A DNA stretch of 64,000 nt. Origin: Gemmatimonadota bacterium. Lineage in GTDB: Bacteria > Gemmatimonadota > Gemmatimonadetes > Gemmatimonadales > Gemmatimonadaceae. A program made the position numbers and the translations under genes. This document shows positions 1 through 64,000 of this stretch, in pieces. Under the pieces are notes generated by a model. That model saw nothing but the letters and a program-made list of their open reading frames with translations, was not told the DNA's origin and ran no database searches. Numbering within the stretch: position 1 is the stretch's first letter; each line of letters starts with the position of its first letter. The stretch lies in contig JAJPIM010000026.1 in the NCBI GenBank assembly GCA_021324775.1, positions 62,001 through 126,000 on the forward strand. Direction: 5' to 3'.

Positions 1-470
1 GAGACGCGGGAAACATACGCACCCACCGTGCTACGGGAGGTACGTGCGGGGATTTTTGGTAATACCTTGGAGCGGTGGCGGTTACGGGATGAGCCGTCCG
101 AGTATTCATGTGGCCAGACGACGCCACCTGTAGAGCGCAAACTACATGACTGTAGCGTCGAGAAAGCCGTGCCTTCTGTTCATGACTGATGATCAGCGTG
201 CAACGTGACATCGGCGTGGCGTACCGGGACAGCCGGTGTGACATCGGTCACAGCCAGTCGTACGTTGAACAGGTACCACTCAGGTATGACTTGGCTATCG
301 CTTGATGTGACCTGCAGTGCGCTGCGTGTTACGCGCTACCATCGAAGCTGTAGAGCTAATGCGGCACCGGGCGGTAATAGACGAGGCCGCTAAAAAATAC
401 GAACTCGTTATGCCCGTGACGGTTACGCTGATCGCGAAATCCCGCACGAGACCTGCATAACTCGCGGCAC
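1..470. other. Intergenic region, no supported gene
   Basis: No open frame here has convincing coding character, and the base composition is visibly less GC-rich than the coding sequence around it. The ten-base word GTGACATCGG occurs twice, at 205-214 and 238-247, 33 bases apart, which could be a binding-site pair for a regulator of the downstream receiver gene. I see no tRNA, riboswitch or clear -35/-10 pair. Confidence 0.5.
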
Positions 471-1445
471 ATGCCAGAGGCCACCTTGGGAGCGACAAAA
501 CGCGCCGCGCGCCCGCTGCTTGTGCTCATTGCGAACGACCAGGAGTGGTCTGCCCGGTCGCTCGAAACGATCCTTGGCCCGAACGGCTATGCAGTGCTGC
601 GGACGTACAACGCGCGCCAGACGCTCGATCTCGCACGGCGCGTTCGGCCTGACGCGGTGATTCTCGACGCGAGGCTGCCTGACGGCGACGGATTGGAGTT
701 GTGCGCGGCGTTGCGCGGCGAAGACCAACTCGGCCCGGCGACGCCCATGATCGTGACCACCTCCGATCCTGGCCAGCGCTCGCAGCAGGTCGCCGCCTAC
801 AGGAGCGGGGCGTGGGACTACGTGGCTCTCCCGCTCGATGGGGACGTCCTGCTGCACAAGCTGGACACCTTTGCGAGGGCCAAACGGGAGGCCGACCGCC
901 TCCGGGACGAAGGGCTTCTCGATCCCGCGACCGGGTTGTACAACGCGCGCGGGTTGGCGCGTCGTGCCCGTGAGATCGGGGCGGCGGCGGCGCGGCGCCG
1001 CGACCCGCTCGCCTGTGTCGCGCTCACCCCATCGCCCGACGGCGCACGCATGGATGATGCGGCCACCGACGATGCCGTCGTGCGTGTCGCCGAGCAGTTG
1101 GGCGGCGTGCTGCAGCGGACTGGCCGGACGTCCGACGCCGTTGGCCGGCTCGGTCCCACCGAGTTCGCCATCGTCGCCGCGGCGACCGAGGCGTCGGGGG
1201 CCGAGCGCCTGGCCGAACGCGTGCGTGCAATCATGGATGCGGAGCACATCGTGATCCCGCGGGGCGCCGATGGCGCGGCGCGCGTCCGGATCCGCGCCGG
1301 CTACTATGCGGTGCCTGACTATGCGGAATCCGCAGTCGATGCGGTCGAGATGCTGGTCCGCGCGGCGGCGGCGCTGCGGCAAGGAGCGGGACGCGGGGGG
1401 GCCTTGAACGTCCCCATTCAGGCCTTCGCGGGCGTTCGCGCCTAG
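471..1445 (+). CDS. Response-regulator-like protein: degenerate receiver + degenerate GGDEF domain
   Basis: This 324-residue protein has a CheY-like receiver (about 15-135) followed by a GGDEF-fold domain (about 150-310). The receiver keeps the phosphoacceptor Asp66 (VILDARLPD) and Thr97. However, one of the two acidic metal-binding residues is Asn (Asn22-Asp23), and the invariant lysine of the KPF motif is Leu120 (VALPLD). The second domain begins with a recognisable DPATGLYNARG, yet its catalytic signature is RLGPTEF (226-232) instead of GG(D/E)EF. Phosphorelay and diguanylate cyclase activity are therefore both doubtful, and a protein-interaction or nucleotide-sensing role is more likely (inference). 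The gene stands alone, ends in a strong hairpin, and is convergent with the tyrosine-kinase gene. The start is the first Met ahead of the receiver fold. Confidence 0.8.
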   Translation: MPEATLGATKRAARPLLVLIANDQEWSARSLETILGPNGYAVLRTYNARQTLDLARRVRPDAVILDARLPDGDGLELCAALRGEDQLGPATPMIVTTSDPGQRSQQVAAYRSGAWDYVALPLDGDVLLHKLDTFARAKREADRLRDEGLLDPATGLYNARGLARRAREIGAAAARRRDPLACVALTPSPDGARMDDAATDDAVVRVAEQLGGVLQRTGRTSDAVGRLGPTEFAIVAAATEASGAERLAERVRAIMDAEHIVIPRGADGAARVRIRAGYYAVPDYAESAVDAVEMLVRAAAALRQGAGRGGALNVPIQAFAGVRA

Positions 1446-1467
1446 CCGCCGTTCGCGAACGGCGGCT
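1444..1467. terminator. 24-base palindromic hairpin after the receiver gene
   Basis: A perfect inverted repeat, AGCCGCCGTTCG followed by its reverse complement, starts on the stop codon of the upstream gene. It can form the same stem on both strands and lies between convergent genes, so it is probably a bidirectional terminator. There is no U-tract, as is common in GC-rich genomes. A second, smaller hairpin (GCGCTG/CAGCGC) sits at 1527-1544, nearer the end of the converging kinase gene. Confidence 0.6.
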
Positions 1468-1570
1468 GCTGCGTTGGCCGCTGGCATCCGTCACTGGGCT
1501 GGGCCGTTAGACCTGCGCCCCTAAGCGCGCTGCGCGTTCAGCGCATCTCGGCCGGGGCTCGCCAGCTTCG

Positions 1571-4096
1571 CTAGCCCGTGACTTCCTCACGCGTTCCGAC
1601 TTCGCCCACTCTCGACGGGAGTTGGGCCTGGCGCTCGGAGTCGTCGAGGTTGTACCCGTAGAGATACGAGTAGTAGCGGAACGCGCCTTCCGCCTTGATA
1701 TCGTTCAGCACACATCCGAGCACGCGGATCGGATACCGGTCGACGACACTCAGCTTGGCCTGTGCCATCTGGCGATCGCTGCGGCCGACGCGGAGCACGA
1801 CCATGAGGTTGCCGGTCGCGGCACCGAGCGCAAACGGATCGATTCCCGCGCCCAGCGGCGGGCTGTCGATGATGATGACGTCGAAGTGCGGCCGGAGCGA
1901 GTTGAGGAATTGCAGCATGCGTTCCGACGCGAGCAGCTCCGGTCCGCGATGCCGTCGCGCCCCGCAGGAGACGACGGTGAGATTCTCGTAGTCGGTGTTC
2001 TGCAGTACCTCTTCGAGCGAGGCGTTGCCGGTCAGGTAGTCGAGCACCCCCGGCGCCTGATGGATGCCGAAGGTTGCGTGGAGCTGGCCGCGCCGGATGT
2101 CGCCGTCGACGAGAAGCGTGCGCCGCCCCGACTCGGCGAAGGACATCGCGAGGTTCGAGGAGATAAGCGACTTGCCTTCGCCGGCCCCGGGACTCGTGAT
2201 CGTGAATACGACGGGCGCGTTCGGATCGAACAGCGTGAGGATATTGAGCCGGACCGTACGGAACGCTTCGACCACCTGCGCCGACGACTCGTCGTCCACG
2301 TCCCGCGTCGTCGCGGGGACCCGCGGCACCGTCCCGATGATCGGCAGTCCCAACTCGTCGGTGGCCTGCTCGGGATACCGCACCCGCCGGTCGAGACGGT
2401 CGAAGAGGATGGCGAGCGCCAGTCCGAGTCCGAGGCCGCCAATCAGCGACATGAACATGATGCGGGGCTTGGTATTGCGGGTCGGCGCGTTGGGAATCAC
2501 GGGCCGGTCGAGAATCTGGACGTCGGGGATGGCGCTCTCACTCGCCAGGCGGGCTTCCTCGTACCGGCTCTGGAGCGTGTTGTACAGCAGGGCCGCCTGG
2601 TCCACCTCGCGGCGGAGGCGCATCACCTCGACTTGGGCCCGCGGCAGTTCGGTGATGTCGTGCGATGCCGTGGCGACTTGCTGCGACACGGCCTGCTCGC
2701 TGGTTTGCAGGCGGGCGAGCGCCTGGTCCGCCAGTTGCGGGATCGTCTGTAACTGTAGCGTCGAGACGGCGGCCTGCAGGTCCCGGACCGGTTTGTAGTC
2801 GTCGGTGTATTTGAGCCGCAGATCGCGCAGCTCGTTCTGTTTCTGGCTGTAGGTCTTGATCGCGTTGTTCAGGTTGTCCGCGTTGAGCATCAGCGACGAC
2901 ACCGACAACAGATCTTCCGGGTTGAACTGCGGCGTGCCCTGCGTCGTCAGAATCGACTTGACCCGCGCGATATCGCGTCGCAGGTTGTCGCGCTGCACCT
3001 GGTTGGTGAAATAATTCGCGACCATCGGGTTCTGCCCGGGTCCGACGGCCGTGGTGAGCGGAGCGGTCCCGAGCCCGCCGGATGTCACATCGGGCTGCCC
3101 GCGCGCGACGAGGTCGGCGTTGCCGGTCTCGTACACCTCGAGCGCGCGCTCCGCGCTGTTGAGCCTCGCAGCCGCGTATTGCAGCTGCGTGCCGAGGATC
3201 GATGTGACCTCGACGACTTTCCGCCGTTTGAGGTCTGCGGCGACCGAAACGAATTGCGTCATCCAATCGTTGAGGTTCGCCGCCGCATCGTACCCGTGGT
3301 TCGACGTGAGACCCACCCGCATGAACTGGCTCTGGTCGGGCAGCGCGGCCGTCGAGTGATCGACGAGTGACTGCGACGCCTGCGGGATCGGATCGACGGT
3401 GAACCGGACCGTGCCCGCCTGGCGAAGGGCCGCCGGCGACGGATGCCAGTGGAAGCCAAGCTGGCGGCCGATCGAATCGCCGAACTGGCCGCGCTCAGTG
3501 ACCGTGAGCGGCGGTCCGACCACCGACAACGTGTACTGGGCGCTGGCGGGATTGACCGCCAACTCGTAGGTGCCGGAGCGGTACGTCGGGCCGACATCGA
3601 ATCCGACGAACAGTGGCGATCCGGTCGGGGGCGTGTGCAGATACAACCGCCGCTTGAGCACGACGGAGTCCGTCACGCGCAGGCTCGTGAACAGCTGCTC
3701 CCAGGTACTCGAGTTGAGGAGCTGATCGGCCTGGATCGGCTGGCCCGGCGTCTGGTGGCGCTCATCTGGCGTCGAGATCCAGATCGTGCCGTGCACCTCG
3801 TATTCGGGCGCGACGAACCGGGTCGTCACGAATCCGGCTGCGACGGCCGCGACGACGCATCCGCCGATCAGCCACTGGAATCGCCGGAGTGCGGCGAGAT
3901 AGCGATGCCATGGCGTGCGGCCTTCGGCGTCGCCGGCCACCATCGGTGGGGGCGGGCCCCATCCGTCTCCGTGGAGAGCAATCTCGGTACCCGGGCCGGC
4001 GGGACCGCCTGGCCGAGCGGGCACCGGCAGGTGCGAGGGGAGAGGCGAGTGGGTCATTCGCGGGATCGCGGGGTGGGGGCCAAGTGGTTCCTGCAA
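1571..4096 (-). CDS. Wzc-type polysaccharide biosynthesis tyrosine autokinase
   Basis: At 841 residues this is a full-length bacterial tyrosine kinase controlling polymerisation and export of surface polysaccharide at the inner membrane. It has an N-terminal Wzz chain-length domain between two membrane segments (about 75-95, and a second one ending LALAILFDRLDR). A long coiled-coil region lies between them, rich in Gln and Ala. The cytoplasmic CpsD/CapB kinase follows, with Walker A SPGAGEGKS, the A' motif LLVDGDIRR and Walker B IIIDSPP. The C-terminus carries the tyrosine cluster expected for autophosphorylation (FRYYSYLYGY). No Wza, Wzx, Wzy or glycosyltransferase genes adjoin it, so it looks like an orphan from a polysaccharide locus. 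A second in-frame Met lies 13 codons in (4057). It is divergent from the sigma-54 regulator at 4348. Confidence 0.92.
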   Translation of the reverse strand: MQEPLGPHPAIPRMTHSPLPSHLPVPARPGGPAGPGTEIALHGDGWGPPPPMVAGDAEGRTPWHRYLAALRRFQWLIGGCVVAAVAAGFVTTRFVAPEYEVHGTIWISTPDERHQTPGQPIQADQLLNSSTWEQLFTSLRVTDSVVLKRRLYLHTPPTGSPLFVGFDVGPTYRSGTYELAVNPASAQYTLSVVGPPLTVTERGQFGDSIGRQLGFHWHPSPAALRQAGTVRFTVDPIPQASQSLVDHSTAALPDQSQFMRVGLTSNHGYDAAANLNDWMTQFVSVAADLKRRKVVEVTSILGTQLQYAAARLNSAERALEVYETGNADLVARGQPDVTSGGLGTAPLTTAVGPGQNPMVANYFTNQVQRDNLRRDIARVKSILTTQGTPQFNPEDLLSVSSLMLNADNLNNAIKTYSQKQNELRDLRLKYTDDYKPVRDLQAAVSTLQLQTIPQLADQALARLQTSEQAVSQQVATASHDITELPRAQVEVMRLRREVDQAALLYNTLQSRYEEARLASESAIPDVQILDRPVIPNAPTRNTKPRIMFMSLIGGLGLGLALAILFDRLDRRVRYPEQATDELGLPIIGTVPRVPATTRDVDDESSAQVVEAFRTVRLNILTLFDPNAPVVFTITSPGAGEGKSLISSNLAMSFAESGRRTLLVDGDIRRGQLHATFGIHQAPGVLDYLTGNASLEEVLQNTDYENLTVVSCGARRHRGPELLASERMLQFLNSLRPHFDVIIIDSPPLGAGIDPFALGAATGNLMVVLRVGRSDRQMAQAKLSVVDRYPIRVLGCVLNDIKAEGAFRYYSYLYGYNLDDSERQAQLPSRVGEVGTREEVTG

Positions 4097-4215
4097 TCTA
4101 GGAGGCCTGGCGCCGGCCAGCCGCCGAACACCGCTTCGGGCAGCGCAAGATCAAGCCCAGACTCGGCATCCACTGATCGGAGCCAAACTATGCGGTTGGT
4201 CGTCCTAGGTGTAGA

Positions 4216-4272
4216 CGTTACGCAACACTGTGTCGACTGAATGTGACAGTCAGTGTATCGTCGACGCAACGA
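4216..4272. promoter_or_regulatory. Symmetric elements in the divergent kinase/regulator intergenic region
   Basis: The region between the divergent kinase and sigma-54 regulator genes contains short symmetric elements. GTCGAC occurs twice (4232-4237 and 4260-4265), flanking a hairpin-like GACTG-N7-CAGTC (4235-4251). The arrangement is compatible with an operator shared by the two genes. I see no clear sigma-54 -24/-12 element. Confidence 0.35.
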
Positions 4273-4278
4273 ACTGTC

Positions 4279-4307
4279 TTGACACCCGCAACAGGCTGCG
4301 CTAACTA
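4279..4307 (+). promoter_or_regulatory. Sigma-70-type promoter for the two-component operon
   Basis: TTGACA (4279-4284) is separated by 17 bases from TAACTA (4302-4307). A start site near 4314 would give a leader of about 34 bases before the ATG at 4348. A clear Shine-Dalgarno AGGAGA lies at 4338-4343. Confidence 0.6.
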
Positions 4308-4347
4308 GCCTTAGCACGTTGGAGCTCGCTCACGTTTAGGAGATGCT

Positions 4348-5943
4348 ATGACGTCGGACCGTCGTACGCCAGTCGGAAGTTCGGCCGGCGCCATGTCCAG
4401 CGATGCCGCATTCGGGTGCGCCTCGGGCGGTACGCCCCCTATTTCCATGGGTAGCGGGGCCGCGCCCGTGACGGCGGCGCGTGACGTTCCGGCTGGGTCT
4501 CCGGAGTTTCGGTCTAGTCTGCGCATTCTGCTGGTGGACGATGATCGGACGCTGCGCGAAGGGTGCGCGAGCGTTCTCCAGATCGACGGCTACAACGTGA
4601 CGACGACGGGCCGGGGCGATGAGGCACTCGACCTGCTCAAGCGCCGGAAGTTCGACATCATCCTCGTCGACCTGTATATGACACCGGTCACGGGGATGGA
4701 CATCCTCCGCGGCGCGCTCGACGCCCATCGCGAAACCATCGTCATCGTGATGACCGGCAATCCCAGCGTGTCGACGAGCATCGAGGCCCTGCGGGCCGGA
4801 GCGTGGGACTACCTGCCGAAGCCGTTCTCGGCGCAGCACATGCAGATCCTGCTCGGACGCGCGTCCCATGCCGTCATGGTCGCACGGGAGACCCGCGAGT
4901 TCCGCACGCAGATGACCGAGCAGCATGGCAACAGCGACCGGATCACGCTCCTCGGCGTCTCGCCGGCGTTCCGGCAGGCAGTCGATCTCGCGCGCAAGGT
5001 CGCGTCCACGGATGCGTCGGTGATGATCAGCGGCGAGTCGGGCACTGGCAAAGAGCTGATCGCGCAGTTCATCCACCGGCACAGCCGCCGGGCGAGCCGC
5101 AAGCTGGTGCCGATCAACTGCGCGGCCCTTCCGGAGCCGCTGCTCGAATCGGAGATGTTCGGGCATCGGAAGGGCGCGTTCACCGGCGCCGATCGCGACA
5201 AACCCGGATTGCTGGAGACGGCCAACGGCGGCACGCTCTTTCTCGATGAGCTGACCGAGATGTCGCATCCGCTGCAGGCGAAACTGCTGCGCGTACTGCA
5301 GGACGGGGTGGTGCGGCGCGTGGGGAGCGAGCAGCAGGACGCCGTCGTCGACGTGCGATTCATCTCGGCCACCAATCGCGAGCCGCAGGAAGCGGTGAAC
5401 AGCGGCGTCCTGCGCGAGGACCTGTTCTACCGTCTGCGGGTCGTGCCGATCAAACTGCCCCCCCTGCGCAAACGGCTCGAAGACATTCCCCTGCTGGCCA
5501 ACCATTTCCTGGCGCATTACTGGGAGCGGCACCGCCCGGCGGGAGACACGGCGCCGAAACTCACGGACTCCTGCATCGAGTTCCTCCGCAGCCGTCCATG
5601 GCGGGGCAATGTGCGCGAGTTGCAGAACGTCATCGAGCACGTGGCCGTGATCGCGGAGCCGGCCCAGCCGATCCGTCCGGAAGACATTCCCGTGTACGAA
5701 GACGCGGTGTCCCATCCGCCCGCCGACGGTGTGTCGGCTGCGATCATGAGCGATGCGTACCACTCGGCCAAGGACAAGCTGGTCGCGCACTTCGAGAAAG
5801 AGTATCTGCAGCGGCTCGTGGTGCGTGCCGGCGGCAACATGTCCCGCGCGGCACGGCTGGCCAACATCGACCGCACGACGCTGTACCGTTTGATGGAGAA
5901 GCATGGATTCCGGCGCGACGAGCTGTCCGGTACCCTTGAATGA
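4348..5943 (+). CDS. NtrC-family sigma-54-dependent response regulator
   Basis: This 531-residue enhancer-binding protein has all three canonical parts. The receiver (about 57-175) has DDD at 64-66, phosphoacceptor Asp108 and Lys158 in the KPF motif. The AAA+ domain has Walker A GESGTGKE (229-236), an intact sigma-54-contacting GAFTGA (276-281) and Walker B TLFLDE. The C-terminal Fis-type helix-turn-helix ends ANIDRTTLYRLMEKHGF. A low-complexity extension of about 55 residues precedes the receiver. The start is set by AGGAGA five bases upstream of ATG. The stop overlaps the start of the histidine kinase gene (ATGA), so the two should be made together as a cognate pair. Targets are unknown, but divergence from the Wzc kinase suggests surface polysaccharide control (inference). 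Confidence 0.93.
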   Translation: MTSDRRTPVGSSAGAMSSDAAFGCASGGTPPISMGSGAAPVTAARDVPAGSPEFRSSLRILLVDDDRTLREGCASVLQIDGYNVTTTGRGDEALDLLKRRKFDIILVDLYMTPVTGMDILRGALDAHRETIVIVMTGNPSVSTSIEALRAGAWDYLPKPFSAQHMQILLGRASHAVMVARETREFRTQMTEQHGNSDRITLLGVSPAFRQAVDLARKVASTDASVMISGESGTGKELIAQFIHRHSRRASRKLVPINCAALPEPLLESEMFGHRKGAFTGADRDKPGLLETANGGTLFLDELTEMSHPLQAKLLRVLQDGVVRRVGSEQQDAVVDVRFISATNREPQEAVNSGVLREDLFYRLRVVPIKLPPLRKRLEDIPLLANHFLAHYWERHRPAGDTAPKLTDSCIEFLRSRPWRGNVRELQNVIEHVAVIAEPAQPIRPEDIPVYEDAVSHPPADGVSAAIMSDAYHSAKDKLVAHFEKEYLQRLVVRAGGNMSRAARLANIDRTTLYRLMEKHGFRRDELSGTLE

Positions 5944-6935
5944 TCGGGGGGGCGCCGCCGATACCGGCGGAGTCGGTCGAACCCAGCGACGCGATGCGCA
6001 GCGCACCCAGTTCATCTGGCCCGGCGTCGCCCGGTCCGCCGCCATCGAGCCCGGTGCCATCCGGCGTGGCATCGAGCGTGCCCGCGGCGAGCGTGCCCGC
6101 GGCGAGCGTGGCGCCTGCAAGCGTCCCCGTATCAGACGCGGTGCCGCCGGCGCCTGCTGCGGCCGCTCTTGATGTAACTCCTGATACTGCTCCTGATGCT
6201 GCTCCTGATGTCGCGGAGCAGTTCGCGGCGCACCTCGCTGGCCGTGACGCGATGCAGCTCATCGTCGAAGTCGCGCACGACATGCGTTCCCCGCTCGGCT
6301 CGATTCTGTTCCTGGCCGAGCGGCTGCGGGCGATGCAGAGCGGGCCGCTGACCGCCATCCAGGAGCGTCAGATCGGTCTGATCTACAGCGCCGCGTTCGG
6401 GCTGAGCACGCTGGCAGGGGACGTGATCGAGTTGGCCCGCGGCGGCGAGGGGCTGCTGCACCAGCAGCCGATCCCATTCTCGGTCGCGAATCTCATGGAG
6501 CTTGTTGGCGCGATCGTGCGGCCGATCGCGGAGGAGAAGGGGTTGGCCGTGCGGCTCGTCCCGCCCCCGGCTGACGCCCGGATCGGGCAGCCCGCGGTCC
6601 TCAACCGCATCCTGCTGAACCTCACGACCAACGCGCTCAAATTCACGGCCGAAGGTGGCGTCGAGGTCGCCGCGACGCAGCGGTCGCGCACCCGGCTGGA
6701 GTTCTCGGTCCAGGACACCGGGCGCGGCATCCCCGAGCAGGTGATGGAGACGCTCTTCGACGCGTTTCGCCGGCGGCCGAAGCCGGGCGAATACACCTTC
6801 TCGAGCGCGGGGCTTGGATTGGCCATCTGCCAGAAACTGGTGGCCTCCCTGGGCGCAGAGCTGGCGGTCGATACCTCGGACAAGGGAACTCGGTTCCACT
6901 TCGAGCTCGACCTGCCGATCGCGCCCCGGCTGTAG
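5940..6935 (+). CDS. Soluble sensor histidine kinase, likely partner of the adjacent regulator
   Basis: This 331-residue kinase has no membrane segment and no recognisable PAS or GAF sensor domain. The first ~100 residues are a Pro/Ala/Ser-rich linker built from near-repeats such as SVPAA and TPDTAPDAAPDV. The H-box is VAHDMRSPLGSI, the N-box NLTTNALKFT, and the G boxes DTGRGI and GLGLAICQKL, so the DHp and ATPase domains look active. The ATG overlaps the stop of the sigma-54 regulator gene by four bases. With no visible sensor, the signal probably arrives through a partner protein or through the linker. Confidence 0.88.
   Translation: MIGGAPPIPAESVEPSDAMRSAPSSSGPASPGPPPSSPVPSGVASSVPAASVPAASVAPASVPVSDAVPPAPAAAALDVTPDTAPDAAPDVAEQFAAHLAGRDAMQLIVEVAHDMRSPLGSILFLAERLRAMQSGPLTAIQERQIGLIYSAAFGLSTLAGDVIELARGGEGLLHQQPIPFSVANLMELVGAIVRPIAEEKGLAVRLVPPPADARIGQPAVLNRILLNLTTNALKFTAEGGVEVAATQRSRTRLEFSVQDTGRGIPEQVMETLFDAFRRRPKPGEYTFSSAGLGLAICQKLVASLGAELAVDTSDKGTRFHFELDLPIAPRL
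6076..6105 (+). repeat. 15-base direct repeat x2 in the kinase linker
   Basis: GCGTGCCCGCGGCGA is repeated exactly at 6076-6090 and 6091-6105. The repeat encodes two SVPAA-type units in the histidine kinase N-terminal linker, a sign of slippage-driven length variation. Confidence 0.75.
6178..6213 (+). repeat. 12-base tandem repeat x3 in the kinase linker
   Basis: Three units of CTCCTGATRCTG-like sequence (6178-6189, 6190-6201, 6202-6213) encode a Pro-Asp periodic stretch. Their GAT and CCT codons are less GC-rich than the surrounding gene. Confidence 0.75.
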
Positions 6936-7047
6936 CCTGCGTCATCCGCGTCGCCGGCCGCGGCGTCACCCGATCGCCGGCCTCGCCGGATCGCAGCGGT
7001 CCGTCCGCTCGATGATTATTTATTCGGGGGTCGCGCGGCGCTGAGGG

Positions 7048-8409
7048 ATGGCCCCGAACGCGCTGCCGCGCCAGTTTCGCACGATTTCACCGTTCGTTTC
7101 TCCAGACATTCGAATGCCTGACTTCCTCGACGTCAAAGACTCGCGCACCGGCACGAGCCGCCAACTCGCGATCACCGACGGTGCCATCCGTGCCGCCGAC
7201 CTCCAGCAACTCTCGGCGACCCCGGGCGACCACGGGCTTCTGAGCTACGATCCCGCGTTCATGAATACCGCCGCCTGCCGGAGCGCCATCACGTTCATCG
7301 ATGGGGACAAGGGGATCCTGCGCTATCGCGGGTATCCCATCGAGCAACTGGCGGAGAAGGCCAGCTTCCTCGAGGTCGCGTGGCTGTTGCGCCATGGGGA
7401 GCTGCCCAGCCAGACGCAGTACGACGCCTTCGTGCATGACATCACGTATCACACGTACGTGCACGAGAACCTGAAGACGTTTCTGTCGGGATTCCGCTAC
7501 GACGCGCATCCCATGTCGATGCTCTGCAGTGCGGTCGCGGCGCTGTCGTCGTTCTATCCCGAGTCGAAGGACATCTTCGATCCCGTGGAGCGCAACATCT
7601 CGATCGTCCGCCTCGTGGCCAAGGTGCCGACGATCGCCGCGTTCATCTACCGGCACATGAAGGGTCTGCCGTTCGTCTACCCGGACAACGACCTTTCGTA
7701 CGGCGAGAACTTCCTCTCGATGGTCGCCCGGATGAGCGAGCCGAAGTACCGGTCGAATCCGGTGTTCACGCGCGCGATCGAGATCCTCTTCATTCTCCAC
7801 GCGGACCACGAACAGAACTGCTCGACGAGCGCGGTCCGCGGAGTGGGATCTTCGCATGTCGATCCGTACTCGGCGGTCGCGGCAGGCATCGCGGCGCTCT
7901 ACGGCCCGCTGCACGGCGGGGCGAACGAGGCCGTGCTCCGCATGATCCAGGAGATCGGAGACAAGGCGCGCGTGCCGGCATTCATCGAGGCCGTCAAGGG
8001 CGGGTCGGGGCGTCTGATGGGCTTCGGCCATCGCGTCTACAAGAGCTACGACCCGCGAGCCAAGATCGTGAAGCGGCTGGCCTACGATGTGTTCGAGTCC
8101 GTGGGTATGGACAAGGACCTCGAGATCGCGCTCGAACTCGAGCGGATCGCGCTCGCCGACGACTACTTCGTGTCGCGCAAGCTGTATCCCAACGTGGACT
8201 TCTACACGGGACTCATCTACCGGGCCATGAAGTTTCCCACCTCGTTCTTCACGGTGCTGTTCGCGATCGCGCGGACGGCCGGGTGGCTGGCGCAGTGGGA
8301 GGAGATGCTGCTCGACAAGGAGCAGAAGATCTCGCGGCCGCGGCAGATCTATATCGGGTCGCCGGAACGACCCTATCAGCGGACGCTGACGGGTCCCGCC
8401 GGGCGGTAG
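7048..8409 (+). CDS. gltA: Citrate synthase
   Basis: It condenses oxaloacetate and acetyl-CoA at the entry of the TCA cycle. Hallmarks of the hexameric type II enzyme are present: LHADHEQNCSTS and LHGGANEA with catalytic histidines, GFGHRVYKSYDPRA, YPNVDFYTG, and the C-terminal ARPRQIY-like segment. The frame gives 453 residues. An internal ATG at 7114 (MPDFLDVKD) gives 431 residues, closer to the usual ~427, and may be the true start. Neither start has an ideally spaced Shine-Dalgarno sequence. The 3' end overlaps the antisense MutY frame by 161 bases. Confidence 0.95.
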   Translation: MAPNALPRQFRTISPFVSPDIRMPDFLDVKDSRTGTSRQLAITDGAIRAADLQQLSATPGDHGLLSYDPAFMNTAACRSAITFIDGDKGILRYRGYPIEQLAEKASFLEVAWLLRHGELPSQTQYDAFVHDITYHTYVHENLKTFLSGFRYDAHPMSMLCSAVAALSSFYPESKDIFDPVERNISIVRLVAKVPTIAAFIYRHMKGLPFVYPDNDLSYGENFLSMVARMSEPKYRSNPVFTRAIEILFILHADHEQNCSTSAVRGVGSSHVDPYSAVAAGIAALYGPLHGGANEAVLRMIQEIGDKARVPAFIEAVKGGSGRLMGFGHRVYKSYDPRAKIVKRLAYDVFESVGMDKDLEIALELERIALADDYFVSRKLYPNVDFYTGLIYRAMKFPTSFFTVLFAIARTAGWLAQWEEMLLDKEQKISRPRQIYIGSPERPYQRTLTGPAGR

Positions 8410-9154
8410 CGGCAGCTCGGTCTGACTTGCCGGCACGCGGCCGCCGATCGCCGGCGGCCGCGGCGCTTTTGCAGACGCTGTTGACCGGGCACTCCGTGCA
8501 GTGGGCGACGCGGGCGGTGCAGATGAGCGCGCCCAACTCGATCAGCGCCTGGTTCTGCGCATATGCCACCGTGCCGGAGCGGGGGAGCGTGGCTTCGGCG
8601 ATCGCCCACGCGGTTCGCCGCCCGCGGGGCGTCCTCGGATCGAGGCGCGGCGCGAACACGCGGATCAGCACGCGGGCCACGTTGGTGTCGACGAGTGCGG
8701 CGCGCCGCTCGTACGCAAACGACGCGACGGCGCCCGCGGTGTATTCCCCGATGCCGGGCAGCGCGCGCAGGGCGGCCGGGTCAGCCGGGAGGGCCGGGGC
8801 CGTGAGGCGGGCCAGCCGGTGAAGGGACCGCGCGCGCGCGTAGTAGCCGAGTCCTTCCCAGGCCTCCATGACCTGCGCCGGGTCCGATGCGGCGATCGAC
8901 GCGAGTGTCGGAAACCGCCGGAGGAACTCTCCGTACCTGGGCACGACGCGGACGACCTGTGTCTGCTGGAGCATGAGCTCCGAGACCAGCACCTCGTACG
9001 GATCACGCGTGCGGCGCCACGGCAGATCTCGCGCGTTCCGCCGATACCAGGCGCGCAGCCGCCGGCCAAACTCCAGTCGCGCGGCCTTCGGGATGGTGCA
9101 CCGGGCGGTCGCTGGCGGCCGGGCAGCGGAGCGGCCAGCCCGCGGGCCGGTCAC
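8249..9154 (-). CDS. mutY: Adenine DNA glycosylase MutY
   Basis: It removes adenine mispaired with 8-oxoguanine in base-excision repair. From a GTG at 9154 the protein is 301 residues. It has catalytic Glu59 (SELMLQQTQ), the helix-hairpin-helix LPGIGEYTAGA and catalytic Asp156 (VDTNVARV). The 4Fe-4S motif C-x6-C-x2-C-x5-C is at 212-228. The GTG overlaps the TGA of the nickel transporter gene (GTGA), which implies translational coupling and sets the start. The C-terminal 8-oxoG-recognition (NUDIX-like) domain of MutY is missing. After the cluster comes a ~70-residue Arg/Ala/Ser-rich tail encoded antisense to citrate synthase, because no earlier stop occurs in frame. Confidence 0.9.
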   Translation of the reverse strand: MTGPRAGRSAARPPATARCTIPKAARLEFGRRLRAWYRRNARDLPWRRTRDPYEVLVSELMLQQTQVVRVVPRYGEFLRRFPTLASIAASDPAQVMEAWEGLGYYARARSLHRLARLTAPALPADPAALRALPGIGEYTAGAVASFAYERRAALVDTNVARVLIRVFAPRLDPRTPRGRRTAWAIAEATLPRSGTVAYAQNQALIELGALICTARVAHCTECPVNSVCKSAAAAGDRRPRAGKSDRAAATARRDPSASADRVVPATRYRSAAAARSSAPCRAASPPTAPATRPSARSRTAP

Positions 9155-10218
9155 GCGGCCTCGATCCGGTCGTAGCCCTTGATCTCGTACACGATGGCCG
9201 ACACGATCCAACTCGCGACGAACACGCCGATGATCACATAACCGATGATGCCGAAATGCCGGTTGAGCGACCGGATCAGTTCCCACACCGGGCCCTGTAG
9301 CCCCAGTTTGTCGGCGAGCAGGCCGAACGCCTCGATGCCGCCGACCAGCAACGCGACGAGCACCGACACGGCGGTGATGGTCATGTTGTAGTAGAGTTTG
9401 CGGAGCGGTTTGACATACGCCCATCCGTAGGCTCCGACCATGAGGATGCTGTCGGTGGTGTCGACCAGAGCCATCCCCGCGGTGAACAGTGCGGGAAAGA
9501 CCAGAATCGACCACATCGGCATTCCCTTCGACGCCTCGGCGGCGGAGATCCCGAGCAGCCCGATCTCGGTGGCGGTGTCGAAGCCCAGGCCGAAGAGGAA
9601 TCCGAGCGGATACATGTGCCAGCTCCGTCGGACCAGTCCGAACACTGGGCGGAATACGCGCGCAACCAGTCCGCCTCCGGCCAACAGCGTGTCGAGATCT
9701 TCCTGGACGTATGGGCCGCCCTGCCGTACCCGGTGGAACGTGCGATACACCGTGGCCAGGATCACCAGATTGATGATCGCGATGGCCAGAAGGAACAGGG
9801 CGGACACGACGGTGCCGATGACGCCCCCAATGTCGCGCAGTGTCGCGAACTGCTGGCTGAACGCGATGGCCGTGGCACCGATGGCGATCGACGCGAGCAC
9901 GACCACCGTCGAGTGGCCGAGCGAGAAGAACAGTCCAACGGCGACCGGCCGTTCACCCTCCTGCATCAGCTTGCGCGTCACATTGTCAATCGCCGCGATG
10001 TGATCGGCGTCGATCGCGTGCCGCAGTCCGAGTCCGTACGCGAGCAGGGCGGTCCCGAGTATGACGGGGTACTGGTGGAACGCCGCGAGCGCCCATCCCC
10101 ACGCGGCGAGATTCGCGGCGACGAGGCCCGTGTAGATGCCGGTGATGCGGCCCCGTTGGGAGCTGCGGGCGGTGAAAATGGCGGACGACTCCTGATGCTC
10201 GGACGTGCTCGGCGGCAT
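9151..10218 (-). CDS. NiCoT-family nickel/cobalt transporter
   Basis: This 355-residue inner-membrane permease imports Ni2+ or Co2+. It carries the NiCoT signature RHAIDADHIAAIDN (H-x4-DH) in an early helix, SLGHSTVV, and LGFDTATEIGLL, with about eight membrane segments. The start at 10218 overlaps the deacetylase stop by one base (TGATG), so longer upstream readings are unlikely. No nickel enzyme lies nearby, but a cobalamin adenosyltransferase gene at 42549 makes cobalt a reasonable substrate. The motif alone does not decide between the metals. Confidence 0.9.
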   Translation of the reverse strand: MPPSTSEHQESSAIFTARSSQRGRITGIYTGLVAANLAAWGWALAAFHQYPVILGTALLAYGLGLRHAIDADHIAAIDNVTRKLMQEGERPVAVGLFFSLGHSTVVVLASIAIGATAIAFSQQFATLRDIGGVIGTVVSALFLLAIAIINLVILATVYRTFHRVRQGGPYVQEDLDTLLAGGGLVARVFRPVFGLVRRSWHMYPLGFLFGLGFDTATEIGLLGISAAEASKGMPMWSILVFPALFTAGMALVDTTDSILMVGAYGWAYVKPLRKLYYNMTITAVSVLVALLVGGIEAFGLLADKLGLQGPVWELIRSLNRHFGIIGYVIIGVFVASWIVSAIVYEIKGYDRIEAA

Positions 10219-11015
10219 CAGGCCGGCGTCGCGGCTGGCGCCGGGGACGCTGGGGACGCCGGGGGTGCCGCGCCGATCGCGGCCAGAGCCTCGCCGACGG
10301 TCAGGATGCGCATGCCCGCGCCGGCGGCGCACCGCACCGTGTCCTCGAAGTACCGCGGCGTGCAGCCGAACGGCGAGGGATGGTCGCGGACGTCATGGGT
10401 GTAGAAGATGAGCCATCGCCCGGGCCGCGCGGCGCCGGCGATGAGGGCCTGGATGTCCGGAAAGGCGACGGAGTCGCTGTAGAGGTGATTGGCGCGAAGA
10501 AAGTTGAGATCGGCCACCGGGCCGTTGCACCCGCCGATCGTGCCCCGGCAACTCGGGCATTGGCGTGCGGCGGCCTTCTTCACCGCGGGCGTCACCGCAC
10601 CGAACGGAAACGCGAAATGCGCGGACGCCCCATCACCGACGAGCTGCTGCAACGCCTCGTGGCCCCTGGCGATCTCCGCCGCGTATGCGGCCGTCGAGAG
10701 CGAGCGGCACGACACGTGGCTGTAGGTGTGGGTCCCCAACTCGTGGCCATCGCGGAGCAGGTCGGGCAGGTCGGCTGTGCGGTACCGATCGCTGGACGGA
10801 GGGCCGCCGTCCATCCAGCCGGCCGCCGCGTAGTACGTACCGTGGCCGCCGAACGCCCGCAACGTCGCACCGGCCGCGTCGTACGCGGAGCGCGGAAAGT
10901 CGTCGAACGTGAAGGTCACCATCGGCGGCGTCTCGCCGAGCGCGACGGGTCTCCGGTGCACCGCGGAGACGGCGCTGTAGTACGCTCGTTTGAGCGAGTC
11001 GCGAATGGTGGCCAT
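10218..11015 (-). CDS. Polysaccharide deacetylase (NodB homology, CE4-like)
   Basis: This 265-residue protein of the carbohydrate esterase 4 fold acts on N- or O-acetyl groups of polysaccharide. Motif 1 is TFTFDDFP (metal-binding Asp pair), motif 2 HTYSH (H-x3-H), and the C-terminal motif FYTHDV. A Cys-x2-Cys pair (CPSCRG) in the middle is unusual. There is no signal peptide, so it may act in the cytoplasm or on a lipid-linked intermediate. The C-terminus is a Pro/Ala-rich tail. It lies ten bases after the FkbH-like gene and overlaps the transporter gene by one base, in one operon. Confidence 0.85.
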   Translation of the reverse strand: MATIRDSLKRAYYSAVSAVHRRPVALGETPPMVTFTFDDFPRSAYDAAGATLRAFGGHGTYYAAAGWMDGGPPSSDRYRTADLPDLLRDGHELGTHTYSHVSCRSLSTAAYAAEIARGHEALQQLVGDGASAHFAFPFGAVTPAVKKAAARQCPSCRGTIGGCNGPVADLNFLRANHLYSDSVAFPDIQALIAGAARPGRWLIFYTHDVRDHPSPFGCTPRYFEDTVRCAAGAGMRILTVGEALAAIGAAPPASPASPAPAATPA

Positions 11016-11025
11016 GCCGGAGATC

Positions 11026-12921
11026 TTACCCCGGGGAGGCGCCAGCCGGCGAGTCCTCCGCCGGATGGTAGATCACCTCGATAATGCCGTCGTCGGGGAC
11101 GTCCCGTGTCTGGCTGAAGATCAGGGACGACCCCGCCTCGGTCTCGCCGGCCGGCTCGAAGCCGACATCGTCGAACACCCGCCCCGATGGCGCGTTGCGC
11201 GGGGTCTTGCGATAATTGGCATAGACATCGCGGCCGGCCGGCTGGCGGTACCGCGTCAGGATGTATGAGAGAAGCGCGTGCTCGACGCGCTTGGACTGCA
11301 CGCGGCAACTGAAGGCGAGGTCCGTGATCCGCGGCTCGCGGCGGTCGACGATGCAGAATCCGACGACGCCGTAGTCGCCGAACCGGTCGCGGCAATCGAG
11401 CACAAACGTGTCCAGGTACGGCGTGGCGATGATGCGTTCGAGGACCGCCCGGTCGTACCGGTTACCGGAGAAATTCATCTGGTTCGTGCGCTGCGTCAGC
11501 TCGTGCACGCGCTGCACGTTGGCCGGTGTCAGGGGGCGGAGATGTGCCTCGAGATGGCAGTCGCGAAGAAACGCGAGATAGTCGTCACCGAACCGGCCCG
11601 CGACCGTCTGCCGGACTGACTCGGTCTGGTACATTTTCCGCCGCTCACCGGCTTCCGCGGTCACCGGGACCTGGCACTCGGCCAGCGAGGGGATCGAGCG
11701 GTACGCATTCGCGTTGAGCGTGCGGACCTCGGGGCACCCCGCGAGGACCTGCGCGAGCTCGAAGTCGGAGTCGTCCACGAAGAGCAGCGTATCGAGCCCG
11801 ATGTTGAGCTGCTGGGCAATGCGCTTGATCGCCTCGCTCTTGGGGCCCCACGAGATCTCCGGGTACAGGAAGTACTCGCGGATGCCGAATTGCTCCAGCA
11901 CCTTGAGCGCTTCGGGGGCGTCGTTCTTGCTCGCGACCGAGTGCAGGATACCACGCTGGTCGAGCTGCTGGATGATCTCCGTGATGCCGGGCTTGAGCGT
12001 GAGGGCTGCCGCGCCGTCTTCGACGAGTATGCCGTCCCACATCGTGTTGTCGAGATCCCACACGATGCACTTGTACGTCTTGGCTTTGGTCTTGGCCTCG
12101 GTGGAGGCGCCGGTGGCCGCGCCGCCGGTCTTGCCGTTACGTTCCGCCGCCGGGCCCGGGGTGTCGGGCGTGAGTGTGGCGCCGCTCGCGAAGTCCACCA
12201 TCCCGAAATACAGCGTCGTGCCATCCGGCACGTTGTTCGGGATCAGCTCGACGCTGAACGGCGCGTGGACATCGAGCGCGCGCGTGATGTCCGTCATGGG
12301 AACTGCGAAGCGCGAATATCCCGGGGCCGCGGTGAGCAGCGTCTGGAACGGGAGCGGATGCGACGGATCGTCGGGCCGCATGGTGAGCGACAGGGCGATC
12401 GCCGCCGTGTTGGGATTGTAGCACTCCACCACGAAGTATTCCGGCATCTGTGCCGAGGCGCGGCGCGACTGCGCTTTCTTCTTCTTGTAGTCGTACCGGC
12501 GCCACATCGCGAAGCGCTTGACCGGCGCCGGAACTCCGATCTGATACAGTACCTGGCCCAGCCGCCGATCGCGCTGCTCGAGCGATCGCGCCTCGCCCGC
12601 CGGCATCAGGTGGACGTTGCCCGGCGCCCACAGCTTGCCCCACTGCTTGAACGAGATCTTGAGGATGTAGCCGTTGGCCGTCTGTGGGGCGTCGAGGCGC
12701 ACCATGCCATCGACGAACCGGCGGCACTTCCCGTCTGTCCGTGGCGAGTAGAGGTCGCACGTCGTGTAGCACGTCGGCCAGACGCACTCGGTGCAGTGCT
12801 CGCCCCACGGCAAGACGGACCGGGTGGTGACCTGGCCGGCCAGATCGTGGAAGCGCTGCCTGATCGGCGCCGGAATCTGGTCCGCGGACTCGACGTGTCC
12901 GTTGACCTCCGTCTCATACAT
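11026..12921 (-). CDS. FkbH-like HAD-superfamily protein with N-terminal cysteine-rich domain
   Basis: This 631-residue protein has an FkbH-like module: HAD motif VWDLDNTMWDG (nucleophile Asp289, Asp291), LFVDDSDFE, then a GNAT-like C-terminal half (NQMNFSGNRYD, FGDYGVVGF). Family members load glyceryl or acyl units onto carrier proteins or sugars. The N-terminal ~250 residues are not part of the usual FkbH protein. They hold five cysteines (43, 46, 51, 55, 66) spaced like a metal or Fe-S site, then a predicted beta-rich segment and an Ala/Lys-rich linker at 255-282. It is the first gene of the FkbH-deacetylase-NiCoT-MutY operon. With the deacetylase it suggests modification of a cell-surface glycan (inference). 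Confidence 0.8.
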   Translation of the reverse strand: MYETEVNGHVESADQIPAPIRQRFHDLAGQVTTRSVLPWGEHCTECVWPTCYTTCDLYSPRTDGKCRRFVDGMVRLDAPQTANGYILKISFKQWGKLWAPGNVHLMPAGEARSLEQRDRRLGQVLYQIGVPAPVKRFAMWRRYDYKKKKAQSRRASAQMPEYFVVECYNPNTAAIALSLTMRPDDPSHPLPFQTLLTAAPGYSRFAVPMTDITRALDVHAPFSVELIPNNVPDGTTLYFGMVDFASGATLTPDTPGPAAERNGKTGGAATGASTEAKTKAKTYKCIVWDLDNTMWDGILVEDGAAALTLKPGITEIIQQLDQRGILHSVASKNDAPEALKVLEQFGIREYFLYPEISWGPKSEAIKRIAQQLNIGLDTLLFVDDSDFELAQVLAGCPEVRTLNANAYRSIPSLAECQVPVTAEAGERRKMYQTESVRQTVAGRFGDDYLAFLRDCHLEAHLRPLTPANVQRVHELTQRTNQMNFSGNRYDRAVLERIIATPYLDTFVLDCRDRFGDYGVVGFCIVDRREPRITDLAFSCRVQSKRVEHALLSYILTRYRQPAGRDVYANYRKTPRNAPSGRVFDDVGFEPAGETEAGSSLIFSQTRDVPDDGIIEVIYHPAEDSPAGASPG

Positions 12922-13450
12922 CGGGAAGACTCGGTCCTGGTGCGTGGCGACAGAACATGCGGGTGTCTAATTATATCTGGTGTGGTGGACCCGGCATTTG
13001 CGGGACAGAGCGGCACTTCCGCCGGATGGGTGCCGTCATTGTGACCGGCCTGGCCGGCACGTGGCAGGCGCTCGCGGGCGCGATGGGCTGCGTCGGACGC
13101 GCTCTCTTAGGCGACGATTGGCGGCCGCCGGGGTTGCAGCCGGCATTGAGGTTTCGGCGCGGGCACGGGGCGTCAGCATGGGCGACGCGTCGCGCGTACA
13201 CGTGTGGGTAGGGATCCGCCCCGGGAGTTCGTGGGGGGCGGCCGGCGTTTGGCGGTGGGCTCCGGTCCGCCGCGCGAGGCAGTTTCTGGTTGAGTTAGCG
13301 GTGCTACACTGGCCCGGGGCAGTTGCGGCACGATTGCCTCGCCGAGATGGCGTTCCCTCGAGACCGCGTTCCCTCGAAAAGGCGCTCCTCCGGCCCGGTC
13401 TTGCCGATCACGACCGCCTCACGGGTGCGGTCGCAAAGAGGTATTGCGCG
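12922..13450. other. Divergent intergenic region between FkbH and TolC genes
   Basis: No gene is supported in these ~530 bases. It holds a perfect minus-strand -10 hexamer (TATAAT, 12970-12975) placed about 50 bases ahead of the FkbH start. On the plus strand, a weak -10 (TACACT, 13305-13310) lies ahead of the efflux operon with only a poor -35 (TTTCTG, 13283-13288). The remainder is GC-rich with short shadow frames only. Confidence 0.5.
12970..12975 (-). promoter_or_regulatory. -10 element for the FkbH operon
   Basis: The minus strand reads TATAAT, an exact consensus -10 in a GC-rich context, about 50 bases upstream of the FkbH-like start codon. No consensus -35 is visible at the expected distance. 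Confidence 0.45.
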
Positions 13451-14911
13451 ATGGGTTGGAGGACGGGTTTGCGGATACATGCGCGGTTTGGACGCCTGCT
13501 TTGTGGATGTGTGGCGGCTGCGGCGCTCGCGACGCCGGCGGCTCGCGCGCAGGGGGGCGGCGATTCCGCGGCGCACGCGGGCCAGGCGCGGATGCCTGCG
13601 GCCGCCGACACAACACCGCCGGCGCCCCTCCGGCCGCTGACCTATGGGTACGACACGACCCGAACCGACAGCACGGTGCAGTATGCGGCCGTGATGGGGA
13701 TCGACGAAGTCGTGCAGGCGACGCTCCGCAACAGCCCCGCGATCGCGCAGGCCAACGGCGCCGTGCGTACGGGCCAATCCGGTGAGCGGGTCGCATACGG
13801 GGAGTTTCTGCCGGCGCTCACGATGAACTCGGGGATATTTCAGAGCAACGAACGCTCGCTTCCGTCCGGACCGGTGAGCGGGCCGGTGTTCTCCTATCAG
13901 GCACAGGCGTACTCGCTCGGGCTGGAGGCGTCGTACGACGTCTTTACCGGCGGGCGCCGCAGCGCCGACATCAGAGCGGCGCGGGCCAACACCCGCTCGG
14001 CTGACGCGGCGCTCATCGAGCAGCGGTACGCGGTCCGCCTCACCGCTCGGGCGGCGTTCTACCAGGTGCGCCGGTCGCGAGATCTGGTCGCCGTGTCGCT
14101 GGATCGCGTGGCGACCGCGGACCGCGCGCTGCAATACGCGGATGCGCGGATGCGGCGGGGAACCGCTACCCGCGCCGACGTGCTGCTGGCGCGGCTCAAC
14201 CTGACGACGGCGCACGAGCAGTTGATCGCGGCCCGCGACACGTTCACCACGAGCGTGTATGCGCTGGGCCGCCTGGTCGGCGTGGATGGCGCCGTGGGGA
14301 CGCGAGGCGGTGACAGCCTGCCGCCGGTGGCGCTGTCGCTCGGGGACTCGGCGCTCATCGATCTTGCCGTCCACGGCAGCCCGGGCGTACGGACGGCAGA
14401 TGAATTCGCGCGTGCAACGGACGCGACCGTGCGGTCCACGCAGACCCAGTACGTTCCGGACATCCGGTTGACCGGCGGTTACAACTGGGCGAACAACTCG
14501 GAGGCGTTCGGCTCGATCCGGCCCGGGTGGCTGATCGAGCTGGGGACGACGTTTCCGCTATTCAACGGATTCCAGCGCGAGGACGACGTGACGCGGGCGT
14601 CGGTGACCGCGCGTACGGCGAAGGTCACGGCCACGGACACGCGCCGGTTTGCGCGGGCCGAGGCGGAGCGGCTGCTGGCGAGCGTCCGGTTTACCTGGCA
14701 GAACGTGGCAGAGTCAGAGGAAGCGGTGCGGGTGTCTCAGGAGGATCTGCGGGTGGTGAGCGTCCGGTATCAGAACGGGGTGGACACGTTCCTCGATCTC
14801 AGTACGGCGCAACTCGCGGAGGCGCAGGCCGGGGTGGATCTCGTGACGGCGCGCTATAACTATCTGATTGCCCGTGCATCGCTGGAGGCGCTCGTGGGGC
14901 GCGATCTGTAG
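13451..14911 (+). CDS. TolC-family outer-membrane efflux protein
   Basis: The 486-residue protein is the outer-membrane channel of the adjacent RND system. The start at 13451 places a signal peptide first (LLCGCVAAAALATPAARAQ, cleavage expected after ARA). Two long OEP repeats follow, with typical helical-hairpin phrases such as YDVFTGGRRSADIRAARAN, RRGTATRADVLLARLNL, TTFPLFNGFQRE and YQNGVDTFLDLSTAQ. The Shine-Dalgarno of the next gene follows its stop directly. Longer upstream readings of this frame have no coding support. Confidence 0.92.
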   Translation: MGWRTGLRIHARFGRLLCGCVAAAALATPAARAQGGGDSAAHAGQARMPAAADTTPPAPLRPLTYGYDTTRTDSTVQYAAVMGIDEVVQATLRNSPAIAQANGAVRTGQSGERVAYGEFLPALTMNSGIFQSNERSLPSGPVSGPVFSYQAQAYSLGLEASYDVFTGGRRSADIRAARANTRSADAALIEQRYAVRLTARAAFYQVRRSRDLVAVSLDRVATADRALQYADARMRRGTATRADVLLARLNLTTAHEQLIAARDTFTTSVYALGRLVGVDGAVGTRGGDSLPPVALSLGDSALIDLAVHGSPGVRTADEFARATDATVRSTQTQYVPDIRLTGGYNWANNSEAFGSIRPGWLIELGTTFPLFNGFQREDDVTRASVTARTAKVTATDTRRFARAEAERLLASVRFTWQNVAESEEAVRVSQEDLRVVSVRYQNGVDTFLDLSTAQLAEAQAGVDLVTARYNYLIARASLEALVGRDL

Positions 14912-14926
14912 GAGGAGCGGCCCGCC

Positions 14927-17900
14927 ATGATGTGGATCGTCATTCTGGCGCTGCGGCGGCCATACACGTTCGTGTGTATGTCGCTGCTGATCTTCATCTT
15001 CGGGATCTTCGCGATCGTGCGGATGCCGGTCGACATCTTCCCGGTGATCAACCTGCCGGTGGTCACCGTGGTGTGGTACTACTACGGGATGGCGCCGGAG
15101 GAGATGGAGCGCCGGATCGTGACCTCGAGCGAGCGGTTCTACTCCTCGACCGCGAACGACATCGAGCACATCGAATCCTCGTCGTTCGCCGGCGTCGCCG
15201 TGATCAAGATCTACTTCCAGCCGGACGCCGATGTCGCCGCCGGAGTGGCGCAGATCACCGCGGCGTCGGAAGCGATCATCAAGGTGCTCCCACCGGGCGC
15301 GACGCCGCCCACGATCGTCCGGTTCAACGCGACCGACGTCCCGATCGCCCAGCTCGCCCTGGGCAGCAACTCGATGTCCGAGGACCAGGTCAACGACTTC
15401 GGCAACAACTTCGTCCGGGTGCCGCTGGCCACGATTCGTGGAGCCGCGATCGGACCGAGCGTGGGAGGGAAGCCGCGGCAGGTAATGGTGGACCTCGATC
15501 TGGCCGCGCTGTATTCCAAGGGGCTGTCGCCGTCGGACGTCAGCAACGCCATCAACGCGGGCAACGTGATCCTGCCGGCCGGCACCGTCAAGATCGGCGG
15601 CCGTGAGTATAACGTGCGCACGAACGCCAGCCCCGACTCCGTCCGGGATCTCAATGATCTGCCGATCAAGCAGATCAACGGGGCGACCGTGTACGTGCGC
15701 GACGTGGCGCACGTGCGGGAAGGGTCGGGCGTCCAGGTCAACATCGTCCGGTTGAACGGCAGGCGCGGCATCGTCATTCCCATATTCAAGACGGGAAACG
15801 CTTCGACGCTCGATGTCATCGCGGCGGTCAAGCACATGCTGCCGGCCCTGCAGGGGATGCTGCCGGCCGGTATGCACGTCGAGCTGCTCGCGGACCAATC
15901 CATCTTCGTGCGGGGCGCGATCAGGGGGGTCGTCACCGAAGCGGTCATCGCCGCGTGCCTGACCGCGCTCATGATTCTGCTGTTCCTCGGCAGTTGGCGA
16001 TCGACGCTGATCGTGGCGACCTCGATCCCGCTCGCGGTGCTCAGCTCGATCATCTGTCTGGGCGCGCTTGGCCAGACGCTCAATCAGATGACCCTGGGCG
16101 GGCTCGCGCTGGCGGTCGGCATCCTCGTGGACGATGCCACCGTCGAGATCGAGAACATCAATCGCAACGTGCATCAAGGAAAGGAGATCCTGCAGGCGAT
16201 CGTCGATGCGGCCAGCCAGATCGCGACACCCACCTTCGTGGCCTCGCTGTCGATCTCCATCGTGTTCATTCCGATCTTCCTGTTGAGCGGTCCGGCCGCG
16301 TCACTCTTCCGGCCGCTGGCCATGGCGGTCGTTTTCGCCGTGCTGTCTTCGTATCTGCTCTCGCGCACGATCGTGCCGACGATGGCGCGCTATCTCCTTG
16401 CCGCCGAGGCGCACCAGCTGGCACTCGTGCGGTCGCGGCTCGGGCACATCCTGCATGGAGGCGATGAGGCGGCGCTGCCGGACGCGGGCACCTCGCGCTT
16501 CCGCCAACTGCATCTGGCCTTCGACGCGGCGTTCGAGCGCGCGCGAATGAGCTACCTCGACGTCCTCGCGTGGTGTGTCGGCCACCGGCGGCCGGTGCTC
16601 CTCGGCGCGGGGCTCTTCTGCGTGGCATCGATGCTGCTCACGCCCTTGATCGGTGAGGACTTCTTTCCGCGGGTCGATGGCGGCCAGTTCCAGCTGCACG
16701 TCCGCGCGCCGACCGGGACACAGGTGGAGGACACGGAGCTGCTGTTCGCGCGGGTGGAGGACGCGATCCGGCGGGAAATCCCGCCGTCGGAGCTCGGTCT
16801 GGTGCTCAGCACCGTCGGACTGCTCAACAACAGCTCCACGTATCTGGCGACGGGATCATCGGCGACCATTGGACCGCAGGATGGCGACATCCTCGTATCG
16901 CTCAACGAAGGGCATCGCCCGACGCAGACCTACGTGCGGAAGTTGCGCGGAGTGCTCCAGAAGCAGTTCCCGGGCGTGACGTTCTTTTTTCAGTCGGCCG
17001 ACATGGTGAGCCAGGTCCTCAACCTCGGCCTTCCGGCACGCGTCGACGTTCAGGTTCAGGGACAGAACAAGCTCGCCGACTATCAGCTCGCGCGGACGCT
17101 CGCCAGGCGCATCAGCCGTGTCCCGGGTGCGGTCGATGTCCGCGTCCAGCAGGTGATGAACTATCCGGAGCTGTTCTTCAACATTGACCGGGACCGCGCG
17201 GCCCAGATCGGACTGGCGCAGCGGGACGTGGCGAACCAACTGACGATCTCCCTCAGCTCGAGCGGCCAGACCGCCCCGAATTTCTGGCTCGACCCGCGCA
17301 ACGGCGTCAGTTATTCCGTCGCCGTGCAAACGCCGCAATACCGCCTGTCGAATGTGGAGGATCTGGTGAACACGCCGGTGGCGGTCGCCGGCCGCCAGAC
17401 GCAGTTGTTCGGGAATCTCGCGACGATGCGGCGCCAGGACGCGATGGGAGTCGTCAGCCACTACAACGTCGCCCCGGTCATGGATGTCTACGCGTCGAAC
17501 GACCGGCGGGACCTGGGCGGTGTCGCTTCGGACATCGACAAGATCGTCGCGAGTGAGCAATCGGCTCTGCCGCGCGGGTCCCAATTCGTCGTGCGCGGGC
17601 AGGTTTCCAGCATGCGCTCATCCTTCCTGGGACTCGGTGTCGGCATTCTGGGCGCGATCGTGCTGGCGTACCTCCTGATGGTCGTCAATTTCCAATCGTG
17701 GGTCGACCCGCTCGTGATCGTTCTCGGGTTGCCTGGTGCGCTCGCCGGGATGATCTGGATGCTCTACGTGACGGGTACCACGTTCAACGTGCCGTCCCTG
17801 ATGGGCGCGGTCATGTCGGTCGGCGTGGCGACATCGAACAGCATCCTGTTGATCGTCTTCGCCGAGGACCAGCGACGGGCGGGGCGTACGGCCGCCCAGG

Positions 17901-18151
17901 CCGCGCTGGATGCCGGCTTCACGCGGCTACGGCCGGTCTGCATGACCGCGCTGGCCATGATCATCGGCATGCTGCCGATGTCACTGGGCCTCGGCGATGG
18001 TGGCGAGGCCAATGCGCCGCTCGGCCGCGCGGTCATCGGCGGACTTGGGCTCGCGACTATCTTCACGCTGTTCGTCGTCCCGGTCCTGTACACGTGGATG
18101 CGTCAGGGACCGGCCCCTTCAGAGATTGCGGTCCCCGCGGTGAGCGAATGA
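14927..18151 (+). CDS. RND-family efflux pump (inner-membrane transporter)
   Basis: This 1074-residue AcrB-like proton antiporter exports substrates directly through the TolC channel. It has TM1 after RRPYTFVCMS, the signature GGLALAVGILVDDATVEIENINRN with the proton-relay Asp pair in TM4, two large periplasmic loops, and the second helical bundle with LIVFAEDQRRAG and MTALAMIIGMLPM. Length matches the HAE-1/multidrug class. A strong AGGAGGAGCGG sits 15 bases before the start. The stop overlaps the adaptor ATG (ATGA). Substrate cannot be told from sequence. Confidence 0.94.
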   Translation: MMWIVILALRRPYTFVCMSLLIFIFGIFAIVRMPVDIFPVINLPVVTVVWYYYGMAPEEMERRIVTSSERFYSSTANDIEHIESSSFAGVAVIKIYFQPDADVAAGVAQITAASEAIIKVLPPGATPPTIVRFNATDVPIAQLALGSNSMSEDQVNDFGNNFVRVPLATIRGAAIGPSVGGKPRQVMVDLDLAALYSKGLSPSDVSNAINAGNVILPAGTVKIGGREYNVRTNASPDSVRDLNDLPIKQINGATVYVRDVAHVREGSGVQVNIVRLNGRRGIVIPIFKTGNASTLDVIAAVKHMLPALQGMLPAGMHVELLADQSIFVRGAIRGVVTEAVIAACLTALMILLFLGSWRSTLIVATSIPLAVLSSIICLGALGQTLNQMTLGGLALAVGILVDDATVEIENINRNVHQGKEILQAIVDAASQIATPTFVASLSISIVFIPIFLLSGPAASLFRPLAMAVVFAVLSSYLLSRTIVPTMARYLLAAEAHQLALVRSRLGHILHGGDEAALPDAGTSRFRQLHLAFDAAFERARMSYLDVLAWCVGHRRPVLLGAGLFCVASMLLTPLIGEDFFPRVDGGQFQLHVRAPTGTQVEDTELLFARVEDAIRREIPPSELGLVLSTVGLLNNSSTYLATGSSATIGPQDGDILVSLNEGHRPTQTYVRKLRGVLQKQFPGVTFFFQSADMVSQVLNLGLPARVDVQVQGQNKLADYQLARTLARRISRVPGAVDVRVQQVMNYPELFFNIDRDRAAQIGLAQRDVANQLTISLSSSGQTAPNFWLDPRNGVSYSVAVQTPQYRLSNVEDLVNTPVAVAGRQTQLFGNLATMRRQDAMGVVSHYNVAPVMDVYASNDRRDLGGVASDIDKIVASEQSALPRGSQFVVRGQVSSMRSSFLGLGVGILGAIVLAYLLMVVNFQSWVDPLVIVLGLPGALAGMIWMLYVTGTTFNVPSLMGAVMSVGVATSNSILLIVFAEDQRRAGRTAAQAALDAGFTRLRPVCMTALAMIIGMLPMSLGLGDGGEANAPLGRAVIGGLGLATIFTLFVVPVLYTWMRQGPAPSEIAVPAVSE

Positions 18152-19467
18152 GCCAGGATCCGGATCGTTCGTCACACCCACCCGCACACCCAGCCGCACA
18201 CCTGCCCACGCTCCCGCCCAGCCACGCCGCCAGCGAGAGCGCGCCGGAGGCCCGCCCGCTCGCGAACCGCCGGATAGGCATCATCCTGGCCGTCGTGCTG
18301 GCGGCATTCGTCGTCGCGTTCCTGATCGGCACGATCCCGCGACTCAGCAACGCGCGGGCGCTTGCCGCGGTGGCGCGCGGCGACTCGGTGGTATCGGTCG
18401 AGGTCGAGCGGATCGCGCGTGCACCGAAGACAACCACCATCGCGCTACCTGGCACGCTCGAGCCGCTGCATCAGGCCGCGATCTACGCGCGCACGTCCGG
18501 CTACGTCAAGCTGTGGAATGCGGACATTGGCCGGAGCGTGCATGCGGGCGAGGTCCTGGCGATCATCGAGACCCCCGATCTCGATGAGCAGCTCGCGCAG
18601 TCACGCGCCACGTTGGAGCAGGCGCGATCGGGGCTGGAGCTGGCGCGCGTGGAGCAGCAGCGATGGGCGGCAATGGTCAAGGACAGCGTGGTCACCGTCG
18701 ATGAATACGACCAGAAGACCCAGGCCGCGCAGGCCGCCGTGGCGACGGTCGCAGCGGCCCAGGCCGATGTCGCCCGGCTGACGGCGTTGCAGTCATTCGA
18801 GCGCGTGACGGCGCCGTTCGACGGGATCGTGACGGGCCGCAACGTCGATGTGGGAGCCTTCGTGCAGGCGGGTGGCGGGACCGGAACCTCGATGCCATCA
18901 AATGGGAGCGCTGCGCCGTCGAGCCTGTTCCAGATGGCGCAGACCGACACGGTCCGTGTGTACATCACGGTGCCACAGTCGGACGCCACCGCGATCGAGC
19001 CCGGGCAGGTGGCGGATGTGCGGGTGCAGGAGTTTCCCAACCAGGTGTTCGCCGGCCGCGTCGTCCGAACCGCGCGCGCCGTCGATCCCCAGTCGCGCAC
19101 CCTGCTCACCGAGGTGCAGATCGTCAACCCCAAGCGGCTGCTCTTGCCCGGGATGTACGCCGAGATCCGGTTCGTGCTCACCCGTGCCAACCCGCCGCTG
19201 GTCGTACCGGCGACGGCGCTGCTGCCCCTGACCGACGGCGTCCATGTGATCGAAGTGGGCGCGGACGGCCGGGTCAAGCATCGCAAACTCCGGATCGTCC
19301 GCGATTACGGCGACTACATGGAAGTCGATGGTGGGGTCAGCGAGGGCGAATCCGTGGTCCTCAACCCCGGCGACGACCTGCCGGACGGCACCAAGGTGCA
19401 CGCCGTCGAACGGGTGGCCCCGAACGACAGCGCTGCCGGCCGTGCCGTTGCGGCCAAACTGAAATAG
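18148..19467 (+). CDS. RND periplasmic adaptor (membrane fusion protein)
   Basis: This 439-residue adaptor bridges the pump and TolC. A cytoplasmic Pro/His-rich N-terminus leads into one membrane anchor (IILAVVLAAFVVAFLIG). Then come a lipoyl/barrel-sandwich half-motif (LEPLHQAAIYARTSGYV), a helical hairpin (about 140-215), FERVTAPFDGIVTGRNVDVG, and the beta-barrel and membrane-proximal domains. The ATG overlaps the pump stop by four bases. Gene order outer-membrane channel, pump, adaptor reverses the more common adaptor-first order. There is no regulator next to the operon. Confidence 0.92.
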   Translation: MSQDPDRSSHPPAHPAAHLPTLPPSHAASESAPEARPLANRRIGIILAVVLAAFVVAFLIGTIPRLSNARALAAVARGDSVVSVEVERIARAPKTTTIALPGTLEPLHQAAIYARTSGYVKLWNADIGRSVHAGEVLAIIETPDLDEQLAQSRATLEQARSGLELARVEQQRWAAMVKDSVVTVDEYDQKTQAAQAAVATVAAAQADVARLTALQSFERVTAPFDGIVTGRNVDVGAFVQAGGGTGTSMPSNGSAAPSSLFQMAQTDTVRVYITVPQSDATAIEPGQVADVRVQEFPNQVFAGRVVRTARAVDPQSRTLLTEVQIVNPKRLLLPGMYAEIRFVLTRANPPLVVPATALLPLTDGVHVIEVGADGRVKHRKLRIVRDYGDYMEVDGGVSEGESVVLNPGDDLPDGTKVHAVERVAPNDSAAGRAVAAKLK

Positions 19468-19494
19468 CGAGCCCGCCCGGCCCGCCTCGCCGTA

Positions 19495-20754
19495 TCAGTA
19501 CTTCGGCACCTCGGGGTCGACGTCGTCGGTCCAGCGCGAGATGCCGCCGGCCAGATTCCAGACGCGCTCGAATCCCGCGTCCTGCAGGAGCCGGACGATG
19601 TGCGCGCTCCGGATCCCGCTCTTGCAATGCACCACGATCTCGCGGCTGTGGTTCAGGGTCGGGAGCACTTCCCTGAACGTCGCGAGCGGCACCAGGCGCG
19701 CGCCCTCGATCCGGGCGACCGCGTATTCGTACGGTTCCCGGACGTCGATCAGATCGAAGTCGTCGCCGCGCGCGAGCTTGGCGGCTAATTCGCGTGGTGC
19801 GATCTCCGGGAGCGTGGACTCAGCCGACGCCGCGGCCGCCGCCTGCCGAATCCCGCAGAACTCCTCGTAGTCCACGAGGGCTTTGAGTTCGCGAGTCCCG
19901 CACGCCGGGCACGCCGGGTCGCGGCGCACCGTGACCGTGCGGAACTCCATGCGCAGGGCGTCGACGAGCAGCAGGCGTCCGATCAGAGTCTCGCCGATGC
20001 CGAGGATCAGCTTGACCGCTTCCGTGGCCTGGATCGTTCCGACCAGGCCTGGGAGCACACCGAGCACGCCGCCCTCGGCGCAGCTCGGCACCAGTCCAGG
20101 AGGTGGCGGCTCGCGGAAGAGGCAGCGGTAGCACGGGCCGTCAGGGGTCGCGAAGACCGAGGCCTGTCCCTCGAACCGGAAGATGCTGCCATACACGTTG
20201 GGACGGCCGGCCAGCACGCACGCATCGTTGACGAGGTAGCGCGTCGGAAAGTTGTCGGTCCCGTCGACGATCACGTCGAACTGGCGAACGATGTCCAGTG
20301 CGTTGGCGGACGTCAGACGCGTCTCGAAGCGTTCGACATGCACGTGGGGATTGATGTCAGCGATGCGTTTGGCCGCGGATTCGAGCTTGGGCCGTCCGAC
20401 GTCGCTCGTTCCGTGGAGGACCTGGCGCTGAAGGTTGGTGACATCCACCACATCGAAATCGACGAGACCCAGGGCGCCGACACCGGCGGCCGCCAGGTAG
20501 AGGGCGGCCGGCGAGCCGAGTCCGCCGGCGCCGATGAGGAGCACCCGAGCTGCCTTGAGCCTCTGCTGGCCCTCGAGGCCGACGTCGGGAAGAATGAGAT
20601 GCCGGCTGTAGCGGAGCACCTCTTCGCGTGACAGCGGCGGCAGCCTGTCGCGGCCGTCCTCCAGGCCCGCGTCGCTGTGGACGCCATCGCCGTTCGGGGC
20701 CGGATGCTGCGGATGTGGCACGGTCGGGAGGGCTGGAGACAGGGTCGAGGCCAT
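19495..20754 (-). CDS. moeZ: MoeB/ThiF-type sulfur-carrier adenylyltransferase with rhodanese domain (MoeZ-like)
   Basis: At 419 residues it activates the C-terminal glycine of a ubiquitin-like sulfur carrier by adenylation, then loads sulfur from its own rhodanese domain. ThiF-domain signs are GAGGLGSP, DFDVVDVTNLQRQ, CxxC pairs CYRC and CPAC for zinc, and a Cys in VPSCAEGGVLG. The C-terminal rhodanese has the active loop CKSGIRS. The ATG at 20754 follows the carrier gene's stop after four bases, giving a better start than the overlapping upstream Met at 20802. The neighbouring MoaD-like carrier is the obvious substrate. Confidence 0.92.
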   Translation of the reverse strand: MASTLSPALPTVPHPQHPAPNGDGVHSDAGLEDGRDRLPPLSREEVLRYSRHLILPDVGLEGQQRLKAARVLLIGAGGLGSPAALYLAAAGVGALGLVDFDVVDVTNLQRQVLHGTSDVGRPKLESAAKRIADINPHVHVERFETRLTSANALDIVRQFDVIVDGTDNFPTRYLVNDACVLAGRPNVYGSIFRFEGQASVFATPDGPCYRCLFREPPPPGLVPSCAEGGVLGVLPGLVGTIQATEAVKLILGIGETLIGRLLLVDALRMEFRTVTVRRDPACPACGTRELKALVDYEEFCGIRQAAAAASAESTLPEIAPRELAAKLARGDDFDLIDVREPYEYAVARIEGARLVPLATFREVLPTLNHSREIVVHCKSGIRSAHIVRLLQDAGFERVWNLAGGISRWTDDVDPEVPKY

Positions 20755-20758
20755 GGCG

Positions 20759-21034
20759 TCACCCGCCCGCGACGGCGGGGACAACGATGACTTCGTCGCC
20801 ATCGTTCACTGCCGCACCAAAGCCGCCCGCGAAGCGGATGTCCTCGTCATTCAAGTAGTACGTGACGAAGGGATACGGGTTCCCGCCCTCATCGACAAGG
20901 CGGGGACGAAGGCTGGGATATCGCGCGGTGACATCGGCCACGACGTCGCCGAGCGTACCGCCGGAACCTTCGACGGTGCGGTGACCATCCGCCAACCGGG
21001 CGAGGACATTGGGAAGCGCAATCGTAATTGGCAT
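20759..21034 (-). CDS. MoaD/ThiS/CysO-like sulfur carrier protein
   Basis: This 91-residue ubiquitin-fold protein ends in exposed Gly-Gly (VPAVAGG), ready for adenylation and thiocarboxylation without proteolytic trimming. The start MPITIALP at 21034 gives the length of CysO-type carriers (~93); a longer reading adds a hydrophobic segment without support. Phrases such as NDEDIRFAGGFGAAVNDGDEVIVVPAVAGG-like beta hairpins, split here by function, match the MoaD family core. It sits between threonine synthase and its probable activating enzyme on the same transcript, with a cysteine synthase divergent. A role in amino-acid sulfur transfer is therefore favoured over molybdopterin synthesis (inference). 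Confidence 0.85.
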   Translation of the reverse strand: MPITIALPNVLARLADGHRTVEGSGGTLGDVVADVTARYPSLRPRLVDEGGNPYPFVTYYLNDEDIRFAGGFGAAVNDGDEVIVVPAVAGG

Positions 21035-21058
21035 GAGGGGCTCAACTGGAAGTTGAAA

Positions 21059-21095
21059 CAGACAGAAAGGGGAAAGGAGAGAGGAGAGAAAGGCC
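21059..21095. repeat. Purine-rich tract (A)
   Basis: A plus-strand run made almost only of A and G (GACAGAAAGGGGAAAGG and onward) lies in the short gap between the threonine synthase and carrier genes. A similar tract recurs at 26400-26445, so it may be a small interspersed repeat family. Confidence 0.4.
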
Positions 21096-21118
21096 TCGAG
21101 CAAGGTGGGTGGGCGTCG

Positions 21119-22510
21119 TCAGTGCGAAGCCGCGACCAACGGCTCGGGGTCTTGCTGGCCGGCCAGAGCGGCGACCAGCGGTTCGACCTCCCGAAGCCGT
21201 GGGGCGATGATTGGTGCTTCGCCGAGTGCCGCCGTGACCGCCTCGACGGTTTTCAGCCCATTGCCGGTGATGCACAGGACGACCTCGTCATCCGGACGAA
21301 GATGCCCCGACTTCGCGAGCGCGAGCGCAGCGGCGACCGTCGCGCCTCCCGCCGTCTCGGTGAAGATGCCGGTCGATTCGGCGAGGATGCGGATCCCCCG
21401 CACGAGCGCTTCATCGCTGACCGCCGCGGCCCAGCCGCCGGTCTCGCGCAACGCGGCGGCGGCGGTGAGTCCGTCGGCGGGATTTCCGATGGCGATCGAA
21501 CGGGCGATCGTCTGCGGGATCTCGGGGATGAGGCGGTCGCCGCGCGATTCGACGAGGCGTGCGATGGGTTGGCACCCGGTGGCTTGGGCGCCGTACAGTC
21601 GCGGAAGTTCTCCGTCCACCAGTCCCGCGAGATGAAACTCGGCGAAACCCTTGCGCAGTTTCGTCACCAGCGACCCGCCGGCCATTGGCGCGATGACGGC
21701 CGCAGGCAGCCGCCATCCCAGTTGCTCGGCGATCTCGAACGCCACCGTCTTCGAACCTTCGCCGTAATAGCTGCGGAGGTTGACGTTCGCGATGCCCCAG
21801 CCGAAGCGGTCCGCAACCTGCGCACACAGCCGGTTGACGTCGTCATATGTTCCGCGCACACGCACCACGTGTGCGCCATAGACGAGCGTGCCGACGACCT
21901 TGCCCAGCTCCAGGTCGTGCGGGATGAAGATCCAGGCTGGCAGGCCCGCGCGTGCCGCGTGGGCGGCCACGGCGTTCGCGAGGTTGCCGGTCGACGCACA
22001 TCCGAACGTGCCGAGCCCGAACGCCGACGCCGCGTTGATCGCGGCGGCGACTACTCGGTCCTTGAACGAGAGCGTCGGGTGCGACACGCTGTCGTTCTTT
22101 ACCCAGGCGCGAGCGACACCGATTGCACGCGCGAGGGCCGGCGCCTCGACGAGCGGCGTGCAGCCGGTGTCGAGTGAATGTGCGGGTGATCCGTCGAACG
22201 GAAGCCATTCGCGGTATCGCCAGAGCGATGCCGGGCGCGCCTCGATCGTCGTGCGGCTGGGGAGCGCACGGTGCCGATCGTAGAAGGGATCCAGCGGGCC
22301 GAGGCATTCCTCGCAAATGGCGATCGGTGCCGGATCGTATCGGCTCCCGCATCGCCTGCATAGGAGCGGGAGCGGGTCGGCACCAGTGGCTGCGGGCGCG
22401 GCCGGGCTGTGGCCGGGATCTGAGCGGCCGGTATCGGCGCCAGGGCGGCCAACGAGGGCAGCCGAGGCGACACGGGACAGAGCGGGGCGTGCGGTGGTGA
22501 TCGTCGTCAT
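21119..22510 (-). CDS. thrC: Threonine synthase
   Basis: This PLP enzyme converts O-phosphohomoserine to threonine. From MTTITTARP at 22510 it is 463 residues, and upstream readings of the frame have no support. An N-terminal zinc-ribbon-like segment CRRCGSRYDP ... CEECLG precedes the catalytic part, as in many long ThrC proteins. The PLP lysine is in SHPTLSFKDRV, followed by the phosphate-binding ASTGNLANA and a Gly-rich GNPADGL. The gene heads an operon with a sulfur carrier and its activating enzyme, a context more typical of sulfur amino-acid synthesis than of threonine. Confidence 0.92.
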   Translation of the reverse strand: MTTITTARPALSRVASAALVGRPGADTGRSDPGHSPAAPAATGADPLPLLCRRCGSRYDPAPIAICEECLGPLDPFYDRHRALPSRTTIEARPASLWRYREWLPFDGSPAHSLDTGCTPLVEAPALARAIGVARAWVKNDSVSHPTLSFKDRVVAAAINAASAFGLGTFGCASTGNLANAVAAHAARAGLPAWIFIPHDLELGKVVGTLVYGAHVVRVRGTYDDVNRLCAQVADRFGWGIANVNLRSYYGEGSKTVAFEIAEQLGWRLPAAVIAPMAGGSLVTKLRKGFAEFHLAGLVDGELPRLYGAQATGCQPIARLVESRGDRLIPEIPQTIARSIAIGNPADGLTAAAALRETGGWAAAVSDEALVRGIRILAESTGIFTETAGGATVAAALALAKSGHLRPDDEVVLCITGNGLKTVEAVTAALGEAPIIAPRLREVEPLVAALAGQQDPEPLVAASH

Positions 22511-22564
22511 CTGCCGGTTCTCCCGCCTCGCTTCCCGCCGCAGGCCGGCGCCGGAACGTGAAAA

Positions 22565-22607
22565 CGTCCCGACGCTAGAAAGCCGCGGGACGCGAGGGCT
22601 TTTTAGC
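22565..22607 (+). promoter_or_regulatory. Two overlapping, mutually exclusive hairpins between thrC and the cysteine synthase gene
   Basis: Stem A pairs CGTCCC (22565-22570) with GGGACG (22587-22592). Stem B pairs GCTAGAAAGCC (22574-22584) with GGCTTTTTAGC (22597-22607), eleven pairs with one G-U wobble in plus-strand RNA. They share bases, so only one can form at a time, the layout of an attenuator. The wobble favours the plus strand (cysteine synthase leader). On the minus strand stem A is followed by TTTT, so it could instead act in the thrC leader. Confidence 0.45.
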
Positions 22608-22666
22608 AGTTGTTTAGCGTGGCTGCAATACGCCGTAAATCGCCACGTACGTTCGGTTGTCGTCCG

Positions 22667-22672
22667 TACAAT
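22667..22672 (+). promoter_or_regulatory. Candidate -10 for the cysteine synthase gene
   Basis: TACAAT lies about 50 bases before the ATG at 22724. No good -35 is seen 17 bases upstream (CACGTA), so this is weak. If it is the only promoter, the hairpins at 22565-22607 would lie outside the transcript. Confidence 0.3.
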
Positions 22673-22723
22673 ACGAGAGCCCGCGGATCTGCGCAAGGGG
22701 ACGGAGCGCGGTTACGTTGCGGC

Positions 22724-23716
22724 ATGAGCACCACGGCAGAGCCGATGCATTCGACACCTCCGCATCGCGTCGATGCGGCGATCGGGCGGACCGCGATCGC
22801 GAAGCTGGAGCGTGTGGCCGATCCTGGGTCGGCGGAAGTGTGGGTCAAACTCGAAGGGCTCAACCCAGGCGGGTCGATCAAAGACCGAACCGCGCTGGGG
22901 ATGATCGTCGATGCCGAATCGCGCGGATTGCTTCAGCCCGGCGGGCGGATCGTGGAGCCCACATCCGGCAACACCGGCATCGGACTCGCTCAAGTCGCCG
23001 CCGCGCGCGGCTACCGCCTGGTGCTCTGCATCCCCGCATCGATGAGCGACGAGCGCAAGCGCACGCTGCTCGCCTATGGCGCCGAGATCGTGTTGACGGA
23101 CCCGGATCGCCGGATGCTGGCGGCGATCGAGGAAGCGGAGCGGATCCGGGACGCGACCGGGGCGTGGATGCCGAACCAGTTCAACAATCCGGCCAATCCG
23201 CGCATCCACTACGAGACGACGGCGCCCGAGCTGTGGCATCAACTGGACGGGCGCATCGACGCCTTCGTGTACGGATCGGGAACCGGTGGCACCATCAGCG
23301 GCGTGGGGCGGTTTCTGAAGGAGCGGCGCCCCGGCACGCTCGTCGTCGCGGTGGAGCCGGCGCGGTCGCCCGTGCTGTCGGGCGGGGTCCGCGGTCCGCA
23401 TCAGTTTCAGGGAATGGGCCCCGGCTTCGTGCCGCAGAACTTCGACTGGTCGGTCGTCGACCGGATCGTCCAGGCGTGGGAAGAGGACGCGTTCCCACTG
23501 GCGCGCCGGCTGGCGCAGGAAGAAGGGTTGTTCGTCGGCATGTCGAGCGGGGCGATCGTCGGGGCCGCGATCGGTATCGCGCGCGAGCTTGGTCCAGGCC
23601 ATCGCGTCGCGTGCATTGCCCCCGACAGCGGGTCCCGCTACCTGTCGACCGCACTGTTCGGTGACAGCGCCGGGTCTAGCTCACCTTCCGAGTCTTCTTG
23701 CGCAGGAAGTCCATGA
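22724..23716 (+). CDS. cysK: Cysteine synthase (O-acetylserine sulfhydrylase type)
   Basis: This PLP-dependent beta-substitution enzyme has 330 residues. The PLP lysine lies in NPGGSIKDRTA. The substrate loop is EPTSGNTGIGLA, the phosphate cradle GSGTGGTISGVGRF, and SSGAIVGAA follows near the end. The segment PHQFQGMGPGFVPQN is CysK-like, so O-acetylserine is the expected acceptor. The O-phosphoserine-specific, carrier-using CysM enzymes differ there. Its divergent position opposite a carrier/activase operon still allows a thiocarboxylate sulfur source. The 3' end overlaps the converging VWA gene by 41 bases. The start follows from the conserved N-terminus. Confidence 0.92.
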   Translation: MSTTAEPMHSTPPHRVDAAIGRTAIAKLERVADPGSAEVWVKLEGLNPGGSIKDRTALGMIVDAESRGLLQPGGRIVEPTSGNTGIGLAQVAAARGYRLVLCIPASMSDERKRTLLAYGAEIVLTDPDRRMLAAIEEAERIRDATGAWMPNQFNNPANPRIHYETTAPELWHQLDGRIDAFVYGSGTGGTISGVGRFLKERRPGTLVVAVEPARSPVLSGGVRGPHQFQGMGPGFVPQNFDWSVVDRIVQAWEEDAFPLARRLAQEEGLFVGMSSGAIVGAAIGIARELGPGHRVACIAPDSGSRYLSTALFGDSAGSSSPSESSCAGSP

Positions 23717-24956
23717 GGATGAACTGGCCCAGCGTCATGGTGTTGGTGAAGTAGGCTTTCCCGCGGGAGATCTCGGACACGCGCTTCACGAATTCCACGA
23801 GGGCGCGGTCACGGGCGAGCATGAACGTGTTGATCATGATGCCGGCGCGCCGGCAGGCGGCTACTTCCCGCAGCGTCTGCGCGATGACCGTCGCATCGAG
23901 GCCCATCGAGTTCTTGTAGATCTGGCCGTTGGGCATCGTCAGGGCGCTGGGCTTGCCGTCGGTGATCATCACGATCTGGCGCATGTCCTTCTTCTGCGTC
24001 ATGAGGATCCGGCGCGCGAGCTTGAATCCTTCGGCGGTGTTCGTGTGATAGGGGCCGACCTGGGCGTGCGCCAACCGGGCCAGCGGAATCTCCTCGGCGG
24101 AATCATGGAAGAGGATCACGCGGATCGTGTCGCCGGGGAACTGCGTGCGGATGAGGTGCGTGAGGGCGAGCGCGACCTTCTTGGCTGGTGTAAAGCGATC
24201 TTCGCCGTACAGGATCATCGAGTGCGATGTATCGAGCATGAGCACCGTCGCGGACGACGACCGGTATTCCGCCTGGCGCACCATGAGGTCGCCGTAGTCG
24301 AGGTCCAGCGGCGTCCCGAGTTTGCCCGTCCGCGCGAGGGCGTTCTTGAGGGTCTCGCTGACATCCAGGTTCAGCGTGTCGCCGAACTCGTACTGCTTGC
24401 TGAATCCGTCGGCCTCGATGCCGGTCGCCAGATACGGCGTGTCGTGGCTGCCGAAGCTGGATTTCCCGAGTGAGCCGAGGATGTGGCGCAACGTGCGGTA
24501 GCCGAGGAAGTCGATGCCTTTCTCGGTCAGATTGAACTGGACGTCCTTGGCCGCGGCCTGCGCCAGGCCGCCCGGGCCCATCACAGGCTGTTGCCCGCTC
24601 GGCACCTGGGGTGGTGCCTGCACGTTGAGGAATCCTTCGGCTGCGAGCCGCTGCACGAGGTCATCGAGCAACTGGGCGAGCTTGGCCTGTGCCGCTTCAT
24701 CGCCGTCGCCGCGAAGGGCTTCCAGCATCTCCGGGGTGAACTGGCCGCTGTCGAGCAGCGCTTCGAGAATTGCTTCTCGCAGGGCGTCGAGCGAGCGGTC
24801 CTCGTCGCCCCCGAACTCACCCCAGTAGGGATTGACGTGCCGGCCCCCGGCGAATCCTGACTGGAGGAGAAAATCCGCCATCTTGTCGAGCAGCGCCTGC
24901 AGATCGACGGCGTCGGCGGATTCGGGGCTGAACTTCGCGTAGGTGTGGAATCGCAT
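23676..24956 (-). CDS. VWA (von Willebrand A) domain protein, likely MoxR partner
   Basis: The 426-residue cytoplasmic protein has a helical N-terminal region (1-225) and a C-terminal VWA domain with a complete metal-dependent adhesion site: DTSHSM, a downstream Thr, and ITDGKP. In MoxR/chelatase-type systems such proteins act with an AAA+ ATPase to insert metals or remodel proteins. A MoxR-like ATPase is encoded at 27706-29178 on the same strand, separated by three genes. The start [13 protein letters not shown] at 24956 is chosen because the longer reading adds a Cys/Arg-rich stretch across the divergent promoter region. Confidence 0.85.
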
Positions 24957-24970
24957 GCGCGGCGAAGGCA

Positions 24971-26398
24971 GTGGTCGGCGGGGGTGCTCCCGCAATATAT
25001 CATCGGCACCGGGCGCCGTTCGCCGACATCCGCGCGCTGCACGAACCGCGTCGCAATGCATTAGAATGGCGTACGCCATTCGAGTGGCCCCTGTGCGCTC
25101 GCCTCGCGGGAGCGAGGTCGAACGCCCGACCGTCGTCCGTCCGCCGCCAGCCAGCCCTGTCAGTCGCCGCCCGCCGCGCCCGATCGCTCAACCCGTTCCG
25201 GACCCTGTTGGCGCACCGGAACTTCCGGTTGTTCTGGATCGGACAGACACTGTCGTTGATCGGCACCTGGATGCAGTCCATGGCCCAGGGATGGCTCGCG
25301 CTGGAACTCTCCAACAACGCGTTTCTGGTCGGACTCGTCGCCTCGGTGGGATCGCTGCCGATCCTCGTGCTGTCGCTGCCGGCGGGCGTGGTGGTGGACC
25401 GGGTCAACAAACTGCGCCTCGTCACCGCGATGCAGGCCCTGATGCTGCTCGAAGCGACCGCGTTGTGGTGGCTCACGTGGACCGGCCGCATCACGATCGG
25501 ATGGCTGCTCATTCTCGCGGCCGTCAACGGCATGTGCTCCGCCTTTGAGATTCCCGCGCGCCAGGCGATGATGGTGGACCTGGTCGCTCGCGAGGACCTG
25601 CACGACGCGATCGCCCTGAACTCCAGCGGCTTCAATCTCGCGCGGGTCGTCGGCCCGGCCGCCGGCGCGGCCGTGATCGCGGCCGCGGGTATCGCGTGGT
25701 GCTTCGCGCTGAATGCGGCCAGTTATCTCGCCGTCCTCGCAGGGCTGGCGATGATCCGGCTCAAGCCCGCCGCGGCGCCGGCCGCACCGCCACCGTCGCC
25801 CTGGACGGCGATGGTCGCCGGACTTCGGTACATGTACGTCAACCGCAAGATCAACGCGCTCATGCAGGTCGTGACCGTGTTCTCGGTGCTTGGCATTCCG
25901 TACATCGTGCTCATGCCGGTCGTGGCGCGTGATCTGTTGCACACCGGGGCAGCGGGCTACGGCGTGTTGCTCGCGTGCGTCGGCGTGGGCGGATTCTGCG
26001 GCGCGCTGTTCCTCGCCGCCGCCGGCCGCTGGATGCGCCGCGGCCGGCTGTTGCAGGCGGCCGCCGTGTCGTTCGGCGCGCTGCTGGTCGTATTCTCCCT
26101 GTCACGTTCGGTGCTGGTCTCGTGCATCGTGCTGCTGGCGACGGGATGCGCGATGATCCTGAGCGGTGCGCTCGCGAACGGACTGTTGCAGGCGAACGTC
26201 GAGGACGCCCTGCGCGGGCGTCTCATGGCGGCCTATTCGTTTGTCGTGGTCGGCCTGTCGCAGGTCATCGGCGCGTTCTTCGCGGGCGCGGTCGCACGCG
26301 CCGTCGGCGTGGATTGGACGATCGGCGGCGCGGCCGTGATCATGCTGGCCTACATGCGGTTCGCGTACGCGCGCTATCCGGAGCTGAAGCGGCTCTGA
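24971..26398 (+). CDS. MFS exporter (EntS-like / MFS_3)
   Basis: This major facilitator efflux protein has twelve expected membrane segments. Family phrases include AHRNFRLFWIGQTLSLIGTW, the A-motif-like GVVVDRVNKLR, and FEIPARQAMMVDLV. The start is unresolved. The frame opens at a GTG at 24971, but the first ~70 residues are unlike the family and cross a palindrome and likely promoter. Conserved sequence begins near 25187, and the only nearby in-frame alternatives are CTG/TTG codons (for example TTG at 25208). Substrate unknown; siderophores or drugs are typical for the group. Confidence 0.85.
   Translation: MVGGGAPAIYHRHRAPFADIRALHEPRRNALEWRTPFEWPLCARLAGARSNARPSSVRRQPALSVAARRARSLNPFRTLLAHRNFRLFWIGQTLSLIGTWMQSMAQGWLALELSNNAFLVGLVASVGSLPILVLSLPAGVVVDRVNKLRLVTAMQALMLLEATALWWLTWTGRITIGWLLILAAVNGMCSAFEIPARQAMMVDLVAREDLHDAIALNSSGFNLARVVGPAAGAAVIAAAGIAWCFALNAASYLAVLAGLAMIRLKPAAAPAAPPPSPWTAMVAGLRYMYVNRKINALMQVVTVFSVLGIPYIVLMPVVARDLLHTGAAGYGVLLACVGVGGFCGALFLAAAGRWMRRGRLLQAAAVSFGALLVVFSLSRSVLVSCIVLLATGCAMILSGALANGLLQANVEDALRGRLMAAYSFVVVGLSQVIGAFFAGAVARAVGVDWTIGGAAVIMLAYMRFAYARYPELKRL
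25064..25081. promoter_or_regulatory. Perfect 18-base palindrome, probable operator
   Basis: GAATGGCGTACGCCATTC is its own reverse complement with no spacer. It lies in the divergent region between the VWA and MFS genes, next to a second palindrome AATGCATT (25055-25062). It overlaps a -10-like TAGAAT (25062-25067). This is the layout of a repressor site controlling the exporter. No regulator gene adjoins. Confidence 0.55.
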
Positions 26399-26399
26399 G

Positions 26400-26445
26400 A
26401 GGCAGAAAGGAGCAAACCTGAAAGGAGAAAGGAGACAAAAGCGAG
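26400..26445. repeat. Purine-rich tract (B)
   Basis: Between convergent genes lies an A/G run with repeated AAAGGAG words (for example GAAAGGAGAAAGGAGACA). It resembles the tract at 21059-21095 in composition and in its GGCAGAAAGG-type opening. Confidence 0.4.
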
Positions 26446-26461
26446 GCGTCGCGAACCGTCG

Positions 26462-27091
26462 CTACGGCAGCGCGAATTTGTCGCGTGCGGCGTGCACGAT
26501 CAGCTGTGCGGCGCCTTCGATCCCGAGCCACTCCGTGTTGACACACAGGTGGTAGTGCTCCGGCGCCGACCAGGCGCGCCCGTAGTGGCGACGGACGGCC
26601 GATTCGCGCTGCCGGTTGACTTCCGTCACCATGCGGTCCGCCTCCGCGTCGGCTACCCCTTCGCGGGCGGCCACACGGCGCACCAGCGCGTCGCGCGGCG
26701 CATAGCAGAAAACGTGCACCGCGTCCGTGTGTTCGCTGAGCACGACCTGCGCGCCGCGCCCGACGACGACGACCGGTCCCCGCGTGACCGCGTCCTCCAT
26801 CACCCGCTTCGTCATCTCGATCACGCGCTCATCGGGGGACAGTACCGCGGCTGCGGCGGCGGGACTCATCACCTGCGGCGTGCCGAGTGCGAGTGTATCG
26901 GCGAGCCGCGCGACGAACGGCGGCGTTCGCTCGTCGAGCCTGCGCACCGTGTCGGCCGGCACCCCCATCTTGGCCGCCACCGCGTCCACGATGCTGTTGT
27001 CGAAGAGCGTCCATCCGAGAATCGCGGCCGCTCGCGCAGCGACGTCGGAGCCACCGGACCCGTACTGCCGGGTGATCGTAATGATGGGCAT
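26462..27091 (-). CDS. Cytidylate kinase-like family protein
   Basis: This 209-residue P-loop protein begins MPIITITRQYGSGGSDVA, where RQYGSGG replaces the classic GxxGxGK loop, as in the cytidylate-kinase-like family. Further signs are GPVVVVGRGAQVVL and the lid-like region with RRVAAREG and EVNRQRESAVRRHYGR. It is distinct from housekeeping Cmk and its substrate is unknown. It follows the acetyltransferase gene by 15 bases on the same strand. Confidence 0.82.
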   Translation of the reverse strand: MPIITITRQYGSGGSDVAARAAAILGWTLFDNSIVDAVAAKMGVPADTVRRLDERTPPFVARLADTLALGTPQVMSPAAAAAVLSPDERVIEMTKRVMEDAVTRGPVVVVGRGAQVVLSEHTDAVHVFCYAPRDALVRRVAAREGVADAEADRMVTEVNRQRESAVRRHYGRAWSAPEHYHLCVNTEWLGIEGAAQLIVHAARDKFALP

Positions 27092-27106
27092 CGCCAGCGC
27101 CGGCGC

Positions 27107-27705
27107 TCAGCGCCCCATGTGCTGCACGCCCGCCGCGGCGTGGGCCGGATCCATCCGGCGGCCGGCGGCCGCCCCCGCTCCGCTTTCCCTCTCGCGACTC
27201 TGATGCTGGACGCCGTCCGGAACGCGGCGCACGCGGAGATGCTCGACCACGTTGAATCCCAGTGCGTCCCACACCGCGTTGGCGACCGCCGAATCAGCCG
27301 CGTTGTGGAGACGCATTTCAACGAGGTTGCGGTCGCGGCACCATTGGAAGGCCTGGTCAAGCAATGCGCGGACGACTCCCGACCGGCGGGCGGCGGGGAC
27401 GACGTAGACCGAAGAGACGTACGCGTAATGGTCCGGCTCGAGCAGTGGGTGCCCGCTGGATTCGGCGCACCGCAGAATCCCCTGCGCGTTGTCGTCCTGC
27501 TCGGCGAGCAGCGTCACCTCGGCGGGTGATTCGAGTTGCGCCCGGTACAACTGGCGCGCCCGTCGCGCGACGCCTGGGCGCACCCGGCCGTAGCCCGGGC
27601 TTTGGCATTCCTCACGAAGCAGCGCGAGTCGCAGCGCGACTACCGTTTCGAGATCGGCCGCCGTGGCGCGGCGGACCGAGATCGGCCGCGTCGCCACTGC
27701 CGGGC

Positions 27706-27709
<4 letters not shown>
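27107..27709 (-). CDS. GNAT-family N-acetyltransferase
   Basis: This 200-residue acetyl-CoA-dependent transferase has the GNAT core: SVRRATAADLETVVALR at the start, the beta4/motif A segment YVSSVYVVPAARRSGV (acetyl-CoA pyrophosphate loop partly altered) and a C-terminal NAVWDALGF. A ~35-residue Arg/Ala/Gly-rich tail follows the domain. The ATG overlaps the stop of the MoxR ATPase gene by four bases. The acceptor is unknown; co-translation suggests it may modify a component of the MoxR/VWA system (inference). Confidence 0.82.
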
Positions 27710-29178
<1,469 letters not shown>

Positions 29179-29261
29179 CGGCAGACTCCGAAGGGTATAG
29201 AGTAAGACACCTCGCCCGCCGGGGAAGTTCAGGTCGCGAGCAGCGCGGCGACACCGTGGCG

Positions 29262-29300
29262 GACGCTGCGGCGAACGCTGCGGCGAACGCTGCGGCGAAC
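29262..29300. repeat. 12-base tandem repeat, three units
   Basis: ACGCTGCGGCGA is repeated three times in tandem from about 29263, followed by a decayed unit (ACACCGCGGCCG). The repeat is intergenic. Confidence 0.75.
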
Positions 29301-29576
29301 ACCGCGGCCGGCGCGCACGCGGAGGGCGAACGCGACCCTCGCAGTATATCCCGGATCACGCCGGTCGTGATCACGGGCCCCGATAACGAGCGCGGGCGCA
29401 AGTCGAAGCAGAGGGCGGTTGGGCATGAAGGATGCGTGTCGGGATACGCGTGTCCCCGCCAGAAGCTAGCGGCGGCCGTCGTCCGGTGGCACCCGGGGCG
29501 TACGCCGGCCCGGCGGGGTGTCCGATGTAAACGCCAACCCCATTGTGGCATCGACACTTGGGGCGCCGGACCGCTC

Positions 29577-29604
29577 TTGACATGGTGCGCGGTGGAAGTA
29601 GCTT
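29577..29604 (+). promoter_or_regulatory. Promoter for the small lipoprotein gene
   Basis: TTGACA (29577-29582) is followed after 16 bases by TAGCTT (29599-29604). The predicted leader is about 80 bases long and ends with the Shine-Dalgarno GAGGAG at about 29678-29683. Confidence 0.5.
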
Positions 29605-29690
29605 TCCGCGCGCCGATTCCGGGCACGAGGGCGTGCGCGGACCACGGGGTTTGAGCTTTACTGGCCCCCCCACTCCTGAGGAGATCGTAG

Positions 29691-29924
29691 ATGAAGCGCC
29701 TCGCCGTAATCGCCGCCTGCTTGCTGGCTGTGGCCGCGTGTAAGCCGAAGGACACAGGCAGCACCATGTCCGATTCCACGTCCACCGCGACGCCCGCGAT
29801 GTCACCGGCACCGGCTGACACGGGGATGAAGAAGGACACGTCGATGAAGATGAACGCGGACACCGGCATGAAGAGCGCCGCGCCAGCCATGAAGGACACC
29901 ACCAAGAAGGGCAAGAAGATGTAG
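29691..29924 (+). CDS. Small Met/Lys/Asp-rich lipoprotein
   Basis: This 77-residue protein has a lipoprotein signal peptide with lipobox LAVAAC (Cys17). The mature part has no aromatic residues. It is built from loose repeats around DTGMKKDTSMKMNADTGMK, dominated by Ser/Thr/Ala first and by Lys/Met later, and ends KKGKKM. A clear GAGGAG ahead of the ATG supports expression. The function is unknown. The high methionine content might bind soft metals such as copper, or act as an oxidation sink, but this is only a guess from composition. It is monocistronic. Confidence 0.8.
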   Translation: MKRLAVIAACLLAVAACKPKDTGSTMSDSTSTATPAMSPAPADTGMKKDTSMKMNADTGMKSAAPAMKDTTKKGKKM

Positions 29925-30030
29925 TGGTGTCGCAGTAGACGCCGCGAGATGGATCGCCGGCGTCACGGAGTCGTGCAGGACTGTATCACTCGATAGTCGT
30001 GACTCAGTAGTCAGCGGCCAGCAGGACCGA

Positions 30031-30066
30031 CGAGAGCCGGTTGCGCCCTTGCGCATCCGGCTCTCG
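30031..30066. terminator. Strong bidirectional hairpin between convergent genes
   Basis: CGAGAGCCGG (30031-30040) pairs with CCGGCTCTCG (30057-30066). Inside this, TGCGC pairs with GCGCA around a CCTT loop, with a single T-T mismatch between the two stems. It lies between the converging lipoprotein and YgfZ genes. No U-tract is present. Confidence 0.65.
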
Positions 30067-30136
30067 TGCATCTGCCTCCCGTGCATCCAGCGATCCCGCC
30101 CGCCGAGTCGCGGCAGCGCACTGCAGGTGGCGAGCG

Positions 30137-31231
30137 TCAGGCGTCCGATGCCGGACTGCCGAATGCGAGCGCGACCACCGTGACGGTCGTTTCGCCCGCG
30201 TCGCGGTCCTCGCCGGCGTCCCATCTCGCGATCAGGGTCGCACCGGGCGCCACTTCACGCCGCACCATCCCCAGCGCGATCGGTCCGAGTCTCGGTGACA
30301 GGACCGCGGAGCGCGTGTCGCCGACGGACTTGCCGTCCGCATCTGTAAGCAGCGCGCCACGGGGAGGCAGCGTGCCGCCGCTCAGTCTGAGCCGGCGGAG
30401 CAAGCGATTGACGTGGCCCCGAAAATGGATCCGCGCCACGGTCTCCTGTCCCGTGTAGCAGCCCTTCGTATACGAGATCGCGCCCAGCTCATCGAAGTTG
30501 GCCTCCTGGGGAATGGTCGTGTCGTCGATGTCGATTCCCCATTCCGGCCGCCCCGCCTCCACGCGGCTGATCTCGCACGCCGATAGTCCTCCAGGGATCG
30601 CTCCGGCGGCGACAATGCCGGCCCAGAGCGCATCTCGCCCCGGCGCACTCGTCCACAGGTCGAACCCTTCCACCCCCATGTCGGGAACACGCGCGATAGT
30701 GACCACGGCGCCGCCGGACGTGGCCTCGGTTTGCCCGTACATCGGCAATGCGAGCAACACCTCCGGAGCGAGCCCGGCCGCCGCGCCGACGGCGTGAGCG
30801 GACCGCGGGCCGAATACCCCAATGTCGGTCGTCGTCGCGGACTCATCCTGATACGGTGCGACGCGCGGATTGACATACTTCCGGACGATGTCCGCCCAGC
30901 CGGCAGCGGCGCGGGGACCGGTATCCGTCAGAAGCGATTCCGGTCCCGCGAACACCCGCACGTCGGCGACGATCTTTCCCTTGGGCGTGAGGGCCGCCGC
31001 GTAGAGTCCGTGCCCGCTGGCGAGAGACGCGATGTCGTTGGTGACCAGACCGGTGAGCATCTCTTTGGCGCGCGGCCCGCCGAACCGGATCCGCGACCGG
31101 TAGCTGCGGTCGACGATCAGCGCCCCCCCGCGAATCGCCGCGTATTCGCGCCCAAGATCACCGCGATCCAGAACGATGGTGCGCTGGGACATCCCGCCGG
31201 CGTCCGGTACCGTGCGCGCAACGTCACTCAT
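30137..31231 (-). CDS. ygfZ: YgfZ / GcvT-like folate-binding protein
   Basis: A tetrahydrofolate-binding protein that supports repair or assembly of Fe-S enzymes. The diagnostic motif KGCYTGQE with its reactive cysteine is present, together with the GcvT-like fold phrases LTGLVTNDI, GKIVADVRVF and GIDIDDTTIPQE. From MSDVARTV at 31231 it is 364 residues. Mets at 31246 and 31192 are alternatives, none with a good Shine-Dalgarno. It ends toward the strong hairpin at 30031-30066, and the GlcF gene lies just upstream on the same strand. Confidence 0.9.
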   Translation of the reverse strand: MSDVARTVPDAGGMSQRTIVLDRGDLGREYAAIRGGALIVDRSYRSRIRFGGPRAKEMLTGLVTNDIASLASGHGLYAAALTPKGKIVADVRVFAGPESLLTDTGPRAAAGWADIVRKYVNPRVAPYQDESATTTDIGVFGPRSAHAVGAAAGLAPEVLLALPMYGQTEATSGGAVVTIARVPDMGVEGFDLWTSAPGRDALWAGIVAAGAIPGGLSACEISRVEAGRPEWGIDIDDTTIPQEANFDELGAISYTKGCYTGQETVARIHFRGHVNRLLRRLRLSGGTLPPRGALLTDADGKSVGDTRSAVLSPRLGPIALGMVRREVAPGATLIARWDAGEDRDAGETTVTVVALAFGSPASDA

Positions 31232-31274
31232 ACTTGCAAGTAACACTGCGTCCTCGGCGCATGGTAGTCGGCCG

Positions 31275-32645
31275 TTACGGCCTCGCCACGGTGACCGGGT
31301 TGTTGGCCCCGGCGCGCACGCGATCGGCGGCCGAGTAGGCCGCGTCGAGCAAGTCCACGGGGTGAACGGCTCGCGCGTGGTGCCCCCCGCGGCGCAATCC
31401 GGCGCCGATCTGCATCAGACATCCCGGATTGCCCGTAACGACCCAGTCGGCGCCCGAACCCGCGATGTGCGCGAGTTTGGCCGCCAGCACGGCATTGGAG
31501 ACCTCAGGCTGCACGAGATTGTAGATCCCGGCCGCCCCGCAACACTGGTCAGCATCGGCGAGAGGCACGATGCCGATCCCCGGAATCGCGGCGAGCACTG
31601 CGGCCGGTGCATCGGTCACACGCTGCGCGTGGACGAGATGGCAAGGCGGATCGTAGGCCACCCGGGAAGGGGGCGCGGACGCGTCCACTGGTGCCCCCGG
31701 GCGGGGGCCGGCGGCTGCGAGCAGCTCGCTGATATCCCGGGTCATGCCGGCAATCGTCGCTGCGCGGGTCGCCCACCTGGGCTCGTCCGCCAGGAGATGG
31801 CCGTACGATTTGATCATCGCGCCGCATCCCGCGGCATTCACGGCGATCGCACTGGCGCCGGCGCGCTCAAAAGCCGCCACGTTGGCGCGGGCGAGCCGGC
31901 GCGCCATCTCGAGATCACCCGCGTGAGCGTGGAGCGCACCACAGCATCGCTGTCCCCGCGCCTTCACGATCCGGTAGTCGTTGGCGACGAGCGTGCGAAT
32001 CGTCGCGCGATTCGTCGCGGGAAAGAGACCCGCCATCACGCACCCGTGGAGGACCGCGACTCGGCCGCGATGCCTGTCCCCCTGTGGACGATACGAGCGG
32101 CGCGACCGGCGATCGAGAGCCGGCCGGCTCGCGGCAAGCATCGCCATACCGAATCCGATCCGGCCCGGCAGGCGGCCGAGTGCGTCCGGAACGCGGGTTG
32201 CGCGAAAGAGACGGGCAGTCCAGAGCGCGACAGCCAGCCGGATCCGCCCCGCGAACAACCATAAAATCGCACGGCCGATCCACGGAATCGGATGCGTGGG
32301 CGCCATGGTGGCTCGCGTCGCTTCGAGGAGCTCGCCGTACGGCACGCCGGAGGGACACGCCGTCTCGCACGCGCGGCATCCCAGGCAGCGGTCGATGTGC
32401 AGCTCGACGGCTGGATCGGACACGGCGAGCGTGCCATCGACCAGCGCCCGCATGAGCAGGAGACGCCCGCGCGGACTATCGTTCTCATCCTCGAGCGCGA
32501 GGTAAGTCGGACACGCCTGCAGGCAGAACCCGCAGTGTACGCACGCATCGAGTCCCTTGCGCGCCCGGGCCAGCGGTGTGCGCGGGTCCAGCGCACCCGC
32601 GTGTGCACCCGTGGTGCTGCGCAGCTCGGCGCCGGCGGAACTCAC
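31275..32645 (-). CDS. glcF: Glycolate oxidase iron-sulfur subunit GlcF
   Basis: The 456-residue electron-transfer subunit of the membrane-associated glycolate oxidase has two 4Fe-4S ferredoxin motifs: Cys35/38/41/45 in CVHCGFCLQACP and Cys87/90/93/97 in CLGCRACETACP. Two CCG domains follow (QRCCGALHAHAGD and DQCCGAAGIYN). The start overlaps the GlcE stop by four bases. It is the last gene of a tightly coupled GlcD-GlcE-GlcF set. Confidence 0.93.
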   Translation of the reverse strand: MSSAGAELRSTTGAHAGALDPRTPLARARKGLDACVHCGFCLQACPTYLALEDENDSPRGRLLLMRALVDGTLAVSDPAVELHIDRCLGCRACETACPSGVPYGELLEATRATMAPTHPIPWIGRAILWLFAGRIRLAVALWTARLFRATRVPDALGRLPGRIGFGMAMLAASRPALDRRSRRSYRPQGDRHRGRVAVLHGCVMAGLFPATNRATIRTLVANDYRIVKARGQRCCGALHAHAGDLEMARRLARANVAAFERAGASAIAVNAAGCGAMIKSYGHLLADEPRWATRAATIAGMTRDISELLAAAGPRPGAPVDASAPPSRVAYDPPCHLVHAQRVTDAPAAVLAAIPGIGIVPLADADQCCGAAGIYNLVQPEVSNAVLAAKLAHIAGSGADWVVTGNPGCLMQIGAGLRRGGHHARAVHPVDLLDAAYSAADRVRAGANNPVTVARP

Positions 32646-33874
32646 GGGGATCCACCGTGGCGGTCCGCCGCATCCCTGGCGCCTTCACCCAGAATGCCGG
32701 GGTTGAGAACGTGCCACGGATCGAACGCCATCCGGACGCGCCGCGCGAGCCGGTCGGTGGTTCCGGGCGCTGGCTCCGCGGACCACAGGCGCGCTGGCAG
32801 CCGTTCGGCGATTCGCCGCCCCACGAATACCGGGCCACCCGACGGCCGGTCCTCGGGGTGGAGCACACGTGCCAACGCAGCGGTATCGGCGGCTGGGATG
32901 ATGGCGCGCACGACGCCGCGCTCGAGTGATGCATGGATGAGCGCTTCGGGGCTGCCTGCGCAGCACTCTACGGCGTGGCGCCACGTGTTCGCCACGAGCG
33001 ACGGGAGTTGGGACCACCGTACGACCACGGCCCCGGGGGAGTATCGCTCGCATTGACGGAGTGCTCTCCATACGTCGGTATCGATCACGGCGCCATCACC
33101 GAGTTTGCCCGCTTCCATCTGCTCGCTGGCTACCCGTTCCGCGTTGCCGCCGAGGCGGAGGAGCAGGACCGGGGATCCAGTCGCCGTGACGCCGAGCCGC
33201 GCGGCGAGCGCCGGGTTAAGCAACTCGGCCGCGAGGGGCGCCATGGCTGCCGTCCGGAGACCCGCGGCGACATCCGCCGCCGACTCGGCCGGCCCCGCGC
33301 GCGCGAGGGCGAGAGTCCGGTCGACCTCCGGTCGTGCACGGAGGCGCACGGAGACCTCGGTGATGACGCCGAGCGTGCCCCACGCACCCGTCATCAGCCG
33401 CGTCAGATCATAGCCGGCCACGTTTTTCACCACTCGTCCGCCAGCGCGGATGATCTCGCCGTCACCGGTCACCACCTCCACTCCCAGTGCGATGTCGCGA
33501 GGCAGGCCGAGGGCGTACGCGAGGGGACCGGCCGACGCCGTGGCGATCGTAGCGCCGATCGAGCCGCCGTCGTCGGACGTCGCGAAGGCATCGAGCGCCA
33601 GCCACTGTCCTTCGGCGGCCGTCGCCTCGGCGATCTCGCGCAGCGGCGTGCCCGCGCGAGCAGTGAGCGTGAGGTCGCCGGGCGTGTACTGCGTGATGCC
33701 GCGCAGGGTATCGAGTCGCAGCACGCGCGCATCGGGTGCAACGGGCCGCCCCGCGTCGAGCCAACTGCCGCCGCCGGCGATACGGATCGCGGCCCGTGTC
33801 GCAATTGCCTCGCGAACGGCATCCTGAACCCCAATGGCCGTCTGCGGCGCCCATGCCTCACTCGGCGCAGTCAC
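32642..33874 (-). CDS. glcE: Glycolate oxidase FAD-binding subunit GlcE
   Basis: This 410-residue FAD_binding_4 (PCMH-type) protein is shorter than GlcD, as usual for GlcE. FAD-contact phrases are AGGGSWLDAGRP, DGGSIGATIATASAGPL and RVVKNVAGYDLTRLMTGAWGTLGVI. I place the start at a GTG at 33874 that overlaps the GlcD stop (GTGA). The longer reading to 33970 lies inside GlcD. It forms the glycolate oxidase complex with the flanking genes. Confidence 0.9.
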   Translation of the reverse strand: MTAPSEAWAPQTAIGVQDAVREAIATRAAIRIAGGGSWLDAGRPVAPDARVLRLDTLRGITQYTPGDLTLTARAGTPLREIAEATAAEGQWLALDAFATSDDGGSIGATIATASAGPLAYALGLPRDIALGVEVVTGDGEIIRAGGRVVKNVAGYDLTRLMTGAWGTLGVITEVSVRLRARPEVDRTLALARAGPAESAADVAAGLRTAAMAPLAAELLNPALAARLGVTATGSPVLLLRLGGNAERVASEQMEAGKLGDGAVIDTDVWRALRQCERYSPGAVVVRWSQLPSLVANTWRHAVECCAGSPEALIHASLERGVVRAIIPAADTAALARVLHPEDRPSGGPVFVGRRIAERLPARLWSAEPAPGTTDRLARRVRMAFDPWHVLNPGILGEGARDAADRHGGSP

Positions 33875-35415
33875 GACGGGCGGCGTGACCACTCCCGGCA
33901 ACTGTGAACGGGGACGACCTTGCCCGGATTCATCCGGCGCTCGGGATCGAACACCTCGCGAAGCCGGCACTGCGCAGCGAGCGAAGAAGGCGAGAAGATC
34001 AACTCCATGTATCCGATCTTGTCGAGCCCGACACCGTGCTCTCCGGTGATCGTCCCGCCCGCATCGACACAGATGCGCATGATCTCGCGCATGGCAAGGT
34101 CGACCCGGGCGGATTCATCGGCATCGTAGGCATTGTAGCCGATGTTGGGGTGCAGGTTGCCGTCGCCGGCGTGAAAGACATTGCATACCGTGACCCGGTG
34201 GCGGGTCGCGATGTCGCGAATCCGGGCGAGGACGGCCGGAAGCTGTGTGCGCGGGATGACCGCGTCCTGCACGACCAGATGGGATGAAACCCGGCCCATT
34301 GCACCGAACGCCTTTTTCCGGCCTTGCCAGAGACGCGCGCGGTCGGCGGGGTCTGACGCGATGCGGACGGTGCGAGCGCCGTGGGCGGTGCAGATCCGGG
34401 CGATGGTACCGGCATCGGTGTCGAGTCCCGCGGCCAGCCCGTCGACTTCGGCGAGCAGGACCGCCTCCGCGTCGGCCGGATATCCCGCCGCGTATATGGA
34501 TGCTTCCACCGCACGGATCGTGGGGCCGTCCATCATCTCGAGAGCGGCGGGCAGTATGCCGCATGCAATGATCGCCGACGTGGCGCGAGCCGCGTCATCC
34601 ATTGACATGAAATCGGCGAGCAGCGTTCGCACGGCCTGTGGGGCGCGGGTGAGCTTGACCGTCACATCGAGCGCCACGCCGAAGCATCCCTCCGAGCCGA
34701 CGAACGCGCCGAGCAGATCGTAGCCCGCGGATTCGGCTCCCGACGCGCCGGGCCCCAGCGTCACGACCTCGCCATCGCTCAGCACGGCCGTGACGCCCAG
34801 CACGTGATTGAGCGTGACGCCGTACTTGAGGCAATGCGGGCCGCCCGCATTCTCCGCGACATTGCCGCCGATCGTGCACGCGGCCTGGCTGGAGGGATCC
34901 GGCGCGTAGTAGAGACCGAACGGCGCGGCCGCCCGGGTGAGCGCGGCGTTGACGACGCCGGGCTCGACCACGGCAACCGCGTTCTCCGGGTCGAGCGACA
35001 GCACGCGGTGGAGCCGGTTGAGGCCGACCAGCACGACATCGTCCGCCAGTGCACCGCCCGACAGACCGGTACCTGCGCCCCGCGGCACGAATGGCGCGCC
35101 GTGTTCGGCGAGGACGAGCACGACGTCGATGAGCTGAGCGCGGTTCGCGGGGAACACCGCGAGGGAAGGGAACTTCCGGTATCCCGGTAACCCGTCGGCC
35201 GTGTACACGGCCAGCTCGCTGCGGCGACGAAGCACGCCGCGCGGCCCGACCACGGCTTCGAGCGCACGGGCGAGCGATGCCGCATCGATAGGCGGTGAGG
35301 GGTCGCTCCCGGCGCCCGGTGTCACGCCTCCTGCCTGGCCGCCCGCTGCCGCGAGAGCCGGGGCCGGCATCGCATCGGCCGGCGCGTCAGCCGGACGACT
35401 GTGGCTGGGGTCCAT
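33871..35415 (-). CDS. glcD: Glycolate oxidase subunit GlcD (FAD-linked)
   Basis: The catalytic 514-residue FAD oxidase converts glycolate to glyoxylate. FAD-domain motifs are PRGAGTGLSGGAL, CTIGGNVAENAGGPHCLKYGV and SEGCFGVALDVTVKL. The C-terminal domain has the catalytic-site segments CNVFHAGDGNLHPN and GTITGEHGVGLDK. The first 45 residues are a Pro/Ala-rich extension. An internal Met at 35370 is an alternative start that would avoid the 29-base overlap with the upstream Lon-domain gene. Confidence 0.93.
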   Translation of the reverse strand: MDPSHSRPADAPADAMPAPALAAAGGQAGGVTPGAGSDPSPPIDAASLARALEAVVGPRGVLRRRSELAVYTADGLPGYRKFPSLAVFPANRAQLIDVVLVLAEHGAPFVPRGAGTGLSGGALADDVVLVGLNRLHRVLSLDPENAVAVVEPGVVNAALTRAAAPFGLYYAPDPSSQAACTIGGNVAENAGGPHCLKYGVTLNHVLGVTAVLSDGEVVTLGPGASGAESAGYDLLGAFVGSEGCFGVALDVTVKLTRAPQAVRTLLADFMSMDDAARATSAIIACGILPAALEMMDGPTIRAVEASIYAAGYPADAEAVLLAEVDGLAAGLDTDAGTIARICTAHGARTVRIASDPADRARLWQGRKKAFGAMGRVSSHLVVQDAVIPRTQLPAVLARIRDIATRHRVTVCNVFHAGDGNLHPNIGYNAYDADESARVDLAMREIMRICVDAGGTITGEHGVGLDKIGYMELIFSPSSLAAQCRLREVFDPERRMNPGKVVPVHSCREWSRRPS

Positions 35416-36055
35416 GACCGTTGGACTTGGCGCGGATATGGACCACGGCCCGGGATTCGAGCGCCTCGACGGCGGGTGCCATCAACCTCTCGATCTCTCG
35501 CAAGCGCTCGGACGCCGAACGCGAGGCGAGGAGCCGCTGGCGAGCACTGGGGTCCATATCGATCACCGCCGCGATCGCAAACGCGAGCATGCCGGGATCC
35601 TCAGGCAGGTCGGGGAGGGCATCACTGTCATCGGCGAGACTGCGTGCCGCGGTGCCGACGCGCACGAACAGCGCGCGCACCGTATCGGCGAGGGGTGCGA
35701 GCGATCCCGCAGCCTCCGGCACATCGCCGACCTCGGTCACACGGCCCACATGGTACGGCATGCCGGTGTCTTCGAAGCGTTCCAGTGCGAAGCGTCCCGT
35801 GCCGATGACCAGAATGTTGGACCGTCCATCCGGCAGCATCTCCGCGCGCTCGACTCGCGCGATGCACCCGACCTGTCCGGGCGGAATATGCCGCTCGGCG
35901 GTATCGTCGGGACGGTACAGGATCCCGAACCGCCGGTCGCCCGCGAGGCAATCCGCCAGCATGCGGCGATACCGTGGCTCGATGATGTGCAGCGGGAGGT
36001 GCACGCCGGGGAAGAGCACGAGGCGCAGCGGGAACAGCGGGAGTTCCGAGACCAC
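35387..36055 (-). CDS. Lon N-terminal (LON substrate-binding) domain protein
   Basis: This 222-residue protein is made of only the LON/PUA-like domain without the AAA+ or protease parts. It starts ELPLFPLRLVLFPGVHLPLHIIEPRYRRML, read here as the family opening, and has GCIARVERAEMLPDGRSNILVIGTGRF. Such stand-alone proteins are common, but their role is poorly defined; peptide or substrate binding is inferred. It overlaps the 5' end of GlcD by 29 bases and starts 12 bases after the large glycosyltransferase gene. Confidence 0.88.
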   Translation of the reverse strand: MVSELPLFPLRLVLFPGVHLPLHIIEPRYRRMLADCLAGDRRFGILYRPDDTAERHIPPGQVGCIARVERAEMLPDGRSNILVIGTGRFALERFEDTGMPYHVGRVTEVGDVPEAAGSLAPLADTVRALFVRVGTAARSLADDSDALPDLPEDPGMLAFAIAAVIDMDPSARQRLLASRSASERLREIERLMAPAVEALESRAVVHIRAKSNGHGPQPQSSG

Positions 36056-36067
36056 GTCACCTCCGGG

Positions 36068-39000
36068 TTACGACGCGACTGGCAGGCGCACCGTCGCTTT
36101 TCGCTCGAGTTGGCCCCACCCGACGCCGCGTCCCTGGAACGCGGCCTTGAATGAGCGCACCACCACCCAGTACATGAGCTGCCGGTACGCGAAGCGCTGG
36201 ATCAGGATGAGCCACGTGAGGGACTTGTCTTCCCCGGGCTCCATGAGGAAGGCGAGCGCCGCGGCCAGCCAGTCCACGAACAGGAACACCGCGTAGTATG
36301 TAAACACATGCGCCAGGCTCGTGAGCGCATAGGTCGTCCCGTGTTGATACCGGGTCAGGACGATGGACAACAGACTGTAGGCGAACATCAGATCCGCCAG
36401 CGGCGAGATCGCGGGGAGCAGCAATTGGAACAGCCACGTGTTGGGCAGGGCCGCCCAGCCGAGCGATCCATAGCGCGCCCGGAAGAGCGTGGCCCGGTAT
36501 TTCCACGCGCACTGGAGCGTCCCGAACGACCAGCGGAACCGCTGCTTGGTGAGGGCGCGAAAGGTGTCCGGCGCCTCCGTATAGCCGATCGCGCCGTCGG
36601 CGTACGCGATCGAGTGTCCGGCCTGCCGGATGCTGAGCGTGAGGTCCTGATCCTCGGCCAGCGTGTCGTTGCGGAACCCGCCGGCGGTTTCCACGAGCGA
36701 CTTTCGCCACGCCCCGACCGCGCCGGGCACGACCGTGATACCGTTCAGCATCGAGAACGCGCGCCGGTCCAGGTTCTGGCTGGTGACGTATTCGAGCGCC
36801 TGCCACCGCGTGACGAGATTGACGCGATTGCCCACCTTGGCGTTCCCGGCAACGGCGCCGACGCGGGCGTTGGCGAGCGGCTCGACCAGCTCGGCGATCG
36901 TGTCGGCGGCGAAGATCGTGTCGGCGTCGAGCGCGATGATGATCTCATATCGTGCGCGCGACAGCCCGGCATTGAGGGCGCTCGCCTTTCCGCCGTTCTC
37001 CTTGCGATACACCGAGACGGTGCGTGAATCCGCATAACTCTCGCGGACGATCTGATACGTGTTGTCCGCCGACCCGTCGTCGACGACGATGATTTCAATC
37101 GGACCATCGTAGCGCTGGGCCACCAGGCTCGCGATCGTCTTGAGGATGACCTTTCCTTCGTTGTACGCGGGAATGATGACCGTGACGGGCGGGGCGAACC
37201 GCGTGGGCACTCCGCGCCGCTGATGGCGCATGAGGCGCTGCAGGATGGCGAGCGGGGCGATGAGGAAGAGCCGTCCGATGCCGAGGACGACGGCCGCCAT
37301 GAAGATCCAGTACAGTGCGAGCTCGCCGATGCCCAGGGCGGCCCAGCCGGCGAGCCGCGCGACGCGGCTGGCCTCGTTGACCGTCGCCAGCGGCGGCATG
37401 GCGTCCTGACGGGAGATCCCGACGAGCTGAGACAGGAGGACGAGCGTGTCACCGCGGGCGCGGAGCGAATCGATGATCGCGCCCAGTGCCGCCACCGTGT
37501 GCGCCCGGTCGCCGCCGCCGTCGTGCAGCAGCACCACGTTGCCCGTGTCGCGGCCGGACATCGTGAGCTTGATGATCGAGTCGACCGGGATGCGCTGCCA
37601 GTCCTCGGAGTCGTCGCGCAGGCCCACGGTATAGTAGCCTTTGCGCGTGGCGATCCCGACCGGCTCGAGTTCATCCGGCGTGGTCGGTGATGCATCCCCG
37701 AAGTACGGCGGGCGGAAGAACGCCGTGCGGTGGTCGAGCACCGATTCGATGAGGCTCTCGTTGGCGTCGAGCTCGAATCGCGTCCGCTGGTCCGACACCA
37801 GAGCGAGATTCGGATGCGAGTAGGTATGATTCCCGATCTCGTGCCCTTCGTCGTAGATGCGGCGCGTCAGCAGGATGTGCGTGTCGACATTCTCGCCGAC
37901 GACGAAGAACGTGGCGGGCGCGTGCCGTGCGCGGAGCGTGTCGAGGATCATGGGCGTCCACGTTCCGTCCGGCCCATCGTCGAACGTGAGCGCGACCTCG
38001 TGCTCGCGCTGTCCGTAGCGGTCCACGACGTAGGGTGTCGAGTACGCGGTCAGTGAGTCGCGATCGATCAGACCCGACGCGGGGTCGACACCGACGAGGC
38101 GGCGGCCGGAATTGGGCCAATCCCGGATCCGGAGGATGTCGCCGCCGCTGTCCGGCTTCTCGCCTTTGCGGCAACCGGCTCCGCCCGCGCACACCACATC
38201 ATTGATGAACTCCACATCGTAGCCGGGCGGCACGACCTGGAGGCTGTCCGGCTGGCCATCGAGGCCACTGCGCCCCAGCACGGACCACAGCGACGCGTCT
38301 TCCTCACCGAGCCGCCAGATGGCCTCGCCGGCGACGCCCAACTCGCGACCGACCCGCAACTCGTTGTACGCGGTCACGCCGTCGAGGTACCAGACGACGT
38401 GGTCCACCGAATCCGGATCGGTCCACGCGACATAGGGATTGAGCGCGATGGGGTCGAAGTGGATCGGCGCGTGGTGGTCGCGCGCCGCCTGCATCGTTTC
38501 CTGGAACGTCATCGCTTCGGGCGGGCTGCCGTCGTCGTGCCAGTCGTATCCGTATGCCCCGACCATGAAGATCACCTTCTCGCGCGGCACCGCCGCCACG
38601 ATGTCGCGGGCGCGATCGGTGTAGAACTGCTGGCTCGCGACGGGTCCTGGTGCGCCGCCGCCGTAATGCTCGTCGAACAGCATGGCGATGACGTAGTCCG
38701 TTACAGCTGCGATCCGCTGTAGCTCGCGCGTCGTGGTGTAGGACGGCACCGCGGCGGTGACGATGCGCTTGAGGGGGTTGAGGGCCACGCGGAGTGCCGC
38801 GGCGAACTGCAGGGCCGAGCCGCGCAGGTCCTCCGGGATGTCCTCGAAGTCGATCGTGACGCCGGCGAGCGAGTCGCGCACCACTTCGTCCCGGAGTTGT
38901 CCGACGGCGCGGGCACGCGCCTCCGGCGAGCGCAGGAACGTGCGCAGCGCGGCCACGTTGAACCGCTTCGCGGTCGGTCCGGTCGTCCGGCGGTCGAAAT

Positions 39001-39562
39001 TGCTGACCATGAGCAGAATCGCCGGTGGCGTCTGCACCCCTGGTTTGCGGACAACGTCGAAGACCCGGCGGTTGATCTCGAAATCGATCGAGTCGCCAGC
39101 AGGCGCCAGGAACGACCATTCGCACACCACCCAGTCGAGATCGTCGATGTGCTGGATCAGCGAGGCCAGCGAGTTGTCGGCCCAGTTGACAAAAAATCCC
39201 GCTACGATCGGGTTTGCCGGCGTGCCGCGCCGCGCGATGAGGGCGCTCCCCCCGGGGGGTGCATGGCGTCCGTGTCTCGCGGGCGGCGCCGGGCGGAAAG
39301 CGTGCGCGAGGCTCCGGCGGATGGCGAGGCGTTCGCGCTGGTCGCGCGTGAACGCCACCGGCGGCAACAGCTTATGATCGATGGGCAGCGCCGGCACGAG
39401 GGGTGGAATCGCCACGCCGACGATGAGCAGCGCCGCCAGCGCCATGGTGACCGCGCCCACGACGATCCACAGCCGGCGCCATCCGCGGGCTCTCCTGCCG
39501 AGCGGATCGAGAAAGACCGGCTGCGACGGCGTGTGTGTTGGAACGGGCGGGGGCGTAGGCAT
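36068..39562 (-). CDS. Trimodular polysaccharide synthase: GH18-like + NodB deacetylase + GT2 glycosyltransferase
   Basis: This single 1164-residue chain has several parts. A signal anchor lies at about 31-53. A GH18-like hydrolase domain (115-470) has catalytic-type GVTIDFED at 234-241. A CE4 deacetylase follows, with TFDDGPDG at 525, HTYSHP at 579 and RPPYFGD at 617. After a membrane segment (about 745-775) comes a processive GT2 domain with DDGSAD at 828, ALDAD at 877, EDQD at 970 and QRFRW at 1007. Three or four C-terminal membrane helices close it. It should polymerise, export and trim or deacetylate a beta-linked, probably N-acetylglucosamine-based exopolysaccharide. The hydrolase and esterase would face outward and the GT2 inward. 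Confidence 0.9.
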   Translation of the reverse strand: MPTPPPVPTHTPSQPVFLDPLGRRARGWRRLWIVVGAVTMALAALLIVGVAIPPLVPALPIDHKLLPPVAFTRDQRERLAIRRSLAHAFRPAPPARHGRHAPPGGSALIARRGTPANPIVAGFFVNWADNSLASLIQHIDDLDWVVCEWSFLAPAGDSIDFEINRRVFDVVRKPGVQTPPAILLMVSNFDRRTTGPTAKRFNVAALRTFLRSPEARARAVGQLRDEVVRDSLAGVTIDFEDIPEDLRGSALQFAAALRVALNPLKRIVTAAVPSYTTTRELQRIAAVTDYVIAMLFDEHYGGGAPGPVASQQFYTDRARDIVAAVPREKVIFMVGAYGYDWHDDGSPPEAMTFQETMQAARDHHAPIHFDPIALNPYVAWTDPDSVDHVVWYLDGVTAYNELRVGRELGVAGEAIWRLGEEDASLWSVLGRSGLDGQPDSLQVVPPGYDVEFINDVVCAGGAGCRKGEKPDSGGDILRIRDWPNSGRRLVGVDPASGLIDRDSLTAYSTPYVVDRYGQREHEVALTFDDGPDGTWTPMILDTLRARHAPATFFVVGENVDTHILLTRRIYDEGHEIGNHTYSHPNLALVSDQRTRFELDANESLIESVLDHRTAFFRPPYFGDASPTTPDELEPVGIATRKGYYTVGLRDDSEDWQRIPVDSIIKLTMSGRDTGNVVLLHDGGGDRAHTVAALGAIIDSLRARGDTLVLLSQLVGISRQDAMPPLATVNEASRVARLAGWAALGIGELALYWIFMAAVVLGIGRLFLIAPLAILQRLMRHQRRGVPTRFAPPVTVIIPAYNEGKVILKTIASLVAQRYDGPIEIIVVDDGSADNTYQIVRESYADSRTVSVYRKENGGKASALNAGLSRARYEIIIALDADTIFAADTIAELVEPLANARVGAVAGNAKVGNRVNLVTRWQALEYVTSQNLDRRAFSMLNGITVVPGAVGAWRKSLVETAGGFRNDTLAEDQDLTLSIRQAGHSIAYADGAIGYTEAPDTFRALTKQRFRWSFGTLQCAWKYRATLFRARYGSLGWAALPNTWLFQLLLPAISPLADLMFAYSLLSIVLTRYQHGTTYALTSLAHVFTYYAVFLFVDWLAAALAFLMEPGEDKSLTWLILIQRFAYRQLMYWVVVRSFKAAFQGRGVGWGQLERKATVRLPVAS

Positions 39563-39702
39563 GAGGGCGATACGGCCTCGAGACGGAACACGGCCGGGCG
39601 GCGGATAGCGAGCGTGCGGTCACCGTGCAGGTCGCAAAATTTAACGCACCCGGCTGCCTGCCGTACTGGACCGCTGGGCTAACGCCTCATTTGGCGGGCG
39701 GC

Positions 39703-39723
39703 GGGCGCACGATGGCAGCGCCC
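39703..39723 (-). terminator. Possible terminator of the sigma factor-receiver operon
   Basis: GGGCGC (39703-39708) pairs with GCGCCC (39718-39723) across nine bases. It lies about 30 bases after the receiver stop and before the next gene on the same strand. There is no U-tract. Confidence 0.35.
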
Positions 39724-39754
39724 TTGTCCACGCGCCTCTCGGGTCGCGCAGTGC

Positions 39755-40159
39755 TCAGGCGGCCTCGACGATGCGATGCACCAGCGACCGCAACTCGGAG
39801 AGCTCGAAGGGTTTCTGAAGAACGGGGCACGAGGTGCGGCGCACGAAGTCGGCGGCCTCTTCGGACACGGTGTCGCCGGTCGCGACGATCAGGCGGCGCA
39901 GCAGTGCGGGGCGTTCGGCCTTCAGTCGCTCGTGCAGCTCCGAGCCCGAGCATCCGGGCATCCGGAGGTCGCAGATGATCAAGTCGAAGTGCGGCGCAGG
40001 TCCCGTGGCCGGGATCAGCCTCTCGAGTGCCTTGCGCCCGTCGGTGGCTTCCTCGACCTGCCAGCCTTCGCGAGCGAGGCACCGCCGCAGTGCCATACGG
40101 ATCGAGGGCTCGTCGTCAATGACGAGCGCGACCTGCCTGGCGGGAGCCGCGTCAGGCAG
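39755..40159 (-). CDS. Single-domain response regulator, 3' partner of the sigma factor gene
   Basis: This CheY-like receiver has VIDDEPS, phosphoacceptor Asp in ICDLRMPG, Thr in IVATGD and Lys in LQKPFELSEL, so phosphorylation should be intact. There is no output domain. The start is unusual. The only in-frame ATG/GTG/TTG upstream of the fold is a GTG at 40252, which puts 101 bases inside the sigma gene and adds a non-homologous extension. The alternative is a CTG at 40159 overlapping the sigma stop, giving 134 residues, the normal length. I show the latter. Its partner kinase is unknown; coupling suggests control of, or with, the sigma factor. Confidence 0.78.
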   Translation of the reverse strand: MPDAAPARQVALVIDDEPSIRMALRRCLAREGWQVEEATDGRKALERLIPATGPAPHFDLIICDLRMPGCSGSELHERLKAERPALLRRLIVATGDTVSEEAADFVRRTSCPVLQKPFELSELRSLVHRIVEAA

Positions 40160-41042
40160 CCCAGAACCCCGCGAGCGCGGATCCGTCGGGTGATTCGCGC
40201 AGCTTCTCGAATGCGCGCTCGCGGATCTGGCGGATCCGCTCCCGCGTGACACCGAGCAACGCGCCGATCTTCTCGAGCGTCATCGCCTCGGAGCCTTCCT
40301 CGAGGCCGTAGTACAGATAGAGAATCTTGCGCTCGCGGGGCGTCAGATACTTCCGGAACACGCGATCGATGAACTCGCGCATCAACTTGAAGTCGGTGAC
40401 ATCCTCGATCTCACCGCCATCCACGCCCGCGAATCGCTCGCCGAGCGTGCACGCTTCACGATCCGCGCGATCGATCGGCGCATCGAGCGAAATTTCCGTG
40501 GACGACATCTGGCGGGAGGACCGGACCTGCTCCGGCGTCTCCTCGATCAGCCGGCCGATCTCGTGATCCGTGGGATCCCGCTTGAGCACTTGCGCGAGCA
40601 CCGTCTCGGCGCGCGCCAGCTTGATGAGTTGCGAGTTCTGATTGAGCGGGATGCGGACGGACCGTGTCTGTTCGGCGAGCGCCTTGAGGACGGCCTGCCG
40701 GACCCACCACACGGCGTACGAGATGAACTTCACGCCCTGATCGGGATCGAACTTGCGCACGGCTTTGAGCAGTCCTTCGTTGCCGATGGCCACGAGCTCG
40801 CTCAGATCGAGACCGTGTCCCTGATATTTCTTGACGTAGGAAATGACGAAGCGGAGGTTCGCGGTGACGAGCCGCTCGGCGGCCAGCTCATCGCCGCGCT
40901 GCGCGCGCCGGGCGAGCCGCCGCTCTTCTTCGGCGTCCTGGATCAGTGGGAGCTTTTGTATGTCCTGCAAGTACTGATCGAAAGCGGTCGAGGGCGAGTT
41001 GCGGAAGTATCCCTTGGACCTGCTCTCGGTCGCTTGCTGCAT
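40152..41042 (-). CDS. Short RpoD-like sigma-70 factor (Bacteroidetes-type)
   Basis: The 296-residue sigma factor has region 1.2 (FDQYLQDIQKLPLI), region 2 (LRFVISYVKKY, NEGLLKAVRKFDPDQGVKF, YAVWWVRQAVLKALAEQ), region 3 (RSVRIPLNQ) and region 4 (LTPRERKILYLYYG, TLEKIGALLGVTRERIRQI). Region 1.1 and the non-conserved insert are absent, as in the ~287-residue housekeeping RpoD of Bacteroidetes. It may therefore be the primary sigma factor or a close group-2 paralogue. A strong promoter lies 146-174 bases upstream. The stop is shared with the start region of a receiver gene. Confidence 0.9.
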   Translation of the reverse strand: MQQATESRSKGYFRNSPSTAFDQYLQDIQKLPLIQDAEEERRLARRAQRGDELAAERLVTANLRFVISYVKKYQGHGLDLSELVAIGNEGLLKAVRKFDPDQGVKFISYAVWWVRQAVLKALAEQTRSVRIPLNQNSQLIKLARAETVLAQVLKRDPTDHEIGRLIEETPEQVRSSRQMSSTEISLDAPIDRADREACTLGERFAGVDGGEIEDVTDFKLMREFIDRVFRKYLTPRERKILYLYYGLEEGSEAMTLEKIGALLGVTRERIRQIRERAFEKLRESPDGSALAGFWAA

Positions 41043-41154
41043 ACACGCCCCTTAGCAGAGAGTCACGATCGTCGTTCGGACGCGCGGCCCGCGGGTGATC
41101 TGGCGGGAGGAGCGAATGGCCGGCGTCCACGAATCGCGGCCATGCCTAGTTGAG

Positions 41155-41188
41155 TGCGGCGGAGAGCCGCTCCCTTTGAGCCGCCGCA
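41155..41188 (-). promoter_or_regulatory. Hairpin at the 5' end of the sigma transcript
   Basis: TGCGGCGG (minus strand, 41188-41181) pairs with CCGCCGCA (41162-41155) around an 18-base loop that contains AAAGGGAG. It begins at the promoter -10, so it would form the very start of the mRNA leader. Confidence 0.45.
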
Positions 41189-41216
41189 GTGTAACAACGT
41201 GAACAGATGGCGTCAA
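41188..41216 (-). promoter_or_regulatory. Sigma-70 promoter for the sigma factor gene
   Basis: On the minus strand TTGACG (41216-41211) and TACACT (41193-41188) are separated by exactly 17 bases. This is one of the best promoter matches in the window. The predicted start near 41181 gives a leader of about 140 bases. Confidence 0.7.
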
Positions 41217-41457
41217 CAGCCAAAACCTGTGCCGAGCATCGCCGAGCATCATCGTTGCGCGCCTCGCGTACAGAGGGAGGGGAGCGCCGCGAGCGCGCGA
41301 TGCCGGCGTATTGCACCCGAGTGCGCCGTCGCAAACGAGCGGGCCAATTGTAACGACGCGAGACCGGAAATCGTGAATTGGGACACGGGTGGTGTGGCCG
41401 GCTCGCCGGCAGACGGGGCACACCCGGACCGACCGCCGGAAACGACGCAACTGCCGA

Positions 41458-42555
41458 TCAGGCAAGCGCCTCGCGCACAAACGCATCGGGCAGCGCGATG
41501 GTCCAGCCGGCGCCGGCGCCGGCCATCTCCCCGATCGCGTGGGGGAGCGCGTATTCGACCGTGCCGGCACGGACTTTCTTGTCCGAATGTGTGTGGAGGA
41601 CCAGCACCGGTCCCTCGATCCCGGGCGGTGCGGTCGTGGGGAGACCGGCCCGGTCGAGCGCACTGCACACCTGGTCGGTGATCCCGCACACTGCCGCTCC
41701 CGACAGTTCGGCCAGGCGGCATTCGATCGCCATGCCGATCGCGACCGCTTCCCCATGCAGCACGGTGAACCCGCTCGCCGCTTCCACGGCGTGGCCGATC
41801 GTGTGCCCGAAGTTGAGAATCTTGCGGCGTCCCTGCTCGCGGGCATCGGCGGCGACGATCGCGGACTTGATCGCAATGCTTCCGGCGATCAGCGCTTCCA
41901 TCTCGGAGCTGGTGGCGCCGCCCGCCTCCAGAAGAACTGGCAGGTCCGACTCGACACGCGCGAAGTACGCGGCGTCGGCGATTACGCCGTGCTTGATCCC
42001 TTCCGCCAAACCCGCGCGCAGCTCCCGCGGCGGCAACGTCGCCAGCACCGCGGGGTCGACCACCACCGCGGCCGGCGGATGAAACGCACCGACGAGATTT
42101 TTTCCGGCAGGCGTGTCGACCGCGGTCTTGCCGCCGATCGCCGCATCGATCATCGCGAGCAACGTGGTCGGCACCTGGATCACGGGAATGCCGCGCATGT
42201 ATGTCGCGGCGACGAATCCCGCCATGTCGCCGGCGACGCCGCCGCCGAGCGCGATGACCGTCGTGTCGCGTCCGCAGCCGAGCGCCAGCATCTCATCGGT
42301 GAGCCGCGCCCATGTCTCGCGTGTCTTGGCGGCCTCGCCGTGCGGCATGACGAGCACGCTGGCCGTGCGCCGCGGCCCGAATGACGCGACGACCCGCGCC
42401 GCGTAGAGCGGTGCCACGTGGTCATCGGTGATGACGACGTACCGGTGGGCGGGAGCGGCCGTCTCGGCCCGCGCGCCGAGCGTATCCAGCGCGCCCGAAG
42501 CCACCGTGATCCCGGGATCGGCCATCACGGCCGCCGGCGATCCGGCAGCTACCAC
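41458..42555 (-). CDS. aroB: 3-Dehydroquinate synthase AroB
   Basis: The second enzyme of the shikimate pathway, NAD+- and zinc-dependent. It is 365 residues from a GTG at 42555, which has GGAGAGG just upstream and overlaps the adenosyltransferase stop region. An ATG at 42525 is the alternative. Motifs: ALGGGVAGDMAGFVAATYMRG, QVPTTLLAMIDAAIGGKTAVD split by the NAD fold, GLAEGIKHGVI, and zinc-ligand histidines in NFGHTIGHAVE and LHGEAVAIGM. It is coupled to the upstream cobalamin gene. Confidence 0.93.
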   Translation of the reverse strand: MVAAGSPAAVMADPGITVASGALDTLGARAETAAPAHRYVVITDDHVAPLYAARVVASFGPRRTASVLVMPHGEAAKTRETWARLTDEMLALGCGRDTTVIALGGGVAGDMAGFVAATYMRGIPVIQVPTTLLAMIDAAIGGKTAVDTPAGKNLVGAFHPPAAVVVDPAVLATLPPRELRAGLAEGIKHGVIADAAYFARVESDLPVLLEAGGATSSEMEALIAGSIAIKSAIVAADAREQGRRKILNFGHTIGHAVEAASGFTVLHGEAVAIGMAIECRLAELSGAAVCGITDQVCSALDRAGLPTTAPPGIEGPVLVLHTHSDKKVRAGTVEYALPHAIGEMAGAGAGWTIALPDAFVREALA

Positions 42556-43094
42556 GTGACCTCTCCAGCGCCTACGCGATGCGACGCTACCCGGGCGAGC
42601 ACGAAGAGCAGATCCGAGAGGCGATTGAGGTAGATGCTGACGAGAGGAGGGAGCTCCACCGTCCGGGAGAGCTGCACGACGCGGCGCTCGGCGCGGCGGC
42701 ACACCGTCCGGGCGACGTGCAGCGCGGCGGACTTCGGGGTGCCGCCCGGCAGGATGAACGCGGTGAGCGGCGGCAGCTCGCTCTCGCCGGCGTCGATTGC
42801 GTGCTCGAGCTGCGCGATGCGGCCGGCGTCGATCCGCGCCTTGGCGAGATGTTCCTGCATCTTCTCGCGCTTCGGGGTGGCGAGGAGGGCGCCGAGGCTG
42901 AACAGATCGCGCTGGACGGCGACCAGGACCTCATCGATCCGCGGCATGGGATCCGTCGCCCGCGCGAATCCCACGGCGGCATTCAACTCATCCACCTCTC
43001 CGTAGGCCTCGACGCGGAGATCGTCCTTCCCCACCCGCCCGCCGCCGAAGAGACCCGTCTCGCCGGCGTCGCCGGTCCGAGTGTAGATCTTCAT
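42549..43094 (-). CDS. PduO-type cob(I)alamin adenosyltransferase
   Basis: This 181-residue enzyme transfers adenosyl from ATP to cob(I)alamin to make coenzyme B12. The N-terminal ATP-binding motif YTRTGDAGETGLFGG is diagnostic, followed by EAYGEVDELNAAVG, RAERRVVQL and the C-terminal YLNRLSDLLFVLAR helix. Length is normal for the family. It implies at least one adenosylcobalamin-dependent enzyme elsewhere in the genome and fits with the Ni/Co permease at 9151. Confidence 0.93.
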   Translation of the reverse strand: MKIYTRTGDAGETGLFGGGRVGKDDLRVEAYGEVDELNAAVGFARATDPMPRIDEVLVAVQRDLFSLGALLATPKREKMQEHLAKARIDAGRIAQLEHAIDAGESELPPLTAFILPGGTPKSAALHVARTVCRRAERRVVQLSRTVELPPLVSIYLNRLSDLLFVLARVASHRVGAGEVTW

Positions 43095-43163
43095 ACCGGA
43101 AAGGTAGCGGAACTCGCCCTGACCTTCCTCACCGCCGGCGGACCGCTCCCGGCTCCTGGTCCT

Positions 43164-44270
43164 TTAGTCCTTGCCCAGAACTCGTGCCCACCACGGGGTG
43201 CGTTTGCGCTGGGCGCCGCGGGCCGCGGCTTGCCCAACCGCGAGGCGCTTGGCGGATTTCTTCAGGTTGGAGAACGACGTCTTCTCACCGGAGTGCTTGG
43301 CCGGCTGGAACGTGGTCGGGAACAGCTTCGCCAGATGGTCGTGCAGGCGGTCCGGGGACGGGATCTGTGTCTGGGCCGCGCACCACTCGTCGAGGTCGTG
43401 CCCCATCGCGGCGGCGGTCGGCCGGAGCGCCGGATCCTTGTTGAGCGCCACGGAGATGATCTGCTCGAGCTCCGGGTCGATGCCGGGGATCTTGGCCCGG
43501 ATGTTGGGCGTGGGGTGCACCGCGACCTCGTCGATCGCGAGCTGTGTGATGTCTTCGGTGAACAGCGGTTCGAGCGCCAGCAGCTCGTAGAGCACCACGC
43601 CGACCGCGAAGACATCGCTTCGCGCGTCGACACTGAGTCCCAGGATCTGCTCGGGACTCATGTAGTGCTTCTTGCCCATCAGGAACTGGCGTCCGGCTGC
43701 CGGGTCGATCGATGTGCGCGCCTTGGCGATCCCGAAGTCAGCCAGCTTGATGTGTCCGTCCCAGGAGGCCATCACGTTGCCGGGCGAGACGTCGCGGTGC
43801 ACGATGTCGAGGCGCCGCTTGTCCGGTGCGACGAAGTTGTGGGCGAAATCGAGCGCGCGGCAGACGCGGCTCGCGACGTAGGCCGCGAGGGGCAGCGGGA
43901 TCCGCTGCCCGAGTTCCCAGTGGCGGTCGATCACGAGCCGGAGCGTCGGCCCCTGGATGAACTCCATGGCAATGAAGTACTCGCCCGCGACCTCGCCGAG
44001 TTGGTAGATCTGCACGATGTTGCCGTGCATCAAGTTGGCCGAGAGTTTGGCCTCGTCGATGAAGAGCTGCAGCCACTCTTTCTGCTTCGCGTATTGTGGG
44101 TGGATGACCTTGAGGGCGATGCGCTTGGCGAAGCCCGCGGGACCCAGTTGCTCCGCTTCGTAGACCGTGGCCATGCCGCCGACCGCGATCTTGCGCACGA
44201 GCCGGAACGTGCCCGCGTACTCGATGTAGCGGTCCGCTGCCGTCACCGGCAGGCCAGCGGCTGTCGTCAC
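43164..44270 (-). CDS. Serine/threonine protein kinase (Hanks type, cytoplasmic)
   Basis: This 368-residue kinase has all catalytic motifs: glycine loop KIAVGGMATVYEA, VAIK-like RIALKVI, catalytic loop HRDVSPGNVM, DFGIAKA, and the APE-like MSPEQILG. No membrane segment, PASTA or other sensor domain follows. The C-terminal ~80 residues are basic (SNLKKSAKRLAVGQAAARG) and end WWARVLGKD. I take the GTG at 44270 as the start because the fold begins shortly after and upstream residues are Arg-rich shadow. It is divergent from the ferredoxin reductase gene, 86 bases apart. Confidence 0.9.
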   Translation of the reverse strand: MTTAAGLPVTAADRYIEYAGTFRLVRKIAVGGMATVYEAEQLGPAGFAKRIALKVIHPQYAKQKEWLQLFIDEAKLSANLMHGNIVQIYQLGEVAGEYFIAMEFIQGPTLRLVIDRHWELGQRIPLPLAAYVASRVCRALDFAHNFVAPDKRRLDIVHRDVSPGNVMASWDGHIKLADFGIAKARTSIDPAAGRQFLMGKKHYMSPEQILGLSVDARSDVFAVGVVLYELLALEPLFTEDITQLAIDEVAVHPTPNIRAKIPGIDPELEQIISVALNKDPALRPTAAAMGHDLDEWCAAQTQIPSPDRLHDHLAKLFPTTFQPAKHSGEKTSFSNLKKSAKRLAVGQAAARGAQRKRTPWWARVLGKD

Positions 44271-44356
44271 GTGACCGCCACGGCGGCGCGGCCGCGATCG
44301 CACTCGGACATCCTCGTCACCTTGCCGCTCCCGGCTGCGCCACTGATGTTTGGTGG

Positions 44357-45442
44357 ATGGCGAACGACGCACCGAGCACGTCACCGCACGCGGCGGAGCC
44401 GCGGGCACAGGCCGAGCACGAAGCAGTCGACATCACGATCATTGGTGGCGGTCCTACCGGGCTGTTCGCCATGTTCTACGCCGGCATGCGCGGCGCGACG
44501 GCCCGGATCGTCGACGCCCTCCCGCAGGTCGGGGGGCAACTGACCGCGTTGTACCCGGAGAAATACATCTTCGACGTCGCGGGCTATCCCAAAGTCCTGG
44601 CCAAGGATCTCGTTCACGCACTCGCCAGCCAGGCCAGCCAGTTCGGGCATCCCACGTACCTCAACCAGCGGGTCAACGCCCTCGAACATGACGGCGCGCT
44701 GTTCACCCTGGTCACGGAGACCGACCGGTTCCCGTCACGCGCGCTCGTGATCGCGGCTGGTATCGGGGCGTTCTCCCCGCGGCGTCTGCCCCACCCGTTT
44801 GCCCAGCCCTGGTACGGCCGGGGGATCTACGAGGTCGTGCTTGATCCCGAGGAGTTTCGCGGCCGCCGCGTGGTCATCATCGGCGGCGGCGACTCGGCGT
44901 TCGACTGGGCGCACCAGTTGGCGGATCGCGCCGCTCATGTGACCCTGGTGCACCGGAGCGACCGGTTCCGGGCGCACGGCGCGACGGTGCGGGACGTCCA
45001 GGCGGCGGCCGCCGCGGGCCGCGCCGAGATTCTCACCTTCCACGAGTTGCACGACGTGATCGGCTCCGGACCGCCGGCCGATGGGGCCAGGGTCAGGGAG
45101 ATCGTGCTGCGCGACACCAAATCCAAGACGATGCGCTCGATCGAAACCGACGCGGTGCTGCCGATGCTCGGATACATCAGCGATCTCGGCCCCCTCGCCG
45201 ACTGGGGATTGACGCTGGCCAACGATGAGATCGTGGTGAGCAGCACGATGGAGACCGGCCGGACGGGCATCTACGCGGCCGGCGACATCACGACCTACGC
45301 CGGCAAGCTCAAACTGATCGCAACCGGATTCGGCGAAGCCGCCGTCGCCGTGAATCAGGCCGTGCACTGGATCTATCCGGCCAAGAAAGTCGCACCCGCG
45401 CACAGCTCCAACATGGCCCTGTTCGGGCAGACCGACGACTAG
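44357..45442 (+). CDS. Ferredoxin-NADP+ reductase, thioredoxin-reductase-like (YumC type)
   Basis: This 361-residue flavoprotein moves electrons between NADPH and ferredoxin. The FAD GxGxxG is IIGGGPTGLFAMFYAGMRG, followed by VGGQLTALYPEKYIFDV, which is typical of the YumC/FNR2 group. The NADPH fold is VVIIGGGDSAFDWA with VHRSDRFRAH, and the C-terminal GIYAAGDITTYAGKLKLI contacts FAD. The redox CxxC of thioredoxin reductase is absent, as expected. An extra Ala/Glu-rich stretch of ~22 residues precedes the fold. Confidence 0.92.
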   Translation: MANDAPSTSPHAAEPRAQAEHEAVDITIIGGGPTGLFAMFYAGMRGATARIVDALPQVGGQLTALYPEKYIFDVAGYPKVLAKDLVHALASQASQFGHPTYLNQRVNALEHDGALFTLVTETDRFPSRALVIAAGIGAFSPRRLPHPFAQPWYGRGIYEVVLDPEEFRGRRVVIIGGGDSAFDWAHQLADRAAHVTLVHRSDRFRAHGATVRDVQAAAAAGRAEILTFHELHDVIGSGPPADGARVREIVLRDTKSKTMRSIETDAVLPMLGYISDLGPLADWGLTLANDEIVVSSTMETGRTGIYAAGDITTYAGKLKLIATGFGEAAVAVNQAVHWIYPAKKVAPAHSSNMALFGQTDD

Positions 45443-45449
45443 GCCCCAG

Positions 45450-45467
45450 CCCGCCGTTTGTGGCGGG
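45450..45467 (+). terminator. Hairpin terminator after the ferredoxin reductase gene
   Basis: CCCGCC (45450-45455) pairs with GGCGGG (45462-45467) around GTTTGT, eight bases after the stop. Flanking CCCC and GGGG can extend the stem. No U-tract. Confidence 0.5.
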
Positions 45468-45520
45468 AGGCGCGGGGTCGCCACGCGACTACCGGTAGGC
45501 GCCTCCGGGGAGCCAGATTG

Positions 45521-45550
45521 TTGACATATCCTGTGACCCCCCGAGAACTT
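45521..45550 (+). promoter_or_regulatory. Candidate promoter for the receiver-GGDEF gene
   Basis: A consensus TTGACA (45521-45526) precedes a poor -10 (GAACTT, 45545-45550) at 18-base spacing. It lies about 30 bases before the GTG start. Confidence 0.35.
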
Positions 45551-45576
45551 ACGCGGCCACCTCAGATGGGCCTCCC

Positions 45577-46497
45577 GTGAGCTACATCCTGTACGCCGAC
45601 GATCATGAGGACATGCGGCTCATGGTCCGCGCGGTGCTCGCGTCGGCGGGGCATGAGGTCGGCCTCGTGGCCGACGGCCGGGCGGCGCTGGCGGCGGTCC
45701 AGGAGCGGGAGCCCGATCTCCTGCTCCTCGACGTGATGATGCCGGGAGTGAGCGGGCTGGACGCGTGCCGGACGGTCAAGGGGAATCCATTCACGGCGCG
45801 TATTCCGGTGTTGATGCTGACCGGCGAAGGACACATCGACAGCAAGGTCGAGGGCTTCGAGGCAGGCGCGGACGACTATCTCGCCAAGCCGTTCGATCCG
45901 CGGGAGTTGCGGGCGCGGGTGCACGCCCTGCTGCGCCTGGTGCGGCGCGAGGCGGATCGCAACCCGACGAGCGGGCTTCCCGGGGGGCGCGCCATCGAGG
46001 AAGAGATCCGCCGGCGCGTAGATGCCGACGAAGCGTTCGCGGTGTGCTACTTCGACATCGACTATTTCAAACCGTTCGCCGACACGTTCGGCTTCGCGGC
46101 CGCGGATGCGGTGATCCGGGGAACAGGGGCAGCGGTCATCGACGCCGTCGCGGCGGCGGGCGATCCCGTCGACTTCGTGGGGCATGTCGGCGGTGACGAT
46201 TTTCTCGTCGTGACCCGCGCGGACCGCGCGGAGCCCGTCGTGTGCGAGACGGTCCGCCGGTTCCGGGACGTGATCGGCAGCATCGTCGGATACGAGACCC
46301 TGGAACGCGGAACGTTCGATGGGTTGGACCGCGATGGAGTACCGCGCCAGTTTCCGATTGCCCGCATGGCGGCCGCGGTGGTCGCGGTGCGGCCGGAGCA
46401 ATGGGTTTCGATCGGACACCTCGGCGCGCTTGCGGCCGACGCGAAACGGCGGGCGAAGCAGCAGGGCGCAGGCACAATCCTCGTCAACGCTGTGTAA
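45577..46497 (+). CDS. Response regulator with GGDEF-type output domain (GGDDF variant)
   Basis: This 306-residue protein starts at a GTG. The receiver looks functional: Asp8/Asp9, phosphoacceptor Asp52, Thr82 and Lys104 in the KPF motif. The GGDEF-fold domain (about 130-300) has NPTSGLPGGRAIEEEI and the metal-site FDIDYFKPF. Its signature is GGDDF at 205-209, with Asp in place of the catalytic Glu. It may be a weak or inactive cyclase, or a c-di-GMP/GTP-binding regulator. Compare the other receiver-GGDEF protein at 471, which is more degenerate. Confidence 0.87.
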   Translation: MSYILYADDHEDMRLMVRAVLASAGHEVGLVADGRAALAAVQEREPDLLLLDVMMPGVSGLDACRTVKGNPFTARIPVLMLTGEGHIDSKVEGFEAGADDYLAKPFDPRELRARVHALLRLVRREADRNPTSGLPGGRAIEEEIRRRVDADEAFAVCYFDIDYFKPFADTFGFAAADAVIRGTGAAVIDAVAAAGDPVDFVGHVGGDDFLVVTRADRAEPVVCETVRRFRDVIGSIVGYETLERGTFDGLDRDGVPRQFPIARMAAAVVAVRPEQWVSIGHLGALAADAKRRAKQQGAGTILVNAV

Positions 46498-46566
46498 GCG
46501 GGCGTGGTGCGCCCTGGCCGCGCGCCCCTGGTCCACGTCCCGTGGCGCCGGGACCTTCGACCGACC

Positions 46567-48933
46567 ATGCCGGGTGGCCGCCTGACGCCGATCCACTGGA
46601 GGACCGCGTATCGATCGGCCGGCGGCCTGCGGCGCGCCGCCGCGCGGCACGCGCTTCATTTGCTGGCGGGTCTCATGACGGCCGCAGCGATGGCGAGCAC
46701 CCCGCACCCGCTCGCTGGACAGGATGTGACGTGCCATCCGGGCGACACCGAAGTGCGGCGCCTGCAGTTCACCGGAAACCGCGCGTACTCCGACGATGTA
46801 CTCGCCAACGCCATTGTGACCACACCGTCAAGCTGGACGCGACGGGCACTCGGTTTCCTGGGCACGCGGCGCTGTCTCGATCGCGCCGAGTTTCCGCGTG
46901 ACCGGCTCCGGCTGATCATTTTCTATCGCAATCACGGCTACATCGACGTCCAGGTGGACACGGCCGTACGCCCCGTCCGCCGCGGCGTGGCCGATGTGCA
47001 GTTCCGCATCCGCGAAGGCCGCCCAGTGTTGATCGACTCGCTCACCATTGCCGGACTCGATGCGGTCGCGGCGAAGGAGCGTGACCGCATCACGAGGTCG
47101 CTACCGGTGCGGATCGGCGGGACCTTCGACAAGACGGCCATCGAGCAAGCGCGCGACACCCTGCGACTCCGTTTGCTGAACGCGGGCTACCCCTTCGCGG
47201 AAGTCATGCGGAGCTATACGAGCGACACGGCCCGCCGGGCGGCGTCACTGGCATACGATGTCACGACCGGGCCCATTGCGCGCATCGACAGCGTGGTCGT
47301 GCGAATACAGCCGCGCGGATCCGGGAAGCCGATCATCTCGCCGGACGCGGTGCGGAGCGTCATGGGGCTCAAGCCAGGCCGGCTGTACCGGCTGGGCGAC
47401 CTGGCGGCCGCCCAGCGTTCACTGTTCCAGACCGACGCGTTCGAGCACATCGCCGTCGGACTGGAAGCGGACACCTCGCGGGCTGGCGGGGCGCCCGGGG
47501 CCCGCGATACGACGGTCACCGTCGAGGCCGACCTGGTCGAGGGATACATGCACACGGCGCGGGCAGGCGGCGGGTGGGCGACGCTCGACTGCTTCCGCAC
47601 CCAGGCGGAGTATGCTGACCGCGACTTCCTTGGCGGCCTGCGGCTGCTGCGGGTAGACGCGAGCGTGACGAAGATCGGGATCGCTGCACCCTTCCGAATC
47701 GACAACGGCGGCCTTTGCCCGCAAGCGCGGCAGGACATCTACAGCGACACGCTGAACTACAACGTGTCGGCGACGCTGCGGAGCCCGGTGCTGTTCGGCT
47801 CACAGCTCAATCCGACCGTCACGCTGTTCACGCAGCGGCAGTCCGAATACAACGCGTACGTTCGCTCCACGCCGATCGGCGCATCGCTCTCGCTGACACG
47901 CCGTCTGAGCCCGACATGGTCGCTCTCGCCCGAGTACCGCATCGATCTCGGACGCACGAGCGCGCAGCCGGCGCTTTATTGCGCGGTGTTCAATCTGTGC
48001 ACCCCGCAAGACATCCAGCCGTTGCAGGAGCTGCTGCCCCTCGCGGAAGGCGGCGCGCTGGCCGTGCAGGACCGCCGCGACGACCAGTACAACCCGACGC
48101 GAGGGTCGCTGGTGTCGGTCGAGGCCCTCGTCGGCTCACGCTATCTTGGCTCGGCGGCCCGATTCCAGTTCGACAAGGCGACCGTGGACGCCGCCGGATA
48201 CCTCAAGGCGAGTGACGACGGCGTGTTCGCCGCCCGGATCCGGTTCGGCGCGGTGGTGGCGCAGGGACAGGCGGCGGCGGGGTTCATCCCCCCCGATCAG
48301 CGACTCTACGCGGGCGGCCCGACGACCGTGCGCGGGTTCCAGCAGAACGAGCTGGGTCCGGTCGTCTATATCCCGAACGTCGTGGACACCATTCGCGGGG
48401 CTGACACCCTGCTTCGTGCCAGCTCCGGCGCCAGGGGACAGGGCCAGCGCATCGTTCCTGAGGGAGGCAACTGGTCCGTGGTCGGGAACCTCGAATACCG
48501 GTGGCGGAGTCCCTTTCTCCGCGAAGTTCTTCAATGGGCGTTCTTCGTCGACGCGGGACAGGTATGGAACGGGAACATCGCCGAGATGCACGGCCTGCTC
48601 TGGACCCCCGGCGTCGGCATACGCGTGTTCACGCCAGTCGGGCCCATCCGTCTCGACGTGGGGTACAATCCGTATCTCTTGCCGGCTGGCGCGGCCTACT
48701 TCAACGCGCCCGCGAGCATTACCGTGAACGGGAGGACCACCAACCTGGCGCAGCAGGTGCCGCTCTACTGTGTCAGCCCGTCGAACTCCATCCCGGCCCA
48801 TCCGAGCCAGAGCCTTTCGCAGGTGCTCGTCCAGGAGCCCGGCCACGAATGTCCCGCCACGTACATACCCAGCCAGAGCAACGGCTTCCTGCAGAAACTC
48901 ACGTTCAATCTCTCGATCGGCCAGGCATTCTGA
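46567..48933 (+). CDS. BamA/TamA-family outer-membrane assembly protein
   Basis: This Omp85 protein (788 residues from ATG 46567; a GTG at 46504 is possible) inserts beta-barrel proteins in the outer membrane. A signal peptide (LLAGLMTAAAMASTPHPLAG) leads to POTRA-like repeats (VRRLQFTGNRAYSDDVL and similar), then a 16-strand barrel domain. The lid-loop signature is TTVRGFQQNELG, and the C-terminus ends in Phe (LSIGQAF). The barrel contains several Cys residues in outer loops. The TamB gene follows after 24 bases, so this is best seen as the TamA-like partner rather than the essential BamA. Confidence 0.88.
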   Translation: MPGGRLTPIHWRTAYRSAGGLRRAAARHALHLLAGLMTAAAMASTPHPLAGQDVTCHPGDTEVRRLQFTGNRAYSDDVLANAIVTTPSSWTRRALGFLGTRRCLDRAEFPRDRLRLIIFYRNHGYIDVQVDTAVRPVRRGVADVQFRIREGRPVLIDSLTIAGLDAVAAKERDRITRSLPVRIGGTFDKTAIEQARDTLRLRLLNAGYPFAEVMRSYTSDTARRAASLAYDVTTGPIARIDSVVVRIQPRGSGKPIISPDAVRSVMGLKPGRLYRLGDLAAAQRSLFQTDAFEHIAVGLEADTSRAGGAPGARDTTVTVEADLVEGYMHTARAGGGWATLDCFRTQAEYADRDFLGGLRLLRVDASVTKIGIAAPFRIDNGGLCPQARQDIYSDTLNYNVSATLRSPVLFGSQLNPTVTLFTQRQSEYNAYVRSTPIGASLSLTRRLSPTWSLSPEYRIDLGRTSAQPALYCAVFNLCTPQDIQPLQELLPLAEGGALAVQDRRDDQYNPTRGSLVSVEALVGSRYLGSAARFQFDKATVDAAGYLKASDDGVFAARIRFGAVVAQGQAAAGFIPPDQRLYAGGPTTVRGFQQNELGPVVYIPNVVDTIRGADTLLRASSGARGQGQRIVPEGGNWSVVGNLEYRWRSPFLREVLQWAFFVDAGQVWNGNIAEMHGLLWTPGVGIRVFTPVGPIRLDVGYNPYLLPAGAAYFNAPASITVNGRTTNLAQQVPLYCVSPSNSIPAHPSQSLSQVLVQEPGHECPATYIPSQSNGFLQKLTFNLSIGQAF

Positions 48934-48957
48934 GTCCATGATGGAGACCTCCGCGGC

Positions 48958-51900
48958 ATGATCCGGCGCCGGGTCATTGTCGGCCTGAGTGCCCTGGGCA
49001 TTCTGCTCACCGGGATCGTCGTGATCGCGGGTGTCGTCGCGGCTACGCAGACCGCGTGGGGGCGAGGGCACATCCGGTCGCTGGTGGTCGCGGAGTTGCG
49101 CCGCGTGGTGCACGGCCGCGTCTACGTGGGCGACATCGAGGGCAACCTGTTCACGAACCTCACGGTCGACTCAATCGACGTGCGGGACAGCGTGGGCGCC
49201 CTCTTCCTCGCCACGGGCCGCCTGCATGCCGAGTTCGATCCGCGGGATCTGCTCGACCGGCGGATACTGCTGCAGCGGCTCGAGGTCGATCATCCGTACG
49301 TGCAGCTCACGCACTACCACGACGACACCTGGAATTACAAGCGCATCCTGTCGCTGGCGCCGCCGCCCCGTTCCGCGCCCGCCCGGGCCCTGGCGCGCGC
49401 CCGGCTTCCCGAGGCGGAGGAGCGGGGGTTCGGCGACTTCATCATGGCCACCCATGTGGTCATCCGGGACGGCACGTTCATTTACGCCGATCGCTGGACG
49501 CCCGACGACTCTCTACGTGGTGCGCGGCGCGACAGCGCGACCAACAGCGCGCTGCACCGCGCGCATTTCGGACTGAAGCGGACGCCCGACGGCCTGATGC
49601 GCGTCCTGTCGTGGACCGGCATCCAGCTCAACGCCCCGTACGCGCGGATCACCGATCCGGACAGCGCGGGCCCGGGATTCGAGATCCAGCGGCTCGACAT
49701 GGACGAATTCTTCCCGCCATTCCGCTTTTTCGGCGTTCGCGGGCGGGTGCGCATCGTCCATGACTCGCTGTGGGCGACGCTCAGTCACGTCGAGCTGCCC
49801 GGCACCGCCGGACGGGGAGGCGGGAAAGTGTTCTGGGGCGACGGCCGGCCGCTCACGCTGGCGCTCCACTTCGACGCCGATACGGTGTCGATGGCCGACA
49901 TCGCGTGGGTCTATCCGACCCTTCCCACCACCGGTGGCGGCCGGGGATCGGTCGACATCGTCACCGACATCCCGAAACCCGAGATCGTCGACTACGCGAT
50001 CCGGAACATGGATGTCCGCACCACCAACTCGCGGTTCATCGGCAACATCACGTTCGAGAGCGGGCATCCGCTACTGGTCATCAAGGACGTTGCCGCGGAG
50101 GTGGCGCCGGTCGATTTCGCCTTCATCCGCGTGCTGTCGGGCGGCGCGCCATTCCCCGTCGATTGGGCGGGCCAGTGGACAGGGCGCGTGCGCGCGCCCG
50201 GCGGACTGGTGTCCCGTTTCCAGGTGGATACCATCGATCTCACCCTGCGTGATGCGCACGTGCCGGGGGCGATCTCGCGGCTCGCCGGATCGGGACAGCT
50301 CGACATCTCGGAGCCGGCGCACACGGCGTTTCACGACTTCCGGATGTCCGTGGACCGGCTGGACCTCCGGACGCCGCAATTCGTGCTGCCCGATTTTCCC
50401 AGGCTGCACGGGATCGTGCGGGGCACCGCGATCCTCGACTCCACGTGGAGCGACGTGCGGTTTCGGGATGCCGACATCACCCATACCGACGGACCGGGCT
50501 CGCCGGACCACATCACCGGGAGCGGTCACTTCACGCTCGGCGATGTCGCGTCGTCGTACGACATGGATCTCCAGGCGCAACCGCTCTCCTTCACGACGAT
50601 CGCGCAGACGTATCCGCGCGTACGGCTTCGCGGCGAGTTCAGCGGGCCGATCTCGCTCCAGGGCACGCTCGACAGTCTCGATCTCGCCGCGCAGCTCACC
50701 GGCGAGCCCGGCGTGCTCGGCGTCGACGGGCATTTCGATCTGGAGCCGCCAGCGCTCTCCGGCTCGGGGACGCTGACGCTGGTCCACACGGATCTCCAGG
50801 CGCTGTTCGACGACGACTCGCTGCCGCAAACCGACCTGTCGCTCCGGGTGGACGCCGACGTGCGCGGCGACTCGCTGGCGATTCTCGACGGTCCCGTGAG
50901 CGGTACGCTGGCGCGGTCCGATGTCGGGCGGCTGCACCTCGACACGGCCCGCGTCGTGGGCCGCTTCGGCGGAGGGCGCCTGCGCATCGATTCATTGAGT
51001 GTGGATGCCCCAGGTGGATCACTGACGGGCCATGGCGGTCTCGGACTGGCGGCGGCGGAGCCGGATTCATTGATGGTCGCCCTGGCCCTCGATTCACTCG
51101 GGGGCTGGCGTCCGTACCTGGCCGATGATTCCGCGAGCGGGGATCCGCTCCTCGGCACGGTGCGCGCATCCGGGACATTCTCGGGCTGGGTGGATTCGCT
51201 CGGCCTGACGGGCACACTGCAGGGGGCGGGGCTGCGTGCCGCCGGCGCCACCATACGCGGCGTGTCGGCGTCGTTCGCGCTCGGGTACCTCTCCTGGGCG
51301 CCGCGCGGGACAGCGGGGTTGGCAGTGGACGGCATTACCCTCGGGGGTCTCGGGGTGGATCATCTGGGAGTGGACGCGCGATTCCTGGGCGGGGGGCAAT
51401 CGGCGCTGGCGATGACCGTGTCCACGCCCACCGGACCGCACGGGGGCGCCGCCGCCGAAATCCGCCAATCGCGCGACACGATCATCGCGACACTGGATAC
51501 GCTCGCGATCTACACGCACGACAACGCGTGGCATCTCACCGAGCCCGCGATATTCCGGCGCGACGCGCGCGGACCGTCCATCGACCAGCTCTCCGTGCGC
51601 GGTGCGGTCAGCGGGTGGCTCACGGCGAGCGCGGACCTGCCACAGCAGGGCGAAGCAGCGGCCCGCATCCGGGCCGACAGCGTACCACTCGCCGACATCG
51701 GTGAGCTCGCCGAATCCCCTGGATCGTACGGCGGGCTGGCGTCACTCGACTGGACCATCGGCGGGACGCGGGCCAATCCGACGATGGCGGGGGAGACCCA
51801 GTTGACCGAGGCGCAGTTCGGCGACGTTCGCTTCGAGGAACTGCTGGGCCATGCCGTGTACGCCAACCGGCGGCTGGCGCTGCACGGCGATCTGATCGCA

Positions 51901-53535
51901 CAGCACGATACGGCGCTGCACGTACTCGTCTCGCTGCCGGTGGATCTCGCCCTCGAGACGGGTGTGCGCCGGCTGCTCGAGCACGAACCGCTCCGCGGCA
52001 ACGTGCACGCGGACAGCGTGCAGTTCGGCGCGCTGGCGGCGATGTATCCGTCGCTCCAGAATCCCAAGGGGTCGTTCGCGGCCAACGTCGACATTGGCGG
52101 CACGCTCGACCACCCCGCACTGACCGGGGACATCCTGCTCCGCGACGCCGAGGCCGGAATCCCCAGGGTCGGCGTGCGGTTCATCGGGATGAACGCCAAC
52201 CTGCATCTCGCGGGCGACAGCCTCGCGGTTCGCGACGTGACCATGGCCACCGTGGACGGCCAGCACCGCGGACGGGCGACGTTACAAGGCTGGCTCACAT
52301 TCCGGGACATCAAGGATCCGCGCTTCGATCTGACGTTCCGGGCCTCGGAGCTGCACGCGCTCAGCAATCCGCGCGTCGCCGACGTGTCGGTGTCGACCGT
52401 CACGCCGTTGCAACTCACCGGGCGGTTCAGCCGGTCGCAGCTCACCGGCGCCGTCTCCATGGATCGGGGCGTGATCTACATCCCGGATGTGCTGACCCAG
52501 AAGAACGTCGTCAGCCTCGACGATCCCGAGTTCTTCAACGTCGTGGACACCTCGTTGTTCCAGAACCGGCTGCTCCTGCCGGAGGCGCCGCCCCGGCTGC
52601 TGCAGGATCTGACGCTCACCGACGTGCGGGTCACCCTTGGGAACGAGGTGTGGCTCAAGTCTTCGGAGACGAACGTCAATCTCTCGACCAGCCTCGGGCC
52701 GCTGATCGTCACGACGGCGCCGACGGGCCGGGACTCGACCAAGGGGCTCGCGCTCACGGGAGCCCTGGTCGCGGAGCGGGGTGACTATCGCCTCAACCTG
52801 GGCCTCGTTCAGCGGACGTTCGCGGTCGAGCGGGGCGGAACCGTCCGGTTTACCGGTGACGTGGACATCAACCCGGACCTCAACATCTCCGGCCTCTACA
52901 CGGTGCGGCAACCTCGCACAAACGCCGGCAACACCATCCCCGATCTCCGGATCCGGGTCCTGCTGGGGGGGACACTCGAGCGGCCGACGGTGGCGTTGTC
53001 GAGTGCCGATAGCGCGCTCCAACTCTCGCAATCGGATCTGCTCAGTTATCTCGTCACGGGGCAGCAGTCGTTCGGTGTGGGGAACGGTACGGACGCGTAC
53101 ACCGTTGGCTCGGTCTTCCTGCCGACGATCGGCACCGCGCTAGGGAGCAGGCTTTCCGGGGGGCTCTTCGACTACGTGAACGTGCAGGCGGGCACGGCCT
53201 ACGCGAGCAACGGCACGACGAGCAGTTTCGGCACCGCGCTCTCCACGACGCGCATCGGTGCCGGCAAGCAGCTCGGGCGCTCGACCTTCATCAGCGCCGA
53301 CCTTGGCGTGTGCGGGCTCGGAGCGACCGGCGCCGCCGGCGGCGGGTCGCCGCCCCCGACGGCGTCGCAGATCGGCGTGCGCGTGGAGGAGCAGCTCACC
53401 CAGCGGCTGACCCTTGCGGCGAGCTCCGAGCCCGGAACGGTGGGCCTGTACTGCACGACCGGCGCACTCACCCGAAGTTTTGTCGATACACCCAGGCAGT
53501 GGGGCCTCGACGTATTTCGCAGTTGGCAGTTCTGA
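48958..53535 (+). CDS. tamB: TamB-like translocation/assembly protein (DUF490)
   Basis: At 1525 residues this is a very large periplasm-spanning beta-helical protein. It is anchored by one N-terminal helix (VIVGLSALGILLTGIVVIAGVV) and ends in the DUF490 domain (NISGLYTVRQPRTNAGNTI region, LLSYLVTGQQSFG, then a terminal aromatic-rich FRSWQF). TamB-family proteins move phospholipids or assist outer-membrane protein insertion with TamA. The middle is rich in Asp/Leu/Gly beta repeats such as LHLAGDSLAVRDVTM. It follows the Omp85 gene directly, and the lipid-kinase gene begins on the next base after its stop. Confidence 0.9.
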   Translation: MIRRRVIVGLSALGILLTGIVVIAGVVAATQTAWGRGHIRSLVVAELRRVVHGRVYVGDIEGNLFTNLTVDSIDVRDSVGALFLATGRLHAEFDPRDLLDRRILLQRLEVDHPYVQLTHYHDDTWNYKRILSLAPPPRSAPARALARARLPEAEERGFGDFIMATHVVIRDGTFIYADRWTPDDSLRGARRDSATNSALHRAHFGLKRTPDGLMRVLSWTGIQLNAPYARITDPDSAGPGFEIQRLDMDEFFPPFRFFGVRGRVRIVHDSLWATLSHVELPGTAGRGGGKVFWGDGRPLTLALHFDADTVSMADIAWVYPTLPTTGGGRGSVDIVTDIPKPEIVDYAIRNMDVRTTNSRFIGNITFESGHPLLVIKDVAAEVAPVDFAFIRVLSGGAPFPVDWAGQWTGRVRAPGGLVSRFQVDTIDLTLRDAHVPGAISRLAGSGQLDISEPAHTAFHDFRMSVDRLDLRTPQFVLPDFPRLHGIVRGTAILDSTWSDVRFRDADITHTDGPGSPDHITGSGHFTLGDVASSYDMDLQAQPLSFTTIAQTYPRVRLRGEFSGPISLQGTLDSLDLAAQLTGEPGVLGVDGHFDLEPPALSGSGTLTLVHTDLQALFDDDSLPQTDLSLRVDADVRGDSLAILDGPVSGTLARSDVGRLHLDTARVVGRFGGGRLRIDSLSVDAPGGSLTGHGGLGLAAAEPDSLMVALALDSLGGWRPYLADDSASGDPLLGTVRASGTFSGWVDSLGLTGTLQGAGLRAAGATIRGVSASFALGYLSWAPRGTAGLAVDGITLGGLGVDHLGVDARFLGGGQSALAMTVSTPTGPHGGAAAEIRQSRDTIIATLDTLAIYTHDNAWHLTEPAIFRRDARGPSIDQLSVRGAVSGWLTASADLPQQGEAAARIRADSVPLADIGELAESPGSYGGLASLDWTIGGTRANPTMAGETQLTEAQFGDVRFEELLGHAVYANRRLALHGDLIAQHDTALHVLVSLPVDLALETGVRRLLEHEPLRGNVHADSVQFGALAAMYPSLQNPKGSFAANVDIGGTLDHPALTGDILLRDAEAGIPRVGVRFIGMNANLHLAGDSLAVRDVTMATVDGQHRGRATLQGWLTFRDIKDPRFDLTFRASELHALSNPRVADVSVSTVTPLQLTGRFSRSQLTGAVSMDRGVIYIPDVLTQKNVVSLDDPEFFNVVDTSLFQNRLLLPEAPPRLLQDLTLTDVRVTLGNEVWLKSSETNVNLSTSLGPLIVTTAPTGRDSTKGLALTGALVAERGDYRLNLGLVQRTFAVERGGTVRFTGDVDINPDLNISGLYTVRQPRTNAGNTIPDLRIRVLLGGTLERPTVALSSADSALQLSQSDLLSYLVTGQQSFGVGNGTDAYTVGSVFLPTIGTALGSRLSGGLFDYVNVQAGTAYASNGTTSSFGTALSTTRIGAGKQLGRSTFISADLGVCGLGATGAAGGGSPPPTASQIGVRVEEQLTQRLTLAASSEPGTVGLYCTTGALTRSFVDTPRQWGLDVFRSWQF

Positions 53536-54555
53536 ATGACGGCCGTGACCCGGACAGCGGTGGCCGCGAGCGGCCTTCGGAGTGGGACGTGGCGCGCGCC
53601 CGTCGCGGCCGGCGGAGACGACGGCGCCGATCGCTACTCCCGGGCGCTCCTCGTCATCAATCCGGCGTCGCGGCGGGGCTCGCAGTTCCACCAGCCCGCG
53701 CTGGAGGCGATCACCAGGGCGGGCCTCCTGTGCGATGCCATTTTGACCGAACGCCAGGGGCAGGGCGCGCACCTCGCGGTGACGCTGGCGTCCGGCTACG
53801 ACGTCATCTTCACACTGGGCGGAGATGGGACGGCGATGGAGGTCGTCGGCGCGCTTGCGGGCGGTGAGGGCCCGCCCGTGGGCATCCTGCCTGGCGGCAC
53901 CGGCAACCTGATCGCGCGGACGCTGGGGATCCCGCTCGACGTGCGGGAGGCGGTGCCCCTCCTGCTGCGCGGGCAACCCGTCCTGGTGGATCTGGGTGTG
54001 ATGACCGGGGCCCCCATACGGAACCCGCGGCGATTCGCGTTTGCGGCGGGCGTCGGCATCGATGCGACCATGGTCGCCGACGTCTCGGCCAGGCTGAAGC
54101 GCCATTTGGGGGTGCCGGCATACATGCTGAGCTGGGTGGCCGCCGCCCTGCGGCGCGAGACCTTCCGGGCCAGGCTCACCGTGGATGGGGAAGTGATCGA
54201 GCGGGACGCCTCGGCGGTCATGTTGGCCAATTTCGGCGCGGTGCTCAACGATCTGATCCGGCTCGGGCCCGGAATTCAGCACGATGACGGAAAGCTGGAC
54301 TTGTGCGTCTTCTCTCCGGGGACCGCACGGGATGCAGTGCGGGTCGCCTGGAAACTCCTGCGGAAGGACTTCCAAGCCGATCCGTGCATGCTCTATCGGG
54401 CGGGCCGCCATTTCCGCGTCGAAACGATTCCACCGCGTCCAGTGCAGGCCGACGGCGAGTTGTTGGGCGACACCCCGTTCGAAGTGACGGTGGAGCCGCT
54501 GGCAGCCCGGTTGCTCGTCCCGCAGCAGCGGCCGGCGGAGCGGAGTAGGCGATGA
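53536..54555 (+). CDS. Diacylglycerol kinase-family lipid kinase
   Basis: This 339-residue soluble DAGK-catalytic protein has the ATP loop LGGDGTAMEVVGAL, LLVINPASRRG at the start of the fold, and PGGTGNLIARTLG. It may phosphorylate diacylglycerol, sphingoid bases or another lipid; the sequence does not decide. The N-terminal ~30 residues are Ala/Arg-rich. The ATG starts on the base after the TamB stop (TGAATG), so it is probably co-translated. A link to outer-membrane lipid turnover is inferred from this context. Confidence 0.88.
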   Translation: MTAVTRTAVAASGLRSGTWRAPVAAGGDDGADRYSRALLVINPASRRGSQFHQPALEAITRAGLLCDAILTERQGQGAHLAVTLASGYDVIFTLGGDGTAMEVVGALAGGEGPPVGILPGGTGNLIARTLGIPLDVREAVPLLLRGQPVLVDLGVMTGAPIRNPRRFAFAAGVGIDATMVADVSARLKRHLGVPAYMLSWVAAALRRETFRARLTVDGEVIERDASAVMLANFGAVLNDLIRLGPGIQHDDGKLDLCVFSPGTARDAVRVAWKLLRKDFQADPCMLYRAGRHFRVETIPPRPVQADGELLGDTPFEVTVEPLAARLLVPQQRPAERSRR

Positions 54556-54580
54556 CCAAGCGTGCAGGCATCACCCGCAC

Positions 54581-55995
<1,415 letters not shown>

Positions 55996-55999
<4 letters not shown>

Positions 56000-56193
56000 A
56001 CCAGCCGGCGGCCGGTCCTCCTCCGGAACACGACGTGATGGTATGCCGGTGGTGCGGCCGCGAAGGGCGCGCATCGGAAGGCTATCCCTGCCGGGGCTGC
56101 GGAACGTACCTGTGCCTGATCTGCACATTTCGAGGCCATGAGTACTGTCTGGGATGCGAGCAGACCGGAACCGTCGAGCCCACCCAGGCCTGA
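55996..56193 (+). CDS. Small eight-cysteine zinc-finger-like protein
   Basis: This 65-residue protein starts at a GTG that overlaps the regulator stop (GTGA). It contains four CxxC pairs: Cys17/20, 32/35, 40/43 and 51/54, with His48. The spacing C-x2-C-x11-C-x2-C-x4-C-x2-C-x7-C-x2-C suggests two interleaved (cross-brace) zinc sites, resembling RING/FYVE-type fingers in layout, though no homology is claimed. The N-terminal 15 residues are Pro-rich. The tight coupling suggests it works with, or is a metal/redox sensor for, the GAFTGA-less regulator. Confidence 0.75.
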
Positions 56194-56270
56194 TCCGCCG
56201 CGCGACAGCATACGCCATCGCGGGCTGCCGGGCGTCCGCACCGGTCGTCGCGTGATGTAGCTTTCACGCC

Positions 56271-56987
56271 GTGCGACTCGTTCTCTTCGACATCGACGGC
56301 ACGCTGCTTTCCGCCGGGGGTTCGGGCCGCCGCGCGATCAACGCGGCGTTCGAGGAGTTCTTCGGCTGGAGCGTCCCGGCCGGCTACTGGTTCGACGGCA
56401 AGACGGATCGCCAGATCGTCCGGGAGTTGATGCGGGCCGAGGGCCACGATGACGCCGACATCGATGGCCACATGGACGCGGTGCTGGCGCGGTACCTCGT
56501 GTATCTCGGAAAAGCCCTCGTCGATCCCGCGCATCCGCCCCGCCTTTACCCGGGCGTCGCGGTGTTGCTCGAGGGCCTCGAAGCGCGGGACGATGTGGTC
56601 GTCGGGCTCCTCACCGGCAACGTCCAGCCGGGCGCTCACGCCAAGCTGTCGGCCGTGGGCCTCGACCCCGCGCGGTTCGTGATCGGTGCATTCGGGTCGG
56701 ACCACGAGCAGCGCCCCGAGCTGCCGCACGTCGCGCAGCGGCGGGCCCGCGAAACCCTGGGCCTCGACGTCGCTGGTCCGGCCATGGTCGTGATCGGCGA
56801 CACGCCCGACGACATCGCCTGCAGCCGCGGCATCGGCGCTCGCGCGATCGCGGTGGCCACGGGGCGATTCTCACCCACCGAGCTCAAAGCGCATTCGCCA
56901 AGTGCCGTCTTTCGCGACCTGTCGGACACCGAGCAGGTCATGGCCGCCATCATGGGCGACACCGGTCGCGACGGCGCGGATGCGTGA
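56271..56987 (+). CDS. HAD-superfamily hydrolase (phosphatase)
   Basis: This 238-residue HAD enzyme starts at a GTG. Motif I is FDIDGTLL with nucleophile Asp, motif II LLTGNVQPG, and motif IV VIGDTPDDIACSRG; the helical cap includes YWFDGKTDRQI. It resembles phosphoglycolate-phosphatase-like proteins. A role in phosphoglycolate removal would suit the glycolate oxidase genes in this window, but the specificity cannot be read. Its end overlaps the CYTH gene by eight bases. Confidence 0.88.
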   Translation: MRLVLFDIDGTLLSAGGSGRRAINAAFEEFFGWSVPAGYWFDGKTDRQIVRELMRAEGHDDADIDGHMDAVLARYLVYLGKALVDPAHPPRLYPGVAVLLEGLEARDDVVVGLLTGNVQPGAHAKLSAVGLDPARFVIGAFGSDHEQRPELPHVAQRRARETLGLDVAGPAMVVIGDTPDDIACSRGIGARAIAVATGRFSPTELKAHSPSAVFRDLSDTEQVMAAIMGDTGRDGADA

Positions 56988-57579
56988 GATCGAGCTCAAG
57001 GGAATCGTCCCCGACGAAGCCGCGGCGCGTGCCCGTGTGGAGGCCGCGGGCGGCGAGCTGGCGTTCGCGGGCCGCCTCGAGGACCGCCGCTACGACGATG
57101 CCGGGGGCCGCCTCGCGCCGCGCGACCTCGTCCTGCGCCTTCGCACCTATCGGGATCCGGACGGCCGCGTCCGCAGCGCACACCTCGACTGGAAAGGGCC
57201 GACGAAATACGACGGCGGCTACAAGGTGCGCGAAGAAGTGTCGTCCGAGGTCGCCGATCCCGATGCCGTCGCGCACATCTTCGAGCGTCTCGGGTACACG
57301 GTGATCCGGGAGATCGATCGGGACGTGAGCCAGTACACGCTCGACGGCGCGACCGTCCGGTTCGAGCGCTATCCAAGGATGGACGTGCTCGTCGAGGTCG
57401 AAGGATCCCCCGACGCGATCGAGCGGGCAATCGAGCGCCTCGCCCTCCCGCGGTCGGAATTCTCCGCTGCGCGCCTCCCCGAGTTCGTCGCGCGCTACGA
57501 GGCCCGGACCGGCACGCGCGCCGCGCTGTGCGATCGCGAGCTGGCTGGCGATTTCACCTATCAGGTGCGCGACGCATGA
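56980..57579 (+). CDS. CYTH-domain protein (class IV adenylyl cyclase / triphosphatase-like)
   Basis: This 199-residue protein begins with the CYTH signature MREIELKG (ExExK). Paired basic and acidic residues line the expected tunnel (LRLRTY, LDWKGP, YKVREEV, VRFERYPRMDVLVEVEG). CYTH proteins hydrolyse triphosphate compounds such as thiamine triphosphate or cyclise ATP. The ATG at 56980 overlaps the HAD gene by eight bases, so both probably act on phosphate esters in one pathway, not identified. Confidence 0.87.
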   Translation: MREIELKGIVPDEAAARARVEAAGGELAFAGRLEDRRYDDAGGRLAPRDLVLRLRTYRDPDGRVRSAHLDWKGPTKYDGGYKVREEVSSEVADPDAVAHIFERLGYTVIREIDRDVSQYTLDGATVRFERYPRMDVLVEVEGSPDAIERAIERLALPRSEFSAARLPEFVARYEARTGTRAALCDRELAGDFTYQVRDA

Positions 57580-57618
57580 CCGGCACTGTCGCGGGCAATT
57601 CCGCGCGGGTGACGAGCC

Positions 57619-58431
57619 GTGGCTGACAACGACTCCGCGCCGCTCGGCGTGTCGGTGTGGGCGCTCTGGCGCGGCGCCGAGATCTCCGGACCGGGCACAT
57701 TCGAGCTGCTGGCCGGCGGCGTGCACGTGGGAGTCAACCCCGCGGGCCCGGATCTCGTGATACCGTTCGACGCGCTCGACGGCGCGCGCGTCTCGCTCGG
57801 TCATCTGACGCTGTATCCGTCGAACAGCGATGTCGTCGAGTTGAGCGGGGCGGCGGAACTGGGAGAGATGGGGCGGCATCTCCGCGCCCGTGCATGCACC
57901 CTGCCTGAGCTGACGCTCGCCCTTCGGGGCCTGGGGTCGCCGCGAGCGCAGCCCGGTCCTGATCACGACCGGTATTTCGGGCCGCTCCTGGCGGCGCGCC
58001 GTGCGGCGCAGCGCGCCAGCGATCCGTCCGGACGCATGGCGGCGATGCGCGGCACCGCGCTCGAGGCGGAACTCGTGCGCGTGTTGCACGCGTTCGCCGG
58101 AGAGCGTTATCCCGCGAGCCCGCCCGACCGGCGAGCGCTCGAGGCCGAGCTCGACGATCTGGCTGCGCCTGTGCGCATCAGCCTTCGCCGCCTCGACGAG
58201 GCTGCGCGTGCGGTGTCGGCCGCCCCCGATGACACGGCGTTCGTCTGGTGGCGGGCATGGGCGGCCGAGTGCAGGGCGCTGTTCGCCCACGCGGACGCCT
58301 GCTGGCTCGCCGCGATCCCCGCCCTCGGCGAAGCGCCTCAGCCCCCGAAACGATTCTGGCGGTGGCCCTGGAGGCAGAGCCAGCGGGGCGATGGCCGGGC
58401 GCCGGCTCCGGTCGAGGAGTTCCTCTCGTGA
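57619..58431 (+). CDS. Conserved-looking protein of unknown function
   Basis: This 270-residue acidic protein starts at a GTG. I do not recognise the family. The N-terminal ~90 residues are probably beta-rich (SVWALWRGAEISGPGTFELLAGG). The middle is alpha-helical and Arg/Ala-rich with RYFGPLLAARRAAQRASDP. A Trp-rich tail follows (FVWWRAW, KRFWRWPWRQ). There is no signal peptide or membrane segment. Its stop overlaps the AcpS GTG, and it lies 39 bases after the CYTH gene. Confidence 0.75.
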   Translation: MADNDSAPLGVSVWALWRGAEISGPGTFELLAGGVHVGVNPAGPDLVIPFDALDGARVSLGHLTLYPSNSDVVELSGAAELGEMGRHLRARACTLPELTLALRGLGSPRAQPGPDHDRYFGPLLAARRAAQRASDPSGRMAAMRGTALEAELVRVLHAFAGERYPASPPDRRALEAELDDLAAPVRISLRRLDEAARAVSAAPDDTAFVWWRAWAAECRALFAHADACWLAAIPALGEAPQPPKRFWRWPWRQSQRGDGRAPAPVEEFLS

Positions 58432-58811
58432 TCGTCGGACTGGGGGTGGACGCTGTGGACATCGCCCGGGTGTGTCAATTGATCGGGCGCCACCGCGATC
58501 GAGTCGTTTCGCGGCTGTTCACCAGCAGTGAGGCGGCATACGCGTGCTCGCGGCCGGATCCGATCCGGCACTATGCGGCGCGGCTGGCCGCTAAGGAGGC
58601 CGCCTACAAAGCTTTGGCGGGCAACGACCTGGCCCGGGCGATCGGCTGGCGCGAGATCGAGGTGGTGCCCGGCACCGACGGGTCGCCCTCCCTGGCGCTG
58701 CATGGCCGGGCGGCGCGGCGCGCAACCGAGATCGGCGCCGCCCGGATCTGGGTATCGCTGACCCATAGCGACAGTTCGGCCGTCGCGGTCGTGATCGCGG
58801 AAGGGCGGTAG
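58428..58811 (+). CDS. acpS: Holo-[acyl-carrier-protein] synthase AcpS
   Basis: It transfers 4'-phosphopantetheine from CoA to acyl carrier protein. The GTG at 58428 overlaps the preceding stop (GTGA) and gives 127 residues, the family length. Motifs are GLGVDAVDIARV (metal-binding Asp), FTSSEAAYACSR, ARLAAKEAAYKAL (catalytic Glu/Lys) and WVSLTHSDSSAVAVVI. It is the last gene of the long plus-strand series. Confidence 0.93.
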   Translation: MIVGLGVDAVDIARVCQLIGRHRDRVVSRLFTSSEAAYACSRPDPIRHYAARLAAKEAAYKALAGNDLARAIGWREIEVVPGTDGSPSLALHGRAARRATEIGAARIWVSLTHSDSSAVAVVIAEGR

Positions 58812-58888
58812 CGCCTCGCGGCCGTATTCGCCGCCGGGCCGGCGACGCCGCTACCCTGGCTGACCGATAACCGATAAATTCGATCGGA

Positions 58889-61150
58889 ATGCAATCCGGA
58901 ACCCATCTCCGCCTGCCGCCGACCGCGTGGGCCGCAGCCGCCGCGTGCGTGGCCCTGATGGGACTCGCGAACGCCCGGGCGGCACGCGCGCAGGACGACC
59001 ATCCGGCCCAGCGTCTCTCCAGCATCGTGGGAGTGGCCGTCGGCGAATACGCCAAGGGCGTGGATGAGAACGGCAAGCTGATCTCCGCCGAGGAGCATTC
59101 CGAGGCCACCGGGTTTCTTCGCGACGCGAGCGAGGTGGCAGGCCGGCTGCCGGGCAAGCGCGCAGAGGCGGCGCGGGCGGTGCTCGATACGCTGATCGTC
59201 GCGGCGGACGCGGACCGGCCGCCGCGTGAAATTGCGGCGATCTACCGGCGTTTCTCGGCGGCACTCGGGAGCGAGGGTGCGCTCGAGCTGCCGGCCAGTG
59301 GCATCGACCTCGCCGCCGGCGCGCTGTTCTACCAACAGAGCTGTGCCACGTGCCATGGTGTGGCGGGCCGCGGTGATGGCCCAGCCGCGAAAGGGTTGTC
59401 GACGGTGGCGCCGGCGATCGGGACCGCTGCCGCGATGCATGGCGTGAGTCCGGCGCTGATGTACCGCATCGTGTCCGTCGGCGTGCGCGGCACGGCGATG
59501 CCTGCGTGGACCGCGATGACGCCATCGCAGCGATGGAACGTGGTGGCGTACATCACCTCGCTCCGCGCGACACCGGCGCAAGTGCATGCCGGCGAGGGGC
59601 TCTACTTCCAGCGGTGCGCATCGTGCCACGGCGCGACGGGCGCCGGGGGCGGGACATACGCACGCGACCTGACGACGCTGCCGCCCGAGATCGGCCGTCT
59701 CGCCTGGCAGGCCGAGCGGAGCGACTCGGAGCTTACCGAGGCGATTGTGCAGGGCGTGCCGGCATCGGCGATGCCGCCCGCACGGGATCTCTCCGCGGCC
59801 GATCTGGCGAATCTCGTCGCCTACATTCGGTCCTTGCCCGGTAAGCCGGGACAGAGCACCGCGCTGGTCGCCGCCTCGCCGGCGCCACCGGCCGACAGCA
59901 CGAGCGCGGCCGGCGTCGCCGCGCACGTGATGGCGCTGGTCAACGAGGCGCTCGTGGATGCGCGGGGCGGCCGCATGAACGATGCGTCGGACCGTGCCTT
60001 CGACTCATACATCGCGTTCGAGCCGCTGGAGACGCCGGCGCGGGCCAAGAACCCGGGACTGGTGTCGGCGCTCGAACGGCAGTTCGCCGACTTCAAGGGA
60101 GCGATCAAGATCAGCGATCTGCGCGTCGCGGACCGTGCGCGCGATGCGATCCAGTTGGGTCTTCCCGAGATCGTGCAACTGACGCAGCCGACCGGCGGCG
60201 GCTGGAGTGCGTTTCTCCAGTCGTTCCTGATCATCCTGCGCGAGGGGTTCGAGGCGATCCTCGTCGTGGGTGCGGTCGTCGCGTTCCTCATCAAGACCGG
60301 TCATCGCGACCGCCTGCCCGCGATCTGGAAAGGCACCGCGCTGGCTTTGCTGGCGAGCGGCGTGACGGCCGTCATTCTCGCCACCCTACTCCGCGCGTTG
60401 CCTGCGAGCCGCGAGATTCTCGAGGGCGCGACGCTCCTCGTGGCGGTTGGCGTCCTGTTCTCCGTGAGCTACTGGCTCATCTCCAGGGTCGAGGCCGCGC
60501 GATGGCAGCAGTTCATCCGCGAGAAGGTGAACACCGCGCTCGCGCACGGCGGTGGGCAAGCCCTGGCGTTCGTCGCATTTCTCGCCGTGTACCGCGAAGG
60601 GGCCGAGACGGCACTCTTCTATCAGGCCCTGTTCAACGAGGGTGGCCATACCGCGCTCCCGCTGACGCTCGGCATCGTCGTCGGATTCGCGGCGCTGGGG
60701 GTCATCTTCACGCTCTTCTACCGCTTCGGCGTGCGCATTCCGCTGCGCCCATTCTTCACGGTCACGAGCGCGCTGCTCTACTACATGGCTTTCGTGTTCG
60801 CGGGCAAGGGCGTCCGCGAGCTGCAGGAAGGCGGTGCGGTGCCGATCACGCTGCTGAGCGGGTTCCCGCACGTCGACCTGATGGGGATCTTCCCGAGCGT
60901 CGAAACACTGCTCGCCCAACTCGTTCTGATCGCCCTCCTCGTGTTCGCGCTGGCGAAGACGTTCTGGCCGAAGCGGTCGGTGACGCTTCCGACAGTCGCG
61001 GCCGGGCCGGGAGACAACGGGGCCATGCCCGCGGTGCAGCGCACCGGCACGGCCAGTGACATCGACCAGCGCCTCGGCGCCCTGCAGTCCGCGATCGACG
61101 CCCTGCAGCAGCGGGTCGTCGCGATGGAAGAGAAGGCGAGCAGCCGCTAG
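58889..61150 (+). CDS. Di-haem cytochrome c - FTR1 iron permease fusion
   Basis: The 753-residue protein has a signal sequence, a helical segment, two c-type haem sites (CATCH 152-156, CASCH 243-247), a linker, and an FTR1 permease domain with seven membrane helices. The FTR1 iron-binding motifs are REGFE (451-455) and REGAE (569-573). The C-terminal ~40 residues may form a coiled coil (LGALQSAIDALQQRVVAMEEK). FTR1 normally imports iron with a separate oxidase. Here an attached cytochrome probably takes electrons from Fe2+ oxidation. It stands alone. Nothing sets the start other than the signal peptide. Confidence 0.92.
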   Translation: MQSGTHLRLPPTAWAAAAACVALMGLANARAARAQDDHPAQRLSSIVGVAVGEYAKGVDENGKLISAEEHSEATGFLRDASEVAGRLPGKRAEAARAVLDTLIVAADADRPPREIAAIYRRFSAALGSEGALELPASGIDLAAGALFYQQSCATCHGVAGRGDGPAAKGLSTVAPAIGTAAAMHGVSPALMYRIVSVGVRGTAMPAWTAMTPSQRWNVVAYITSLRATPAQVHAGEGLYFQRCASCHGATGAGGGTYARDLTTLPPEIGRLAWQAERSDSELTEAIVQGVPASAMPPARDLSAADLANLVAYIRSLPGKPGQSTALVAASPAPPADSTSAAGVAAHVMALVNEALVDARGGRMNDASDRAFDSYIAFEPLETPARAKNPGLVSALERQFADFKGAIKISDLRVADRARDAIQLGLPEIVQLTQPTGGGWSAFLQSFLIILREGFEAILVVGAVVAFLIKTGHRDRLPAIWKGTALALLASGVTAVILATLLRALPASREILEGATLLVAVGVLFSVSYWLISRVEAARWQQFIREKVNTALAHGGGQALAFVAFLAVYREGAETALFYQALFNEGGHTALPLTLGIVVGFAALGVIFTLFYRFGVRIPLRPFFTVTSALLYYMAFVFAGKGVRELQEGGAVPITLLSGFPHVDLMGIFPSVETLLAQLVLIALLVFALAKTFWPKRSVTLPTVAAGPGDNGAMPAVQRTGTASDIDQRLGALQSAIDALQQRVVAMEEKASSR

Positions 61151-62008
61151 TCAGGCGGGCGAGGCGAGGATCCCGGGCGTCCGCGCGGTGACGTTCCGCC
61201 GGGCGTACATCCACACCGCGCCGCCGACCGCGAAGGCGATCGCGATCACCTGGGCGGTGGTAAACGCCCCGAAGAACCGGTCATCCTTGGCGCGGAAGAA
61301 CTCGATGACGAATCGCTCGATTCCCGCGAGTACGCAGTAGAGGCCGAACAGCCACCCCTCCGCGTGCTTGTGGTTCCGGAAGCGCCAGAGGATGAGGAAC
61401 ATCAGCGATCCGAGCGCGACTTCATAGAGCTGCGTCGGATACACGCTCAGGACTTCGGTGGGGGGAATGCCGATCGGAATCCGCACATGGAAGAGGTCCG
61501 CGAGGTTGGCCGCGGTCGACGGCGGCGCGCCTTCGGGAAACGCGACCGCGAAATGCGAATGCCAGGGGCGTCCATAGTCGTCGCCCACCGCCCAGCAGCC
61601 GGTGCGGCCGATCGCGTAGGCTGCGGCTAGACCGGGAGCGGCAGCGTCGCTGATGCGCGTGAACTTCCAGTGGCGGACGCGCATCAATCCCGCGGTTGCC
61701 ACGATCCCGCCGACGAGCCCGCCCCAGAAGACGAATCCGGCGCGGTGGAACAGATTGCTGATGTCGCCCGTGAGGATCGCGTAGTAGATCTTCGCGCCGA
61801 GCAAGCCGCCGATGACGGCCGCGAAGACACAATCCGATGTCACGCTCGGGTCCTGTCCGCGCTCCTCGAGGATCTCACTGGACGTGATTTGCGCGATCAC
61901 GAACGCCAGCAGCACCGCGATGCCGAAGCCGGTGAACTGGAAGGTTCCGAGATCGTACGAGAAGGCGTGATGTACGAACGGATGCAGCAGCGAGCGGAGA
62001 TCGGACAC
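61151..62008 (-). CDS. lgt: Prolipoprotein diacylglyceryl transferase Lgt
   Basis: It attaches diacylglycerol to the lipobox Cys of prolipoproteins, such as the one at 29691. The 285-residue reading starts at a GTG at 62008; a longer reading overlaps the TsaD gene. Family signs are FTGFGIAVLLAFVIA, FVFWGGLVGG, the lgt signature GRTGCWAVGDDYGRP, YPTQLYEVALG and ERFVIEFFRAKDD. Seven membrane helices are expected. It follows TsaD on the same strand. Confidence 0.9.
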   Translation of the reverse strand: MSDLRSLLHPFVHHAFSYDLGTFQFTGFGIAVLLAFVIAQITSSEILEERGQDPSVTSDCVFAAVIGGLLGAKIYYAILTGDISNLFHRAGFVFWGGLVGGIVATAGLMRVRHWKFTRISDAAAPGLAAAYAIGRTGCWAVGDDYGRPWHSHFAVAFPEGAPPSTAANLADLFHVRIPIGIPPTEVLSVYPTQLYEVALGSLMFLILWRFRNHKHAEGWLFGLYCVLAGIERFVIEFFRAKDDRFFGAFTTAQVIAIAFAVGGAVWMYARRNVTARTPGILASPA

Positions 62009-62051
62009 AGGCGACCCGGAAAGGGAACGAGAAGGAAAAGCTACACCGGGG

Positions 62052-63140
62052 CTACGCGGCGCGGAGACCGGGAAGCCCGGCCGTCGCGTAGGCGTTGAGA
62101 TCCAGCGTGGCGACATCACCGCGAGCCAGGCGAAAGAGACCTGCCCGGGCGATCATGGCGGCGTTGTCGGTGGCGAGGCGTGGGCTGGGCGTGAACACCG
62201 TCGCGCCGAACGCGGCTGCCTCTCGCCGGAGTGCCGCGGCAAGGGCGCGGTTGCAGGCCACTCCGCCGCCAACGACGATGCGCGTGCGCCCGTACTTGCG
62301 GGCCGCGCGCGCGGTCTTTGCGACCAGCGTGCCGATCACGGCGTCCTGAAATCCGCGGGCGATGTCGGCGTGCCGTTGCGCCTGGCCGCTGGCGCTGCCG
62401 CCCCCCGCTGCGGCATCCGCGGGTGCGTCGTGTGCGCCGTCCTCGACGGCGCGCAGTACGGCGGTCTTGATGCCGCTGAAGGAGACATCGAAATAGTCCG
62501 CGTCACCGGGCCGCTGGTTCTGGCGGAGCATCGGCCGGGTAAACGGGTAGCGGCCTGGGACGCCTTGCAGCGCGAGTGCCTCCACATGCCGCCCGCCCGG
62601 GTAGGGCAGCCCGAGAAGTTTGCCGACCTTGTCGAACGCCTCCCCGGCCGCGTCGTCTCGCGTGGCGCCGAGCAGCCGGTAGTCGCCCCAGGCGGCGACA
62701 TCGATGACCATGGTGTGACCGCCGGACACCAGCAGCGCCGTGAACGGGGGGATCGCGTCGCGATGCTCGAGCGCGGCCGCGAACAGGTGGCCCTCGAGAT
62801 GATGGACGGGGACCAGCGGCCGGCCGGTCGCAAACGCCAGCGCTTTTGCATAGCTCACCCCGACGAGCAGAGCGCCGACGAGGCCGGGCGTGTAGGTGAC
62901 GGCGATGGCATCGAGGCCGTCGGAGCCGAGGCTGGCTTCTTCCAGCGCGCGACGGACGACCGGCACGATGCTGGTGAGGTGCGCGCGCGACGCGATCTCG
63001 GGGACGACGCCTCCGAACACGGCGTGGGCATCCTGCGAGAGGATCACGAGTGAGCGGAGTACGACGTCGTCTCCCGCGCCGTCCACGACCGCCGCGGAGG
63101 TCTCATCACACGACGTCTCGATACCGAGCACACGGGTCAC
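62052..63140 (-). CDS. tsaD: tRNA threonylcarbamoyladenosine synthase subunit TsaD
   Basis: This 362-residue ASKHA-family protein transfers threonylcarbamoyl to A37 of ANN-decoding tRNAs. Motifs are GIETSCDETSAAVV at the start, the metal-binding histidines HHLEGH, LVSGGHT, DDAAGEAFDKV and VVGGGVACNRALA. The GTG start at 63140 is five bases after the small protein's stop. An insert rich in Ala/Gly (DAPADAAAGGGSASG) is unusual near the C-terminal third. Confidence 0.93.
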   Translation of the reverse strand: MTRVLGIETSCDETSAAVVDGAGDDVVLRSLVILSQDAHAVFGGVVPEIASRAHLTSIVPVVRRALEEASLGSDGLDAIAVTYTPGLVGALLVGVSYAKALAFATGRPLVPVHHLEGHLFAAALEHRDAIPPFTALLVSGGHTMVIDVAAWGDYRLLGATRDDAAGEAFDKVGKLLGLPYPGGRHVEALALQGVPGRYPFTRPMLRQNQRPGDADYFDVSFSGIKTAVLRAVEDGAHDAPADAAAGGGSASGQAQRHADIARGFQDAVIGTLVAKTARAARKYGRTRIVVGGGVACNRALAAALRREAAAFGATVFTPSPRLATDNAAMIARAGLFRLARGDVATLDLNAYATAGLPGLRAA

Positions 63141-63145
63141 GGGCG

Positions 63146-63286
63146 TCAGGGCGACGGCGGGCGGCCGTTGAAGTGCGTGAAGAGCCAGAGCGCGATCGCG
63201 AGGAAGAGGGCGACGGCCTTGTAGCCGAGGCGCTGGCTGACGGCGGCGGCCAACCGGCGGCGCAGAGTCACCGCGCGCGGCATCAT
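63146..63286 (-). CDS. 46-residue single-pass membrane protein
   Basis: This small gene lies between the thioredoxin-like protein and TsaD and overlaps the former's stop (ATGA; a second ATG overlaps as TGATG). It reads MMPRAVTLRRRL..., with a basic N-terminus, a hydrophobic segment VALFLAIALWLF and a short HFNGRPPSP tail. The layout resembles the membrane-anchor start of YbbR/CdaR proteins, without any YbbR domain. A GTG six codons in (VTLRRR) is an alternative start. Overlap on one side and a 5-base gap on the other favour a real gene. Confidence 0.6.
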   Translation of the reverse strand: MMPRAVTLRRRLAAAVSQRLGYKAVALFLAIALWLFTHFNGRPPSP

Positions 63287-63834
63287 CCCGCCGGCTCCCG
63301 CAGCAACTGCCCGATCAACGCCTGGTTGCCGGGCGAGCCCCAGTCGTCGGCCCCGATCACCTTCTTGCGGATCACGCCGTCGCGCGCGATGACGAATGTC
63401 TCGGGCACGCCGGTCGTCTGGTAGTCGCGCTCGATCGCACCGGTCGGGTCGTGAAGGATCTCGAACGTGAGACCATAGCGCTGCGCGAACGCGCGGATCG
63501 CGGCGTCGCCGGCGGTGTCATCGATGCTCATGGCCACGATCCGGAGCCCACGAGGCCCGTACGTTTTCTGCAGCACCTCGATCGATGGCATCTCCACCCG
63601 GCACGGGATGCAGTACGTCGCCCAGACATTGAGCAACACGACGTCGCCGTGATAGTCGGCCAGCGTCTTTTCCCGCCGCGGGCCGTCGACCGTCTCGCCG
63701 CGGAATGCCGGAGCGTGCGAGCCAACCGAGACGAGCATGAACTGCCGCCCGACGACGCGGTCCAGGGCGAACAGCGCGAGGGCGAGCGCCGCCACCACCA
63801 CCGCCGTCACGGTCCACTGGCGCCGCAGTGTCAC
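63283..63834 (-). CDS. TlpA/ResA-like thiol-disulfide oxidoreductase
   Basis: This 183-residue protein has an N-terminal membrane anchor (VTAVVVAALALALFAL) and a thioredoxin fold with YCIPC (Cys75, Cys78) in LNVWATYCIPCRVEMP, and the cis-Pro region TTGVPETFVI. Such proteins reduce disulfides in the periplasm, often for cytochrome c maturation, which fits the haem protein at 58889. It starts at a GTG at 63834. Confidence 0.88.
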   Translation of the reverse strand: MTLRRQWTVTAVVVAALALALFALDRVVGRQFMLVSVGSHAPAFRGETVDGPRREKTLADYHGDVVLLNVWATYCIPCRVEMPSIEVLQKTYGPRGLRIVAMSIDDTAGDAAIRAFAQRYGLTFEILHDPTGAIERDYQTTGVPETFVIARDGVIRKKVIGADDWGSPGNQALIGQLLREPAG

Positions 63835-63850
63835 GGCCGCTCCACCCGGA

Positions 63851-64000
63851 TCATACGGTCAGGCGGCATTGGTCGCGCAGCGCACGGATCTCCGCCGCCG
63901 GGTCCGGTGCCGCGAAAATCGCGTTGCCGGCCACGAACGTGTCGGCGCCCGCGCGCCAGCATGCGGGAATCGTCTCCCGGTTGATACCGCCGTCGACTTC
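63851..64000 (-). CDS. rpe: Ribulose-phosphate 3-epimerase, C-terminal part (cut by window end)
   Basis: The last 49 residues of Rpe: EVDGGINRETIPACWRAGAD begins the visible part, followed by FVAGNAIFAAPDPAAEIRAL, each typical of the end of the TIM barrel. It carries the strand-8 phosphate-binding Gly residues. The stop lies 17 bases before the TlpA-like gene, so it heads or joins that operon. The rest of the gene is outside the window. Confidence 0.85.
   Translation of the reverse strand, partial: EVDGGINRETIPACWRAGADTFVAGNAIFAAPDPAAEIRALRDQCRLTV

Follow-up and report, generated by a model that had tools for sequence, protein, structure and literature searches.

The window, a 64,000-nucleotide stretch from a 4.19 Mb draft genome, carries on its minus strand a sigma factor gene followed by a gene for a response-regulator receiver, the frame of which runs back into the 3' end of the sigma gene. 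The features of this locus, from the downstream to the upstream side, are as follows.

From about 35307 downward: glcD-like gene, after the LON-like gene; located by tblastn, with the Pfam identity taken from the query protein.
35408 to 36007, minus strand: LON substrate-binding-domain-like gene; located by tblastn, with the Pfam identity taken from the query protein.
36068 to 39562, minus strand: next gene downstream of the receiver, 1164 aa, with GH18-like, polysaccharide deacetylase and GT2 glycosyltransferase parts.
39755 to 40135, minus strand: receiver core with its stop codon, a single-domain response regulator; D8, D56 and K108 invariant, D7 nearly so.
39755 to 40252, minus strand: receiver frame of 165 aa as listed from a GTG start; Pfam Response_reg.
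40136 to 40252, minus strand: extension of the receiver frame into the sigma 3' end; open, and showing no sign of receiver-code constraint where it overlaps the sigma gene.
40152 to 40154, minus strand: sigma stop codon, TGA; no strong hairpin in the following 100 bases.
40152 to 41042, minus strand: RpoD-family alternative sigma gene, 296 aa, with regions 1.2, 2, 3 and 4 and no region 1.1 match.
40157 to 40159, minus strand: CTG at -5 from the sigma stop; also present in genus-mate G017, CCG in genus-mate G044.
40250 to 40252, minus strand: GTG at -98 from the sigma stop, named as a start by the earlier note; not a start codon in either genus-mate.
41188 to 41216, minus strand: sigma-70-like promoter match (9 of 12, with an extended -10) ahead of the sigma gene; a consensus match only.
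41458 to 42702, minus strand: aroB (3-dehydroquinate synthase), the upstream neighbor family-wide.

The sigma factor and its paralogs

The sigma reading frame opens with ATG, and its product matches the Pfam sigma70 models for regions 1.2, 2, 3, and 4, each above cut-off. The presence of all four regions places it with the RpoD-like alternative sigma factors of the group 2 type. The earlier note had called it a Bacteroidetes-style short RpoD and a putative primary sigma factor. However, the host genome encodes four RpoD-type sigma factors, and with the RpoD model TIGR02393 the best score went to the protein encoded on contig C32 (266 bits), followed by those of C9 (229 bits), the window (202 bits), and C10 (166 bits), all below the cut-off of 354 bits. 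The C32 protein (304 aa) also gave the stronger matches to solved sigma factors, with 255 bits vs 195 bits for the window sigma against the best solved SigA and about 225 bits vs about 135 bits against E. coli RpoD. One gene flanking the C32 sigma encodes a signal peptidase and the other is presumably rimO. In a tree of 43 rows, for which the tool gave a long-branch warning, C32 and its counterparts grouped with Bacteroidota sigmas, which we take to be primary, and the window type formed a separate clade (support 100/99 for both groups).

The window sigma is therefore neither the best match to primary RpoD/SigA proteins in its own genome nor grouped with those of related phyla, and as the C32 paralog scores far better with primary sigmas and groups with Bacteroidota, we take the window sigma to be an alternative sigma factor. 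Another rpoD serving as the primary sigma was one of the two outcomes that the earlier note said would refute it, and the comparison points to that outcome: "primary sigma factor" is a misnomer for the window gene, and it is the C32 gene that is of the Bacteroidetes style in this genome. The view that went with those descriptions, direct control of a housekeeping sigma by the overlapping receiver, draws on a short RpoD-like sigma being joined to a receiver but must contend with a C32 paralog of the primary type, and it is scarcely credible.

The C9 and C10 genes (loci L069 and L071) encode two more RpoD-like sigmas, for which the RpoS model scored highest in NCBIfam (250 and 193 bits, respectively, below its cut-off). 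The host genome thus holds three alternative RpoD-type sigmas. MzaA, the sigma of the MZA anti-phage system, was considered as an identity for the window sigma and rejected (190.8 bits vs a curated cut-off of 800); the PADLOC match to MzaA was confined to the C-terminal sigma portion of that profile, and the window protein is not a member.

Matches to the window sigma at E below 1e-100 were found in 140 of 148 family genomes, a set drawn from a larger group and including many drafts; in G036, among the genomes lacking such a match, the sigma gene is cut by a contig edge. Orthologs of 62–82% identity were present in 40 sampled loci from other families of the class, and the six genomes of another class that were searched gave only paralog-level matches. 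As judged by these comparisons, the window type is an alternative sigma factor of the RpoD family that the class as a whole has retained. A literature search, with subscription journals mostly outside its scope, returned no paper evidently on this sigma or its receiver.

The receiver and its pairing with the sigma gene

The receiver frame matches Pfam Response_reg (PF00072) at 70.2 bits (cut-off 30.2). This is the sole domain in its 165 aa, with no output or kinase domain, and the product is thus a single-domain response regulator. Across 21 aligned receivers D8, D56, and K108 (core numbering) are invariant and D7 is nearly so, and hence the receiver appears phosphorylatable; in the window row T86 precedes the invariant G87 D88. 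The domain match and the phosphorylation residues together make it a member of the receiver family. For the three pairs of genus members pN/pS of the core was 0.121, 0.365, and 0.359 in its own frame vs values of 1.6 to 3.9 when read in the other two frames (the G017 core holds two N). The receiver is a genuine gene, and purifying selection on it is seen in its own frame alone. Its best NCBIfam matches are hybrid histidine kinases of the EspA/EspC type (80.6 and 73.8 bits). Identity with RssB was rejected, since with the curated RssB models the window receiver scored 46.8 bits vs a cut-off of 329 (PRK10693) and 42 bits vs one of 700.

The neighborhood of the sigma gene was compared in 78 family loci from 32 genera plus 40 loci from other families of the class. 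Loci were picked one or two per genus first and then mainly from receiver-bearing genera, so per-locus counts over-weight the latter; genera g8, g11, and g27 were left out of the sample, and the sequence downstream of sigma is short at L195 (262 bases) and L064 (873 bases). A single receiver clade lies downstream of sigma in 42 of the 78 family loci. It takes the form of a lone receiver in 32 (13 genera) and of a hybrid histidine kinase ending in a receiver of the same clade in 10 (5 genera); the G016 locus, which has the hybrid kinase, carries a lone receiver as well. Neither form follows sigma in the remaining 36 family loci, and no clade member was found downstream of sigma in the 40 loci from other families. 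The earlier note had named a non-conserved neighbor as a ground for giving up the link. The neighbor is conserved, the clade being beside sigma in 18 of the 32 sampled family genera. Across the loci compared, the conserved feature is this pairing, which is more interesting than the overlap.

The 36 loci lacking a clade member indicate that the sigma does not need the receiver. Upstream of sigma, aroB, a cobalamin adenosyltransferase gene, and often a protein kinase gene are kept. Downstream, LON-like and glcD-like genes are the usual right-hand neighbors of this sigma in the order: in sister families f2 and f3 sigma is followed mostly by a LON-domain gene and/or a glcD-like oxidase gene, and in the family of the window a slot opens between sigma and these genes. 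As this slot also receives a glycosyltransferase, DAGK-like, or LON-domain gene, it may simply tolerate insertions. Note that glcD, glcE, dagk, lonN, and GT are query labels with Pfam support for the query proteins; the gene names glcD and glcE for the oxidase-like neighbors are our assumption. Throughout the order (families f1 to f3), glcD/glcE-like oxidase genes are linked to this sigma, a possible clue to its regulon. A gene of the type found at 36068–39562 directly follows sigma in g10, g20, and part of g14, where the receiver is absent; the GH18-like part of the window gene scored 25.9 bits, below cut-off.

To define the clade beyond the sigma locus, model A1, built on 21 syntenic receivers that score high by construction, was used to scan 59 family genomes. 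Forty-two matches were obtained at 122 bits or more, the next match being at 111 bits, and 28 of the 42 adjoin sigma (two of them beside a sigma gene cut by a contig edge). Adjacency was found for 22 of 27 lone receivers vs 6 of 15 kinase-fused receivers, the latter class being defined, where uninspected, by an open frame over 300 aa or a kinase core; five lone members lie away from sigma. Two clade receivers away from sigma, L214 and L215, have a remotely similar histidine kinase core (28% identity) nearby, making possible kinase-receiver pairs. The clade is separate from 30 receivers of the host genome (of 59 in that genome) with support of 100/100. The G057 lone receiver nests among the kinase receivers, indicating that lone and kinase-fused forms have interchanged. 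Outside the family, hits to the receiver clade scored 108–160 bits (f2) and 118 bits (a single genome of f5) and lay mostly within large open frames, as in hybrid kinases. In the sigma tree (one row per genus and class, 48 of 98 rows, f2 and f3 being reduced to ten genera) a clade member is present in every row closest to the midpoint root (g4, g16, g31, and g17), but the root is for drawing only and the forks are weakly supported. Early presence of the clade and its repeated loss would fit this weakly supported pattern.

The G014 and L048 hybrid kinases have PAS, GAF, HisKA, HATPase, and receiver domains. Those in the slot at L048, L047, L038, L050, and L068 (five genera) are candidate sensors for the sigma pathway.

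That clade receivers stand at the C-terminus of hybrid kinases, beside sigma and elsewhere, raises the possibility that the window receiver serves a hybrid kinase as phosphorelay shuttle or phosphate sink and makes no contact with the sigma, the adjacency then reflecting a shared signal or useful co-expression. A single-domain receiver acting as the phosphate hub of a stress-response pathway is described for MrrA in the abstract of PMC5964349. However, the host genome yielded no second clade member (the next receiver scored 89 bits vs 187) and no clear cognate or clearly orthologous kinase (best match 41% over query residues 736–1013), and adjacency of 22 of the 27 lone receivers to sigma is beyond what a free shuttle needs. 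We regard such a role as rather unlikely.

The overlap and expression of the receiver

The two genes overlap by 101 bases (40152–40252), and the open receiver frame reaches back 125 bases from the sigma stop. It had been claimed that the only canonical receiver start lies 101 bases inside the sigma gene, and this holds: the GTG at 40250–40252 is the sole ATG, GTG, or TTG upstream of the core. The alternative offered, a CTG on the sigma stop, holds in part, as the CTG is present but falls just short of the TGA, within the final two codons of sigma. Among NTG and ATH codons ahead of the core, only this GTG (-98) and this CTG (-5) were found in the window, and in-frame ATG, GTG, TTG, and CTG are all absent from the sigma stop to the receiver core (from about 40135).

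The genus-mates differ in their candidate starts, G017 having TTG at -56, GTG at -44, CTG at -5, and CTG at +19, and G044 having GTG at -44 alone. Thus, the GTG at 40252 was rejected as a conserved start. No NTG or ATH start is common to the three genus members, and coupling is therefore not pinned to one codon. Past the sigma stop, an in-frame ATG, GTG, or TTG is available to 29 of 29 lone receivers outside the genus vs 0 of 3 within it.

Substitutions in the overlap (18, 14, and 20 in the three genus pairs) are all synonymous for sigma. The receiver-frame pN of the overlap was 0.26, 0.20, and 0.29 vs +1-frame means of 0.15, 0.22, and 0.21 elsewhere in sigma. As this is not clearly a reduction, we rejected the overlap as a dual-coding sequence. 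An open +1 frame at the 3' end of sigma also occurs in the relatives L060 and L067, the receivers of which have their own starts after sigma, and overlap length is thus weak evidence. Hence, the evidence is against the overlap, described in the earlier note as a fusion, being a conserved functional device: it is confined to one genus, lacks a start codon common to its three members, and carries no extra constraint, and all 29 lone receivers outside the genus have a start codon available past the sigma stop.

The receiver is in the +1 frame relative to sigma in all three genus members, although the gap from the sigma stop to the receiver core, as derived from the model, is 7, 19, and 67 bases. 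Maintenance of the frame despite these gaps indicates that the indels preserved the frame of a start lying no further downstream than the sigma stop, and it is very likely that within the genus translation of the receiver would enter there. The overlap is best viewed as a lineage-specific loss of spacer that probably left translational coupling of some kind. Programmed +1 frameshifting at the sigma stop, which would give a sigma-receiver fusion protein in the window genus, could be read from the +1 position at the TGA in all three members and from their lack of a common start codon. However, the codon ahead of the stop is GCC, which should re-pair poorly in the +1 frame, the base following the TGA varies (C, G, T), and the overlap code is unconstrained, all of which make a fusion protein very unlikely.

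In 62 of the 78 family loci a hairpin within the 100 bases past sigma exceeds all coding controls of the same gene. A terminator-like hairpin in this interval was found in none of the three members of the window genus, and a scan of the window minus strand from 41600 to 39400 gave no terminator-like site. The hairpin is missing from 13 of 32 lone-receiver loci vs 3 of 46 others (Fisher p 0.0004) and, counted by genus, from 5 of 13 vs 0 of 23 (p 0.003), both tests ignoring shared ancestry. The more frequent loss with lone receivers suggests that co-transcription arose more than once.

This loss also bears on chance hitchhiking, in which the slot between sigma and the glycolate-oxidase-like genes accepts insertions, the family acquired the receiver early and is now losing it, and deletion left the overlap as a neutral scar. 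Enrichment of hairpin loss in lone-receiver lineages argues against it, as do selection on the receiver and the small number of lone receivers away from sigma (5 of 27). On the other side are the varied contents of the slot, the 36 of 78 loci that lack the clade, the LON-domain and glcD-like genes right after sigma in order-level relatives, and the lack of constraint on the overlap. On balance we consider hitchhiking unlikely.

Interpretation and closest known systems

The interpretation starts from observed facts, namely the gene identities, the intact phosphorylation residues, selection on the receiver, the conserved linkage, and the absence of hairpin and spacer. The arrangement is real and its parts are ordinary. 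With purifying selection acting on the core in its own frame and the same clade recurring across the family, the arrangement exceeds chance.

The reading we favor, to which we assign a probability of roughly 0.45, is a sigma-linked two-component output co-expressed with its sigma. In this family the receiver clade adjoins an alternative sigma in two forms, one standing alone and the other making up the C-terminal domain of a hybrid kinase. The window genus would have lost the spacer, the terminator-like hairpin, and the receiver's own start, such that the sigma mRNA would also serve the receiver, translated in its +1 frame. Translational coupling, by a start or re-start at a codon near or inside the sigma 3' end, is the most likely means. 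A histidine kinase encoded elsewhere in the genome would phosphorylate the receiver at D56, and by contact between the two proteins the receiver could then set sigma activity or stability, in the manner of RssB with RpoS and PorX with SigP, while co-expression would maintain the sigma:receiver ratio.

Control of the sigma by the receiver, argued by analogy with those systems, is plausible, and we put it forward as a tentative proposal. The fullest version is doubtful: a family-specific, phosphorylation-gated lone receiver, related to the receiver of an adjacent hybrid kinase, would bind and control an RpoD-class alternative sigma and would have become locked to it in the genus, at a fixed ratio, by non-ATG restart or slippage at the sigma stop.

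Few response regulators, such as RssB and PorX, are known to us to control sigma factors directly. A receiver clade tied to one RpoD-type sigma would add a testable case and give a lead to the role of the sigma in a family for which few regulatory studies exist. Moreover, the hybrid kinase, the lone receiver with its own start, and the receiver run into sigma form a natural series for the coupling of a two-component system to a sigma gene. RssB has an effector domain and PorX carries a further domain, whereas the window receiver stands alone.

In the Porphyromonas gingivalis report (PMC4800418), PorX binds SigP directly, by SPR and co-immunoprecipitation, and the presence of SigP needs PorX. 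The likeness lies in a response regulator with a sigma link and a kinase encoded elsewhere, although receiver-sigma contact is a proposal for the window. As described there, SigP is an ECF sigma whereas the window sigma is of the RpoD type, and the locus numbers of porX (PGN_1019) and sigP (PGN_0274) are far apart whereas the window genes overlap. In Escherichia coli, RssB hands RpoS to ClpXP, according to the abstracts of PMC7226468 and PMC4428439. This system shares with the window a response regulator and an alternative sigma of the RpoD family, action on the sigma again being a proposal in our case; as those sources describe it, RssB works via ClpXP, whereas the window receiver lacks a second domain. 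The receivers of the EspA/EspC-type hybrid histidine kinases of myxobacteria are the best NCBIfam match of the window receiver, which falls far below the curated cut-offs of 1200 and 1400 bits and lacks the kinase part. In Caulobacter, MrrA, as presented in the abstract of PMC5964349, transfers phosphate to PhyK and on to PhyR. MrrA resembles the window receiver as a single-domain response regulator, its feeding of a sigma-controlled stress response being a feature of MrrA; its route is phosphotransfer, the abstract does not include contact with a sigma factor, and it belongs to a different phylum.
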